This document shows positions 1 through 36,959 of a DNA stretch of 36,959 nt, piece by piece. The stretch covers positions 1 to 36,959 of the IMG/VR virus record IMGVR_UViG_3300045973_001487; one strand, given 5' to 3'. Both the position numbers and the translations under genes were made by a program. This DNA is from a virus. Numbering within the stretch: position 1 is the stretch's first letter; each line of letters begins with the position of its first letter. Under the pieces are notes generated by a model. It was not told the DNA's origin. It saw nothing but the letters and a program-made list of their open reading frames with translations, and did no database searches.

Positions 1-543
1 GCGGTCGGCCGTGGTGACCAGGGTGGTCAGTTGAAGCCGGGCTTCGCCGCTGTCCGGCCATTCGCAGTAAAAGACTTCAAGGTTGCCATCCGGCAGGCGG
101 CGCATGCTGGCATTGGCCTGATTGCCAGCCCAGGTGTGGCCGAGGGTGCGCTGGTACAGGGTGTCCTGATTGAGTGGCAAGGGCAGCCAGAGTTTGCTCT
201 GGCCGCTCCGGTTTTTCAGGCTGACCGTTGTCGTGATTTCAAAGGTGCGCCATTCATTCGGCGGCTCCGGGGCCTTGACCGGCGGCAGCTTGGCCGCAGT
301 TGTGCCTTGTGGCGGTCGCTCGATGACCGAGTCGTCTGCCGTATGCGTTACCGGTGCGACGGGCTTGTAGCTGACCCTGCCTTGCTGGCGGCCGTGCCGT
401 GAGGCTGCCTTCTTCGCTGGCTTGCCGGTGCCCTTGGGCTTGCCGGCGCCTGCTGCTGCCTTGGCCTGTTTTTTTGCTGCCCAGGCGTCGGTGACGAATA
501 GCGAGAGTGCGGTGGCTGATGCCAAAAAATCGCGACGTTTCAA
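1..543 (-). CDS. Exported transglutaminase-like protein, N-terminal part (runs off the window)
   Basis: This frame is open from a TTG codon at 543 to the window edge, giving 181 codons without a stop. A GGAGGAG ribosome site lies just upstream of the TTG. The protein begins LKRRDFLASATALSLF, a twin-arginine-like signal peptide ending near DAWA, followed by a Lys/Ala/Gly-rich linker of roughly 60 residues. The remaining part (FEITTTVSLKN, LWLPLP, LYQRTLGHTW) resembles the beta-rich region that precedes the catalytic domain in secreted transglutaminase-like proteins. The catalytic Cys-His-Asp part would lie outside the window, so the function is inferred from a remembered family pattern. It is a host gene, separated from phoH by a terminator. 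Confidence 0.6.
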   Translation of the reverse strand, partial: MKRRDFLASATALSLFVTDAWAAKKQAKAAAGAGKPKGTGKPAKKAASRHGRQQGRVSYKPVAPVTHTADDSVIERPPQGTTAAKLPPVKAPEPPNEWRTFEITTTVSLKNRSGQSKLWLPLPLNQDTLYQRTLGHTWAGNQANASMRRLPDGNLEVFYCEWPDSGEARLQLTTLVTTADR

Positions 544-580
544 GAAGCTCCTCCGGCGGAAATTATCCGTGGTTGAAACG

Positions 581-605
581 AAAAGGCCGTGTCACTGACA
601 CGGCC
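581..605 (-). terminator. Rho-independent terminator after phoH
   Basis: The bases at 585-605 form a perfect stem (GGCCGTGT with ACACGGCC, loop CACTG). Read on the minus strand the stem is followed by TTTTCGTTT. It lies 19 bases beyond the phoH stop codon and should end the bcp-phoH transcript. Confidence 0.8.
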
Positions 606-623
606 CCTTAACTGTTGCAGCGA

Positions 624-2054
624 TTATAGCACTTCGCCTGCGTGGTCAGCCAGACGCGAACGTTCGCCGCGTTGTAACGTGATGTGACCGGAATGCGGCC
701 AGCCCTTGAAGCGATCGACGACATAGGTCAGGCCGGAACTGCCCTCGGTCAGGTAAGGCGTATCGATTTGCGCAATATTACCCAGGCAGACCACCTTGGT
801 GCCGGGGCCGGCGCGGGTGACCAGGGTTTTCATCTGCTTCGGCGTCAGGTTCTGCGCCTCGTCGATGATCAGGAATTTCTTCAGGAAAGTCCGGCCACGC
901 ATGAAGTTCATTGACTTGACCTTGATCCGCGAACGGATAATGTCATTGGTTGCCGCCTTGCCCCAGTCGCCGCCGTAGGCGCCACTGCTCGCTTCATCGG
1001 TATGGGTGAGGACATCGAGGTTGTCTTCAAGCGCGCCCATCCACGGTGCCATCTTTTCTTCCTCGGTGCCGGGCAGGAAGCCGATGTCTTCACCCACCGG
1101 CACTGTGGCGCGGGTCATGATGATTTCGGCAAACAGCTTGGTTTCGAGTACCTGGGTCAGGGCGGAGGCCAGCGTCAGCAGGGTCTTGCCGGTACCAGCC
1201 TGACCAAGCAGGGTGACGAAGTCGATGTCGGGATTCATGAGCAGGTTCATCGCAAAATTCTGCTCGCGATTGCGCGCCATGATGCCCCAGACAGCGTTCT
1301 TCGGATGCGTGTAGTCGATCAGCGTTTCGAGGACGGCGGTCTTGCCGGCGGTTTCTTTGACGATGGCCGAAAAGCCGTCCTTTTCCAGCCAGACGCATTC
1401 ATTGACGAGCATCTGCGGGCAGAGCGGGCCGGTCACCTTGTAGTAGGTCCGGCTATCCTTCTTCCACGATTCCATGCCCTTGCCGTGTTTGTCCCAGAAA
1501 TTGTCGGGCAGGGCGCGGGTGCCGGTGTACAGGATGTCGGTATCCTCAAGCACCTTGTCGTTGAAATAATCTTCGGCGAGCAGGTTGAGGGCGCGCGACT
1601 TGATGCGCATGTTGATGTCTTTCGACACCAGGATGACCGGGCGCTTGGGGAATTTCTTCTGGAGGTGGATGACCACCGAGAGAATCTGGTTGTCGACCTT
1701 CGAGGTCGGCAGCCCCTGCGGCAGATCGGCGCTGATCGCTTCGGTCTGCAAGAAGAGACGGCCGCTGGCCAGCTTCTTCGATGGGGTGTAGAGATCGATG
1801 CCCAGGTCGATGTCGTCGTCGCCATTGCCGGCGAGCAGTTCATCAAGCGTGCGGGAGGTCTGGCGGGCATTGCGGGCAATTTCGGACATGCCCTTCTTGT
1901 GGTTGTCGAGTTCTTCCAGCGTCATGATGGGCAGGAAGACGTCATGCTCCTCAAAGCGGAAAAGACTGCTTGGGTCGTGCATCAGCACGTTGGTATCGAG
2001 GACGAAAATCTTGGTAACGGCGGGCTTCTTGATGGCTGCGGGCTTGCGCGGCAT
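624..2054 (-). CDS. phoH: PIN domain-PhoH family ATPase
   Basis: The 476-residue protein has an N-terminal PIN nuclease-like domain (IFVLDTNVLMHDP at 16-28, with further acidic residues at about 48-50 and VSKDINMR at 143-150). A PhoH P-loop ATPase domain follows, with Walker A GQAGTGKT at 284-291 and Walker B LLIDEAQ-like IIDEAQ near 396-401. Length and order match the YlaK/PhoH2-type PIN-PhoH proteins, which are linked to RNA handling and stress. It is a host chromosomal gene beside the bcp remnant, and the ATG at 2054 is the first good start. The exact cellular role of this class is not settled. Confidence 0.92.
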   Translation of the reverse strand: MPRKPAAIKKPAVTKIFVLDTNVLMHDPSSLFRFEEHDVFLPIMTLEELDNHKKGMSEIARNARQTSRTLDELLAGNGDDDIDLGIDLYTPSKKLASGRLFLQTEAISADLPQGLPTSKVDNQILSVVIHLQKKFPKRPVILVSKDINMRIKSRALNLLAEDYFNDKVLEDTDILYTGTRALPDNFWDKHGKGMESWKKDSRTYYKVTGPLCPQMLVNECVWLEKDGFSAIVKETAGKTAVLETLIDYTHPKNAVWGIMARNREQNFAMNLLMNPDIDFVTLLGQAGTGKTLLTLASALTQVLETKLFAEIIMTRATVPVGEDIGFLPGTEEEKMAPWMGALEDNLDVLTHTDEASSGAYGGDWGKAATNDIIRSRIKVKSMNFMRGRTFLKKFLIIDEAQNLTPKQMKTLVTRAGPGTKVVCLGNIAQIDTPYLTEGSSGLTYVVDRFKGWPHSGHITLQRGERSRLADHAGEVL

Positions 2055-2069
2055 GGATTGGGCCTTGGG

Positions 2070-2249
2070 TTAGGGTTGGATAGAGGGTTGGAGGGTTTTG
2101 ATGAAATCCAGAACTTCCTGGGCGTGATTGGGGACTTTTACGCCGCGCCATTCGCGACGCAGAATGCCGTTGCGGTCGATGACAAAGGTGCTGCGTTCAA
2201 TGCCCCGCACCTGTTTCCCATACATTTTATTAAGGCTGAAGAAGTGCAT
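2070..2249 (-). pseudogene. bcp: 3' fragment of bcp (PrxQ-type thiol peroxidase), cut by the prophage
   Basis: The frame encodes MYGKQVRGIERSTFVIDRNG and then a conserved C-terminal helix region up to QPSIQP. This is the last third of a BCP/PrxQ peroxiredoxin, with the typical RSTFVID strand. The catalytic Cys region and everything N-terminal to it are missing. Upstream of about 2235 the sequence stops looking like bcp, and the stop codon of a phage gene lies at 2254. The best reading is a host gene split by phage integration, with the 5' part beyond the right end of the prophage. An in-frame ATG at 2249 could express a 59-residue remnant, but no activity is expected. Confidence 0.8.
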
Positions 2250-2253
2250 GGGA
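2205..2253. other. Probable attL (host-phage junction within bcp)
   Basis: Host-like bcp coding sequence continues up to about 2225-2240, and the first phage gene ends at 2254, next to the integrase. The crossover core should lie in this stretch, probably in the part encoding NKMYGKQVRG. The exact core cannot be defined because attR is not in the window. Confidence 0.5.
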
Positions 2254-2868
2254 TCAGGGTTTAGCTTTTTGCTGTGACAATTTCATACCCAAGTTTCTGG
2301 CAAGGGTGACGGAAACATATCCAAGACTCATCATGGCAAGAGTATCTTCGCCAAATTCTGCGATGGCAGCATTAACGCAAAATGAAACGACGCGACAATT
2401 CCATTTTTCGTATGGCCCACTTGCGTCTATTCGATCAACTGACATTTTGAAAGGGTGTCTTGATTTATCTATGACTAGCGGTATATTTGTCAATGAGCAC
2501 CTGCCTTGAGATTCAAGAATTAAATCTGAGTGATCTTGCTCAGTGAGATGAAAGCCAATTCCACGCTTTTTTGCACTTTGCTTCAATCCGCTATATTTCT
2601 GCTTTATAAATCCTGAACTTTTCATTTCGGAAAATTTTGCGTGCCATTCAGGATCGATTGACTCGATGACGTCAAGCAAATGAATTCCGGCTGCTTTTTT
2701 TGCGTTTAATTCGACGCCGTTTGAGTGCTCTGCAACAAATTTATCTCTAAACGAAATGGCCTTTGCCACATCGGTTTCCTTGGTCGATTTCCGTATGCGC
2801 TCAGTTCTAATGCGAATATCGATCCAGTAAATTTCATTTCTTTTAAACAGACCCCAAGTCTTTTTCAT
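2254..2868 (-). CDS. Integrase-associated protein: arm-type N-terminus joined to an HNH-like domain
   Basis: The N-terminal 30 residues (KRNEIYWIDIRIRTERIRKS) mirror the N-terminus of the adjacent integrase (KRGEVWWIDIRHQGRRIRRS), which is the arm-site-binding region. The C-terminal half has C124, then SVDRIDASGPYEKWN at 143-157 and N166. This is the pattern of divergent HNH/endonuclease VII-like domains (DRID...GY...N...N), although a Cys-His zinc set is not evident. The gene starts inside the end of the integrase gene (ATGA overlap) and is the last gene before the attachment site. Its sequence is AT-richer than its neighbours, which suggests transfer. It may nick DNA, help recombination or be a homing-type passenger; no known gene is recognised. 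Confidence 0.7.
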   Translation of the reverse strand: MKKTWGLFKRNEIYWIDIRIRTERIRKSTKETDVAKAISFRDKFVAEHSNGVELNAKKAAGIHLLDVIESIDPEWHAKFSEMKSSGFIKQKYSGLKQSAKKRGIGFHLTEQDHSDLILESQGRCSLTNIPLVIDKSRHPFKMSVDRIDASGPYEKWNCRVVSFCVNAAIAEFGEDTLAMMSLGYVSVTLARNLGMKLSQQKAKP

Positions 2869-3926
2869 TTTGTGCCCGTTGTCACGTTGTTAGGCACAAA
2901 TTTTAGCACGTTCGATAGGACTGGTGGCTTCACGTTATTGACGAATCCGGCGACGAAAGATGGTGCAAGGTGGGCATAACGCATGACCATTTCTATCTTA
3001 GCCCAGCCGCCCAATTTCTGCAGTACCTCGAGCGGTGTCCCGGCCATGACATGCCAGCTCGCCCAGGTGTGCCGCAGGTCGTGCCATTTGAAATTCGTTA
3101 TCTCGGCTTTCTTCAGAGCTGCGTACCAGTGACAGTTGCTGGCTGCCGGGATGGGCTCTCCTTCTGATCCTGGGAAAACCCAGCGCGGATGTTTTCCGGC
3201 CTGCTCGGCCAGTATCTGCATCGCGTCATCATTGAGCGGAACGAGCAGCGACTTGTTTGTCTTCACGTTATCAGCATGGACCCAAGCCTGGCGCATTGCC
3301 TGATTGACCTGGACCCATTCCAGGTGTGTGCAGTTGTCTTCGCGCAGACCGGTGGCCAGGGTGAATCGTGCGCAGGCCTTCCATGGTTCGGGCAGTGCTG
3401 CGATCAGCGCCTGGTGCTCCTCGCCTGACAGGTATCTGACCCGGCCGTTCGGCTCTCGGCGCTTGGCAATGTCGGGAACAACCTTGAGCCATCCCCACCG
3501 TTGGGCTTTTCTGAGAATTTTACCGAGGATGGCAGAATGGCGATTGATGGTGCTCGGTGATGTTTTTCGGCCTGTCTTGTGATTGACGATCACGTTGGCC
3601 CGTTCTTCCAGAAGCGTGGCGATCAGATCGCCGGTGATCTCAGTGAGATCTTTGCCCTGCAGCCTGGGCGTCAGCCAGTCGAGCATCTGGGCATCGTGCC
3701 ACAAGCCTGGCCGTCCAGATTCTTCGGATAGAAACCGCTTGATGGCTTCCTCCCATGTGTGATCTGGGAGTTCATCAAGATGCTCTTCGCGCCATAGCTC
3801 CGCCTTCAGGCGGTCGTGCAGCTCTTGGGCCTGCTTCTTATTACCTGTTTGAGCAGATCGCCTAATTCGGCGTCCTTGATGGCGGATGTCGATCCACCAG
3901 ACTTCGCCACGCTTGATGATCGGCAT
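2865..3926 (-). CDS. int: Tyrosine site-specific recombinase (phage integrase)
   Basis: The 353-residue protein has an N-terminal arm-binding segment (EVWWIDIRHQGRRIRRS), a SAM-like core-binding domain (about 55-145) and a C-terminal catalytic domain. Catalytic residues visible are R195 in ATGLRED, a Lys near 222-225, H282 and R285 in HDLRHT, W308 replacing the second His in LGGW, and the nucleophile Y317 in MRYAHL. It integrates and excises the phage, here at bcp. It overlaps the HTH gene upstream by 121 bases and the HNH-like gene downstream by 4 bases, so the three are probably translated together. The ATG at 3926 gives the usual N-terminus for this group. Confidence 0.95.
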   Translation of the reverse strand: MPIIKRGEVWWIDIRHQGRRIRRSAQTGNKKQAQELHDRLKAELWREEHLDELPDHTWEEAIKRFLSEESGRPGLWHDAQMLDWLTPRLQGKDLTEITGDLIATLLEERANVIVNHKTGRKTSPSTINRHSAILGKILRKAQRWGWLKVVPDIAKRREPNGRVRYLSGEEHQALIAALPEPWKACARFTLATGLREDNCTHLEWVQVNQAMRQAWVHADNVKTNKSLLVPLNDDAMQILAEQAGKHPRWVFPGSEGEPIPAASNCHWYAALKKAEITNFKWHDLRHTWASWHVMAGTPLEVLQKLGGWAKIEMVMRYAHLAPSFVAGFVNNVKPPVLSNVLKFVPNNVTTGTK

Positions 3927-4111
3927 GATGCCGTCTTCCGGTTATTTTGACCGGCGTATTGTGACCGCATCCAGTCGATAAGATCAACCTCCAAAAATAC
4001 CCACTGCCGCCCTGGCTTGCATCCGGGAATAATCCCGGCGCGCGCTTTCCGCATGAGCGCGTCTTCGCTCATATGGAGCAAGGCAGCCGCAGCGGTGAGG
4101 TCAATGGTCAA
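3806..4111 (-). CDS. Excisionase-like HTH protein
   Basis: The first 53 residues (TAAAALLHMSEDALMRKARA, then PGCKPGRQWVFLEVDLIDWM) form a MerR/excisionase-type winged HTH: a recognition helix followed by a wing with GRQWVF. The C-terminal 48 residues are encoded within the 5' end of the integrase gene in another frame and look low in structure. The start is a TTG overlapping the TGA of the upstream gene. It likely bends attachment-site DNA and steers the integrase towards excision, an inference from fold and position. Confidence 0.75.
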   Translation of the reverse strand: MTIDLTAAAALLHMSEDALMRKARAGIIPGCKPGRQWVFLEVDLIDWMRSQYAGQNNRKTASCRSSSVAKSGGSTSAIKDAELGDLLKQVIRSRPKSCTTA

Positions 4112-4551
4112 GCCGCATCCTTCATGCTGGCTTCAGTGGCGTGCATCTCCCGCGCCCGGCGCAGGGATGCTTCAGCGTCGATAAACAGCCCGCCGCCCTG
4201 CCGCTTCCAAAAGTCTTCACTGACACTGACCAACAGGCCAAGGGCCTGCAGCTCGTCACCGGTCGCGCCGATCTTCCCCATTTCAGTGTGCCGATCCTTC
4301 AAGTTGAGTAGTGCGATTCCTGAAATCGTGCAGGCATCTATGGCGCCCTGGTCATGCTTCTCATGGGCAGCAAGCAGGAGCATGTCGCGACAATCGGCAA
4401 GCAGGTTGAAGTGATCAGTTGTCGACCATCCGCCACGCAGTGCCTCGAGCGCCATGCGTTCCTGCAGGCAGACCTCGGGGTTTAGGTGCATGGCCACGAT
4501 GGTCGGCGCCACCCGGCGCCGGTGAATGCGCTTGCAGGATTTTCGGCTCAT
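4108..4551 (-). CDS. Conserved phage protein of unknown function
   Basis: A 147-residue, largely helical soluble protein with a basic N-terminus (MSRKSCKRIHRRR) and no membrane segment or enzyme motif that I recognise. It overlaps its upstream neighbour by ATGA and its downstream neighbour by a TTGA junction, so it belongs to the leftward operon. The region from residue 21 on (MHLNPEVCLQERMALEALRG) looks like the conserved core, so the internal ATG is a possible alternative start. No function can be assigned. Confidence 0.7.
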   Translation of the reverse strand: MSRKSCKRIHRRRVAPTIVAMHLNPEVCLQERMALEALRGGWSTTDHFNLLADCRDMLLLAAHEKHDQGAIDACTISGIALLNLKDRHTEMGKIGATGDELQALGLLVSVSEDFWKRQGGGLFIDAEASLRRAREMHATEASMKDAA

Positions 4552-5186
4552 GGCATTACCCGCTTGAATTCAACTACCCAGACCCATGGATTAGCTACCC
4601 ACGATGCTTCACCATTGATCTGCTCCCAAAGGCTTTGGTAGCTGAATCGTGGGTCTGAAAAGTTGTAGTGGGTTGAATCAGCAAGGCCAAATCCGCCATC
4701 GGGCTGATAAACGATCCCTTCGGCCATGCCGTCGTCCCTGCTTATGTCCTGCAGCCGCTCGACGCGGACGCCGGTAATTTCGAGCAGGATGCGACTATGT
4801 CTGCGGAACATATGGATCGACGGTTTCCAAGTGATCTTGCTGACGGGTGGCACGTTCTGGTATTGGCGAGGAACACAATCAGGGTAGTCAGCGCGATATA
4901 CGATCAGGCCGGGGTCCATCGTTCCCACTTCGGCCCAAGTCTCGCGCACCCACAGCCTGTCTCCGGGCTGGCCGTGGGGGCAAGCCTTGGTTACATGAGC
5001 AGGATGGTCATGCTGCGAATTCCACCAATATTGCTTACCGCCGATTTTGACGTACTGCACGCGATCTGTTTGCGGGTATGGGGTCGGTTCCATCTGGAAC
5101 TTGATGACGCGCCGAGTTTGCGTCTTCTGTCCGTTAATGATGGCACGCACCATCGGCGCTGAAAATAAGATTGGCCGCTCTATCAT
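4548..5186 (-). CDS. ASCH-domain-like phage protein
   Basis: The 212-residue protein begins ERPILFSAPMVRAIINGQKT followed by TRRVIK, which matches phage ASCH-fold proteins (ERPILFS...MVRAIL.G.KTQTRR). The middle carries CPHGQPGDRLWVRETWAEV, the characteristic GDRLWVRETW block, and the end has WEQINGE with NPWVWVVEF. ASCH domains are PUA-like and are thought to bind RNA or modified nucleotides; the phage role is unknown. It overlaps both neighbours by ATGA-type junctions in the leftward operon. Confidence 0.85.
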   Translation of the reverse strand: MIERPILFSAPMVRAIINGQKTQTRRVIKFQMEPTPYPQTDRVQYVKIGGKQYWWNSQHDHPAHVTKACPHGQPGDRLWVRETWAEVGTMDPGLIVYRADYPDCVPRQYQNVPPVSKITWKPSIHMFRRHSRILLEITGVRVERLQDISRDDGMAEGIVYQPDGGFGLADSTHYNFSDPRFSYQSLWEQINGEASWVANPWVWVVEFKRVMP

Positions 5187-5413
5187 TTCGACCTCGCCTT
5201 GATCATGGCGTCCGCTGTATTCCAGGCACGCTTGCAGAGATCGAAGTCGCGACTGATTTCCCAGGACGGAAGAAGTGCCTGCATTGCTGCAATGGCGAAA
5301 CGGTCACGCAACTTGTCTTCAGCTCGCGTGACGCCGCGTTCGATGTCCTTCACCGCGTCCTCGATGTTGTCCAGTCGTGCCTTGAGCAAATTGGCCTCGG
5401 CTTTTTCGGTCAT
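5183..5413 (-). CDS. Small phage protein, unknown
   Basis: A 76-residue, charged, mostly helical protein (LKARLDNIEDAVKDIERGVT looks coiled-coil-like). It overlaps the gene before and after it by 4 bases, which supports real translation. The second half (AIAAMQALL, DFDLCKRAWNTADAMI) resembles many small phage proteins annotated only as hypothetical. No function is recognised. Confidence 0.65.
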   Translation of the reverse strand: MTEKAEANLLKARLDNIEDAVKDIERGVTRAEDKLRDRFAIAAMQALLPSWEISRDFDLCKRAWNTADAMIKARSK

Positions 5414-5784
5414 GCTGGAACCTCTTCACCAAGGCTCCCGGCCGGGAAAAACACAATGGCCGGAATTGATACGGGCTGTTTGATATTGCAGGACCAGACC
5501 TGGCTTTCCTCTTTTGTCAATGGCCCGATGAACGGATCACTTTCGCGCTCCCATCCGGCTTTGATCAGAATGCGATGCTGCCGCAGGTTTGTGGCCTTGG
5601 AAGAGCAGATCGCGTACTTGACTCCCAGATTTTCCAGCATCGCCATCTGGTGCGCTTTGAGTGCGTGGCCATAGCCCATGCCGCGATGCTCCGGATAGAC
5701 CTTGAACCCGAAGCACATGGCCACGCCTGGCTGGTTCGGCATCAGGCGCACTCCGTATTCTCCGTAAGCAGTTTTGTAAATCAT
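5410..5784 (-). CDS. GNAT-fold acetyltransferase-like protein
   Basis: A 124-residue protein with the central GNAT signature: a beta strand (MCFGFKVYPEHRG) leading into GMGYGHALKAHQM, the acetyl-CoA pyrophosphate loop R/Q-x-x-G-x-G/A, then a strand and NLRQHRILIKAGWERE, typical of the C-terminal GNAT helix. It is shorter than usual at the N-terminus, so the fold is minimal. The substrate is unknown. It is in the leftward accessory operon and overlaps both neighbours. Confidence 0.75.
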   Translation of the reverse strand: MIYKTAYGEYGVRLMPNQPGVAMCFGFKVYPEHRGMGYGHALKAHQMAMLENLGVKYAICSSKATNLRQHRILIKAGWERESDPFIGPLTKEESQVWSCNIKQPVSIPAIVFFPAGSLGEEVPA

Positions 5785-6020
5785 TCTGAGGACTCCGGTT
5801 CTTCCGGAAATCCATCAACTGGAAGGTAGGCGGCGTAAAGGTCGCTGGTGCACTTGCGGTAGGCAGCAGGGACATTGATGCGAAGGTCGTATCGGATAGT
5901 CTGGTGGGCGGCGCATGTTTCGCGCCGAGCGCACCACTCGCCGGCCATGTGGCCATGAGCGAGGCAACGATTGATGCCGGCATCAAGCGGCATTGGTATT
6001 GGGGTTGCGGTGAAGTTCAT
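5781..6020 (-). CDS. Small Cys/His-containing phage protein, unknown
   Basis: A 79-residue protein with CLAHGHMAGEWCARRETCAAH near residues 19-39. Three Cys and three His in that stretch suggest a small metal-binding knuckle. It overlaps the reverse transcriptase stop codon (ATGA) and the next gene, so it is probably cotranslated directly after the DGR. No function is recognised, but its position makes it a possible DGR accessory. Confidence 0.6.
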   Translation of the reverse strand: MNFTATPIPMPLDAGINRCLAHGHMAGEWCARRETCAAHQTIRYDLRINVPAAYRKCTSDLYAAYLPVDGFPEEPESSE

Positions 6021-7138
6021 GCGGATCTCCGATAAGTTTTGGTCATGTCTGATTTGATGCAGTGGCCACGGCCGCGCAAAACGTTGGCGATCTGGGTGCG
6101 GTCGTGGTGGCTATGGCTGGCCTGGCGAAGCAGACCGAAGTAACTGTTGCCCGTCTGGAATAGGTCGGCAACGTCGATGGACTCAAGGCGGCTGATCGCA
6201 TCATTGAAAGTGCGGCGCCGAAGGTTTCGGCGATGCGGCTTGATGACCTGGCCGACGAAGTCAATGCCGCGGTCGATGGGCTGCAGGATAGTTTTCTTGG
6301 GATTGATGCGAGCGGCTAGTCTGTCGGCAAGTAGCTGCTCGATCTTGGCCTTCGCATCATTCAGCCACCTGGGCGATTCATGCAGCAGCACAAAGTCGTC
6401 TACGTAGCGGATGTAGTGCTTGCAGCGCAGCTCGCGCTTCACGAACTGATCGAGAACGTCGAGATAGACGTTCGCGAAGAACTGGCTGCTCAGGTTGCCA
6501 ATCGGCAGGCCTTTGTGGGCCGGGTGGTTGGTCAGCCGCTTGTGCGCCGGTACCAGGGCCAGCATTTCCGGATCGCCGTGCAGTTCGTAGTTCTGGCGCG
6601 GGTCATGAAAAAGCACAGTTTCAGTTAGCTGCAGCCACCAGTGCTCAGTAATGTGGCGAGCAAGCAGACGCTGCAGGATGTTCTTGTCGATGCTGACAAA
6701 GAAGTTGGCCAGGTCGAGCTTCAGGTAGAAGGCTGGCTTCGTCCAGTTCTGGGTAATGCTACGGGCCTTGGATTCAAGGCGCTCGGCGGCGTAGAGCGTC
6801 CCGCGACCTGGTATGCAGGCGCATGAGTCGGCAATAAATCGGGCGTAGAAAGCCGGTGCAATATGGTTGTGCAGCAAGTGATGCACGATGCGGTCGCGGA
6901 ACTGTGCGGCCCATACCTCGCGGGCCTTGGGTCGCGTGATGACAAAGCAGATCGAGCGACCGGGTTCATAGCTTCCGTCTTCGAGTTCGTCATGAAGATC
7001 CCGCAGATTGCGTTCCAGGTTGGCTTCAAAGGCCATCGCACTGGCGCTGTTGCGCTTAGTACGCCGGCAGTCGAAGTAAGCCTGGGTCAGTTCGGTGAAA
7101 GTGAAATCAGCGGGCGCTTTCCAATCTGCGGACGGCAC
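6017..7138 (-). CDS. Diversity-generating retroelement reverse transcriptase
   Basis: From a GTG at 7138 this is a 373-residue reverse transcriptase of the DGR (Brt-like) class. An N-terminal block (TELTQAYFDCRRTKRNS, about 16-31) precedes palm motif A LKLDLANFF (139-147). The DGR-typical IGNLSSQ motif (213-219) stands where retroviral enzymes have a QG motif. The catalytic YVDD box is at 245-248. It would copy the TR RNA into adenine-mutated cDNA, working with Avd. The conserved sequence starts before the first convenient ATG (7036), so initiation at GTG inside the TR, or further upstream at the ATG at 7369 that overlaps the end of avd, is likely. The frame stays open through the whole TR. 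No maturase or group II intron domain is visible. Confidence 0.93.
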   Translation of the reverse strand: MPSADWKAPADFTFTELTQAYFDCRRTKRNSASAMAFEANLERNLRDLHDELEDGSYEPGRSICFVITRPKAREVWAAQFRDRIVHHLLHNHIAPAFYARFIADSCACIPGRGTLYAAERLESKARSITQNWTKPAFYLKLDLANFFVSIDKNILQRLLARHITEHWWLQLTETVLFHDPRQNYELHGDPEMLALVPAHKRLTNHPAHKGLPIGNLSSQFFANVYLDVLDQFVKRELRCKHYIRYVDDFVLLHESPRWLNDAKAKIEQLLADRLAARINPKKTILQPIDRGIDFVGQVIKPHRRNLRRRTFNDAISRLESIDVADLFQTGNSYFGLLRQASHSHHDRTQIANVLRGRGHCIKSDMTKTYRRSA

Positions 7139-7221
7139 GAGCGCGGAGCTCGTTGTTCTTGTGGTTGTTGTTCTGGTTGCCGTTGTTGAAGTTCTGATAC
7201 CAGGCGTAGCCGGAATCGGAC
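7122..7221 (-). repeat. DGR template repeat (TR)
   Basis: This 100-bp segment is the non-variable template. Read on the minus strand in the target frame it is rich in AAC/AAG codons and encodes NFNNGNQNNNHKNNELRARA. Asn codons give the widest range of residues under adenine mutagenesis. It lies between avd and the RT core, as in the Bordetella phage BPP-1 element. The VR copies differ from it only at template adenines. Bases 7122-7152 are identical in TR and all VRs and contain the inverted repeat CGAGC-GCGGA-GCTCG at 7138-7152. Confidence 0.95.
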
Positions 7222-7361
7222 CAATCGTGCTTTCTACGTCGCCTTGCCGACTATTCAGCAGGGAAACTGCGCCGGACCTTTCGCGGCTGCTGCCGGAGGT
7301 CTCCGTGATACGCATGTCGGTGGCCTTGTGAGCCAGCGGCACGACCAGATTGAATGATCGC

Positions 7362-7736
7362 TCAGTCATGACGGCCGTGGCCTCCATGATGCGGGCGAGA
7401 AGCGGACTTGCGCCACCCATTGGCCTGCTTGCCGATGCTGGTGCTTTTCTCGATAGCCTGGGCGTAGGCGCCCAGCGAGATGAGTTGCTTGTCCTTGGCA
7501 AGACGGATGAGCAGTTCTGCAACCTGCAGGCGCTCAAGCAGTTCCATCAAGTGCGGCTCTTTGTCCTGTGCGACATTGGCGCGAAACACGAGCACGGTGA
7601 TCTCGATGCACTCCATCGCGATCTTCTCACCGATGGTGCGCTTGTAGTCACGGTTCATGTTCTTGACCATGTCAGACGACAAGCCAAGCAGGTCATAGGC
7701 CGCTTTGTAGATGGGCAGGGTGGTATGGGTAGCCAT
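7362..7736 (-). CDS. avd: DGR accessory variability determinant (Avd), four-helix-bundle protein
   Basis: A 124-residue, all-helical protein (TTLPIYKAAYDLLGLSSDMV, then NMNRDYKRTIGEKI and LLERLQVAELLIRLAKD). Length, helical pattern and location between target VR1 and the TR match Avd proteins, which form a basic pentameric barrel that binds the RT and TR RNA and is needed for mutagenic reverse transcription. The C-terminus is Lys/Arg/His-rich (GWRKSASRPHHGGHGRHD), fitting nucleic-acid contact. It begins 18 bases after the upstream target gene. An ATG in the RT frame (7369) overlaps its end, suggesting translational coupling to the RT. Confidence 0.9.
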   Translation of the reverse strand: MATHTTLPIYKAAYDLLGLSSDMVKNMNRDYKRTIGEKIAMECIEITVLVFRANVAQDKEPHLMELLERLQVAELLIRLAKDKQLISLGAYAQAIEKSTSIGKQANGWRKSASRPHHGGHGRHD

Positions 7737-7754
7737 GCTGATTAAATGATCGAA

Positions 7755-8216
7755 TTACTCAATGATCAATCTGCGGACGGCACGAGCGCGGAGCTCGCTG
7801 CACTTGTGGTCGTAGCTCTGGCCGCCGTGGTAGAAGTACTGACACCAGGCGTAGCCGGAAACGGACTCATGATCCTGGCTTGACCAGTACCATTCAGGCT
7901 TGAACTGATCTTTCAGGTTGGCGTAGAGAAGGGATTGTTCGCGGCGGTCAGGGAGTTTGCCTTCCTGTTCGCCGGCCCACTGGACAGCATCATTCCAGTT
8001 GGCGCTTTCGAGTTCGCCGGGCAGGAGCACCAAGTGATAGCTTGGCTGGCCGTCCTGGCCGATGATGAGGCCGGCGTAGTGTTCGCCCGGCTGCAGGGTG
8101 ATGAGCGCCTCGGGGAAGTGATACACCGCCGTGGCATGCTGCGACTTGAACTGCTCGATCAGTTGGCCAATACGATTGTGCTCGGCTTCGATGGCATCAA
8201 GGGTGACTGTGGTCAT
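7755..8216 (-). CDS. DGR target protein 1 (C-type-lectin-fold variable protein)
   Basis: The 153-residue protein has a helical N-terminal extension (1-35) absent from the other two targets, then a DUF1566/Lcl-like CLec core: HLVLLPGELESANWNDAVQW, LPDRREQSLLYANL, WYWSSQDHE. The variable C-terminus is GYAWCQYFYHGGQSYDHKCS followed by ELRARAVRRLIIE. Residues in the NNGNQNNN stretch are diversified and the HK and ELRARAVRRL scaffold is fixed. There is no signal peptide. An AAGGAT site precedes the ATG. The DGR can rewrite its ligand-binding face; the ligand is unknown. Confidence 0.9.
   Translation of the reverse strand: MTTVTLDAIEAEHNRIGQLIEQFKSQHATAVYHFPEALITLQPGEHYAGLIIGQDGQPSYHLVLLPGELESANWNDAVQWAGEQEGKLPDRREQSLLYANLKDQFKPEWYWSSQDHESVSGYAWCQYFYHGGQSYDHKCSELRARAVRRLIIE
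7767..7866 (-). repeat. DGR variable repeat VR1
   Basis: This 100-bp copy aligns without gaps to the TR at an offset of 645. It differs at 13 positions, all template adenines (T on the given strand): TR positions 7153, 7156, 7157, 7166, 7169, 7171, 7177, 7178, 7184, 7187, 7193, 7198 and 7216. The 31 bp next to the gene end are unchanged. Confidence 0.95.
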
Positions 8217-8245
8217 GGTTGATCCTTGGTGAAATGGATAAATTA

Positions 8246-8605
8246 CTAAATGGGCAATCTGCGGACGGCACGAGCGCGGAGCTCGTTGGTCTTGTGGTTG
8301 AGGATCTGGTGGCCGTAGCTGAAGGACTGAAACCAGGCGTAGCCGGAAGCGGAGTGGTGCGTCTCATTGCTCCAGTACCAATCCTTCTTGAGCTGGTCGC
8401 GGTGGTTTGCCCACAGCATGGCTTGCTCGATGCGGGTCGGCAGATCGCCACCGATAGACTTGGCCCATTCCATCTGGGCTTCAAAGTTGGCATCGTCGTT
8501 GTCGCCCGGTAGGAGGATGACGTGGTACAGGTCTCCGGACTTGTCGCCGATGCTTCCGATATAGATTTCGCCCTTTTCAAGCGGCTGGATTTGAAGTTGT
8601 TGCAT
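8246..8605 (-). CDS. DGR target protein 2 (C-type-lectin-fold variable protein)
   Basis: A 119-residue CLec-type protein: IYIGSIGDKSGDLYHVILLP, a helix with EWAKSIGGDLPTRIEQAMLW, WYWSNETHH, then the variable end GYAWFQSFSYGHQILNHKTN and ELRARAVRRLPI. It shares the core layout with targets 1 and 3 but lacks the N-terminal extension of target 1. A strong AAGGAG lies 6 bases before the ATG, and the leader (CAAGGAGCAACC) resembles that of target 1 (CAAGGATCAACC), which suggests gene duplication. There is no secretion signal. Function is inferred only as a diversified binding protein. Confidence 0.9.
   Translation of the reverse strand: MQQLQIQPLEKGEIYIGSIGDKSGDLYHVILLPGDNDDANFEAQMEWAKSIGGDLPTRIEQAMLWANHRDQLKKDWYWSNETHHSASGYAWFQSFSYGHQILNHKTNELRARAVRRLPI
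8255..8353 (-). repeat. DGR variable repeat VR2
   Basis: This 99-bp copy aligns to the TR at an offset of 1133. It has 11 differences, all at template adenines (TR positions 7156, 7168, 7169, 7171, 7178, 7184, 7186, 7192, 7193, 7198 and 7216). The first non-adenine mismatch is at 8354, which marks the upstream end of the repeat. Confidence 0.95.
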
Positions 8606-8627
8606 GGTTGCTCCTTGGGTTAATTGC

Positions 8628-9350
8628 TCAATTCCACGCCGGCTGCGTGTCTTCCAGAAAATCGGCGAGCATACGGGTGGCGCAGGCCGTCAAATTGATC
8701 TCTTTGCCGGCGAATTCGATGTGCAGGGAGCCGTCGATGCTGATCATGGCGAATAGCTTGGGCGGCTTCGCTGAGTCGGTATTGATGAAGATTTCAGGCG
8801 CAACGTGCGTCGGTCCGGCAGCGAATGGACCGGGGAATGGTTCTTCACCTGGCCACTGTATCTTTTCGTCGGAGCCGCCCGAAGCAGGCATTTCGTCCTG
8901 CATCGGGCGCTCGACAACGGCCAGAACCTCGGTAGAGGGCAGTTCTCCCACAACGTGGTTTTCCGATTCCTGGCTGCGGATGATATTGGCCCCTCCGTCC
9001 GCTGGGGTCTGCTTGACGTTGCTCTTCTTTTCGACCTTGGCTTTTGCTTTTGCCATGGCCTCGGTGATCTGTTTTTCTGCCTTTGCGGCCTTTTCTTGCT
9101 TCAGTGCTGGTGCTGCCATGATGGATTCGCCAGCGATCTTGATCAGATGCGCCCGGCCTGCGGGGGTAATCTGCCAGGCGACTTCCTTTGTAAGCGGTTC
9201 CTCGGTCTGCTTGACCTGGCCGGCTTGCTTCATGGAATTGCACGCCCAGCGCATTTTGTTGCGGTCGATCCCGGTCTTGTGCTCGAGGTCATCGTAGGTG
9301 CTGGTGCCCAGGGCGACCAGCGCCTGCAGGATGGTTTTGACTTGGCTCAT
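8628..9350 (-). CDS. Winged-helix-like phage protein, unknown
   Basis: From the ATG at 9350 the protein has 240 residues. The first 75 look like a winged helix (VKTILQALVALGTSTYDDLE, IDRNKMRWACNSMKQAG, WQITPAGRAHL). A Lys/Ala-rich coiled segment follows (QEKAAKAEKQITEAMAKAKA), then a Pro/Gly/Glu-rich linker, and a C-terminal segment (LFAMISIDGSLHIEFAGKEI) that looks like a small beta domain. An open frame extends to 9446 but that extension is not protein-like. It lies between DGR targets 2 and 3 in the same operon. It could be a regulator or a structural adaptor; neither can be shown. Confidence 0.65.
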   Translation of the reverse strand: MSQVKTILQALVALGTSTYDDLEHKTGIDRNKMRWACNSMKQAGQVKQTEEPLTKEVAWQITPAGRAHLIKIAGESIMAAPALKQEKAAKAEKQITEAMAKAKAKVEKKSNVKQTPADGGANIIRSQESENHVVGELPSTEVLAVVERPMQDEMPASGGSDEKIQWPGEEPFPGPFAAGPTHVAPEIFINTDSAKPPKLFAMISIDGSLHIEFAGKEINLTACATRMLADFLEDTQPAWN

Positions 9351-9360
9351 GGTGAATGTC

Positions 9361-9669
9361 TCAGTAAGAGTGGGGAATGACGTTCTGCAGGTCGTGATCA
9401 ATCCAGGTGTCGCGCTCAAGGCTGTGGGCCTGCCGATTGAATGCATGGTCTTTGTGAAGATTGGCGACCATCAGGCGGTGTGTGGCGGCATCAATCTCGA
9501 CATCAAGAGCCGACCGGGCGTCGAGCAGGTTGGAAAGCATCTGTTCGAGATCGGCGACGTGCTGCCTGGCGATGGTCAAGTGGTCACGCTGGGCGTAAAG
9601 CATTGCAAGGCCGAGTGCAGTGATGGCGATAGCCGTCACAAGCAGAACAATAACGATGATGGTGGTCAT
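9361..9669 (-). CDS. Small single-pass membrane protein
   Basis: The 102-residue protein starts with a strong N-terminal transmembrane helix (IIVIVLLVTAIAITALGLAM, about 4-23), followed by a soluble helical region rich in Leu/Ala/Asp that may form a coiled coil (IARQHVADLEQMLSNLLDAR). AAGGAG lies 8 bases before the ATG. It sits within the DGR operon between two target genes. The function is unknown; membrane anchoring is predicted from the sequence. Confidence 0.65.
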   Translation of the reverse strand: MTTIIVIVLLVTAIAITALGLAMLYAQRDHLTIARQHVADLEQMLSNLLDARSALDVEIDAATHRLMVANLHKDHAFNRQAHSLERDTWIDHDLQNVIPHSY

Positions 9670-9683
9670 GGAAACTCCTTGAA

Positions 9684-9890
9684 TTAAGCAGCGGCGGGAA
9701 GGGCTTCAAGGATGGCCAGGTGGCGGTGCTTGACCTTCACGGCGATCTTGAAGAAGCCAGCTGGGACGACTGGCGAGACAACGACCTTGCTGCCGTTGCT
9801 GATCAGGTGCATTCCGGCTGCTTTGGCGACCTGGGCAAGTTCTTCGACGGTGGTGTCGTCGGTGAAGGCGAGGATGGTGGCGGCGATCAT
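9684..9890 (-). CDS. Small phage protein, unknown
   Basis: From the ATG at 9890, which follows TAGGAGGAAAC (an excellent ribosome site), this is a 68-residue alpha/beta protein (ATILAFTDDTTVEELAQVAK, then AGMHLISNGSKVVVSPVVPA). A longer frame to 9932 lacks such a site. It belongs to the leftward DGR operon. No family is recognised. Confidence 0.6.
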   Translation of the reverse strand: MIAATILAFTDDTTVEELAQVAKAAGMHLISNGSKVVVSPVVPAGFFKIAVKVKHRHLAILEALPAAA

Positions 9891-9898
9891 GTTTCCTC

Positions 9899-10081
9899 CT
9901 AGTGGTTGGTCAGCTTGCGCAGCCAGGCGCAAAGCTGGTTTGGGTCGGTGCGATAGCCAAGCTGTATTACCCGGCCAGCAACGCGGCGGCAGACCTTGAA
10001 GCGATCACCGGCTGGGATCACGAAGCAAGTGCTGCCCTGGGTAATTTCACGGGCCTTGGCGAGTGTTTCGGCGGTAGTCAT
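9899..10081 (-). CDS. Small phage protein, unknown
   Basis: A 60-residue protein with MTTAETLAKAREITQGSTCF, a beta-rich middle (VIPAGDRFKVCRRVAGRVIQ) and a short helix CAWLRKL. It lies 24 bases after target 3 and 8 bases before the next gene, in the same direction and within the DGR operon. No function is recognised. Confidence 0.55.
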   Translation of the reverse strand: MTTAETLAKAREITQGSTCFVIPAGDRFKVCRRVAGRVIQLGYRTDPNQLCAWLRKLTNH

Positions 10082-10105
10082 GGCTGGTCAAAAATTACTG
10101 AATGA

Positions 10106-10459
10106 CTAAATGACCAATCTGCGGACGGCACGAGCGCGGAGCTCGTAGTCCTTGTGGTGGTAGTACTGGTGGCCGCTGGTGAAGTACTGATACCAGGCGT
10201 AGCCGGAAGCGGACTCAGTGTTTGACCAATACCAGGAAGGCTCAAACTCTTCTTTAGCAGTGGCGTACATCAGCGCCTCCTCGACGCGGTTCGGGAGATC
10301 GCCGCCTTGCTTGGCGGCCCAGTTCATGGATTTCTTCCAGGTGCCTTGGAAAGTGCCTGGGAGCAGGATGATGTGGGTGGTGGTGCCGTCAGCAGCGACG
10401 ATGCCGCCTATGTAGCGTTCGTCTTCGGCGAGGTCGGGTATGAAGCGGGTGTTGGTCAT
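10106..10459 (-). CDS. DGR target protein 3 (C-type-lectin-fold variable protein)
   Basis: A 117-residue CLec-type protein: ERYIGGIVAADGTTTHIILL, MNWAAKQGGDLPNRVEEALM, WYWSNTES, then the variable end GYAWYQYFTSGHQYYHHKDY and ELRARAVRRLVI. It is the first gene of the leftward operon, directly behind the promoter at 10492-10520, with GGAGG upstream of its ATG. Tyr, His and Ser dominate the diversified sites, a composition common in DGR binding faces. It has no signal peptide or tail-attachment domain, so it is either cytoplasmic or carried by a partner. Confidence 0.9.
   Translation of the reverse strand: MTNTRFIPDLAEDERYIGGIVAADGTTTHIILLPGTFQGTWKKSMNWAAKQGGDLPNRVEEALMYATAKEEFEPSWYWSNTESASGYAWYQYFTSGHQYYHHKDYELRARAVRRLVI
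10115..10214 (-). repeat. DGR variable repeat VR3
   Basis: This 100-bp copy aligns to the TR at an offset of 2993. It has 10 differences, all at template adenines (TR positions 7154, 7157, 7166, 7169, 7172, 7178, 7183, 7186, 7193 and 7216). One extra matching C precedes it at 10114. Confidence 0.95.
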
Positions 10460-10491
10460 GGCGGGTTGCCTCCGTGTTGTTGATGGAGGCG

Positions 10492-10520
10492 ATTACACAC
10501 CATGTTTAACTACAAGTCAA
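10492..10520 (-). promoter_or_regulatory. Strong sigma70-type promoter of the leftward DGR/int operon
   Basis: On the minus strand TTGACT (10520-10515) and TGTAAT (10497-10492) are separated by exactly 17 bases. Transcription would start near 10485 and enter target 3 at 10459. No other comparably good promoter was noticed between here and the integrase, so this may be the equivalent of a phage early left promoter. Confidence 0.75.
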
Positions 10521-10529
10521 CATGGTGTG
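10496..10529. promoter_or_regulatory. Operator-like inverted repeat over the leftward promoter
   Basis: CACACCATGTT (10496-10506) and AACATGGTGTG (10519-10529) are perfect 11-bp inverted arms with a 12-bp spacer. The repeat covers the space between the -35 and -10 boxes and touches both. A repressor dimer or pair bound here would block the promoter; CI or Cro encoded nearby are the obvious candidates. Confidence 0.7.
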
Positions 10530-10540
10530 AATTTATGAGC

Positions 10541-10562
10541 AAAAAAAACCGCCAACCGGCGG
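10541..10562 (-). terminator. Rho-independent terminator after the repressor/moron transcript
   Basis: CCGCC (10549-10553) and GGCGG (10558-10562) pair around AACC. On the minus strand the stem is followed by eight T residues. It separates the cI-moron transcript from the DGR promoter. Confidence 0.85.
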
Positions 10563-10579
10563 CGACTTTGCTTTTAACT

Positions 10580-11104
10580 TTATATGTCCTTTGCTTTTTC
10601 ATGTCTTTGTTTAGCGAAATCTGAAAGAGCTTCGCTGCTTGTTATAGACAACACGCCTTTGCTGATGGATGAACTGTACTTTTCAACGGAAAGAACTTCA
10701 TATTTCGTTGATGCAGAACAGGTTTCATTGATGAATTTTGCTGAAAATCTGTTCTCGACCAACGATTTGGTGCATTTTAATGACCTATATTTGCTTGATA
10801 TTGCCGTTTTTATATCATCAAAATATTCAGAGTCGAATGAAAACAAAATGTGATTAGATTTTTCTTTTTTGTCGAATTTTACAATTGCGCTTTCGATAGT
10901 TTGACCACCTATAGTAATGGGGGAAGATCCAAAACATGAGATAAGTCCTTCGGCATTTGGCCTACATGTATATGCCGATGATATTTTTGAAAACTCTTCT
11001 ATAGTTAATCCTATTCCGTGGCCTTTGATGCTGAAATCATGAGCATGTGACGTGTTCGCAAAGGCAATGAATGGAACAATTGCTATCAGCTTTAGACGAA
11101 TCAT
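10580..11104 (-). CDS. Exported small protein cotranscribed with the repressor (moron)
   Basis: Starting at the ATG at 11104, which overlaps the repressor stop (ATGA), the protein has 174 residues. It has a signal peptide MIRLKLIAIVPFIAFANTSH with likely cleavage after SHA. The mature part has several Cys residues (YTCRP, ISCFG, LKCTK, ETCSA) that could form two disulfides, consistent with a periplasmic protein. The gene is AT-rich compared with the phage backbone, which suggests recent acquisition. Linked to the lysogenic repressor, it should be made in the lysogen, so superinfection exclusion or lysogenic conversion is plausible but unproven. Confidence 0.7.
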   Translation of the reverse strand: MIRLKLIAIVPFIAFANTSHAHDFSIKGHGIGLTIEEFSKISSAYTCRPNAEGLISCFGSSPITIGGQTIESAIVKFDKKEKSNHILFSFDSEYFDDIKTAISSKYRSLKCTKSLVENRFSAKFINETCSASTKYEVLSVEKYSSSISKGVLSITSSEALSDFAKQRHEKAKDI

Positions 11105-11802
11105 TCGTCCTCCCATTTACCAATTATTTTTCCTACAATTGAGAATTTGTCGTAGATCGGTGGGTGGCTATCATTGAGAGGTCGAAGCCAAGACCTTCCG
11201 GCATCCTGGGTAAATACCTTGAATGTGACATCATGACTGCCATCTAGCCTCGCTATAACGCGATCACCATTTGTTGGCATTCGTTGCTCAGGATCGACAA
11301 ATATGATGCATCCATCTGGATAGCTTTTGCCATATCGGCTTGTCATCGAGTCACCTGAAACGCGCAATGCGAAAACGTGTGTCGATTGTTTGATGAAAGG
11401 AAGCCATCGCTCGGCATATCCTGGATCGTATATATCTACGGCTTCTGACCACACACCAGCTTGCACCCATGAAATAAGAGGGACATGGCCCATTACTTCA
11501 CGGGCCGGTTGAACGTTAGATGTGTATTCTGCCGTTTTTGCTGCTTCTATAACATACGACAAAGGTAAGGTTTTACCAATCATCTCGCCTTCGCCTGATT
11601 TAATCCATGATGCATCGCACCCAATGATTCGAGCGCATTCAACTGCTCCCTCAAAAGAAACCCCGCGCGTCCTCCAGTTTCCTATTTTTTGATCGGAAAC
11701 GTCGAAGCCAGCCTCGGTTAGTCCTTTGGCTACCTCTGACTGAGTAGTCCATCCCTTGAGTTGTTTGGCGGCAAGCAGTAGTCGGTCGAAGTCTGGTTTC
11801 AT
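11101..11802 (-). CDS. CI-like phage repressor with S24 self-cleavage domain
   Basis: The 233-residue protein has an N-terminal HTH (QSEVAKGLTEAGFDVSDQKI, then GNWRTRG) and a C-terminal LexA/CI peptidase S24 domain. Visible functional residues are the cleavage site A115-G116 (VQAGVW), Ser152 in SGDSM and Lys195 in DVTFKVF. It should keep the prophage silent and be inactivated by RecA-stimulated self-cleavage after DNA damage. It is divergent from the Cro-like gene, with operators between them. The weak or absent ribosome site matches a nearly leaderless mRNA. Confidence 0.93.
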   Translation of the reverse strand: MKPDFDRLLLAAKQLKGWTTQSEVAKGLTEAGFDVSDQKIGNWRTRGVSFEGAVECARIIGCDASWIKSGEGEMIGKTLPLSYVIEAAKTAEYTSNVQPAREVMGHVPLISWVQAGVWSEAVDIYDPGYAERWLPFIKQSTHVFALRVSGDSMTSRYGKSYPDGCIIFVDPEQRMPTNGDRVIARLDGSHDVTFKVFTQDAGRSWLRPLNDSHPPIYDKFSIVGKIIGKWEDE

Positions 11803-11810
11803 GAACGAAT

Positions 11811-11839
11811 TCTCTATCGTTTAAACGAACTGTTGATAA
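11811..11839 (-). promoter_or_regulatory. Candidate repressor promoter with palindrome
   Basis: On the minus strand TTATCA (11839-11834) and TAGAGA (11816-11811) are 17 bases apart. The start would be about 2 bases before the repressor ATG. The spacer contains the perfect 12-bp palindrome TCGTTTAAACGA (11817-11828), a possible operator. The -10 box is weak, as expected for an activated maintenance promoter. Confidence 0.45.
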
Positions 11840-11848
11840 ACACAGCGT

Positions 11849-11877
11849 TTGACACGACTACACGCGATGTGTAGTAT
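11849..11877 (+). promoter_or_regulatory. Rightward promoter with operator for the Cro-like gene
   Basis: TTGACA (11849-11854) and TAGTAT (11872-11877) have 17-bp spacing. The expected start at about 11884 is one base before the ATG at 11885, so the mRNA may be leaderless. The spacer holds the inverted repeat ACTACAC-GCGAT-GTGTAGT (11857-11875), a good operator candidate for CI and Cro. Confidence 0.75.
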
Positions 11878-11884
11878 CGATCTC

Positions 11885-12229
11885 ATGAACTGTTTTGACC
11901 TATCAATCCGCAAAGCTGGTGGATCTTCAACGCTAGCAAAATTGCTCGATGTATCTCCTCAAGTCATATCTAACTGGAGATCTCGGGGAGTTCCTGTCGA
12001 ACGTTGCATTGAGATAGAGCGTGCCACCGGTGGTGTCGTCCGATGCGAAGACCTGCGACCAGACGTCGACTGGGCCTACCTGCGTGGAACGAACGTAATC
12101 GCTGAAAGAGGCGAATCGATCAGTAACATCCCGCACATCGAATGCTGCTCCGGAGATCCTCGCCATGGTGAGCGGCGCCGGCCTGAGATGCGCGACAACA
12201 TTGATCGCCGCAAGGATGAGGCGGCTTAA
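11885..12229 (+). CDS. Cro/YdaS-like transcriptional regulator
   Basis: From the ATG at 11885 the protein has 114 residues. Its HTH (AGGSSTLAKLLDVSPQVISN, WRSRGVPVERCIEIE, ATGGVVRCEDLRPD) is the YdaS/Cro type found opposite phage repressors. The end of the conserved domain is DWAYLRG. The longer open frame from 11849 runs through the promoter and is not used. It probably opposes the repressor at the shared operators and favours lytic growth. Confidence 0.88.
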   Translation: MNCFDLSIRKAGGSSTLAKLLDVSPQVISNWRSRGVPVERCIEIERATGGVVRCEDLRPDVDWAYLRGTNVIAERGESISNIPHIECCSGDPRHGERRRPEMRDNIDRRKDEAA

Positions 12230-12254
12230 GTGACCAACGATTATCTCCCCCGCA

Positions 12255-12272
12255 GTGCTTCGGCACTTTTTG
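12255..12272 (+). terminator. Terminator after the Cro-like gene
   Basis: AGTGC-TTCG-GCACT (12255-12268) is a tetraloop hairpin followed by a run of T. It lies 25 bases past the stop codon. Confidence 0.8.
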
Positions 12273-12273
12273 G

Positions 12274-12313
12274 CGACCAGCTCTGCCATTTGGCATCTGG
12301 TCGCTTTTTTTTC
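12274..12313 (+). terminator. Second, nested terminator
   Basis: GCGACCAG (12274-12281) pairs with CTGGTCGC (12298-12305), with an inner TGCCA/TGGCA hairpin, and is followed by eight T residues. Together with the hairpin just upstream it forms a tandem block to rightward transcription, like tR1 in lambda. Confidence 0.85.
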
Positions 12314-12417
12314 GGGAATTCGTTTCATGGCTGATCTCTCTTTGATGTTGATTCAGTCTATTTTTTTTGGCGGTTTATGCCACTCAACCGCTCTCAACAA
12401 TGTTGCGAGGAATCACC

Positions 12418-12822
12418 ATGACTAACCAGATCGCTCTACCTGTCAGCGTTCCAGCCGATCAGATAGCCCGCAAGAAAACATTGGGTTCCGCCATTGAGTT
12501 GTGTGCAGAGGCGGCTGGTTTCGATCTCGATAAGACCCTGGCGCTTGAGCTGGGCGTCGATAAAGGCCAATTCAGCCGCTGGCTTTCCGGTCAAGAGGGC
12601 ATCCATTGGGTCAAGTTTGAAAAGCTCATGGATGCCTGCGGAAACGACGCTCCGCTTCTCTGGATGTTGCATCAGCGAGGCTATGAACTTGGGTCGCTGC
12701 ACAAGCGGGAAAGCGATACCGAGCGCCGCCTGCGCGTCGCACAGGAAGAACTAGCTACCGAGCGTGCTGCGCGCTTGGCCGTCGAAGAATCTATGCGCCG
12801 AATCCTGACTGGTGGCAAGTAA
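12418..12822 (+). CDS. CII-like phage regulatory protein
   Basis: From the ATG at 12418, preceded by GCGAGGAAT, the protein has 134 residues. A HTH region (LALELGVDKGQFSRWLSGQE) follows a helical N-terminus, and the C-terminus (RRLRVAQEELATERAARLAV) is a predicted coiled coil that could mediate oligomerisation. Position between cro and the replication gene matches CII-type regulators. Direct function is not shown by the sequence. Confidence 0.75.
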   Translation: MTNQIALPVSVPADQIARKKTLGSAIELCAEAAGFDLDKTLALELGVDKGQFSRWLSGQEGIHWVKFEKLMDACGNDAPLLWMLHQRGYELGSLHKRESDTERRLRVAQEELATERAARLAVEESMRRILTGGK

Positions 12823-13009
12823 TCCCCGCGCCCCGGCATCAGAAGCTGACGTCGACACTCAGCAATCGACTGAACACATGAACATTCAAATGAACAACAA
12901 CACACCAGATTGCGGGTCCTTCCTGGACTTGTTTGACACGGGTAATTCGCACCTCGTTTTTTCTGGTGTGGATAGGTGATGAACATAGTGAACGGCTGAG
13001 ATAAAAATA
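12823..13009 (+). other. Intergenic stretch with repeated TGAACA motifs
   Basis: The 187 bases before the primase-helicase gene hold TGAACA-type words at about 12871-12895 and 12978-12995, including two copies of ATGAACAT (12878 and 12979). These resemble half of the TGTTCA words in the candidate origin downstream. A 33-codon frame (12878-12979) exists, but its coding status is doubtful. Confidence 0.35.
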
Positions 13010-15379
13010 ATGGGGTGGACAAATTTCGATGACGTGCTTGGCCAGATACGGGCCTTCGGGCTTGATGTTGAGGCCAAGGATCTAGTCATCGGCACACGCC
13101 GGCGATGCCGGGCCAAGGATGGCGGAAAAGAAAAGCGTGGCTGGTTCCAGCTCTACGAACTGCCGAAGGCGGACGGATCAGGAGTTCTGATCGTTGGCAG
13201 CTTCGGTGCGTTCTGGGGCGCCGACAACGTGGTGCAGAAGGTCGAGCTGCCGAGCAAGGACCGCAAGGCCATGACCTCCGAGCAGGTCGAGGCGCTCAAG
13301 GCGCGCATCGCGGCCGACAAGAAAGCCGCTGAGGCTGAGGCCAAGCGCAAGGCCGATGAATGCGCCCGCCGTGCCGACCGCGCCTGGCGGGCCGAGTGCA
13401 AGGAAGGCAGCCGCGACCAGTCGGAATATCTCAAGCGCAAGCGGATCGAGGCGCATGGTGGGCGGTTCCTTCCTGGCGGGAAATTCTGCATTCCGCTTCA
13501 GGACACCGAGCGCCGCACATTCGGCCTGCAGGTGATTTATGACAAGAAGCACAACGGACGCGACAAGTCGTTCTGGCCGGCCGGGCTGGCGAAGAAGGGC
13601 CATTTTTTCATGCTCGGCGGAATTCCCGACCGGCTGCTGCTGGTGGCCGAGGGATTCGCCACGGCGGCCAGCATTCAACAGGCGACTGGGTTGCCGGTGG
13701 CCGTGGCCTTTGACGCCGGCAACCTGCTGCCGGTCGTCAAGGCGCTGCGCGCCAAGTACAAGCGCGCCAAGATCCTGATCTGCGCCGATGACGACTATCT
13801 GACCACCGGAAACCCAGGGCTCACAGCCGCGCGCAACGCTGCCCTGGCCGTTGAAGGCGAAGTCGTTTTCCCTGTTTTCGCCGACGAACGCCCGACCGAC
13901 ACAAAGGGCGCCACCGATTTCAATGACCTGCACCTGCTCGAAGGCCAGCACGTCGTCACAAAACAGATCGAGGCCACCATCACGGTACTGGGCTGGTCGG
14001 CTACTCGCGCCACGCGCGGGAGTGCGGATCAACCGGGGGGAGGGGAGCAGGGCGAGCGGCGCGCAGCCAGATCGGTCATGGATCTCGACGACATCGTCGA
14101 GCGCTTCATGCCGCTGGATGACGGGACGGGGGAATACGTCTTCGACTCCTGGACCAACAAGGTCGCCAAGCGCACGCAGATGATCGCGCTGCTCTCCGCC
14201 GGTGTACGCGGTGACGACATCAAGCGCCACCCGGTGTGGATAACCCGTGGCGCCTATTATCTCGATCAGGTCGGATTCGACCCAAGCGGAAACGACCGCA
14301 TGGTCAAACTCAACACCTGGCGCGGCTGGCCGATGAAACCGAAAGAGGGAAGCTGCGAAAAGCTGCTCGAAACCCTCTGGTATCTCTGCGGAAAAGAAAA
14401 CAACCAGGAAGAAGTCTACAACTGGATTCTCAACTGGATGGCCTGGCCGCTACAGAACCCCGGCGCCAAGATGGCCAGCGCCATCATCATGCACGGCCCG
14501 CAAGGCACCGGAAAATCCAGCGTATTCCAGACCCTCGCCAAAATCTACGGCGACTACAGCACCGTCCTCAACCAGCGCGGCCTAGAAGACAAATTCAACT
14601 CCGACTGGTCCGACTCCAAGCTCTTCATCCTGGCTGAAGAAGTCGTCACCCGCGCCGAAATGTGGCACATCAAAAATGAGCTAAAAGAACTTGTCACCGG
14701 CGAATGGATACGCATCAACCCCAAGAACATCGCCGCCTATCGCCAGCGCAACCAGGTCAACATCGCCTACCTGTCCAACGAAAACCAGCCGCTTCCACTC
14801 GATAACGACGACCGCCGACACCTCGTTGTCTACACCCCGCCGGCGCTCAGTGAAGCCTATTACGACGAGCTCTATCTTGAGCTCGACAACGGCGGCCCAG
14901 AAGCCCTCTACCACTACCTGCTGCAGCGCGACCTGACCGGCTTCCACCCAAAAAAGCGCCCGCCCATGACGCAGGCCAAGAAAAACCTCGTCGCCCTATC
15001 GCAAGCCAGCGAGATCCGCTTCATCAACGACTGGATCACCGGCGACTGGATACTCCCGATCTGCCCCTGCCTGTCCGCCGACCTCTACGCCGCCTACCTA
15101 AAGTGGTGCCGCATCAACGGCGAATCCAGGCCGCGCCCGAGCAACCAGTTCTTTGGCGCTATCACCCACCAGCAAGGATGGGAAAAAAAGCGGGCTCGCT
15201 ACTACCCCAGCGCTGAAGCATTAAAAGACGTTCTCGGCATGGTCGTCATACCTCCGCCGCACATCCTGCAGGCCGCTGAAACAGAAAACACCGGGAAAAC
15301 AGAACCCGTATGGCTAGGTGAGTGCATCCGACGCTTTAGCGATGCCATGTCGACGCACGAAATTAGGGCGGCCGCCTGA
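13010..15379 (+). CDS. Phage replicative primase-helicase
   Basis: The 789-residue protein has an N-terminal region resembling DUF7146/zinc-less primase modules, then a TOPRIM domain (LLLVAEGF with E214; ICADDDYL with D260-D262), and a C-terminal superfamily 3-like helicase of the DUF5906 group. Walker A GPQGTGKS is at 496-503, a Walker B-like LFILAEEV follows, and NDDRRHLVVY is near the arginine finger. It should prime and unwind phage DNA, much like the P4 alpha protein. The candidate origin with iterons begins one base after its stop codon, fitting an origin-binding initiator. The start is the ATG at 13010. Confidence 0.93.
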   Translation: MGWTNFDDVLGQIRAFGLDVEAKDLVIGTRRRCRAKDGGKEKRGWFQLYELPKADGSGVLIVGSFGAFWGADNVVQKVELPSKDRKAMTSEQVEALKARIAADKKAAEAEAKRKADECARRADRAWRAECKEGSRDQSEYLKRKRIEAHGGRFLPGGKFCIPLQDTERRTFGLQVIYDKKHNGRDKSFWPAGLAKKGHFFMLGGIPDRLLLVAEGFATAASIQQATGLPVAVAFDAGNLLPVVKALRAKYKRAKILICADDDYLTTGNPGLTAARNAALAVEGEVVFPVFADERPTDTKGATDFNDLHLLEGQHVVTKQIEATITVLGWSATRATRGSADQPGGGEQGERRAARSVMDLDDIVERFMPLDDGTGEYVFDSWTNKVAKRTQMIALLSAGVRGDDIKRHPVWITRGAYYLDQVGFDPSGNDRMVKLNTWRGWPMKPKEGSCEKLLETLWYLCGKENNQEEVYNWILNWMAWPLQNPGAKMASAIIMHGPQGTGKSSVFQTLAKIYGDYSTVLNQRGLEDKFNSDWSDSKLFILAEEVVTRAEMWHIKNELKELVTGEWIRINPKNIAAYRQRNQVNIAYLSNENQPLPLDNDDRRHLVVYTPPALSEAYYDELYLELDNGGPEALYHYLLQRDLTGFHPKKRPPMTQAKKNLVALSQASEIRFINDWITGDWILPICPCLSADLYAAYLKWCRINGESRPRPSNQFFGAITHQQGWEKKRARYYPSAEALKDVLGMVVIPPPHILQAAETENTGKTEPVWLGECIRRFSDAMSTHEIRAAA

Positions 15380-15640
15380 TGTTCAGGGTTCATATGCCTA
15401 ATGTTCAGGGTACACGGAACACGCGAAACCCGCAGCACCACAGGTTTGTTCAAAGTGTTCAGGGTGTTCAAGGCTTACCCGCCTGCGTACACGTGAACGC
15501 ATCGCGCACGCACACGCATTTATTTAATTCTCTCTCGCGTGTACACACAAGGAACACCCTGAACACTTTGAACAAGCCAGTGATCGCAATGCTTTCCGGT
15601 GTTCAGGGTACGTTGAACATTCAAAACCACACCCTGAACA
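15380..15640. repeat. Candidate phage replication origin with TGTTCAGGGT iterons
   Basis: Six exact copies of TGTTCAGGGT occur: plus strand at 15380, 15402, 15456 and 15600, and minus strand at 15556-15565 and 15631-15640. Degenerate copies (TGTTCAAAGT, TGTTCAAGGC) flank the third one in tandem. The centre (about 15515-15535) is AT-rich. Iterons beside a primase-helicase gene are the P4-type origin layout. A minus- and plus-strand reading frame of this stretch look alike only because the DNA is nearly palindromic, so the region is treated as non-coding. Confidence 0.75.
15446..15575. repeat. 24-bp perfect inverted repeat within the origin
   Basis: Bases 15446-15469 and 15552-15575 are perfect reverse complements (24 bp) separated by 82 bp. 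Beyond the arms, weaker inverted similarity continues outward to roughly 15400 and 15625. The arms contain one full and two partial iterons each. Confidence 0.9.
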
Positions 15641-15669
15641 TACCAAAAACCAAGCCCCTGCGCCAAACC

Positions 15670-15996
15670 ATGCCCACCGTCGCCGCCTGGATAGACCAGC
15701 ACCGCGCCATATTCGGAGAAGTCGACACCAACGCCGCCATCAAAGCCGGCATAGAAGGCCAGCTGACGTTCTATGCGCGTGAAAACGGTCAGGTTGTAGG
15801 AACGCCCCACCCGAGCCAAAAAAACGCCACAGCGGCCCACCGCTGCAAAGCGTGCGCCCATTACGCCCGCCCCGGCATGTCCGCCGGCTACTGCGCAACC
15901 AGAACAGACTTGCCCGCCGCCTACGGCACCAACCACCCGCTGCACCATCTCCCCGCCGATGCCGGAGCCGACTGCACCAAATTCGAGGACATGTAA
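15670..15996 (+). CDS. Small Cys-rich phage protein, unknown
   Basis: From the ATG at 15670 the protein has 108 residues: MPTVAAWIDQHRAIFGEVDT with a helical region, then HRCKACAHYARPGMSAGYC and a final DC, a possible Cys4/His zinc site. The frame is open from 15379, but that upstream part is the iteron region. It ends in a TAATG overlap with the next gene. It may be a DNA-binding accessory for replication, which is only a guess from the putative zinc knuckle and position. Confidence 0.55.
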   Translation: MPTVAAWIDQHRAIFGEVDTNAAIKAGIEGQLTFYARENGQVVGTPHPSQKNATAAHRCKACAHYARPGMSAGYCATRTDLPAAYGTNHPLHHLPADAGADCTKFEDM

Positions 15997-16201
15997 TGGA
16001 CGACATCGAACACCCCAGGATCGCGAACAAAAAGACCGCGCCCTATGCCTGGCCGCTGCCCGCAACCAGCCGGTGCGCGACTACGCCAGCGAAATCTGCC
16101 CAGGATGCAGCTACGCCACCAAAAGTAACTTCGGAAAGCAGTGCGAAGCCTGGACGGAATGCCTGGCCGATCTGACCAAGCGGGAAAGGGCAGGGCGATG
16201 A
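15996..16201 (+). CDS. Small phage protein with an apparent -1 frameshift near its start
   Basis: GAGGAC lies 7 bases before the ATG at 15996, whose frame begins MDDIEHP. The protein-like continuation (QDREQKDRALCLAAARNQPV to ICPGCSYATKSNFGKQCEAW) is in the -1 frame from about 16013, at a run of four C. Rejoined, the product has 68 residues with a CPGC motif and a later Cys pair. An in-frame ATG at 15959 would give an 80-residue form without a shift, but it lies inside the previous gene and lacks a good ribosome site. A one-base deletion, sequencing error or real slippage all remain possible. Confidence 0.5.
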
Positions 16202-16968
16202 AGATCAGCGTCAAGATCGACGGCCTCGACGCGGTTCAGGCCAAGCTGCGCGGCCTGGCCGACAGCAAGATCAAGGTCGCCGCCGTCGCCGCGCTCAACG
16301 ACGCCGCCTATGTCGGCGCACAGGCCACCAAAAAAACCATGGCGCAAGTCTTTGACCGCCCGACGCCCTGGGTGCTCGGCGGCGTGCGCTACGTCAAGGC
16401 GCGCCGGGACAAACTCGAAGCCTCCATCGACTTCGACCAGTGGGGAAACAAGACCAACGTCACCGTCGGCAAAGTCCTCGCCGCCGAAATCGCCGGCGGC
16501 CAGCGCAAATACAAGCGCCACGAAATAGCCCTGCAGCGCGCCGGCATCCTGCCGCCCGGCATGTTCATCGTACCCGGCCCAGGCGCCGCCCGCGACGCCT
16601 ACGGCAACATGCCCGGCAGCCAGATCGTGCAGATCGTTTCATGGTTCAAAGCCTTCGGCGAGCAAGGCTACAAAGCCAACAGCACCGACAAGAGCCGCGC
16701 CCGCCTGGCCAAGGACAAAAAGAACGGCACGCGCGGCTTTGCCTACTTCGTGCTGCCCCGCAAGGTCGGCAAGCTGCCGGCCGGCATCTACCAGCGCTTC
16801 GCCTTCGCCGCCGGGTCCTCCGTCAAGCTCGTCATGCTCTTCGTCCGCGAGCCAAACTACAAACGCCGCCTCGACTTCTACGGCATCGCCGAAAAAGCCG
16901 CTCTAGCTGAATTCAGCCGGGCCTTCCCCATGTACCTCGACAAACTCCTGAAGGAGCGCGGACTGTGA
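16198..16968 (+). CDS. Minor tail protein Z/HK97 gp10-like phage protein
   Basis: From the ATG at 16198 (ATGA overlap with the previous stop) the protein has 256 residues. The start KISVKIDGLDAVQAKLRGLA and the helix KIKVAAVAALNDAAYVGAQA followed by TKKTMAQVFDRPTPWV are typical of lambda gpZ-like tail-completion proteins. The basic middle and C-terminus are consistent with this. Its position before the terminase genes is unusual, because such genes normally sit between head and tail genes. The assignment is therefore tentative. Confidence 0.6.
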   Translation: MKISVKIDGLDAVQAKLRGLADSKIKVAAVAALNDAAYVGAQATKKTMAQVFDRPTPWVLGGVRYVKARRDKLEASIDFDQWGNKTNVTVGKVLAAEIAGGQRKYKRHEIALQRAGILPPGMFIVPGPGAARDAYGNMPGSQIVQIVSWFKAFGEQGYKANSTDKSRARLAKDKKNGTRGFAYFVLPRKVGKLPAGIYQRFAFAAGSSVKLVMLFVREPNYKRRLDFYGIAEKAALAEFSRAFPMYLDKLLKERGL

Positions 16969-17531
16969 CCCCGCAACCGAAAGCCGTCACCCAGGCCGAG
17001 TTCGCCCGGTTGATCGGCGTCGGCCGCAGCTACGTCACCGCTCTGAAAAAAGCCGACCGCCTTGTCCTCAACGCCATCGGCAACGTGCTGGTCGAAGAGA
17101 GTAAAAAGCGCATCGCCGAAACAGCTGACCCGAACCGGGACGATGTATCAAGCCGACACGCTGATGCGCGGGGCGATGCTGCGGTCAACCCGGAAAAAGA
17201 CGAAAAAACGGAAGACGAAACCCCGGCCGGACACGACTACCACAAGGCGCGGGCGCAAAAGGAACACTACTTCGCCGAGCAGGCCCGCATCGACTACGAG
17301 CGCGCCATCGGAAAACTCATCGAAAAAGCCGACGCCGCCGCTGCCATCGAGGACGTCACCAGCGTCATCCGCCAGGCGCTGGAAAACATGCCGCACCGCA
17401 CCGCACCGGAACTCGTCGGCAAGGATCTCGACGCCATCCGCGCCACGCTCAAGCAGGAAATCCACAACGCGCTGGCCGACATGGAGCGCGAATTCTCGAA
17501 ACGCATTGAACAGATGGGGAGTGAGGAATGA
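16965..17531 (+). CDS. Terminase small subunit (Nu1-like)
   Basis: The 188-residue protein starts at GTG 16965, overlapping the previous stop. Its N-terminal HTH (VTQAEFARLIGVGRSYVTAL) resembles the DNA-binding domain of Nu1/terminase small subunits. A charged, flexible middle (about 50-95) precedes a C-terminal helical region (ENMPHRTAPELVGKDLDAIR) known from Nu1-like phage proteins. It would recognise the packaging site and recruit the large subunit, encoded 170 bases downstream. Confidence 0.82.
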   Translation: MTPQPKAVTQAEFARLIGVGRSYVTALKKADRLVLNAIGNVLVEESKKRIAETADPNRDDVSSRHADARGDAAVNPEKDEKTEDETPAGHDYHKARAQKEHYFAEQARIDYERAIGKLIEKADAAAAIEDVTSVIRQALENMPHRTAPELVGKDLDAIRATLKQEIHNALADMEREFSKRIEQMGSEE

Positions 17532-17698
17532 AACCAGCCTGGGTAGTAGCCTGTGTCGCCGTATTTTGCATAGTCGTCATGTGTTTTGTCGCGTGGCAGC
17601 GGAATGAAGACAGACAGCCTTATCGGTATTGTTTAGCGGCATTGGAAAGGATAAATCCTAAGGTCAATAGGTCTTCCCTACCAATTTATTGCCGCTAA
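17528..17698 (+). CDS. Small membrane protein between the terminase genes
   Basis: A 56-residue protein starting at the ATG at 17528 (GTGAGGA just before it, ATGA overlap with the small terminase stop) and ending directly before the large terminase ATG. It has one transmembrane helix (WVVACVAVFCIVVMCFVAW, 5-23) and a short Cys-containing tail (YRYCLAAL, IYCR). The segment is AT-richer than its neighbours, which suggests an inserted moron. The function is unknown. Confidence 0.55.
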   Translation: MKPAWVVACVAVFCIVVMCFVAWQRNEDRQPYRYCLAALERINPKVNRSSLPIYCR

Positions 17699-19585
17699 AT
17701 GACCGCCCACGCCCTGGCCTACCGCGCCGCCCGCCGCGCCATTCGCCCGAAATCCCCGCTGCTGGTCTCCGAATGGTCGGACGCCAACCGCATGCTCTCG
17801 TCCGAAGGCAGCGCCGAGCCGGGGCCGTGGCGAACAACCCGCAATCCGCCGCAGCGCGAAATCCTCGACGCCCTGTCCGAAGACGCGCCCGGCGAAAAGG
17901 TCGTGCTCATGAAGCCATCTCAATGGGGCGGAACTGAAGTTGGCAGCAACTTCATCGGCTACTGCATCTCGCACGCCAAAGGCCCCGGCGCCGTCGTTAT
18001 GCCCACCGAGGCCTCGCTGCAGGACTGGACTTCGCAGAAGTTCGACCCCATGGTCAAGGACACCCCGGTCGTCTCAGACGCCATGGCCCTGCGCAGCAAC
18101 CGGGCCGGCGACAATGCCGCCAAGCGCAAGCGCTTCAAGGGCGGCCTGATCTACTTCAAAACATCGGGCAGCACGGCCGAACTCAAGGCATCCAGCCTAA
18201 AATGGGGCATGGCCGACGAAGTCGACGAGTGGGACTGGACCACCCCGCAAGGCGACCCGCTCGGCCTGTTCGAGATCCGCTTCGCTGCATTCCACAATTC
18301 CAAGCTGTTCATCTGCAGCTCGCCGACCATCAAGGACGCCAGCAAGATCGAGGAACAATTCGAGGCCGGTGACCAACGTCGCTACCATGTCGCCTGTCCG
18401 CACTGCGACGACCGGCAAACCCTTAAATGGTCAAACCTGCGCTGGTCCGCCAACGCCCAGCGCGTCACCCGCGCCTGGTACGTCTGCGAACACTGCGGCT
18501 GCGAAATCGACGAATACCACAAGTCAGCCATGCTGGCCGGTGGCCGCTGGATCGCCGAAAACGCCGGCGCCCTCTACCGCAGCTACCACATCAACGGCCT
18601 CTACACGCCCATCGGCATCGGCCGCTCGTGGATGCAACTGGCTCAAGAGTGGATCGAGGCGCAAGGCGACCCGCGCAAGCTCGTCGTCTTCATCAACACC
18701 CGCCTGGCCGAAACCTGGGCCGACCGCTCGCACGACCTCAAGCCAAACGTCCTCATCGCCCGCGCCGAGCCCTACGCCCTGCGCACCATCCCGTCCGGGG
18801 TGCTGGTCCTCACCGCCGGCGTCGACACGCAGGACGACCGCCTGGAGATCCGCATCATCGGCTGGGGCGTCGATAAAAAGGAATGGACCATCGACTACCA
18901 CGTCATACCCGGCAAACCCTCCGGCGACGAAGTATGGAACGCGCTCGACGCCTACCTCACCGCCGACTTCACCAACGCCCACGGCAAAACCCTGCGCATC
19001 GAAGCCACCGCCATCGACACCGGCGGCCACTACACCCACGACGTCTACGCCTATGTCCGCCGCGCCAAGGCCCGCCGCGTCATCGCCTGCAAAGGCGCCA
19101 GCACCCAAGGCCGCGTCATCCTCGGCAAGCCCAGCCATCAGGACGTCAACTGGCGCGGCCAAACCATCAAGCGCGGCGTCGCCCTCTACCTGGTCGGCGC
19201 CGACACCGCCAAGCACCACATCTACGGCCGCCTGAACGACGACACCGACAAAGACCCCGGCGAACGCAAGGTCCATTTCAGCACCGAACACGAAATGGCC
19301 TTTTTCGACCAGCAAGTCGCCGAAGTCTTCAACCCGCGCAAAAACCGCTGGGAACTGAAGAAAGGCAAGCGCAACGAAGTCCTCGACACCCACGTTTACG
19401 CCTATGCCGCCAGCCACCACCCGGAACTCTACCTGCACAAATGGAAAGCCGCCGACTGGAAGCGCCGGGCGGCCATGGTCGAGCCGGAAAACGTCGCCCC
19501 GGAGTCCGCCGCCGAACTCCCCCCGCCGGTCCCCGCCATTGCAAAAGCAAAATCAAGCCACCGAGGCATCCACCGGAGAAGATGA
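17699..19585 (+). CDS. Terminase large subunit (GpA family)
   Basis: The 628-residue protein has the GpA-type ATPase part (LMKPSQWGGTEVGSNFIGYC around 71-90 holds the Walker A-like loop), a zinc-binding insert (CPHCDDRQ...CEHCGCEI) and a C-terminal RNase H-like nuclease with D376 in AGVDTQDDRLE. Length and order match lambda GpA relatives. It cuts concatemeric DNA and powers packaging into the procapsid with Nu1. The stop overlaps the next gene (ATGA). Confidence 0.95.
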   Translation: MTAHALAYRAARRAIRPKSPLLVSEWSDANRMLSSEGSAEPGPWRTTRNPPQREILDALSEDAPGEKVVLMKPSQWGGTEVGSNFIGYCISHAKGPGAVVMPTEASLQDWTSQKFDPMVKDTPVVSDAMALRSNRAGDNAAKRKRFKGGLIYFKTSGSTAELKASSLKWGMADEVDEWDWTTPQGDPLGLFEIRFAAFHNSKLFICSSPTIKDASKIEEQFEAGDQRRYHVACPHCDDRQTLKWSNLRWSANAQRVTRAWYVCEHCGCEIDEYHKSAMLAGGRWIAENAGALYRSYHINGLYTPIGIGRSWMQLAQEWIEAQGDPRKLVVFINTRLAETWADRSHDLKPNVLIARAEPYALRTIPSGVLVLTAGVDTQDDRLEIRIIGWGVDKKEWTIDYHVIPGKPSGDEVWNALDAYLTADFTNAHGKTLRIEATAIDTGGHYTHDVYAYVRRAKARRVIACKGASTQGRVILGKPSHQDVNWRGQTIKRGVALYLVGADTAKHHIYGRLNDDTDKDPGERKVHFSTEHEMAFFDQQVAEVFNPRKNRWELKKGKRNEVLDTHVYAYAASHHPELYLHKWKAADWKRRAAMVEPENVAPESAAELPPPVPAIAKAKSSHRGIHRRR

Positions 19586-19869
19586 TGCCGACCCTGCGTG
19601 AATTCCTAGATTTCATCATCGAAGCCACCGCTGAACAGGGTGGATTTACTGAACAAGTAGCCGCCGTCGTCGAGCTGGAAGCCCGAAAGAGGTTTCCATC
19701 AGAAAGAATCTACATAACTCCGGCATCCAGCCGAAAAGACCCATCGCGCAGAGAAGCTATCGCCGCCGCCGCCAGAAAGCTGCCAACCGGCATTGTCTCG
19801 GAGCGCCTTGGAATTAGCCGCCAGCTCGTCGCCTACCATCTCAAGAAAAGCAAAAACCCGGACGGATAA
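19582..19869 (+). CDS. Mor-like HTH protein
   Basis: A 95-residue protein starting with MMPTLREFLDFIIEATAEQG. It has a Mor/C-type layout: an N-terminal dimerisation helix, a short strand with FPSERIYITP, and a C-terminal HTH (LPTGIVSERLGISRQLVAYH). Mor-type proteins activate middle or late phage promoters. Here it sits inside the late operon, overlapping the terminase stop. Its last codons lie in the 34-bp direct repeat that recurs at 26937. Confidence 0.7.
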   Translation: MMPTLREFLDFIIEATAEQGGFTEQVAAVVELEARKRFPSERIYITPASSRKDPSRREAIAAAARKLPTGIVSERLGISRQLVAYHLKKSKNPDG

Positions 19870-19877
19870 CTTGACGG
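19844..19877. repeat. 34-bp direct repeat, copy 1
   Basis: Identical to 26937-26970 (AGAAAAGCAAAAACCCGGAC then GGATAACTTGACGG). Copy 1 covers the end of the Mor-like gene and the space before the connector-type gene. Confidence 0.95.
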
Positions 19878-19898
19878 ACGGTAGCCACTATCCAGTCC

Positions 19899-20468
19899 AA
19901 GGCGACCACCGTACCGACCACCGATCCAACAGAACTCCGCGCCGGCGATACTTGGCAATGGCGGCGTGAGGACCTGAGCGACTACCCGGCCAGCGCCTGG
20001 ACGCTGACCTGGTATTTCCGCAACGCCACGCACTTCTTCGATGTCGTTGCTGGGTCAGACGGTGACAATTTCTCCGTATCAATCGCCAAGGCAACCACCG
20101 CTGCTCGTGTGGCCGGCACCTACGACGTCGTCAGCGTCGTCAGCAACGCCACCGAGCGCCACGAAATTGGCCGATCCATCGTTGTTGTCACCCCAGATTT
20201 CTCCGCTGCAGCCGCCGTCGACGGTCGGAGCTTTGCCCGCGCCATGCTCGACCATGTTGAAGCCGCGCTGCTCAATCGCGCTACCAAGGATCAGCTCGAC
20301 GTCATCGAAGCCACCATGGCCGGCCGTGGCATGAAGCGTACGCCGGCCACGCTTATCACCCTGCGCTCTCAACTCAAAGCCGAGATCAGCCGCGAGGAAT
20401 CCGCCGCCGGAATCCGGGCCGGAAAACCAGCGCGCTCGCGCGTCATGATCAGGTTCAATAATGTTTGA
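19899..20468 (+). CDS. Head-tail connector-region protein with lost ATG start
   Basis: The frame is open from 19875 to 20468, and a continuous protein-like sequence begins around 19899: ATTVPTTDPTELRAGDTWQW, then SAWTLTWYFRNA and, at the C-terminal end, AMLDHVEAALLNRATKDQLD and TPATLITLRSQLKAEISREE. I recognise this as a family lying between terminase and portal in many lambda-like prophages; its role is not established. No ATG, GTG or TTG starts the frame. The expected start reads AAGGCGACC at 19899 instead of ATGGCGACC. Only a truncated product from GTG 20109 would have a standard start. It could be a mutation, sequencing error or non-standard initiation (ATC at 19890). Confidence 0.7.
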   Translation, partial: KATTVPTTDPTELRAGDTWQWRREDLSDYPASAWTLTWYFRNATHFFDVVAGSDGDNFSVSIAKATTAARVAGTYDVVSVVSNATERHEIGRSIVVVTPDFSAAAAVDGRSFARAMLDHVEAALLNRATKDQLDVIEATMAGRGMKRTPATLITLRSQLKAEISREESAAGIRAGKPARSRVMIRFNNV

Positions 20469-22047
20469 TTCTCTCAAGCGCATTTTCCTCCGCAAGCCGG
20501 CCGGAAAAGGCCAGCGCACCTTCGCTGCCGCTCGCCCAGGGCGCTTGACTGATGGCTGGTCATCGATGACCAGTTCGGCCGACATGGAAAGCGTCAGCAG
20601 CCTAACCACGCTGCGCAACCGCTCGCGCGCCCTGATCCGTGACAACGCCCACGCCAAGCGTGCCCAGCAGGTCATCGTCAACAACGTCATCGGCCTCGGC
20701 ATCGGCCTGCAAGCTGGACTGCAAAACAACCGCGGGCGGCTGCTCACCAACGAAAACAACGCTATTGAAAACGCATGGGAGCAATGGTGCAAGGCAGACG
20801 CCTGCCACATCGGCGGCTCGCTGCACTTCGCCGACATCGAGCGCCTGCTTATTGCTGAATGGTTCGCTGCCGGCGACGTCTTTGTCCGCATACACCGCTC
20901 TGGCCGCGGCGCCGTCCCCATCTCCCTCGAAGTCATTGAGGCCGAGCGCATGGCCGACGAATGGGAGTCTCCAAGCATCAACGGAAACCTGGTGCGTCAG
21001 GGCGTCGAGTGTGACCCATACAATCGCCCGGTCGCCTACTGGATGCACGAATTTCACCCCGGCGACCCGCGCCGACCGATGGTTCAGGACCGCCTGATCC
21101 GAGTCCCGGCCGATGAAATAATTCACCTGCGCACCATTGACCGCTGGCCGCAAGTTCGCGGCGTACCCGTCATGCACGCCGGCATGAGCCGCCTTCACCA
21201 GCTCGGCGAATTCCAGGACGCAGCCGTCGTCGCCGCTCGCATCGGCGCCGAAAAGGTCATGATCCTCAAAGAGACAGAGGATGGCCGCTTCGCCGAGAGC
21301 CTGGGCGAAGATGGCGGCACGAATGACGGCACCCTGACCTGGTCAAGCGGCAAAGGCCAGGTCGACATTATTCCGGCCGGTACCGACATCGCGTCCTGGT
21401 CACCGAACTACCCTGACACCAATTTCGGCCCGTTCGTCAACGCCGCCCTGCGCGACATCGCTGCCGCCTTCGGCATCAGTTATGAAAGCCTGACCGGCGA
21501 CTACAGCCAGTCCAACTACAGCAGCAGCCGCATGGGGCAGCTCAACGAGCGCGACGGCTGGCGAGTCCTGCAGCAGTGGTATATCCGCGCCGTGCGCGAG
21601 CGCCTCTACACCGTATGGCTCGAAGCCGCGATCCTGTCGCGCGCCATTCCGGCTATCAGCGTTCCCGATTACGTCGCTCGCCCGCAATTCTATCGGGCCG
21701 TCACCTGGAAGCCGCGCGGCTGGTCATGGGTTGATCCTACCAAGGAAGTCGCCGCCTATAAGGAAGCCGAAAAGGCCGGCTACATCACCAAGGGCGACAT
21801 CATCGCCCAGACCGGAAATGGCCGCGACATCGAGGACGTCATCCGCGAACGCCGCCGCGAGCTCGACATGCTCTCCGAAGCAGAAATCCTCACCGACACC
21901 GACCTCGAAGCCATGGCCGATGAAGCAGAGGATGCTGCTGACCAGCCTTCCATGCAGCCGGAATATACCGGCAGCGATGATTCCGAAGGCGACCAACAGA
22001 ACGCAGCAACACCGCGCGTCTACTCATTCAAAAGGGATTACGAATGA
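20461..22047 (+). CDS. Portal protein (lambda GpB family)
   Basis: A 528-residue portal: MTSSADMESVSSLTTLRNRS, ANDNAHAKRAQQVI-type helix (RALIRDNAHAKRAQQVIVNN), LIAEWFAAGDVFVR, IHLRTIDRWPQVRGVP, and ISYESLTGDYSQSNYSSSRM, the classical phage_portal_2 motif. It forms the dodecameric DNA gate at one vertex of the head. It overlaps the gene before it by 8 bases and the protease-capsid gene after it by ATGA. Confidence 0.95.
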   Translation: MFDSLKRIFLRKPAGKGQRTFAAARPGRLTDGWSSMTSSADMESVSSLTTLRNRSRALIRDNAHAKRAQQVIVNNVIGLGIGLQAGLQNNRGRLLTNENNAIENAWEQWCKADACHIGGSLHFADIERLLIAEWFAAGDVFVRIHRSGRGAVPISLEVIEAERMADEWESPSINGNLVRQGVECDPYNRPVAYWMHEFHPGDPRRPMVQDRLIRVPADEIIHLRTIDRWPQVRGVPVMHAGMSRLHQLGEFQDAAVVAARIGAEKVMILKETEDGRFAESLGEDGGTNDGTLTWSSGKGQVDIIPAGTDIASWSPNYPDTNFGPFVNAALRDIAAAFGISYESLTGDYSQSNYSSSRMGQLNERDGWRVLQQWYIRAVRERLYTVWLEAAILSRAIPAISVPDYVARPQFYRAVTWKPRGWSWVDPTKEVAAYKEAEKAGYITKGDIIAQTGNGRDIEDVIRERRRELDMLSEAEILTDTDLEAMADEAEDAADQPSMQPEYTGSDDSEGDQQNAATPRVYSFKRDYE

Positions 22048-23891
22048 CCGAACTCAAGCTCCCGCGCCTGAATCGTGATCTGCCGAACGAATCAATCAGC
22101 GTTCGCCAGTCTGAAACAGGCAGCAACACGCTGACTTTCTCGCTTGCCTCGGAAGTGCCCGTCGAGCGCTTCTTCGGAACAGAGATCCTCAGCTGTAAGA
22201 AAAGCGCCGTGCGCATGGATCGCATCGCCGCCGGCGCCGCTCCTCTGCTTTTCAACCACAACTGGGATGACCCCATCGGAATGCTATCGAATGGGCGAAT
22301 CGAAAACGGACGATTGGTCGTCGACGCCACATTGTTCGACACGCCGCGCGCCGCTGAAGTCAAGACCATGATCGACGGCGGCCTGCGCAACGTATCCGTC
22401 GGCTATGAGATCAACAAGCTCGAAGAAAACGCCAAGACAGCCACCTTCACTGCCACCGACTGGCTGGTTCTCGAAGGATCGATTGTTACCGTCCCGGCCG
22501 ACTACACCGTCGGCGTCGAGCGGTCAGCTGATGAAAGTTTCAAGCCGGTACAAATCACCCGTACCGAACCCACCCTCCCGGCGTCCCCCGCCATTGTCTC
22601 GAAAGGACATCGTATGTCTGAAGCAAACAACGCCCCGGCGGGCGCAAACGCCGAAACCCGCGGTCATGATTCCGTCGCCATGGAGCGCTTGCGCATCAAG
22701 ACCCTGACCGACCTCGGCCGTCAGCACCGTATCGACGAAGCCCAGGTCCGCAACTGGATCGACAACGAAGCCTTCACCGCCGACGACGCGGCCCGCTCCG
22801 TCCTCGACATCCTGGTGACCCGTGGTGGCAACAACAACGGCGTCAACCCGGCTGAAATCGGCATGAGCAAGAAAGAAGCCGCGCAGTATTCCACCTTCAA
22901 GGCCATCCGCTCCATCCTCAACAAGGACTGGTCAAAGGCAGGTCTCGAGCTGGAAGCCCATAAGGCAATCCAGCAGCGCCTCGGCGGCAATCCGCTCAAC
23001 GAGCAGACCTTCTACGTCCCACTCGAAGTGCAAACCGCCAAGCGCCATCGTGAAATCCGCGACATGACCTCCGCTGGCGCCTCGGGCTCCAACTACCTGG
23101 TCGGAACGGAAAACATGAGCTTCATCGAGCTGCTGCGCAATCGCTCCGTGCTGGCTCAGATGGGTGCCACCCGCATGGGCGGTCTCGTCGGCAATGTCAC
23201 CATCCCGCGCGAAACCGCATCGGCCAGCACCTACTGGCTGACCAACGAAGCCACGGCCATCACCGAAAGCCAGCCGACCATCGGCCAGCTCTCCCTGTCG
23301 CCGAAGCATGTCGGTGCCTACACCGAAATCAGCCGCCTGCTTGCTCTGCAATCCAGCCCGGATGCCGAATCGCTGGTCATGAACGACCTCGCCAAAGCCG
23401 TCGCCCTGGCGGCCGACCTTGCCGGCCTCGCCGGCTCCGGCGCCTCCGGCCAGCCCACCGGCATCATCGGCACCTCTGGCGTCGGATCCGTTACCGGAAC
23501 CAGCATGGCCTACGCCGGCATGCTGGAATTCCAGACCGACATCGGCAACGCCCTCAGCGCCGCCTGCGGCTACGTCACGACCCCCGCTGTCGCCGCCCTG
23601 CTCATGCAGCGCGTCAAGTTCTCCGGCACGGCCTCGCCGCTTTGGGACGGCAACATCCTCGACGCCAACGCCTGCGGCTTCCGTGGCATGTCATCTGCCC
23701 AGTGCCCGACCGCCGACATCATCTTCGGCGCATGGGATCAGCTGGTGATGGCCGAATGGGGTTCGCTCGCTATCGAAGTCAACCCCTACGCCAACTTCCA
23801 GGCGGGTCTGGTCGGCGTCCGCGCCCTCTACGCCATGGACATCGGCCTACGTGTCCCGTCCGCCTTCTCCGTCGCTACCACCGTGACCTGA
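22044..23891 (+). CDS. Fused prohead protease and HK97-fold major capsid protein
   Basis: The 615-residue product has an N-terminal HK97-type protease (LFNHNWDDPIGMLSNGRIE and DWLVLEGSIVTVPADYTVGV, with the catalytic His and Ser in these blocks), about 1-170. A scaffold-like linker follows (about 190-300) and then a HK97-fold capsid (GGLVGNVTIPRETASASTYW, IGQLSLSPKHVGAYTEIS, LLQSSPDAESLVMNDLA). Such fusions are known in phages. An internal ATG (codon 191, 22614) with its own ribosome site could also give the capsid/scaffold part alone. The stop is followed by a strong hairpin. Confidence 0.93.
   Translation: MTELKLPRLNRDLPNESISVRQSETGSNTLTFSLASEVPVERFFGTEILSCKKSAVRMDRIAAGAAPLLFNHNWDDPIGMLSNGRIENGRLVVDATLFDTPRAAEVKTMIDGGLRNVSVGYEINKLEENAKTATFTATDWLVLEGSIVTVPADYTVGVERSADESFKPVQITRTEPTLPASPAIVSKGHRMSEANNAPAGANAETRGHDSVAMERLRIKTLTDLGRQHRIDEAQVRNWIDNEAFTADDAARSVLDILVTRGGNNNGVNPAEIGMSKKEAAQYSTFKAIRSILNKDWSKAGLELEAHKAIQQRLGGNPLNEQTFYVPLEVQTAKRHREIRDMTSAGASGSNYLVGTENMSFIELLRNRSVLAQMGATRMGGLVGNVTIPRETASASTYWLTNEATAITESQPTIGQLSLSPKHVGAYTEISRLLALQSSPDAESLVMNDLAKAVALAADLAGLAGSGASGQPTGIIGTSGVGSVTGTSMAYAGMLEFQTDIGNALSAACGYVTTPAVAALLMQRVKFSGTASPLWDGNILDANACGFRGMSSAQCPTADIIFGAWDQLVMAEWGSLAIEVNPYANFQAGLVGVRALYAMDIGLRVPSAFSVATTVT
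22603..22616 (+). promoter_or_regulatory. Internal ribosome site and start in the protease-capsid gene
   Basis: AAGGA (22603-22607) stands 6 bases before an in-frame ATG at 22614 (MSEANNAPAG). It falls exactly in the linker between protease and capsid parts, so a second, 425-residue capsid product is likely. Confidence 0.65.
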
Positions 23892-23898
23892 TCGACCA

Positions 23899-23920
23899 AG
23901 CCCCCGCTCCAGCGGGGGCT
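23899..23920 (+). other. Strong hairpin after the major capsid gene
   Basis: AGCCCCCGCT and AGCGGGGGCT are perfect 10-bp arms with CC between them. No T run follows, so it is more likely a stability or attenuation element than a full terminator. Confidence 0.7.
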
Positions 23921-23943
23921 GTCAAGCCGCCAACGAGGCCACC

Positions 23944-24153
23944 ATGAAATACAAAGTTACTCGCGCATTTCTGCTGGCCGGGCAGCGGCAAGAAATCGGC
24001 AGCGAAATAGATCTGACCGACCGCGACCTGATCGGCTCCCTGAAAAGTGCCGGAAAGATCGAGCCAGCCACCCCGGAACCCGCGAACACCGGCCCGATGA
24101 CCACAGAAAATAGTGGCCTCGTCGCCAAAGCAAAGAAAACATCCAAGGAATAG
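23944..24153 (+). CDS. Small head-region protein
   Basis: A 69-residue protein: MKYKVTRAFLLAGQRQEIGS then EIDLTDRDLIGSLKSAGKIE and a flexible Pro/Thr/Lys tail. The first 40 residues resemble the short beta-rich proteins encoded after the capsid in many lambda-like prophages. It may stabilise heads; no function is established. Confidence 0.65.
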   Translation: MKYKVTRAFLLAGQRQEIGSEIDLTDRDLIGSLKSAGKIEPATPEPANTGPMTTENSGLVAKAKKTSKE

Positions 24154-24155
24154 CC

Positions 24156-25691
24156 ATGACAATACAGCTCACCCGCGCCACCCGGATCGCCGGCACCGTT
24201 ACCGCTGCTGGAACCCAGCTCACGCTGACCGAAGCGCTCGAAGCCGATCTGATCTACCAGGGCATCGCCACACGGGTGGGCGCAGCGCCGAACCAGTCCG
24301 GAAAGGTTCCGCTCTACGGCGAAACCAATCCCTTCACCGGGGGGCTTAGTTTCCCAGGAATTTCGAGCCTGAATACAATTGTGCAGCGACCGAAATCACG
24401 CGCATCTGCTCCTAGCGTTCTTGGTGGGACTTGTACATCTGTAGCCGTTGGCGCTATGGCAAAGTCTGTTCGGGCTATTTGGTCTGCTGACGCCGAAGTT
24501 ATTGGCGTACGAATCCACGTTATGAATGGCTCCCCGACCGGAACTTTGACCGTCGGCCCGTGCTGCGTTGCTCCTACTGCTCACATTGATAATTTGTATT
24601 CTCCAACTGGCGGTGATGGCGCATGGGTGGCTCTGCGGTTTGACAGTGGAGCCAATACGTCAAAAGCTATTCCAGCGTCTCCTGCGGCATCCGGTGGCGG
24701 TCATCGCAACCCTGACATTTCATTTGTGACCTCGGATTGGGCGGATATAACCTCAGTCACGCCGGTGCCCGGATCAAACAATTACAACCCGGCGCTGAAG
24801 CCTCTGTTTATCTTTGGAGCTGACTTCCTGACTTCCGGTTGGCCCGTTGCAAATGACGCAGCTTATGTTGGTCAGCCTGGAGCGAATTGGACATATCCGG
24901 GATCAACTACCGGACCCGGTTGCGAATACGGAAAAGTATGGCATTCGCGCTATGACTACGATGCCGCTGCAAAATCAACTGGTCGCAATAACGCAGGTGT
25001 TACAACCGCGAACTGGGGCGCAAATGGCGGCGCTGTTGCAGATTTCCCCGGCAGTGTTTTCTGGCCTGAGTTTCTTTACGCTAATGCTCAAGTGGTATCC
25101 GTCGGTGCGTGTGGTGATAGCACTGTCACTGGAACATCAGACGGCCTAAGCAATGACTCTTTCCTGAGTCACGCCTGCTACACAGCAACTGGAGGCGGTC
25201 TTGTATTTGTCCCATTCAATACCGCATGGTCTGGTTCTGCCTTTGCCGTAAAGCCCGATTACTCTATCTATACCACCTCCAAAAATCTTTTCAGAAACAT
25301 ATCTGTTCCAGACGTTCTATTGATCCAAACTTACACGCCAAACTCAAGTATCTCGACAGAGGCAGCAAATAACAGCAATTGGGGCGCGGCAATGGATATG
25401 GTTTCATGGTGCTACCAAAACCATGTTGTGCCCATCCTGCTCACTCCGGTGCCAACACCGACTGTTGCAAGCGCCGTAAATACGTGGCGAGTTATCCAGC
25501 GCGCACGTTGTTTGTCAATGCGCGATAAGGGCATTCTGGTGCTAGATCAGCAGTCAATTCTTGAAGACCCGGCAAGCCCGAATCAGTTTGCAGCAGGGAT
25601 GCACAAGGGAGACAACGTGCATCCGTCAGCTACGGCCCATCGTTTGATCGGAAAGGCGCTTGCACCGATTCTGTCGGCGCTGTACTCATAA
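24156..25691 (+). CDS. Chimeric protein: short phage head-type N-terminus joined to an SGNH/GDSL hydrolase
   Basis: The 511-residue product begins with about 50 residues in phage style (LTRATRIAGTVTAAGTQLTL, LEADLIYQGIATRVG), like a small head protein that usually stands alone at this place. A long SGNH hydrolase follows: block I GACGDST with S322, a middle TAWSGSAF, DVLLIQTYTPNSS with an Asn, and the last block GDNVHPSATAH with D486 and H489. The N-terminal part has backbone-like GC-rich codon use, while the part from about 24340 onward is AT-richer, suggesting a graft. AAGGAA precedes the ATG. It may deacylate a surface polysaccharide or cut an ester; the substrate is unknown. Confidence 0.8.
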   Translation: MTIQLTRATRIAGTVTAAGTQLTLTEALEADLIYQGIATRVGAAPNQSGKVPLYGETNPFTGGLSFPGISSLNTIVQRPKSRASAPSVLGGTCTSVAVGAMAKSVRAIWSADAEVIGVRIHVMNGSPTGTLTVGPCCVAPTAHIDNLYSPTGGDGAWVALRFDSGANTSKAIPASPAASGGGHRNPDISFVTSDWADITSVTPVPGSNNYNPALKPLFIFGADFLTSGWPVANDAAYVGQPGANWTYPGSTTGPGCEYGKVWHSRYDYDAAAKSTGRNNAGVTTANWGANGGAVADFPGSVFWPEFLYANAQVVSVGACGDSTVTGTSDGLSNDSFLSHACYTATGGGLVFVPFNTAWSGSAFAVKPDYSIYTTSKNLFRNISVPDVLLIQTYTPNSSISTEAANNSNWGAAMDMVSWCYQNHVVPILLTPVPTPTVASAVNTWRVIQRARCLSMRDKGILVLDQQSILEDPASPNQFAAGMHKGDNVHPSATAHRLIGKALAPILSALYS

Positions 25692-25725
25692 AAACGAATC
25701 CCCTCTTCACGAAACAGACGAGAGA

Positions 25726-25911
25726 TTATTTTTCCGGCACTGGCTCCGTGTCTATCTTTTCACGGAGCCATGTCGATCCACCTAAAAGAAGATATTTGAC
25801 CTTTTGAGACTCAGTGACTTTGGTCGTGATAGGCACGGTCGCTTCGCCGGCCTTGATCGGTTTTCTGCCCTGGCCTCGACCAGCGCCACCCCATGATTTT
25901 TGTTCGCTCAT
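25726..25911 (-). CDS. Small ribbon-helix-helix-like phage protein
   Basis: From the ATG at 25911 the protein has 61 residues: MSEQKSWGGAGRGQGRKPIK, EATVPITTKVTESQKVKYLL, GGSTWLREKID. The Gly/Arg-rich start with the beta-strand and two-helix tail matches a common phage family with an RHH-like fold. It is divergent from the methyltransferase gene and against the direction of the late operon, and probably controls the intervening promoter region. An in-frame ATG at 25929 is less likely. Confidence 0.75.
   Translation of the reverse strand: MSEQKSWGGAGRGQGRKPIKAGEATVPITTKVTESQKVKYLLLGGSTWLREKIDTEPVPEK
25741..25770. repeat. Perfect 10-bp inverted repeat inside the RHH-like gene
   Basis: TGGCTCCGTG (25741-25750) and CACGGAGCCA (25761-25770) pair around a 10-base A/T-rich loop. 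It lies in the codons for WLREKIDTEP, so it could fold in both transcripts or bind a protein. Confidence 0.8.
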
Positions 25912-25930
25912 TTGGTAAGTGTAAATCAAG

Positions 25931-25948
25931 TTGATAGCGTAGTATCAA
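25931..25948. promoter_or_regulatory. Operator-like inverted repeat between divergent genes
   Basis: TTGATA-GCGTAG-TATCAA is a perfect inverted repeat 20 bases from the RHH-like start. Another TATCAA follows at 25971-25976. It is a likely autoregulatory site for the RHH-like protein and the methyltransferase promoter; no strong sigma70 promoter was identified. Confidence 0.5.
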
Positions 25949-26001
25949 ACAAGATGAATTAGGATTACAATATCAAGTATCGAAACAGCAGGAATGGTGA
26001 G

Positions 26002-26802
26002 ATGAATGAGTTGGCTCTTTTCGCAGGCGCTGGTGGTGGAATACTCGGCGGAAAATTGCTTGGATGGAGAACCGTCTGCGCAGTTGAGCGTAATGCCTAC
26101 TGCGCACAAATTCTTGCACAACGGCAGAACGATGGATGCCTCCAGCCTTTCCCGATATGGTCTGACGTGTGCAGTTTTGACGGACGGCCATGGCGAGGCA
26201 TTATTGATGTCGTATCTGGCGGGTTTCCGTGCCAAGACATCAGTATTGCCGGTAAAGGCAAAGGTCTCGACGGGGATCGTTCCGGCCTCTGGTCTGAGAT
26301 GGCCAGGATCATTGGCGAAGTACGACCAAGATACGCGTTCGTGGAAAACAGCCCCATGCTTACTTCTCGGGGACTCGGAAGAGTTCTCGGCGACCTGGCC
26401 GAACTCGGGTATGACACGGACAGGGATGTCTTATCCGCGTCAGACATTGGCGCCTGCCAGCAAAGGAAACGCCTCTGGATTGTGGCGAACTCCGTCAGCG
26501 ACGATTGTGGATTCAAAGTCCAACGTGACGAAGCTCACAGGGAGAACACCGAAAGACCCACAAGTAGGACTGGCGGATCAGGTAGTAGCTGCCGACCGCT
26601 TACTATGGATTCCCCCAACGGAAAGCTCCAGCCCTTTGGACTTGGACGCAGATTTGCTGAGCCGTGGGCAAATGAACCCCCAGTGGGGAGAATGGCTAAT
26701 GGGGTGGATTATCGGGTGGACAGACTTAAAGCCATTGGGAATGGACAAGTTCCATCAGTGGCGGCAACAGCATTCCGAATGCTTTCTAATCCCCCAAACT
26801 GA
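26002..26802 (+). CDS. DNA (cytosine-5) methyltransferase
   Basis: The 266-residue enzyme has all main C5-MTase blocks: I FAGAGGG (7-13, SAM binding), IV GGFPCQDIS (C77 is the catalytic nucleophile), VI VENSP (114-118, ENV-like), VIII QQRKRLWIVA (153-162), and X GNGQVP (246-251). The target recognition part (about 170-235) is short, as in phage enzymes. It probably protects phage DNA from host restriction; its site cannot be read from the sequence. The gene is a separate cassette with its own regulator before it and terminator after it. Most of its length is also read in another frame (next entry). Confidence 0.95.
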   Translation: MNELALFAGAGGGILGGKLLGWRTVCAVERNAYCAQILAQRQNDGCLQPFPIWSDVCSFDGRPWRGIIDVVSGGFPCQDISIAGKGKGLDGDRSGLWSEMARIIGEVRPRYAFVENSPMLTSRGLGRVLGDLAELGYDTDRDVLSASDIGACQQRKRLWIVANSVSDDCGFKVQRDEAHRENTERPTSRTGGSGSSCRPLTMDSPNGKLQPFGLGRRFAEPWANEPPVGRMANGVDYRVDRLKAIGNGQVPSVAATAFRMLSNPPN

Positions 26803-26809
26803 TTTCTAA
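26132..26809 (+). CDS. Conserved phage protein overprinted on the methyltransferase gene
   Basis: A second frame is open from 26006 to 26809 and, from the ATG at 26132, encodes 225 residues that look like a real protein: MDASSLSRYGLT, SYLAGFRAKTS, GSLAKYDQDTRSWKTAPCLL, SEEFSATWPNSGM, and a C-terminus MNPQWGEWLMGWIIGWTDLK plus PLGMDKFHQWRQQHS. These blocks match, from memory, a phage family often found beside C5-methyltransferases. The GNGQVP codons of the enzyme give GMDKFH in this frame. No function is known; it may modify or support the methyltransferase. No clear ribosome site is seen, so translation might be coupled or weak. Confidence 0.7.
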   Translation: MDASSLSRYGLTCAVLTDGHGEALLMSYLAGFRAKTSVLPVKAKVSTGIVPASGLRWPGSLAKYDQDTRSWKTAPCLLLGDSEEFSATWPNSGMTRTGMSYPRQTLAPASKGNASGLWRTPSATIVDSKSNVTKLTGRTPKDPQVGLADQVVAADRLLWIPPTESSSPLDLDADLLSRGQMNPQWGEWLMGWIIGWTDLKPLGMDKFHQWRQQHSECFLIPQTDF

Positions 26810-26904
26810 TCCAATCTTCACCGTGAACACAATTTCGCCCACTCCGAAAGGAGCGTGATCCGCAGCAACGCCGCGAGGCGACCGATCCTGCAACTGGAAA
26901 CCAC

Positions 26905-26926
26905 AAACCGCCTCCGGGCGGTTTTT
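26905..26926 (+). terminator. Terminator after the methyltransferase cassette
   Basis: CCGCC-TCCG-GGCGG (26908-26921) is followed by five T residues. AAA before the stem also pairs with the T run, so it could act in both directions. The surrounding 180 bases (26810-26991) contain no convincing gene. Confidence 0.85.
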
Positions 26927-26936
26927 CTTTGGCCGC

Positions 26937-26970
26937 AGAAAAGCAAAAACCCGGACGGATAACTTGACGG
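26937..26970. repeat. 34-bp direct repeat, copy 2
   Basis: Identical to 19844-19877. Weaker similarity continues from its end to the ATG at 26992, in the same way as after copy 1 (GCCA-TAT-GTCC), so both copies are followed by a late-gene start. Confidence 0.95.
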
Positions 26971-26991
26971 CCTGTCGCCAATATTTGTCCT

Positions 26992-27261
26992 ATGGACTTC
27001 TCTCAAGATTCCGCGTCGATTATCGATCTACTGGGCATTGACGTCATTGTCGATGGCGTCCCGGCGCGCGGCATTTTCGACAACGACTTCGCCTCGGCCT
27101 TCAGTGGCCTGGTTGGCGGCAGCAGCCCCGTGCTGCACCTCGTCTCATCGGTCCCGGTGGCGCGCGGTAGCGCCGTCATCGTGGCCGGCGTCACTTACAC
27201 CGTCACCGGCGTCGAGCCGGACGGAACCGGCGTCACCCAGTTACGGATGGACAAGGAATGA
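26992..27261 (+). CDS. Head-tail joining protein (lambda FII-like)
   Basis: The 89-residue protein is beta-rich (IDVIVDGVPARGIFDNDFAS, VLHLVSSVPVARGSAVIVAG, YTVTGVEPDGTGVTQLRMDK). Size, beta pattern and place before the tail terminator fit the lambda gpFII/gp-joining family, which docks tails to full heads. The stop overlaps the next gene by ATGA. Confidence 0.75.
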   Translation: MDFSQDSASIIDLLGIDVIVDGVPARGIFDNDFASAFSGLVGGSSPVLHLVSSVPVARGSAVIVAGVTYTVTGVEPDGTGVTQLRMDKE

Positions 27262-27671
27262 CCCACCGCCGCACCACCATCCGCAACCAGATCACCGCGC
27301 TGCTCACCGGCCTCGCCACCACCGGCCCGCGCGTCCATCAGTCGCGCATGGCGCCGGTCGACGCCGATGATATGCCATGCCTGCTCGTCACCACTGGCGA
27401 TGAAGACATCGCTGCCGCCTCCGGCCTCAATGGACCGCTTGACCGGAGCCTGTCGATCAACGTTCGCGGCTACGCCATGGGCGCCACGGTCGACGCCGTT
27501 CTCGACCAGATTTCTGAAGAAGTAGAAATCGCCATGACGCCCGCCGGCTTCGTCCTACGCCGCATCGAAATCGACTTCGACGAAAGCCTTGAGCGGCCGG
27601 TTGGCTCAATCAATCTCAGCTTCGAAACCTTGTATTTCACCCCGGCCGGAAACCCCGGCGTTTCCGCATAA
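27258..27671 (+). CDS. Tail terminator (gpU-like) protein
   Basis: A 137-residue alpha/beta protein: RRTTIRNQITALLTGLATTG, MPCLLVTTGDEDI, LDRSLSINVRGYAMGATVDA, LDQISEEVEIAM, and a final PVGSINLSFETLYFT strand. This is the tail-terminator (gpU/minor tail) pattern that caps the growing tail tube. It overlaps the gene before it and is followed by the tube gene 12 bases later. Confidence 0.8.
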   Translation: MTHRRTTIRNQITALLTGLATTGPRVHQSRMAPVDADDMPCLLVTTGDEDIAAASGLNGPLDRSLSINVRGYAMGATVDAVLDQISEEVEIAMTPAGFVLRRIEIDFDESLERPVGSINLSFETLYFTPAGNPGVSA

Positions 27672-27683
27672 GGAGTAACTCAA

Positions 27684-28322
27684 ATGGCAACAAAAACCTG
27701 GACCAATGTACAAGTCGCGATGCAGTCCGCGCTTGGCTCGGCAAAAACTATCACCGGCGTCACCAAGGCCAACCCGGCCGTCGCCACCTCCACCGCGCAC
27801 GGCCTGGCCAATGGCGCCTATGTCGTCATCGCCGCCATGGGCATGTGGCAGCTCGACACCAAGACCGTCAAGGTCGCCAACATCACCGCCAACACCTTCG
27901 AACTCGAAGGCGTCGATTCCACCAGCTTCGATACATTCACTAGCGGCTCGGCGCAGGAAATCACCTTCGGCTACACCTTCAGCTCCATGGGCGACTTCTC
28001 CACGTCCGGCGGTGATTTCGAAATGATCGACATCACCACCATTCACGACGTCACGAAAAAGACCATTCCGGGCGCCGCTTCTGCCGTCGAATGCTCCGGC
28101 AACTTCAACTGGGACCCGGCCGACGCTGGTCAGGTCGCCATGAAGAACGCCTCCGAAGCCCGCGTGCTGCGCGCCATGAAGATCCAGTTCTCCGACGGCT
28201 CGAAGTGGGTGTTCACCGGCTATCCAGGCTACGCCGGCAACCCGACCGGCCAGGCTGGAGGCAAGGTCACCTCGCCGTTCAAGATCTCCGGCTTCGGTCG
28301 TCCGTCCTTCTACGCCTCGTAA
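27684..28322 (+). CDS. Major tail tube protein
   Basis: A 212-residue protein with KTWTNVQVAMQSALGSAKTI, AVATSTAHGLANGAYVVIAA and a beta-sandwich core ending SPFKISGFGRPSFYAS. It corresponds to the tube protein (gpV-like), which stacks in hexamers around the tape measure. AAGGAG lies 10 bases before the ATG, a strong signal fitting a highly made product. Confidence 0.85.
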   Translation: MATKTWTNVQVAMQSALGSAKTITGVTKANPAVATSTAHGLANGAYVVIAAMGMWQLDTKTVKVANITANTFELEGVDSTSFDTFTSGSAQEITFGYTFSSMGDFSTSGGDFEMIDITTIHDVTKKTIPGAASAVECSGNFNWDPADAGQVAMKNASEARVLRAMKIQFSDGSKWVFTGYPGYAGNPTGQAGGKVTSPFKISGFGRPSFYAS

Positions 28323-28329
28323 CGAGTTT

Positions 28330-28386
28330 GCGGCGGGCAGGGGTCATGAGCCTCAAATCGCGCCGGCCTGACGCGATGCCCGCCGC
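28330..28386 (+). repeat. 10-bp inverted repeat between tube and chaperone genes
   Basis: GCGGCGGGCA (28330-28339) and TGCCCGCCGC (28377-28386) are perfect arms with 37 bases between them. It may reduce downstream transcription after the abundant tube message. Confidence 0.7.
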
Positions 28387-28418
28387 TCCCCATCAGGCCA
28401 CCCTCAAGGATTCAGGCC

Positions 28419-28733
28419 ATGTTCAAACTCCAACCCAACCCCACCTTCAAGACGCTGGTGCACATCCCGATTCCCGGCGAAAAAGCCGAAGCCGTCCTGT
28501 TCACATTCAAGCACCGCAGCCGCACGCAGCTCGACGACATGCTCAAGAAGATGAGCGAAGGGGAAATCGACTTCGACAGCGCCGTCAAGGAGATCGTCGT
28601 CGAATGGACCTACCCAGGCGTCGATTTCTCGTCCGAAGCATTGGAGCAATGTCTCGACATGTTCCCCGGCAGCGGCCTGGCGATCTTCGGTGCATTCCGA
28701 GAATCCCTGCTGGAAGCCCGCAGAAAAAACTAA
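28419..28733 (+). CDS. Tail assembly chaperone
   Basis: A 104-residue protein: KLQPNPTFKTLVHIPIPGEK, AVLFTFKHRSRTQLDDMLKK, VVEWTYPGVDFSSEALEQCL. It matches phage tail chaperones (TAC families) that coat the tape measure during tube assembly. AAGGA precedes the ATG. Its stop overlaps the next start (TAATG), which takes the place of the -1 frameshift used in lambda G-GT. Confidence 0.85.
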   Translation: MFKLQPNPTFKTLVHIPIPGEKAEAVLFTFKHRSRTQLDDMLKKMSEGEIDFDSAVKEIVVEWTYPGVDFSSEALEQCLDMFPGSGLAIFGAFRESLLEARRKN

Positions 28734-29071
28734 TGGAAGCCGCCCGCCGCATGGTGGGTGGCGAAGAAAACGATGCGGGCCTGCTCAGTGCCATGGGCAT
28801 CCCGCAGGACAAGTGGGACCAGATGCGCGGTGAATCAATCCTGCCGATCTGGCCCGAAAACTGGGCAGCAGTAGAAGTATTCAGCGCCATGCAAACCCAA
28901 TGGCGCGTCGGGATGAACGGTCCCACCGGGCTGGATTACACGGCGCTGCCGCCGGTCATGGATCTGCTGGCAGTGCAAGAGAAAGACGAGCGCGCCGAAT
29001 GCTTCGCCGGAATGCGCGTGATGGAACGCGAAGCGCTGGAAGTTTTTGGACGAAACCGTGGCCGACAATAA
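28733..29071 (+). CDS. DUF1799-type tail assembly protein
   Basis: A 112-residue protein: EAARRMVGGEENDAGLLSAM and ILPIWPENWAAVEVFSAMQT followed by QWRVGMNGPTGLDY, the typical DUF1799 block. In lambda-like phages this small gene lies between the chaperone and tape measure and is a partner of the chaperone. The reading frame overlaps both neighbours. Confidence 0.85.
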   Translation: MEAARRMVGGEENDAGLLSAMGIPQDKWDQMRGESILPIWPENWAAVEVFSAMQTQWRVGMNGPTGLDYTALPPVMDLLAVQEKDERAECFAGMRVMEREALEVFGRNRGRQ

Positions 29072-32000
29072 AACCCAGATTACCCTGACCGCCGTCGATC
29101 AGACCGGCGCTGCGCTGAAATCGGCGCAGGCTGGGCTGTCAAATCTGGGGACCGAAGCCACCAAGGTCACCGGCATCCTGTCAGGGTTCGCTGCACTGGC
29201 CGGCGCGACAGCCTTCGCTGGCCTGATCAAGGGCGCTATCGACTCGGCCGAAAGCCTGCACGACCTCGCCCAGCAATCCGGCGCCAGCGTCGAAGCCCTA
29301 TCCGGCATGAAGAGTATCGCCAAGCTGGCCGGCGCCGACATGGAGCAAGTCGCAGCTGGCCTCGGCAAGCTGTCCAAAAACATGGTTGAAGCCGCCCAGG
29401 GCAGCGGCAAGGCCGGCGAAGTGCTGCAAGCGCTCGGCGTCTCGGTCAAGAACAGCTCAGGCAACCTGAAAACCTCCGATCAGGTCATGGTCGAATTCGC
29501 CAAGAGCCTGCAAGGCATCGGCAACGCCAGCGAGCGCGCCGCCGCTGCTCAGCTTGTGCTCGGCAAGTCAGGCGCCCAGTTGCTGCCATTTCTTAATGAC
29601 CTCGCCGTCGCTGGCGACCTGCAAGTTAAGGTCACTGCCGCACAGGCTGCCGCTGCCGACAACCTGAATGACAACATCACCCGCCTTTCGCTGGTGCAGA
29701 AAGCCTGGGTCAATACTGTCGCCATGGAAGTGGTGCCGGTAGCGGACACTTTCGTTCAAGCACTGCTCGACATGGCAAAGGAAACGAACCAGACCAAAAA
29801 AGCGGCGGAAGACTTATCGAGCGATGGCTCTATCCAGCAATGGGCTATTGATTCCGCCAAGGCGGTCGGTTTTTTGGTCGACGAAATGCAGCTTGTCGGA
29901 AAGATCGCCATCGAGATCGCCACGCCATTCGAGCGCCTGGCTCGCAATGTCAAGACTCTAGGGGCGATGGGGTCGATCATGACCAGCGGCGAATCGTTGG
30001 CCGTTCGCCAGCAAGCCTATCTCGACCTTGAAAATCAGAACAAGGAATTTTACGCCAGTCTTGATAAGCGTCTTGCGAATAACAGAGCAGATTCCCCACT
30101 ATTTTCTGAGGTGCTGGATGCAAGGCTATCTGGCGTTAAACAAAAGCTAGAAGCATTCAAGGTTCAGGCTGCTGAAGTTGAAAAAATTTATAAGCAAGCA
30201 GGGTTTTCTGCTGAGGTTGCAGATAAAGCAATAAAGTCACTTTACAAAGGGATGATGAATGATGGTGACAGCTCCCCATCGGTCAACAATAAAAGACTAA
30301 CTGATCTTTTAAGAGATCAAGGGGATACGGCAGCCAAGGCTGCCCACGCCATCGAAACCCTGCACAACGCCCAAATGGCGCTGGCCACCAAGCAGGCCGC
30401 CGCCGAACTCGACGCCATTGCCAAAGCGCAGGAAGACTATTCCAAGGCGGTTAATTCCGCTCTCGAACCACTGGAAAAGCAGGCGCAGGCGCTGGAACGC
30501 GAAGTGGAAACCTATGGCCAGACAGAATCTGCTATCCAGTCAACACTTGTCGCCCGCCTCGAAGAAGCCCGCGCCATCGCCCAGGCTAATGGCGCATGGG
30601 ATGAACACCTGAATTATCTTGATCGTGAAATCGATGCCCGCAAGCGTATCGCCGGTGCGGCAGGACAGAAGGAATACCTGGACACCAACAAGCGCGCGGC
30701 CGAAGCAGCCAGCCGCGAATGGGAAAAGGTCGGTGACGACATCAACCGGGCTTTGACCGACGCGCTGATGCGCGGCTTCGAAGACGGCAAGTCCTTCGGC
30801 CAGAATTTTGTCGACTCGCTCAAGGCATCACTGAAGACGCTCGTGCTTCGGGTTGTGGTCAATATGGCGACTGAGGCCGGCGGCGGGCTGATTACCTCCG
30901 GGCTGAATTCACTGCTCGGAACTTCCGGCGCCAACGGAGGTTCCGGGGTCAATTATCTCGGTCTGGCCAACAACGCACAAAGTCTTTACACCGCCTACGG
31001 AGCCGCTTCGCAGCTTTTCACTGGTGCATCTGTCGGTGCTTCGTCGGCCTCGCTGGTCTATGCCAACGGTGTCGGTATGGTCGGTGGCGACTCGATTGGT
31101 GCACTTTATGCAGCTAATGGTGGCTGGTCCGGCGTATCAACCGGCGCGGCGGGTGGCAGCACGGCAGCGGGCGGGTCAGCCGCTGGCGGATCATCTGGCG
31201 CGGCTGCAGGCGTCTCCTCCATCGCCTGGATCGCCGCTATCGTCGCCGGCATGTGGATGTCGAGCGAAGCCTGGAAAGCCGGCATCCGCTGGGAAAACTA
31301 TGCTGCCCAGAAAGACGTCGCCATGTGGGATGCTGAAGTCAACATTCGCCGCGCCCACGACGAGCCAGCCCGCGCCATCTTCGGCGACGGCTTCGTCGAC
31401 TCACAGTTTTACGCGATCATGGGCGGTGGATCGCTTTCTGCCCAGATCCACTACGGCATTCAGAACGCCCTTTTCGGCAGCAAGCGCGTCACCGGAACGC
31501 AGACCACCGGTACGTTTTCCGAAGCGGACCAGGGCTTCTCCGGACTCTACGGCGTCAATATGAAGAAATCCGGCGGCCTGTTCAGCAGCAGCCGGGAATG
31601 GACCAACTGGCATGGCCTGCCAGCGCAAGTCGATACGATCATGGACACCCTTTATCGCGGCGTCCGAAACTCTTTCATCATGCTTGGCGAAACCTTCGAC
31701 GACACGTCATTGGCCGCCAAGCTGGCTGACTTTACGATGCAGTTCAACGTCGCGTCGACCGACATGGCCACCATCGCCAATGCCGCATCGACCAATTTAT
31801 CCATCGCCATTGGCAACATCCTGACGCCATCCGTCTCGGCGTTGATGAAATCCGGTGAAACATGGACGGGTGCATTCGAACGCATCCTGGCCGAAACCAA
31901 TTCGGTCAACCGCGTCATGGAGCTTATGGGCAAGTCGATGTTGCAGGCCTTCGGCCAGAACAACCTCGACGGCATCCTCAAAGCCTCCGACAACCTGGTC

Positions 32001-33347
32001 ACGCTGTTCGGCTCCATCGACAACTTCAACAGCGCGTTTTCCGCCTACTTCGCCAACTTCTACACCGGGCAGGAGCAGGCGGCGCAAGGCTGGCGCGATG
32101 TTGGCAAGGTATTCGCCGGTATGAATCGCACCATGCCGACCACCCGGCAAGGATTCCGCGATCTGGTCGACTCGCTCGACCTGAACACCGACGCCGGACG
32201 CAACGCCCTCCAGACCCTGATGAGCGTGCAGGGCGCCTTCGCTGCGCTGACCCCGACGTTGGAAGACGCCGCTTCCGCAGCCGGCGCCTTCGCCCAGGCT
32301 AGCCAGGATATGCAGGCAACGCAGATCGGAGCCTTCTACGCCGCCCAGCGCAAGGCGCAGCAGTCGGCCATCAGCGCCCAGATGAACGAGGCCAGCGTCG
32401 CTGCGGCCGGCGCCAGTTCGCTGATCGAATCCTTCAAGAATATCAGCAGCAGCCTCGGCAGCTATCGCGACAGCCTACGCGCCGGCAGCGACACAGCTGC
32501 CTCGCCATTCGCCCGCTATGACGCCGCGCGCGCCCAATACCAGATCACCGCCGCATCGGCGCGCCTGGGCAATGTCGACGCCGCCGGCAACCTGCAGGGA
32601 ATGGCCGATGCCTTCCTCCAAGCCTCGCGTGACGTCGGCACATCCGGCCAGTACGCCGCCGATGTCGCCGGCGTCATCGCCACCATAGATGCCGTGGTTA
32701 GCGTGGCAGACCGACAGATCCCCATCGCCGAAGCGCAGCTCACCGTCGCCAATCAGCAACTGACGACGCTGCAGGCCATCCTCGATCAGCTCTCCGGCAA
32801 CCAGGCGCCAGCCGTCGTCGCCAACTACCAGCAAGCCGCCACCGACTGGGTGCAGTTCTTCGCCGGAACGTCCATCGGCGCCTCGGTGCAGACCGCTGCC
32901 GGCACCATGCAGCGCATCAGCCAGTCCATGGGCCTGCTCATCGACCCGAGCGGCAACGGCTACACCTTCAACCAGAACGATAACCCCTACACGCTAGCCG
33001 GCATTTCAGACTCCTACCGCCAATACATGCTAGCCAAATACGGCGCCTGGAATGGCGCCTCGTTTGCCAGCGGCGGATTGCACAGTGGCGGCCTTCGTCT
33101 GGTCGGTGAAAACGGCCCCGAGCTGGAATTCACCGGTCCCAGCCGCATCATCAACGCTACCGACACCGCCAGCCTTCTCGGTGGTGGTGGTATGGCTGAT
33201 GTCATGGCCGCCCTGCTGCGCGAAATTGCCGAGCTGCGCGCTGAAGTCCGATCCGGGCAGGCTGCTCTCATTCAAAACACCGGCAAAACTGCCCGGACCC
33301 TCGACAAGTTCGACATCGACGGTCTGCCCGAGGTCCGCGCCGCATGA
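29058..33347 (+). CDS. Tail tape measure protein
   Basis: From GTG 29058 (VADNKTQITLTAVDQTGAAL) the protein has 1,429 residues; the frame also has a TTG at 29046. The N-terminal region (SAESLHDLAQQSGASVEALS) is a typical tape-measure start. The centre has long helices (DAIAKAQEDYSKAVNSALEP) and a Gly/Ser/Ala-rich hydrophobic stretch (GVSSIAWIAAIVAGMWMSSE). The C-terminus FASGGLHSGGLRLVGENGPE is the usual hallmark. It sets tail length and helps DNA pass the membrane. Bases of about 30050-30320 are AT-rich relative to the rest, suggesting a recombined insert. Confidence 0.93.
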   Translation: MADNKTQITLTAVDQTGAALKSAQAGLSNLGTEATKVTGILSGFAALAGATAFAGLIKGAIDSAESLHDLAQQSGASVEALSGMKSIAKLAGADMEQVAAGLGKLSKNMVEAAQGSGKAGEVLQALGVSVKNSSGNLKTSDQVMVEFAKSLQGIGNASERAAAAQLVLGKSGAQLLPFLNDLAVAGDLQVKVTAAQAAAADNLNDNITRLSLVQKAWVNTVAMEVVPVADTFVQALLDMAKETNQTKKAAEDLSSDGSIQQWAIDSAKAVGFLVDEMQLVGKIAIEIATPFERLARNVKTLGAMGSIMTSGESLAVRQQAYLDLENQNKEFYASLDKRLANNRADSPLFSEVLDARLSGVKQKLEAFKVQAAEVEKIYKQAGFSAEVADKAIKSLYKGMMNDGDSSPSVNNKRLTDLLRDQGDTAAKAAHAIETLHNAQMALATKQAAAELDAIAKAQEDYSKAVNSALEPLEKQAQALEREVETYGQTESAIQSTLVARLEEARAIAQANGAWDEHLNYLDREIDARKRIAGAAGQKEYLDTNKRAAEAASREWEKVGDDINRALTDALMRGFEDGKSFGQNFVDSLKASLKTLVLRVVVNMATEAGGGLITSGLNSLLGTSGANGGSGVNYLGLANNAQSLYTAYGAASQLFTGASVGASSASLVYANGVGMVGGDSIGALYAANGGWSGVSTGAAGGSTAAGGSAAGGSSGAAAGVSSIAWIAAIVAGMWMSSEAWKAGIRWENYAAQKDVAMWDAEVNIRRAHDEPARAIFGDGFVDSQFYAIMGGGSLSAQIHYGIQNALFGSKRVTGTQTTGTFSEADQGFSGLYGVNMKKSGGLFSSSREWTNWHGLPAQVDTIMDTLYRGVRNSFIMLGETFDDTSLAAKLADFTMQFNVASTDMATIANAASTNLSIAIGNILTPSVSALMKSGETWTGAFERILAETNSVNRVMELMGKSMLQAFGQNNLDGILKASDNLVTLFGSIDNFNSAFSAYFANFYTGQEQAAQGWRDVGKVFAGMNRTMPTTRQGFRDLVDSLDLNTDAGRNALQTLMSVQGAFAALTPTLEDAASAAGAFAQASQDMQATQIGAFYAAQRKAQQSAISAQMNEASVAAAGASSLIESFKNISSSLGSYRDSLRAGSDTAASPFARYDAARAQYQITAASARLGNVDAAGNLQGMADAFLQASRDVGTSGQYAADVAGVIATIDAVVSVADRQIPIAEAQLTVANQQLTTLQAILDQLSGNQAPAVVANYQQAATDWVQFFAGTSIGASVQTAAGTMQRISQSMGLLIDPSGNGYTFNQNDNPYTLAGISDSYRQYMLAKYGAWNGASFASGGLHSGGLRLVGENGPELEFTGPSRIINATDTASLLGGGGMADVMAALLREIAELRAEVRSGQAALIQNTGKTARTLDKFDIDGLPEVRAA

Positions 33348-34222
33348 AACTGATCACGCCCACCCAGATTACTGATGCCCAACTGGTGTCGAGTTCCGTC
33401 CCGGAAACAGATTTCGGCGTATGGGATGTCACGACCACCTACGGCGCCGGAAATACCGTCATCAAGGGCCACCGCATATGGGAATCCGTCCAGGCCGGAA
33501 ACATCGGCCGCGATCCGCAAACAACCGTCGCCGGCTGGTGGTTGGACAAGGGCCCAACCAACCGCTGGGCGATGTTTGACGGCGTGGTCGGAACTTCCAC
33601 CACCGCAGCCACGAGCATGACCGTCACGCTGCGTCCAGGGCGCATCGATTCGCTGGTATTGATGGAAGTCGATGCCGCCGAAGTCATCATCACCCAGCGC
33701 GTCGGCGCCACCATCATCACCCAGCGCACGCTGTCGCTGATCGAAGGTGTGACCGACTGGTTCGATTATTTCTTCAGCCCGATTGTCAGCCGTGATTTCG
33801 TCGTCATCACCGATCTGCCGGTCTACGGGGAATCGACCGTCGAAATAACCCTGAGCAAAAACGCCGGCACGATCGGCTGCGGCATCTGCATTGTTGGACT
33901 CAAGGCCGATCTGGGCCTAACCCGCATTAGCCCGAGCATCGGCATCAACGACTATTCACGCAAGACCACCGACGATTTCGGCAAAGCTACGCTGGTGCGC
34001 CGGGGCTACTCCAAGCGCGGATCGTTCCGCCTAGTTGTCGATAACCGCGAAGTCGACCGCGTGTTTTCCACGCTAGCCGATGCCCGCGCCATCCCATCAG
34101 TCTGGGTTGGTGATGACCAGCTTTCTGCTCTGCTGCTCTATGGCTTCTTCCGCGACTTTGAACTCGACATCGCCTATGCGACCGTCTCCTACTGCACCCT
34201 TAACATTGAAGGGATGATCTGA
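33344..34222 (+). CDS. Distal tail protein, possibly carbohydrate-binding
   Basis: A 292-residue protein: MKLITPTQITDAQLVSSSVP, WDVTTTYGAGNTVIKGHRIW (a small beta module like the carbohydrate-binding motif Y-x-x-G-x-x-V), SLNAG-type beta domain, and a C-terminal block IGINDYSRKTTDDFGKATLV and RRGYSKRGSFRLVVDNREVD. It lies directly after the tape measure (ATGA overlap) and before the fibre-like gene, so it is probably a baseplate or host-contact protein. The exact role is unknown. Confidence 0.7.
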   Translation: MKLITPTQITDAQLVSSSVPETDFGVWDVTTTYGAGNTVIKGHRIWESVQAGNIGRDPQTTVAGWWLDKGPTNRWAMFDGVVGTSTTAATSMTVTLRPGRIDSLVLMEVDAAEVIITQRVGATIITQRTLSLIEGVTDWFDYFFSPIVSRDFVVITDLPVYGESTVEITLSKNAGTIGCGICIVGLKADLGLTRISPSIGINDYSRKTTDDFGKATLVRRGYSKRGSFRLVVDNREVDRVFSTLADARAIPSVWVGDDQLSALLLYGFFRDFELDIAYATVSYCTLNIEGMI

Positions 34223-35022
34223 TGGCCATCACCGCACTACCCACCCCACCCAGTCGGCAGGACCCCGATAATTTTTCGGCTCGCGGCGACGCTTTCATGG
34301 CCGCCTTGCCGACATTTGCTACAGAGGCTAACACCTTGGCCGCAGATGTTGAGTCGGCGGCAGCCACTGCAGCTGCCGATGCAGTGGCTGCCGCTAGTTC
34401 TGGCGTGCTCGCAGTAGCCGTACAGGTCACTGGAGACCAGACCGTTGGTGGCGTGAAAACTTTTTCCAGCCCGCCAGTTATGCCTGGAAACGCGACTTCT
34501 GCACTTCAAGCTGTACCGAAACAACAGGCAGAATCTATCGCGGCATCCGTTGCAGCGTCCTATTTTCCGGTAGGAACGCGCCTTCCATTTGCCCAGGCTT
34601 CAGCGCCAACAGGATGGACACAGGATACAACGGATGCGGCTACTAACCGAATGCTTCGTGTTGTGAATACCGCTGGGGGCAGTATAGGTGGTTCGCATAG
34701 TCCTATTCTCAACAACGTGGTCCCCGCGCACACGCACAGCATCACTACCGGGGCGATGAGTGCCAACGCTTCCCACTCTCACACGGTAAATGACCCTACT
34801 CACTCGCATAGTTTCACAGCTGTGCTTGATGTTGCAGGTACTCGATACCCTGGTGGTGGCGTGGGTAACAGCCAGGCCGGAACTACTTCCGCTGCCTCGA
34901 CCGGGATTAGCCTAAACGCCTCAAACATTGATCACACACACTGGGGCACGACCGATAACGGCTCATCCAGCACGAACTGGGCGCCGCGCTACATCGACCT
35001 GATCATCTGCTCGAAAAACTGA
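34222..35022 (+). CDS. Tail fibre/collar-type protein with HxH motifs
   Basis: A 266-residue protein. The N-terminal half is Ala-rich and helical (ADVESAAATAAADAVAAASS). VGTRLPFAQASAPTGWTQDT is a tail-collar-like start, followed by a Gly/Ser/Thr-rich part with repeated HxH: PAHTHS, ASHSHT, PTHSHS, DHTHW. Such motifs in T4 gp37-like tips bind iron along a trimer axis. The end WAPRYIDLIICSKN is common in phage fibres. It is probably the receptor-facing fibre; the receptor is unknown. Confidence 0.8.
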   Translation: MAITALPTPPSRQDPDNFSARGDAFMAALPTFATEANTLAADVESAAATAAADAVAAASSGVLAVAVQVTGDQTVGGVKTFSSPPVMPGNATSALQAVPKQQAESIAASVAASYFPVGTRLPFAQASAPTGWTQDTTDAATNRMLRVVNTAGGSIGGSHSPILNNVVPAHTHSITTGAMSANASHSHTVNDPTHSHSFTAVLDVAGTRYPGGGVGNSQAGTTSAASTGISLNASNIDHTHWGTTDNGSSSTNWAPRYIDLIICSKN

Positions 35023-35023
35023 T

Positions 35024-35311
35024 ATGAAACTCGATATCGTCCTGTCGTGCCCACTTGGGCACAAGTGTGAAGAGATCAAGGATAACGCTATCCATCGCTG
35101 TGTCTGGTTCACAAAGCTGGCCGGCAAGAACCCTACCACTGGCGAGACCGTCGACGAGCAATGCTGCGCGATGACATGGTTGCCAGTTCTTCTGATCGAG
35201 AACTCTATGCAGCAACGCAGCACGTCTGCCGCTGTCGAGTCATTCCGCAACGAGATGGTTAATGCTCAATCGGAAAGCATTGAAATACTAAATGGAAGAC
35301 TGCTGAAATGA
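35024..35311 (+). CDS. Small tail-region protein, unknown
   Basis: A 95-residue protein (MKLDIVLSCPLGHKCEEIKD, EQCCAMTWLPVLLIENS) with five Cys and a conserved-looking helix (STSAAVESFRNEMVNAQ). Similar small proteins follow fibre genes in many betaproteobacterial prophages, but their role is not known. Its stop overlaps the next start (ATGA). Confidence 0.7.
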   Translation: MKLDIVLSCPLGHKCEEIKDNAIHRCVWFTKLAGKNPTTGETVDEQCCAMTWLPVLLIENSMQQRSTSAAVESFRNEMVNAQSESIEILNGRLLK

Positions 35312-35730
35312 CCCAATATCTGATCCGATTCCCGCTTTGGCTGCTTGTCATTCTTGCTAGATATCCGCTGGCATTCATTGCAGTGGCATGGCGGGATGGG
35401 CTGCAGCTTTCCCCTTTGTTCTGGTGGCTCGATACCATTGACAACGACCTGACCGGCGACGCCGGGTGGAAATCAGAGCATCTATCCGGGTCAAACCCTG
35501 AAAGCTACTGGAACATGGTCCGCTGGCTATGGCGCAACGGTGGAAACGCATTCAACTATTGCGTCATCGGTGTGCCTCACCAGTTCCGCCCTGAGTGGGC
35601 TTTCTGGTCATCCAAGCAGATACCGCTATTTGCTGGCCGGTTTCTCGATCTCCGCTTCGGATGGTCTGATTATCACCTTCTAGGCCGATGTAAGTACGTT
35701 TTCACAGTCCGAGTAAAGACTAAGCCATGA
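35308..35730 (+). CDS. Small membrane-associated phage protein, unknown
   Basis: A 140-residue protein with an N-terminal hydrophobic helix (YLIRFPLWLLVILARYPLAF, 4-23) and a Trp-rich remainder (WLDTIDNDLTGD, WRNGGNAFNYCVIG, GWSDYHLLGRCKYVF). The Trp and Asn/Gly pattern matches a family of late phage proteins without known function. It is in the late operon and overlaps the next gene by ATGA. Confidence 0.65.
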   Translation: MTQYLIRFPLWLLVILARYPLAFIAVAWRDGLQLSPLFWWLDTIDNDLTGDAGWKSEHLSGSNPESYWNMVRWLWRNGGNAFNYCVIGVPHQFRPEWAFWSSKQIPLFAGRFLDLRFGWSDYHLLGRCKYVFTVRVKTKP

Positions 35731-35951
35731 CTGACGCCCAACTTTTGAATATCGCACTTTCTATTGTTGCCACGTTCTTTGCACTGCTCGTTGCTTTGCT
35801 CGGCTGGCTCGGCAATAAGTTCTACACAAAATTAGATGAGATCAGCAAGAACCTTGTCGAGATGGCTGGCGAACTGCACGAACGCATCAACGGGCTAGAT
35901 CGCCGGGTGACTCGGGTTGAGACGCAATTTGAGGATAGTCGTCATGGCTGA
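35727..35951 (+). CDS. Holin/spanin-like small membrane protein
   Basis: A 74-residue protein with one membrane helix (IALSIVATFFALLVALLGWL, 9-28) followed by a coiled-coil-like segment (LDEISKNLVEMAGELHERIN). This resembles phage proteins encoded next to lysins. It overlaps the endolysin start by 8 bases. It may be a holin accessory or inner-membrane spanin; the sequence does not separate these. Confidence 0.6.
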   Translation: MTDAQLLNIALSIVATFFALLVALLGWLGNKFYTKLDEISKNLVEMAGELHERINGLDRRVTRVETQFEDSRHG

Positions 35952-36444
35952 CTTCCAGGTTGCAATGATGATGCTCGACAAGGCTGAAGGCGTCTTGTCG
36001 AACCACCCGAACGATAAGGGCGGCCTGACCTATCGCGGCATCGCTCGTAAGTTTCACCCGACGTGGCCAGGATGGGCGCTCGTTGATCGCGATGAGCCAG
36101 TGCCGGATAGCCTGGTAACCAGCTTCTACCAAAATATGTTCTGGACCCCGATCAGGGGCGAGAAGATCACCAACCAGCGTGTCGCCTACGCGCTGCTCTC
36201 ATATGCGGTAAATGCCGGCGTGGAGTCGGCCGTGGAGATGGCGCAGCGGGTGATCTGCGTGGGCATTGATGGCAAAGTAGGTCCAGTAACGACGTTCGCG
36301 CTGAACTCGACAGACCCAGATTTGTTCCTCTCCCGGTTCGCCCTGGCACGGATTGAACACCGGGTTGAGGTATGCAAGAAAGACCCCAGCCAGAAAATAT
36401 TCCTAATTGGCTGGCTGTCACGAGACCTTCTGGAGGCGAAATGA
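35944..36444 (+). CDS. Endolysin, GH108-type glycoside hydrolase
   Basis: From the ATG at 35944 the protein has 166 residues. The N-terminal block DKAEGVLSNHPNDKGGLTYR plus GI is the signature of GH108 lysozyme-like domains, with the catalytic Glu at about 15 in AEG. AYALLSYAVNAGVESAVEMA and VGIDGKVGPVTTFAL form the C-terminal PG-binding-3-like half. It would hydrolyse cell-wall glycan at lysis. No signal peptide is present, so a holin must release it; the overlapping neighbours provide candidates. Confidence 0.88.
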   Translation: MADFQVAMMMLDKAEGVLSNHPNDKGGLTYRGIARKFHPTWPGWALVDRDEPVPDSLVTSFYQNMFWTPIRGEKITNQRVAYALLSYAVNAGVESAVEMAQRVICVGIDGKVGPVTTFALNSTDPDLFLSRFALARIEHRVEVCKKDPSQKIFLIGWLSRDLLEAK

Positions 36445-36959
36445 ACTGGCTCGATACTCTTAAAACACTGGCTCCGACTGTCGCGTCAGCACTTGGTGGT
36501 CCTTTGGCCGGCGTTGCTGTCACTGCTATCGGTGAATTGCTCGGCATGTCTGAACCAACGCAGGACAAAATCAAGGCAGCTATCGAGAATGGGCAGCTTA
36601 CAGGCGAACAGGTTGCCGGAATTCGCCAGCTCGAGCTGAAGCTGACGGCTGAGGAAAAAGAGCGCGGGTTTCGCTATGTCGAACTTGAATTCAAGGATCG
36701 AGATAGTGCCCGCAAATTCAATACCGAAGGTGGTATCCAGGGGAAGCTGTTTGCCTTGTCCTTGATGCTGCTGGCCCTAACGCTTGGCGTCGAGGCTACC
36801 GTTCTGTTCAACGGCATCCCGAAATCGGTACAGGACATCGTTGCTGGCCGCGTGCTTGGCCTGATGGATTCAGTTGCTCTGATGGTGCTTGCGTACTACT
36901 ACGGGACATCGAGCGGTTCTGCCCGGAAAACTGAAATACTGAACGGGGTCGCAAAATGA
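36441..36959 (+). CDS. Holin-like phage membrane protein
   Basis: From the ATG at 36441 (ATGA overlap with the endolysin stop) the protein has 172 residues, ending at the last base. It starts with an amphipathic segment (LAPTVASALGGPLAGVAVTA), then a charged helix (LELKLTAEEKERGFRYVELE), then two hydrophobic helices (LFALSLMLLALTLGVEATVL and LMDSVALMVLAYYYG). This layout is common in phage holin-like proteins next to endolysins. The stop codon is complete at the window edge. Confidence 0.8.
   Translation: MNWLDTLKTLAPTVASALGGPLAGVAVTAIGELLGMSEPTQDKIKAAIENGQLTGEQVAGIRQLELKLTAEEKERGFRYVELEFKDRDSARKFNTEGGIQGKLFALSLMLLALTLGVEATVLFNGIPKSVQDIVAGRVLGLMDSVALMVLAYYYGTSSGSARKTEILNGVAK

Follow-up and report, generated by a model that had tools for sequence, protein, structure and literature searches.

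A diversity-generating retroelement with one template and three small C-type-lectin targets in the integrase-to-repressor region of a phage lineage

A complete diversity-generating retroelement (DGR) occupies the minus strand at 6017-10459 of the window, by which we mean the whole stretch of DNA analysed here, a linear virus record of 36,959 nt (IMGVR_UViG_3300045973_001487:1-36959). Taking the evidence as a whole, we are confident that the best explanation is a complete DGR from an active lineage of temperate proteobacterial phages, in which a single template repeat (TR) supplies three C-type-lectin targets. The order of transcription is T1 - T2 - T3 - avd - TR - RT, where T1 to T3 are the targets and RT is the reverse transcriptase, and four small genes unrelated to the targets separate T1 from T2. 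The original prediction of RT, TR, avd and three genes bearing variable repeats (VRs), all on one strand in target-avd-TR-RT order, is borne out, with every part found on the minus strand. Its span of 6017-10497 holds for the element and fails at the T1 boundary, since T1 ends at 10459 and a promoter-like inverted repeat lies at 10497-10528. The sequences in front of T1 are:

10492-10520, minus strand: promoter-like TTGACT-17-TGTAAT of the T1 operon, a consensus match only
10497-10528, minus strand: perfect 10-bp inverted repeat overlapping the T1 promoter-like sequence
10545-10569, minus strand: terminator-like stem upstream of the T1 promoter-like sequence

A consensus scan does not list the promoter-like sequence because its -10 hexamer has no A at position 2. 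The inverted repeat was considered as a repressor operator used at other places and rejected, being a single site within the window.

Results

Variable repeats differ from the template only at its adenines

A repeat of about 100 nt occurs in four copies within the window, one TR and three VRs:

7118-7221 (repeat alignment also from 7122), minus strand: TR, inside the RT reading frame
10111-10214, minus strand: VR1, 12 differences from TR, all at TR A
8255-8353, minus strand: VR2, 11 differences from TR, all at TR A
7767-7866, minus strand: VR3, 13 differences from TR, all at TR A

The 36,959-nt window yielded no fifth copy; its record stops within the tail module (ORF 36372-36959 is open-ended), and a further VR may lie beyond it. 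In an unconstrained alignment of the repeat core, TR adenines account for 36/36 differences between VRs and TR, an outcome with a chance of about 1e-19 by our own arithmetic, given a TR that is ~29% A. The window holds TR/VR pairs that differ only at TR adenines, one of several features by which a DGR is recognised. Translated in the target frame, TR reads SDSGYAWYQNFNNGNQNNNHKNNELRARAVRRL; the Asn positions that it encodes are the main variable ones in T1-T3, and the SGYAW and ELRARAVRRL stretches are invariant across the three targets.

The accessory gene and the template RNA lie between the last target and the RT gene:

7362-7736, minus strand: avd, accessory variability determinant, 124 aa (phrog_3206 'Avd protein of DGR', 1.7e-32)
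7218-7400, minus strand: Rfam RT-15 RNA, the template-RNA 5' leader, from the avd 3' end to TR (164.5 bits, E 1.3e-40, gathering score 82)

The product of avd scores 47.2 bits against Pfam bAvd, above the cut-off of 40, and matches NF033474 at 7.9e-13, yet below the cut-off of that model. RT-15 is likewise annotated in Cruim01, a phage of the same family. The minimum-energy fold of the template RNA is no more stable than that of shuffled sequences (z 0.03), the strong Rfam covariance match notwithstanding.

The template is nested within the reverse transcriptase gene

The RT gene and its signals are placed as follows:

6017-7315, minus strand: DGR reverse transcriptase, 432 aa (phrog_1423, 7.2e-114; RVT_1, 1.8e-16)
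6482-6502, minus strand: RT motif IGNLSSQ (aa 272), DGR-type motif 4 [IVL]GxxxSQ
6395-6406, minus strand: RT motif YVDD (aa 304)
7313-7327, minus strand: RT ribosome-binding site and ATG, AAGGCCACCGACATG, in frame with RT in 87/88 relatives

The original prediction hinged on an RT that does not group with retrons or group II introns. In a comparison with the PDB, the best solved relative of the window RT is 8ub7 (E 5.6e-33), which we take to be the structure of the BPP-1 DGR RT (bRT); a group II intron RT reaches only 6e-10. Confusion with the RT of a defence system (DRT, Abi or retron) is conceivable insofar as the RT domains match many DRT, retron and group II models; however, all NCBIfam matches of the window RT to defence-RT and group II models fall far below the curated cut-offs, the RT bears IGNLSSQ and is accompanied by Avd and TR/VR pairs, and BPP-1 bRT is the best solved match. 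The TR/VR evidence refutes the defence-RT reading, to which we assign practically no probability.

An RT of 506 aa, read as an ORF from a TTG, was rejected, as comparison of 88 relatives places the start at the ATG at 7315 (432 aa); TR therefore overlaps the RT gene, an arrangement that corresponds to group 3 in the DiGReF classification (PMC3521204). The AAGG...ATG upstream of TR is conserved, and its frame with RT is kept in 87/88 loci despite 16 different distances to the RT domain. In nearly all loci the RT frame stays open across TR. The nearest in-frame ATG lies inside TR in many Pseudomonas-type relatives and just 3' of TR in Haboob-type relatives, and in one locus, L051, a frameshift separates the RT start from the RT domain. 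A conserved protein N-terminus was considered and rejected: the segment from ATG to TR gives 0.218/0.252/0.262 for the three codon positions, with no third-position excess, against 0.253/0.181/0.479 after TR. The N-terminal extension of RT therefore looks tolerated rather than selected as protein.

Three small lectin-like targets belong to conserved slots

The targets are three small genes:

10106-10459, minus strand: T1, first target, 117 aa, C-type lectin / Lcl_C-like, VR at its 3' end (phrog_4245, 1.5e-11)
8246-8605, minus strand: T2, second target, 119 aa (phrog_4245, 4.8e-8), slot-B ortholog in relatives
7755-8216, minus strand: T3, third target, 153 aa, N-terminal helix and C-type lectin domain (Lcl_C, 2.8e-6, below cut-off)

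T1 and T2 also match Lcl_C below the family cut-off (E 2.3e-5 and 5.6e-6, respectively). The structure of T3 predicted by AlphaFold2 (pLDDT 92) consists of an N-terminal helix and a C-type lectin fold, with the Legionella Lcl C-terminal domain as its best fold match (E 9.8e-5, TM 0.61 on the target). For T1, model confidence is lower (pLDDT 84) and a structure search gave no fold match below E 0.001; the putative assignment of T1 to the C-type lectins rests on homology. The prediction of three paralogous lectins on one template agrees with the Lcl_C and phrog_4245 matches of the targets, the fold of T3, the single TR and the three VRs.

Among 262 targets extracted from the family, most are shorter than 220 aa. 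A search for signal peptides or membrane anchors on targets found that 8/252 pass a marginal hydrophobicity limit, none of them clearly. A conserved partner gene was also sought, and the candidate, a winged-helix gene adjoining T2, was dropped, being present in a minority of relatives only (3/144 and 20/144 with two queries).

On a framework tree of the targets built with the VRs left out (239 rows, few columns), the targets fall into three slot-specific groups, with 33 changes on the tree vs 103 in shuffles, and T3 orthologs have the N-terminal helix in common. Four relatives (L164, L169, L172 and L173) retain two or three targets and have lost RT and TR. As several phages keep two or three targets in this state, targets may retain a use once they are no longer diversified. 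A further locus, L160, keeps its targets together with avd and an RT remnant; all five are frozen target cassettes. The three VRs might instead reflect recent duplications of one target rather than three maintained roles: the targets are paralogous and share their 3' end, and the array described below is possibly common to them by descent. The grouping of paralogs by slot across many phages, the helix on T3 orthologs and the pairs and trios that outlast RT loss all argue against recent duplication, which we therefore consider very improbable.

A large family in which one template feeds all targets

Scans of IMG/VR returned 17 relatives with the window RT, 448 with the Magia RT (80 kept) and 42 with the Haboob RT, and GTDB genomes contained six, including a locus in Dechloromonas sp. 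CZR5; with duplicates removed, the family set comprises 164 loci. Counting as VRs only runs with mismatches confined to TR A, two VRs are found in 88 loci, three in 40 and four in one, such that 129/164 are multi-VR. Across these loci, the distance to TR is about 550-610 nt from the end of VR3 and about 1030-1300 nt from the end of VR2, and the first VR lies 1.4-9.5 kb from TR. Phages Cruim01 (L024), LPPA56 (L025) and Haboob (L026) carry multi-target DGRs with two or three VRs, the targets of which are annotated only as 'hypothetical protein'. Two other records, OK094664.1 (a Shewanella phage) and OP650936.1 (a 'Hujiaoplasma' phage), are of equal length (47,902) with near-equal DGR matches, and may be one phage with one host misassigned.

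Over a fixed 76-nt segment of TR, with a selection independent of A-only mismatches, 300 VRs of multi-VR relatives were found to be altered at 47.3% of TR A compared with 0.8% of C, 1.25% of G and 1.35% of T. Pairs of close relatives show the same bias. Haboob and L113 are identical in a 940-nt RT region and in TR, but two of their VRs have diverged at 20/31 and 17/30 A sites, with 0 and 1 differences elsewhere; the VRs of L033 and L034 differ at 10/26 and 14/26 A sites and at 0/62 others. VR differences between related prophages that were unbiased towards TR adenines had been named as grounds for rejecting the original prediction; those observed lie almost wholly at TR adenines. It is in close relatives that aligned sequences show recent diversification, with two or three targets altered together. 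The closest relative of the window, L005, differs from it in TR by one C-to-T difference, and the L005 base is present in all three L005 VRs; therefore, one template feeds all targets.

Variation in situ was sought in a metagenome set (L008-L011), in which a single VR base separates L009 and L010 from L011, not enough for analysis. The loci L030 and L012 are otherwise near-identical and differ by a 23-nt deletion inside VR2 (L030 near 7890; L012 6782-6804).

These comparisons bear on whether the element is dormant or decaying and retained by hitchhiking, as might be suspected from the four relatives that keep two or three targets without RT and TR and from the L051 frameshift. In the window, however, RT, Avd, TR and the three target frames are intact and the VRs carry 11-13 adenine changes and no others, and close relatives have diversified recently; we regard dormancy as improbable.

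An ATT array in place of a hairpin behind the variable repeats

Behind each VR lies a VR-specific array of ATT triplets with 8-bp periodicity:

10092-10118, minus strand: ATT array 3' of VR1, ATTGGTCATTTAGTCATTCAGTAATTT
8232-8258, minus strand: ATT array 3' of VR2, ATTGCCCATTTAGTAATTTATCCATTT
7744-7770, minus strand: ATT array 3' of VR3, ATTGATCATTGAGTAATTCGATCATTT

The array is ~24 nt long and lies mostly 3' of the target stop codon, and 0 occurrences of its pattern are expected by chance in the window. In the family, the array is found in 236/245 VR flanks vs 9/111 TR flanks, and TT pairs spaced 8 nt apart average 3.04 per 30-nt VR flank compared with 0.96 in shuffles. It is common to all three slots, though the genes that follow differ, and some targets without RT and TR have lost it too (a small sample). 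Its similarity between slots is explained in part by common descent of the target paralogs.

Efficient retrohoming in BPP-1 depends on 24 bp behind the VR that contain a GC-rich hairpin, and hairpins of this kind have been reported for other phage VRs (PMC3240598). No such hairpin is present at the three VRs of the window, and one was found in 7/183 VR flanks of its lineage vs 26/62 in Pseudomonas-type loci. The hairpin is typical of phage DGRs and not universal, and its lack does not exclude membership among DGRs. We propose that the ATT array marks the target for retrohoming, perhaps by working as an easily melted element.

The targets lie between integrase and repressor genes

Two genes on the same strand bracket the DGR:

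2865-3926, minus strand: integrase, on one side of the element
11101-11802, minus strand: CI-type repressor, on the opposite side from the integrase

The primase, terminase, portal, capsid and tape measure genes lie on the strand opposite the targets. In relatives, the integrase is downstream on the same strand in 42/46 loci and the repressor upstream in 19/19. Early leftward operons of temperate phages such as lambda encode mostly proteins that act on the host cell. Because the targets sit in the integrase-cI operon, opposite the structural genes, and such operons mostly act on the host, we lean towards a non-virion binding role for the targets, which we infer to be expressed with the early operon.

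The competing view is classical tropism switching, in which the three proteins would be virion receptor-binding tips encoded apart from the tail genes and host range would be widened as in BPP-1. Tail proteins make up the majority of annotated viral DGR targets (PMC8144416), the targets here have a C-type lectin fold, and the authors of the Magia study raise a change of host range as a possibility (PMC7883833). Against this, at 117-153 aa the window targets, like most of those extracted, fall short of the length of a tail-fibre fusion. They belong to the integrase-cI operon, whereas terminase, portal, capsid and tape measure are encoded on the other strand, and in relatives the position relative to integrase and repressor is kept. 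A role in host tropism is not supported by target location, and we consider tail tips possible and rather unlikely. The earlier proposal of three coexisting versions of a binding face in one phage therefore stands as three targets on one template and does not carry over to three tail-fibre tips.

Elsewhere in the window, a PhoH2-like protein (624-2054, minus strand; phrog_2765, 5.5e-107) adjoins the HNH endonuclease and integrase genes; a 178-aa protein with a signal-peptide-like N-terminus is encoded between T1 and the repressor (10580-11116, minus strand) and, among TR-bearing loci, is present in the window only; and a DNA methyltransferase gene (26002-26802, plus strand) lies between the capsid and tail modules.

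Discussion

The mechanism that would account for these observations begins with reverse transcription of a TR-carrying RNA by RT and Avd, with errors opposite adenines, a chemistry that we infer from BPP-1. In each of three separate small C-type-lectin genes, the cDNA would replace the 3' end, altering mainly AAC codons of the binding face. Targets would be recognised through a ~30-nt 3' stretch common to TR and VR and, probably, through the ATT array that is absent from TR.

The BPP-1 DGR (mtd, avd, TR, brt) is alike in its RT-Avd-TR chemistry, adenine mutagenesis, C-type-lectin face and gene order, and its RT is homologous. BPP-1 has one tail-fibre target, a hairpin/cruciform behind the VR and a TR upstream of brt; the window differs in its three early-operon targets, its ATT array and a TR within the RT frame. 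The novelty implied by setting three targets against the single target of BPP-1 does not survive, as multi-target DGRs account for 14-29% of the DGRs in catalogues (PMC3521204, PMC6642488) and as many as eight targets have been recorded (PMC10743442).

The DGR of Burkholderia phage Magia (NC_070954; PMC7883833) is of the same lineage, with target(s)-avd-TR-RT in an integrase-repressor operon and short lectin-fold targets; its RT and spacer genes diverge from those of the window. The published account gives two targets only, gp47 and gp57 (PMC7883833), whereas we find in Magia (L022) a third, gp46 (9512-9976, 'hypothetical protein'), with its own VR and 11 differences, all at TR adenines. In Pseudoalteromonas phages ACA1 and ACA2, TR is translated as an N-terminal extension of RT, called uncommon there; unlike the window, these phages have a single antireceptor target in the tail module (PMC10612066). 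The two-target DGRs of gut phages (tentaclins) also use one TR for several C-type-lectin targets per phage, and differ in having two target topologies, one with Ig domains (PMC10743442).

DGRs, multi-target DGRs and the lineage of Magia were thus known already. As far as the literature searched shows, what is new is the size and regularity of the lineage, its slot-conserved targets, the concerted TR marker, the lineage-wide nesting of TR in RT with the frame preserved, and the ATT array replacing the hairpin. Less expected are small, unfused, slot-conserved targets in an integrase-to-cI operon, outside the tail module, with an ATT array and not a hairpin. Our tentative suggestion, for which we claim only a modest likelihood, is that this DGR lineage does not serve the virion: one template would keep two or three slot-specific early small lectins diverse in or on the host cell, with the targets found via the ATT array and not a hairpin. 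Non-virion lectins of this kind, if real, would point to host take-over, counter-defence or the exclusion of rival phages.

In this family (164 loci examined, hundreds in IMG/VR), which includes the deposited phages Haboob, LPPA56, Cruim01 and Magia, a single template can be shown to supply two or three targets. The family makes testable both what hypervariable phage proteins other than tail fibres do and what marks the target for retrohoming where there is no hairpin.

Follow-up and report, generated by a model that had tools for sequence, protein, structure and literature searches.

A dyad cluster of 9-bp iterons directly behind a temperate-phage primase-helicase gene as a probable replication origin read by that protein

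The iteron cluster in the prophage and in related loci

The window analysed here, an entire IMG/VR record of 36,959 bp, carries an integrated temperate tailed phage with genes for an integrase, an S24 repressor, a YdaS/Cro-like protein, a primase-helicase, a terminase, tail and head-tail attachment proteins, and lysis. A phoH-like gene, probably belonging to the host flank, was seen at the left end, next to two integrase-like ORFs (624-2054 and 2254-3926 for the whole group); a 204-aa ORF at 2254-2868 resembles an integrase N-terminus by eye. This arrangement points to the left junction between prophage and host. The minus strand of 6017-10459 holds a probable diversity-generating retroelement with a reverse transcriptase (6017-7537) and, as its targets, three short ORFs of the Lcl_C-like kind (7755-8216, 8246-8605 and 10106-10459). 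Four related 126-nt copies in this region (at 7099, 7744, 8232 and 10092) may be the template and variable repeats. Further to the right, a C5-cytosine methylase ORF (26002-26802) is overlapped by a second long ORF (26006-26809) in another forward frame.

The primase-helicase was the sole replication initiator recognised in the record. Its domains are a Toprim primase at about residues 210-313, a DUF5906/D5-like SF3 helicase at about 463-609 and a C-terminal winged helix. The last was predicted in the AlphaFold2 models (pLDDT 93 and 94), in which a second wing strand at residues 741-747 accompanies the elements listed in Table 1. The fold of the helicase part matched NrS-1 (CTR) with Z 25.6 and the SaPI5 primase-helicase with Z 17.9; dsDNA-bound PriRep1 and D5-type proteins of ASFV and poxviruses also matched. 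Taken alone, the winged helix gave no match below E 0.3 against the PDB (Foldseek) and a weak fold match to 1ka8 (Z 4.9 over 78 residues at 17% identity), which other winged helices equalled, and its sequence profile resembled that of the P4 origin-binding domain marginally.

Table 1. Positions, in the window, of the initiator gene, its predicted DNA-binding elements and the adjoining cluster
Feature	Position	Strand	Basis
Primase-helicase initiator, 789 aa	13010..15379	+	Pfam/PHROG matches, fold matches
Predicted winged-helix DNA-binding domain, residues 667-747	15008..15250	+	AlphaFold2 and peak of word co-variation
Predicted recognition helix, residues 711-719	15140-15166		AlphaFold2
First wing strand, residues 725-731 (EKKRARY)	15182-15202		AlphaFold2
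Open frame, ATG overlapping primase stop (TGATG), in frame into MPTVAAW gene (ATG 15673)	15379..15996	+	ORF and family tests
Dyad iteron cluster, 12 sites (six exact)	15380..15640	both	Sequence and conserved layout
Outer left sites: F 15380, F 15402, degenerate R 15413 (CACGGAACA)	15380..15421		Sequence
Inner left triplet TGTTCAAAG-TGTTCAGGG-TGTTCAAGG, F 15447/15456/15465	15447..15473	+	Sequence, repeat finder
Centre with ATTTATTTAATT	15474..15547		Sequence; family centres compared
Inner right triplet CAAGGAACA-CCCTGAACA-CTTTGAACA, R 15548/15557/15566, mirroring the left triplet	15548..15574	-	Sequence, repeat finder
Outer right sites: F 15600, degenerate R 15611, R 15631	15600..15640		Sequence

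Exact copies of TGTTCAGGGT lie at 15380(+), 15402(+), 15456(+), 15556(-), 15600(+) and 15631(-). With at most one mismatch allowed, ten matches were found in the window compared with 1.7 ± 1.2 in dinucleotide shuffles, none of 100 of which reached ten; the four additional matches lie at scattered positions. Six degenerate copies were read from the sequence, namely TGTTCAAAG at 15447, TGTTCAAGG at 15465 and, on the reverse strand, four more at 15413, 15548, 15566 and 15611, so that the full anatomy comprises 12 sites of about 9 bp. Their order is a dyad, [F F R][FFF]-centre-[RRR][F R R], in which the inner copies are spaced by 9 bp, and the repeat finder showed that the arms 15400-15469 and 15552-15621 (70 nt) are 77% complementary. 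The mirror order extends to the sub-variants, which run AAAG, GGG from the outside inward on either side. An A/T-only stretch, ATTTATTTAATT, lies at 15518-15529, close to the dyad centre, and the centre as a whole is the likely melting site. The first-pass annotation had described six exact sites on both strands within 261 bp, degenerate tandem copies, an AT-rich centre and a start one base after the primase-helicase gene, whose stop indeed ends at 15379; all of these features were recovered. The count in the window that it had proposed as a check gave six copies of TGTTCAGGGT in the cluster and none elsewhere, so the word is not equally common outside it.

Relatives were collected in three homology scans (L001-L044, L046-L125 and L126-L197). 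After the removal of duplicates, 146 loci, including phage S1 (L045), had enough sequence past the primase stop. For these, a de novo 9-mer search was performed on the 342 bp that span and follow the stop, and scored against control regions of each locus. The cluster 3' of the primase exceeded every control region of its own locus in 142 of the 146 loci, with a median score of 7.5 compared with 2.5 in 1,122 control regions (99th percentile 4.0). The layout is conserved: the first site starts at a median of +10 and the last ends at a median of +266, forward copies lie on the left (about +0 to +110) and reverse copies on the right (about +155 to +290), and the dominant same-strand spacings are 9 bp (305 times) and 12 bp (124). 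The A+T content of the family centres is just slightly above that of the genes.

The word itself is variable. Among 127 usable loci we counted 75 distinct word strings, an approximate number since some strings contain undetermined bases, and the copies inside one locus agree; examples are TGTTCAGGG, TGTTCCGGG, TGTTCTAGG, TGTGATGGG, TGTCACAGG, GCGCACGGG, TCTCACGCC and TGTGCGGTA. In L126, L054 and L046, to which the window is most closely related, the sites and their places are the same, with TTCC replacing TTCA in essentially every copy, and the R site that is degenerate at 15413 in the window is a near-intact copy. Inner and outer words differed in one of 71 testable loci. Mixed words were seen within single clusters of two close relatives, L016 (7486-7740; outer TGTTCAGGGT, inner TGTGCAGGG) and L020 (3225-3490; outer GGTAACAGGT, inner TGTACCGGG-like), which may represent intermediate stages in a switch from one word to another.

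The same architecture with further words was found in the published phages S1, PG1 (L200), Mcat3 (L201), Turba (L204) and PS3 (L206); no origin is annotated in the stretches of these phages that were examined. In the last four, the cluster adjoins more distant primase-helicases, and in Turba the primase and helicase parts are separate ORFs. The unit of helicase, winged helix and origin may move without regard to the type of primase. In H4907 the cluster is looser, and no such cluster was found 3' of the related primases of LPPA36, AXL3 and BPP-1.

Co-variation of the word with the initiator

The distances between words were compared with the distances between initiators along the protein. Given the N-terminal distance, the partial rank correlation between word distance and residue-window distance peaked at 0.41 for residues 721-744, while the highest value within primase residues 1-640 was 0.21. 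It should be noted that all-pairs statistics of this kind are non-independent, and therefore the argument is carried by two other tests, with matched pairs and with distant partners.

For the first, 58 non-overlapping closest pairs were classified, 28 with the same word and 30 with different words. The same-word pairs were less diverged in residues 641-744 (p 4e-5, 4e-4 and 7e-3 in three segments). No difference was seen in residues 1-420, and the groups separate from about 521 on, most strongly in 641-744. The pair L016/L020, with different words, shows 8% divergence in the N-terminus and 47% in residues 690-770.

For the second, partners diverged by at least 45% in the N-terminus were chosen by the similarity of given residue columns. 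Partners chosen by 19 winged-helix residues had a word distance of 3.14 compared with 4.60 ± 0.29 for entropy-matched columns, none of 400 sets of which came as close. Three of these 19 columns were picked with knowledge of the couplings described below; the 16 columns chosen from structure only gave 3.39, whereas choice by the whole N-terminus gave 4.26 and choice by the terminase small subunit (TerS) 4.09.

Strong couplings between residues and bases sit in the wing and the recognition helix: base 3 is coupled to R728 (z 8.1), base 1 to S734 (z 7.0), base 9 to N712 (z 5.3) and base 5 to K727 (z 5.0). Values of z 4-5 were also seen for some columns that lie beyond the domain. KKRAR[CY] occurs with TTCA (in the window, L002 and L004), KKKAR with TTCC, H[KR]D with CGCAC, and HP-gap with GTGCGGG. 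As the tree sets the window apart from L002 and L004, the combination of TTCA with KKRAR probably arose twice. The single rules R728 to A6, H728 to GCAC, G727 to A5 and A729 to TC mostly held in the predicted direction where they could be read, with few independent changes; taken one at a time on tree-independent pairs, none was significant, and we treat them as sequence-derived leads.

Since the TerS gene is often the next gene, a packaging site of the cosB or pac type, with repeats bound by the product of that downstream gene, was a serious alternative. In many relatives TerS follows directly, and in phage S1 it follows after one small ORF. However, the cluster always abuts the primase stop, whereas the distance to the TerS start varies between 0 and about 3 kb (it is 1.6 kb in the window). 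The word correlates with TerS at 0.135, given the primase N-terminus and winged helix, compared with 0.414 for the winged helix given TerS, and distant partners chosen by the first 60 TerS columns were no better (4.91) than all pairs (4.68). As neither the position nor the co-variation is that of a site bound by TerS, this candidate was rejected as very improbable. Comparison of the sequences thus indicates that the word differences track the C-terminal winged helix of the primase, and neither the rest of the primase nor the DNA-binding end of TerS.

The location of the cluster between the early and late genes would also suit an operator cluster for a transcription regulator of the late genes. 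Such an operator would have to lie 3' of the primase gene as a fixed dyad of 12 sites that spans 270 bp; moreover, the word follows the winged helix of the primase itself, and no sigma-70-like promoter was found within 15000-16000, so we give this explanation hardly any credence.

The open frame across the cluster

In 81 of 127 loci, frame +2 past the primase stop has no stop codon in the first 261 nt, compared with 23 ± 4.4 (maximum 36) in 100 shuffles of the spacers with the iterons kept. The other two frames are open in 17 (null 17) and 34 (null 20) loci. A start codon overlaps the primase stop, as ATGA, GTGA or TGATG, in 91 loci; the frame stays open past the last iteron in 76 of these and in 9 of the 36 loci without such a start (Fisher 7e-10). 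On tree-independent pairs, this association was 9.0 vs 2.4 with a median p of 0.09. The stop of the open frame overlaps the start of the next gene as ATGA in 36 of the 76 loci, and in 61 of the 76 it lies within -25 to +15 nt of the start of an ORF of at least 60 codons. In Stenotrophomonas phage S1, the open frame is annotated as gp2.

A frame open for 205 codons in the window, and in so many relatives, could mean that the sites are part of a repetitive protein gene starting at 15379, but the substitutions by codon position (0.156/0.151/0.166, compared with 0.080/0.054/0.324 in the primase) and the GC content by codon position carry no coding signal, the internal gaps are mostly not multiples of 3 (107 vs 25), and the sites lie on both strands with variable words, so this candidate was rejected by the substitution and composition tests as exceedingly improbable. 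The simplest reading of the first 98 codons from 15379 is that they form no protein domain but a translated relay, by which ribosomes would stay on the transcript while crossing the origin. That the relay protects from Rho is a guess.

The origin reading and known replication systems

We conclude, with a probability of about 0.9, that 15380-15640 is a phage replication origin of the self-loading-helicase type, read by the primase-helicase. The first-pass annotation had proposed an origin tied to the replication protein, and the position and layout in more than 100 relatives together with the winged-helix co-variation argue strongly for it at the level of sequence. GC skew was discarded as evidence, as its sign change near 13-15 kb coincides with a change of gene direction. 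By analogy with the helicase family, the C-terminal winged helix would bind the 9-bp iterons that immediately follow its own gene. Two helicase hexamers would be seated by the opposed triplets, one on each side of the AT-rich centre, and the outer sites would help assembly. The hexamers would then melt the centre, replication would proceed in both directions, and the Toprim primase would provide the primers.

In SaPI and other PICI elements, which occur in Gram-positive and Gram-negative hosts, the origin lies directly 3' of the (primase-)helicase gene, with two opposed iteron sets around a presumed melting region (PMC6092414; PMC7581432). The C-terminal domain of the SaPI Rep helicases recognises the iterons directly downstream of the gene, apparently as two hexamers, and the isolated C-terminal domain of Cch2 binds its own downstream repeats (PMC7581432). 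The window shares with these elements the position of its putative origin (1 bp after the stop, and likewise 3' of the helicase gene in the 142 of 146 loci), opposed iteron sets flanking an AT-rich region (the dyad with ATTTATTTAATT) and a D5/SF3 helicase with a C-terminal DNA-binding domain, here a predicted one (fold match 7ola). Unlike them, it carries a Toprim rather than an AEP primase and belongs to a complete temperate tailed phage; with its terminase, tail and head-tail attachment genes, the record is not a satellite lacking virion genes.

The cluster had also been taken for a P4-type origin, and here the analogy stands in part. Like P4 alpha, the initiator is a multifunctional protein, predicted to combine a primase, an SF3/D5 helicase and a C-terminal winged helix. 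In P4, crr lies directly 3' of alpha and its type 1 repeats are 9 bp apart and face each other, and both words contain TGTTCA. However, the P4 word is GGTGAACAG and that of the window TGTTCAGGG, and the only near match of the TGTTCAC type in the window, at 26820, is far from the cluster. P4 also has an ori and a distant crr, the latter made of two 120-bp direct repeats unlike the dyad, whereas the window has one cluster. The symmetric layout fits the PICI/SaPI description better than P4, and the locus is neither, because the phage is autonomous and tailed, has a single cluster and does not use the P4 word.

The O/ori system of lambdoid phages likewise combines phage iterons, specificity types that follow the DNA-binding part of the initiator and an origin within translated sequence, features that the window would share. 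Unlike the protein described here, lambdoid O has no helicase part and depends on a DnaB loader, and its iterons lie inside O itself.

In the PLE satellites of Vibrio cholerae, the DNA-binding domain of RepA covaries with the origin, modules have been exchanged, and the origin possibly changed under attack by an origin-directed nuclease (PMC8263062). PLE differs from the present family in its RepA_N-type initiator, which is unrelated to D5 helicases, and in having two alleles compared with about 75 words. By analogy, a nuclease-like pressure, or the incompatibility of co-resident prophages, could explain the word diversity. For pRN1 ORF904 and the Bordetella phage BIP-1/BPP-1, an origin was also proposed 3' of a primase-SF3-winged-helix gene (PMC4234260); unlike in the window, it is a stem-loop rather than iterons, and BPP-1 is without such a cluster.

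An origin 3' of a helicase gene with opposed iterons (SaPI/PICI) and the co-variation of initiator and origin (PLE, PMC8263062) are thus already known. A literature search conducted mostly outside subscription journals found no paper on these phage origins. The wider picture, to which we assign even chances, is that temperate phages carry a large natural series of self-loading-helicase origins of one fixed dyad design. In it, every copy of the 9-bp word would change in concert with the initiator's wing and recognition helix, which would yield a readable residue-to-base code, and the origin would lie inside a stop-free, translationally coupled ORF, free of selection as a protein, that would let ribosomes cross from the primase to the late genes.

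The layout described as unique to phage-inducible islands extends to many autonomous temperate phages and prophages, among them the published phages named above. With about 75 naturally matched pairs of initiator and word, the long-standing question of how an initiator changes specificity in step with a dozen identical sites can be put to the test, and orthogonal origin/initiator pairs become available for plasmid design. The translated ORF that relays ribosomes without encoding a selected protein would, if true, be a new solution for the expression of late genes through a replication origin.

Follow-up and report, generated by a model that had tools for sequence, protein, structure and literature searches.

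The locus described here raises the question of why a phage gene for a C5-cytosine methyltransferase should carry a second open reading frame over almost its entire length, and whether the two frames specify parts of one enzyme. The window, i.e., the whole stretch of 36,959 nucleotides that was analyzed (IMG/VR record IMGVR_UViG_3300045973_001487), resembles a temperate phage or prophage, as indicated by genes for an integrase, an S24 repressor, a primase, a terminase and a portal protein, together with genes for a head protein, head closure, a tail terminator and the major tail protein. The methyltransferase pair is located between an ORF of 511 aa and the head-closure gene. The original prediction had assigned 225 residues to the second protein; the second frame does exist on the same strand, but it extends over 267 codons from an ATG. 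The layout is as follows:

26002-26802, plus strand: alpha ORF (frame A), catalytic chain of a C5-cytosine methyltransferase, 266 aa.
26006-26809, plus strand: beta ORF (frame B, +1 relative to frame A), conserved second protein, 267 aa, ATG start.
25990-26008, plus strand: start cassette common to both ORFs, with AGGA at 25990-25993, GGTG at 25996-25999, the alpha ATG at 26002 and the beta ATG at 26006.

Several neighboring genes are recorded here in their own right. The 511-aa ORF (24156-25691, between the head gene and the pair) and a 67-aa ORF on the minus strand directly upstream of the pair (25726-25929) are both without a PHROG match. The early region of the prophage contains a reverse transcriptase of 506 aa (RVT_1, 3.6e-16; 6017-7537, minus strand), which may belong to a retron, a diversity-generating element or a defence gene, and a gene for a PhoH/PIN_4 protein (624-2054, minus strand) adjoins the integrase gene (2865-3926) and may lie to the left of the attachment site, in host DNA.

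The two ORFs overlap by 797 nt on one strand, and their starts are combined in the sequence ATGAATG, the beta ATG lying 4 nt downstream of that of alpha. In the window, AGGA is located 8 nt before the alpha ATG and GGTG 6 nt before the beta ATG. Tandem starts of this kind, with the beta start codon 4 nt past that of alpha, were found at 143 of 185 non-redundant loci including the window, the alpha starts being assigned by a script. Five loci without a start at the usual place (L008, L022, L023, L028 and L034; relatives are referred to by such numbers throughout) were given the alignment start, and the alpha start of L071 was set to it by hand. Among the 143 tandem-start loci, beta begins with ATG in 136 and alpha with GTG or TTG in 62, and a match to AGGAGG of at least 5 of 6 bases is present upstream in 89, as compared to 781 of 9250 random windows. 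The commonest position of this Shine-Dalgarno match is 4 nt before the alpha start, which is equivalent to 8 nt before the beta start. Internal beta starts are present in the relatives L003, L004, L089 and L090.

That frame B is a gene is indicated by its conservation. A tblastn search with beta matched 41 phage records. In the viral loci selected by alpha (L006-L085, the best 80 of 160 confirmed, which are closely related to one another), 80 of 80 have a +1 frame that stays open across 94% or more of alpha and encodes a relative of beta (tblastn E-values of 2.5e-26 or better); the +2 frame contains 5 to 29 stops. Starting from beta, an alpha frame overlapping in the same phase was found in 160 of 160 loci, which represent the best 80 of at least 469 viral and the best 80 of 262 bacterial or archaeal ones, some of the contigs being identical to alpha-selected ones (e.g., L098 and L040). 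Because these sets are top-scoring subsets, distant or degenerate forms are under-sampled. The genomic loci, many of which are probably prophages, are distributed over proteobacteria, Verrucomicrobia, Planctomycetota, Nitrospirota, Actinomycetota, Spirochaetia, Patescibacteria and one Euryarchaeota MAG, as judged from the record titles, in which the labels of MAGs may be wrong.

The same conclusion is reached by shuffling synonymous codons. For the window alpha, the shuffled versions contain a mean of 3.86 stops in the beta frame versus 0 observed, and none of 200 shuffles was stop-free. Over 240 genes that were long enough and contained no ambiguous or stop codons, 4.07 stops are expected per gene in the beta frame and 208 genes have none, while the other same-strand frame shows 15.6 stops versus 12.6 expected. 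With alpha held fixed, the identity between betas exceeds the shuffle null in four successive regions, namely in 578 of 600, 589 of 600, 456 of 506 and 588 of 591 pairs (observed/null identities of 0.488/0.315, 0.421/0.291, 0.226/0.120 and, at the C-terminal end, 0.593/0.280), as evaluated for a random 600 of the 10762 pairs among 185 non-redundant sequences, which are not independent of one another. The original prediction of two conserved proteins overprinted on a methyltransferase locus, the second of them no random shadow of the first, is thus borne out by the database searches as well as by the synonymous-site analysis, in which frame B is conserved beyond the null.

The alpha chain is readily recognized. 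It matches PF00145 of Pfam with an E-value of 2.6e-32, albeit over residues 4-169 only, and the PHROGs family phrog_363 (DNA methyltransferase, 7e-65). A profile of 43 alpha relatives aligns with M.HhaI and M.HaeIII over positions 1-167 only, ending after motif VIII, and no motif IX was found in alpha by Pfam, by the profile comparison with PDB sequences or in the alignment of relatives. Alpha is composed of motifs I-VIII plus X and does not show the arrangement of motifs I-X in a single frame. The blocks below are taken from the alignment of relatives:

26017-26052, plus strand: alpha motif I, LFAGAGGGILGG.
26218-26244, plus strand: alpha motif IV, GGFPCQDIS, with the catalytic Cys.
26341-26361, plus strand: alpha motif VI, VENSPML.
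26458-26487, plus strand: alpha motif VIII, QQRKRLWIVA.
26722-26775, plus strand: alpha motif X, RLKAIGNGQVPSVAATAF.

The alpha segment that links motifs VIII and X varies among the relatives and is of low complexity. Stops within alpha occur in some of them (L159, L173, L205, L229 and the E. coli prophage L086). In L205, L173 and L159, the stop is placed just past motif VIII and motif X is still open downstream in the alpha frame, so these genes may represent either an intermediate or a gene in decay.

The beta chain is recognized by PHROGs as a member of phrog_1008 (3.5e-19), which carries the label DNA methyltransferase and is matched by 43 of 43 beta relatives, and of phrog_26627 (1e-12). 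No Pfam or NCBIfam family was found for it or for the longer betas of L231, L244 and L246, comparison with PDB sequences gave chance matches only, both as a profile and as a single sequence, and AlphaFold2 modeled beta alone with a pLDDT of 58 and a pTM of 0.22. Its features are:

26306-26350, plus strand: beta conserved block, GSLAKYDQDTRSWKT (alignment of relatives; constraint on both frames here).
26387-26434, plus strand: beta conserved block, SATWPNSGMTRTGMSY (alignment of relatives).
26480-26587, plus strand: beta putative target-recognition module, LWRTPSATIVDSKSNVTKLTGRTPKDPQVGLADQVV (77% identity to the L003 module; codon-position test).
26672-26728, plus strand: beta motif IX block, MNPQWGEWLMGWIIGWTDL (colinear with Dcm RRLTPRECARLMGF; model of a fused relative).
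26726-26761, plus strand: beta C-terminal block, LKPLGMDKFHQW, overlying alpha motif X (alignment of relatives).

The blocks that had been attributed to a phage family when the locus was first noticed, such as EWLMGW, are indeed family blocks in the beta alignments, and the alpha codons for GNGQVP (26737-26754) do yield GMDKFH in beta, in agreement with the original claim. The block LNPxWVEWLMGWPxGWTDL near the end of beta is almost invariant in 122 sequences and colinear with RRLTPRECARLMGF, which is motif IX in Dcm of E. coli; the model of a fused relative described below places the block in the C-terminal region of M.HhaI. Since alpha is devoid of motif IX and beta contains it, beta is best regarded as a second subunit rather than as an unrelated protein. 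A rough census of motif patterns over 270 loci, in 13 of which no catalytic ORF was called, showed motif X in alpha and motif IX in beta at 217 loci, and motif IX in the alpha frame at only 6, all of them of the fused or TRD-only types.

The answer which we favor, with a probability of roughly 86%, is that one C5-cytosine methyltransferase is encoded as two polypeptides in two overlapping frames, alpha being the catalytic chain and beta apparently carrying the target-recognition (TRD) region and motif IX. Along the DNA, the blocks follow the canonical order I-VIII, TRD, IX and X, divided between the two frames. Alpha would supply the AdoMet-binding and catalytic motifs I-VIII plus motif X, and beta the small sequence-reading part, in which motif IX comes after at least one TRD module with a length of about 39 aa. 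Ribosomes would initiate both chains at the starts 4 nt apart, probably via a single Shine-Dalgarno region, and the chains would then assemble into one active enzyme, as suggested by the split of the motifs and the poor fold of beta alone. By analogy to the fold family, the beta module would read the target and motif IX would fix the module to the catalytic domain, and the motifs present in alpha predict methylation at C5 of cytosine. As to its role, the pair is isolated within the head and tail genes, and its probable function is to modify the phage DNA. Of the many window ORFs, 20 were scanned, each against a single library, and none matched a restriction enzyme; in the prophage setting, the mark may protect against host restriction.

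A reservation concerns the window copy itself, which could belong to this enzyme type and still be decaying or inactive. The alpha substitutions W141R and H153Q and the beta substitution P235I affect positions conserved in at least 90% of the relatives, and the window enzyme may therefore be weakened. Relatives such as L011, L040 and Salmonella phage S9-5 do not share these three changes. Both frames are nevertheless open over their full length, and the starts as well as the motifs PCQ, VENS, GNGQVP and EWLMGW are intact, and we regard decay or inactivity of this copy as unlikely, though not negligible.

The assignment of target recognition to beta in the proposed two-chain enzyme can be followed in the modules themselves. 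The beta modules are located between motifs VIII and X and open with a PTP-like motif, successive modules being a median of 39 aa apart; a strict pattern finds 0, 1, 2, 3 and 4 modules in 10, 62, 77, 26 and 4 of 179 betas, respectively. The longest betas seen, those of L274 (1532-2563) and L276 (1469-2518), contain five and six PTP-type modules by a simple count and are candidates for multispecific enzymes. The frame under constraint was determined from codon positions in 202 pairs among the 179 betas. Within the module region, the differences amount to 0.455 at the beta wobble base versus 0.233 at that of alpha, and the identity is 0.68 for beta and 0.48 for alpha. The pattern is reversed over beta codons 61-100 (B61-100), with 0.292 at the alpha wobble versus 0.065 at the beta wobble base and beta weakly constrained, which indicates that the test can detect either frame. 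Codons B101-145 and the motif IX block show constraint on both frames, and the first 60 beta codons are constrained as well (alpha-wobble difference of 0.098 versus 0.292 over B61-100). The window module is 77% identical to that of L003 over 35 aa; outside the module, the two betas are 26-29% and the two alphas 34-36% identical. Over the module, 27 of 35 residues are the same in beta and 14 of 34 in alpha, and 21 of the 32 differences fall on the beta wobble base. This looks like a recognition module which has been exchanged, or strongly conserved, as a beta protein, and the recognition region most likely maps to beta, being conserved there while alpha is not. Because the models of beta alone and of the module are poor, the case for the TRD role is built on where the modules lie, on the frame that is constrained there and on their exchange.

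The motif assignment, as read from the sequences, holds apart from the resemblance to Dcm, because relatives are available in which the blocks are distributed differently. In L231 (Paraburkholderia), L246 (a Spirochaetia MAG) and L244 (a Euryarchaeota MAG), alpha ends just past motif VIII and beta carries motif IX followed by motif X. The same split is present in L263, in gp91/gp90 of mycobacteriophage Zaka, which overlap by 179 nt, and in gp42/gp43 of Arthrobacter phage RedFox, which adjoin each other. In L260, L261 and L264, motifs I-VIII, IX and X are all in alpha and the +1 frame holds TRD modules only, and in two fused forms, L262 and L257 (phage PFR1), motif VIII is followed in the alpha frame by the last module, motif IX and motif X. 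An alpha-frame module of L262 shares 57% identity over 49 aa with a +1-frame module of L264 (E-value of 2e-18), suggesting that the amino acid sequence is kept and not the frame. The fused chain of L262 was modeled with a pTM of 0.75 and pLDDT values above 90 for both the catalytic part and the IX-X segment, but below 50 in the module region. The model aligns with M.HhaI with a Z-score of 23.8 and an rmsd of 3.3 for 242 aligned residues (model 1-346 to chain 11-321), and the matches listed by VIA-align are C5-methyltransferases only, although other folds may exist beyond those listed.

The overlap has apparently left its own traces in these proteins. When the beta block LNPxWVEWLMGWPxGWTD is read one frame back, the result is the conserved alpha block EPxVGRVADGVAxRVD that precedes motif X, which implies that each block shapes the other. 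Remnants of this alpha block are found under the motif IX of beta in L231, L244 and L246, where alpha ends earlier and beta has its own motif X farther along; this suggests that the split forms arose from nested ancestors. Two further arrangements may be recorded in passing. L268 (1378-2672) contains motifs I-VI and four modules in one frame and motifs VIII, IX and X in another frame past a run of G, which could reflect a sequencing error or else a shift of frame, either phase-variable or programmed. The Propionibacterium-type phage contigs L258 and L259 (ORF from 142) harbor an intein-like insertion between P-C and Q of the catalytic PCQ, of the form GGSPC-FVAGTSVLTHDG...HSFIAAGIVVHN-CQDLS, in a methyltransferase closely related to the fused PFR1 enzyme.

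The canonical order of the blocks and the fused relatives L257 and L262 would also be in accord with a single chain produced by two programmed frameshifts, one of +1 after motif VIII to read the TRD and motif IX and one back again for motif X, which would yield a standard C5-methyltransferase. However, the separate beta start 4 nt past that of alpha and the constraint on the first 60 beta codons are needless for a shift in the middle of the gene, the Zaka and RedFox genes are separately started, and M.EcoHK31I is made up of two polypeptides (PMC3404938). A double frameshift therefore appears quite improbable. Slightly less credit still is given to the idea that beta, although a real protein, serves some other function, e.g., as a regulator, an anti-restriction protein or a nuclease inhibitor, and overlaps alpha by happenstance. 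The missing Pfam family and the lack of a confident fold of beta alone would agree with it, but motif IX is absent from alpha and present in beta, the betas of relatives carry both IX and X or are fused in frame to alpha, and each of the 160 beta-selected loci (the best 80 viral and the best 80 of 262 genomic ones) contained alpha as well. The notion that frame B is a shadow kept open by the composition and codon use of alpha, which might appeal to the weak constraint over B61-100 and to the passive conservation of overlapping frames (null identity of 0.12-0.32), is rejected by the stop shuffle, by the identity null in all four regions and by the differences at the beta wobble base in the module region, unless the null is badly wrong.

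A methyltransferase divided between two overlapping chains has consequences for annotation. Each of six records behind the beta matches shows only one annotated CDS across the overlap, and RefSeq labels one E. coli copy (L086) as a pseudogene, with the internal stop flagged. Where two frames overlap, gene callers retain only one, so that many of the phage methyltransferases regarded as "orphan" are probably annotated as half of an enzyme. If such an annotated alpha is cloned by itself, failure or a loss of specificity is to be expected and, if the modules read DNA, the specificity must be predicted from the frame that is not annotated. The overlapping products would here be parts of one enzyme with a known fold, and natural nested, split, TRD-only and fused relatives should make the long-standing question of how overlapping pairs originate and are resolved open to testing.

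Annotators have already met such a nested pair: gp55 and gp56 of the Paenibacillus larvae phage Honeybear overlap in this way and were hand-annotated as two DNA-cytosine methyltransferases. In the accessible part of the respective paper, gp56 is marked "Not called by any programs" and no comment on the overlap of such gene pairs was found (PMC6070908). The accessible part of a paper on Pectobacterium phages mentions the bias of gene callers against overlaps, for Rz1 and not for methyltransferases (PMC11445585). No account of the nested family or its frame arrangement was found in the literature searched, which was mostly without subscription papers and the primary papers on M.EcoHK31I, and because of this limited coverage the negative result is weak evidence of novelty.

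Among the known enzymes, M.HhaI, M.HaeIII and Dcm share the motif order and the fold, but have all motifs in a single frame. The M.SPRI-type methyltransferases of Bacillus phages are single chains with several TRDs in a row and are multispecific. The family described here resembles them in that several modules, each with a length of about 40 aa, separate motifs VIII and IX; here, the modules are located in the second frame and are of putative specificity. The closest parallel is M.EcoHK31I, whose beta chain (176 aa) is encoded in another frame within the alpha gene (309 aa) and is apparently short, with an internal start; both polypeptides are required for methylation, and the specificity is YGGCCR. 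The enzyme was reportedly described by Lee, Kam and Shaw in 1995 (Nucleic Acids Res 23:103). In PMC3404938, M.EcoHK31I is presented as a two-polypeptide C5-methyltransferase with motifs I-VIII and X on the larger and motif IX on the smaller chain, the predicted TRD being assigned to the larger subunit, and M.AquI (CYCGRG) as a naturally split C5-methyltransferase. The window pair agrees with M.EcoHK31I in its large chain with I-VIII and X but without IX, in the placement of IX on a second polypeptide and in the use of another frame of the same gene. In contrast to the short beta of M.EcoHK31I, the window beta spans the whole of alpha with its 267 codons and starts 4 nt later, the module region of its family is assigned to beta by frame-specific constraint instead of to the larger subunit, and no partner endonuclease was seen among the window neighbors scanned. 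The relatives L231, L244, L246 and L263 as well as the Zaka and RedFox pairs show the split of M.AquI (a first chain with I-VIII and a second with TRD, IX and X), whereas the window has motif X on alpha and nested instead of tandem genes.

Taken further, the family may represent a widespread class of phage and bacterial methyltransferases in which a separate, swappable sequence-reading half is overprinted on a whole catalytic gene and started in tandem from one ribosome-binding site, with modules (0-4 per protein as counted by a simple pattern) exchanged between distant enzymes as frame-B proteins, and with TRD, IX and X moved between the frames to give nested, split, TRD-only and fused forms; to this broader view we give even odds. 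Motif IX on a small chain, as in M.EcoHK31I, and the split of IX-X, as in M.AquI, are already known, whereas the full-length nesting with tandem starts, the breadth of the family, the location of the predicted recognition modules in the second frame and the switching of blocks between frames, as judged from sequence, appear to be new.
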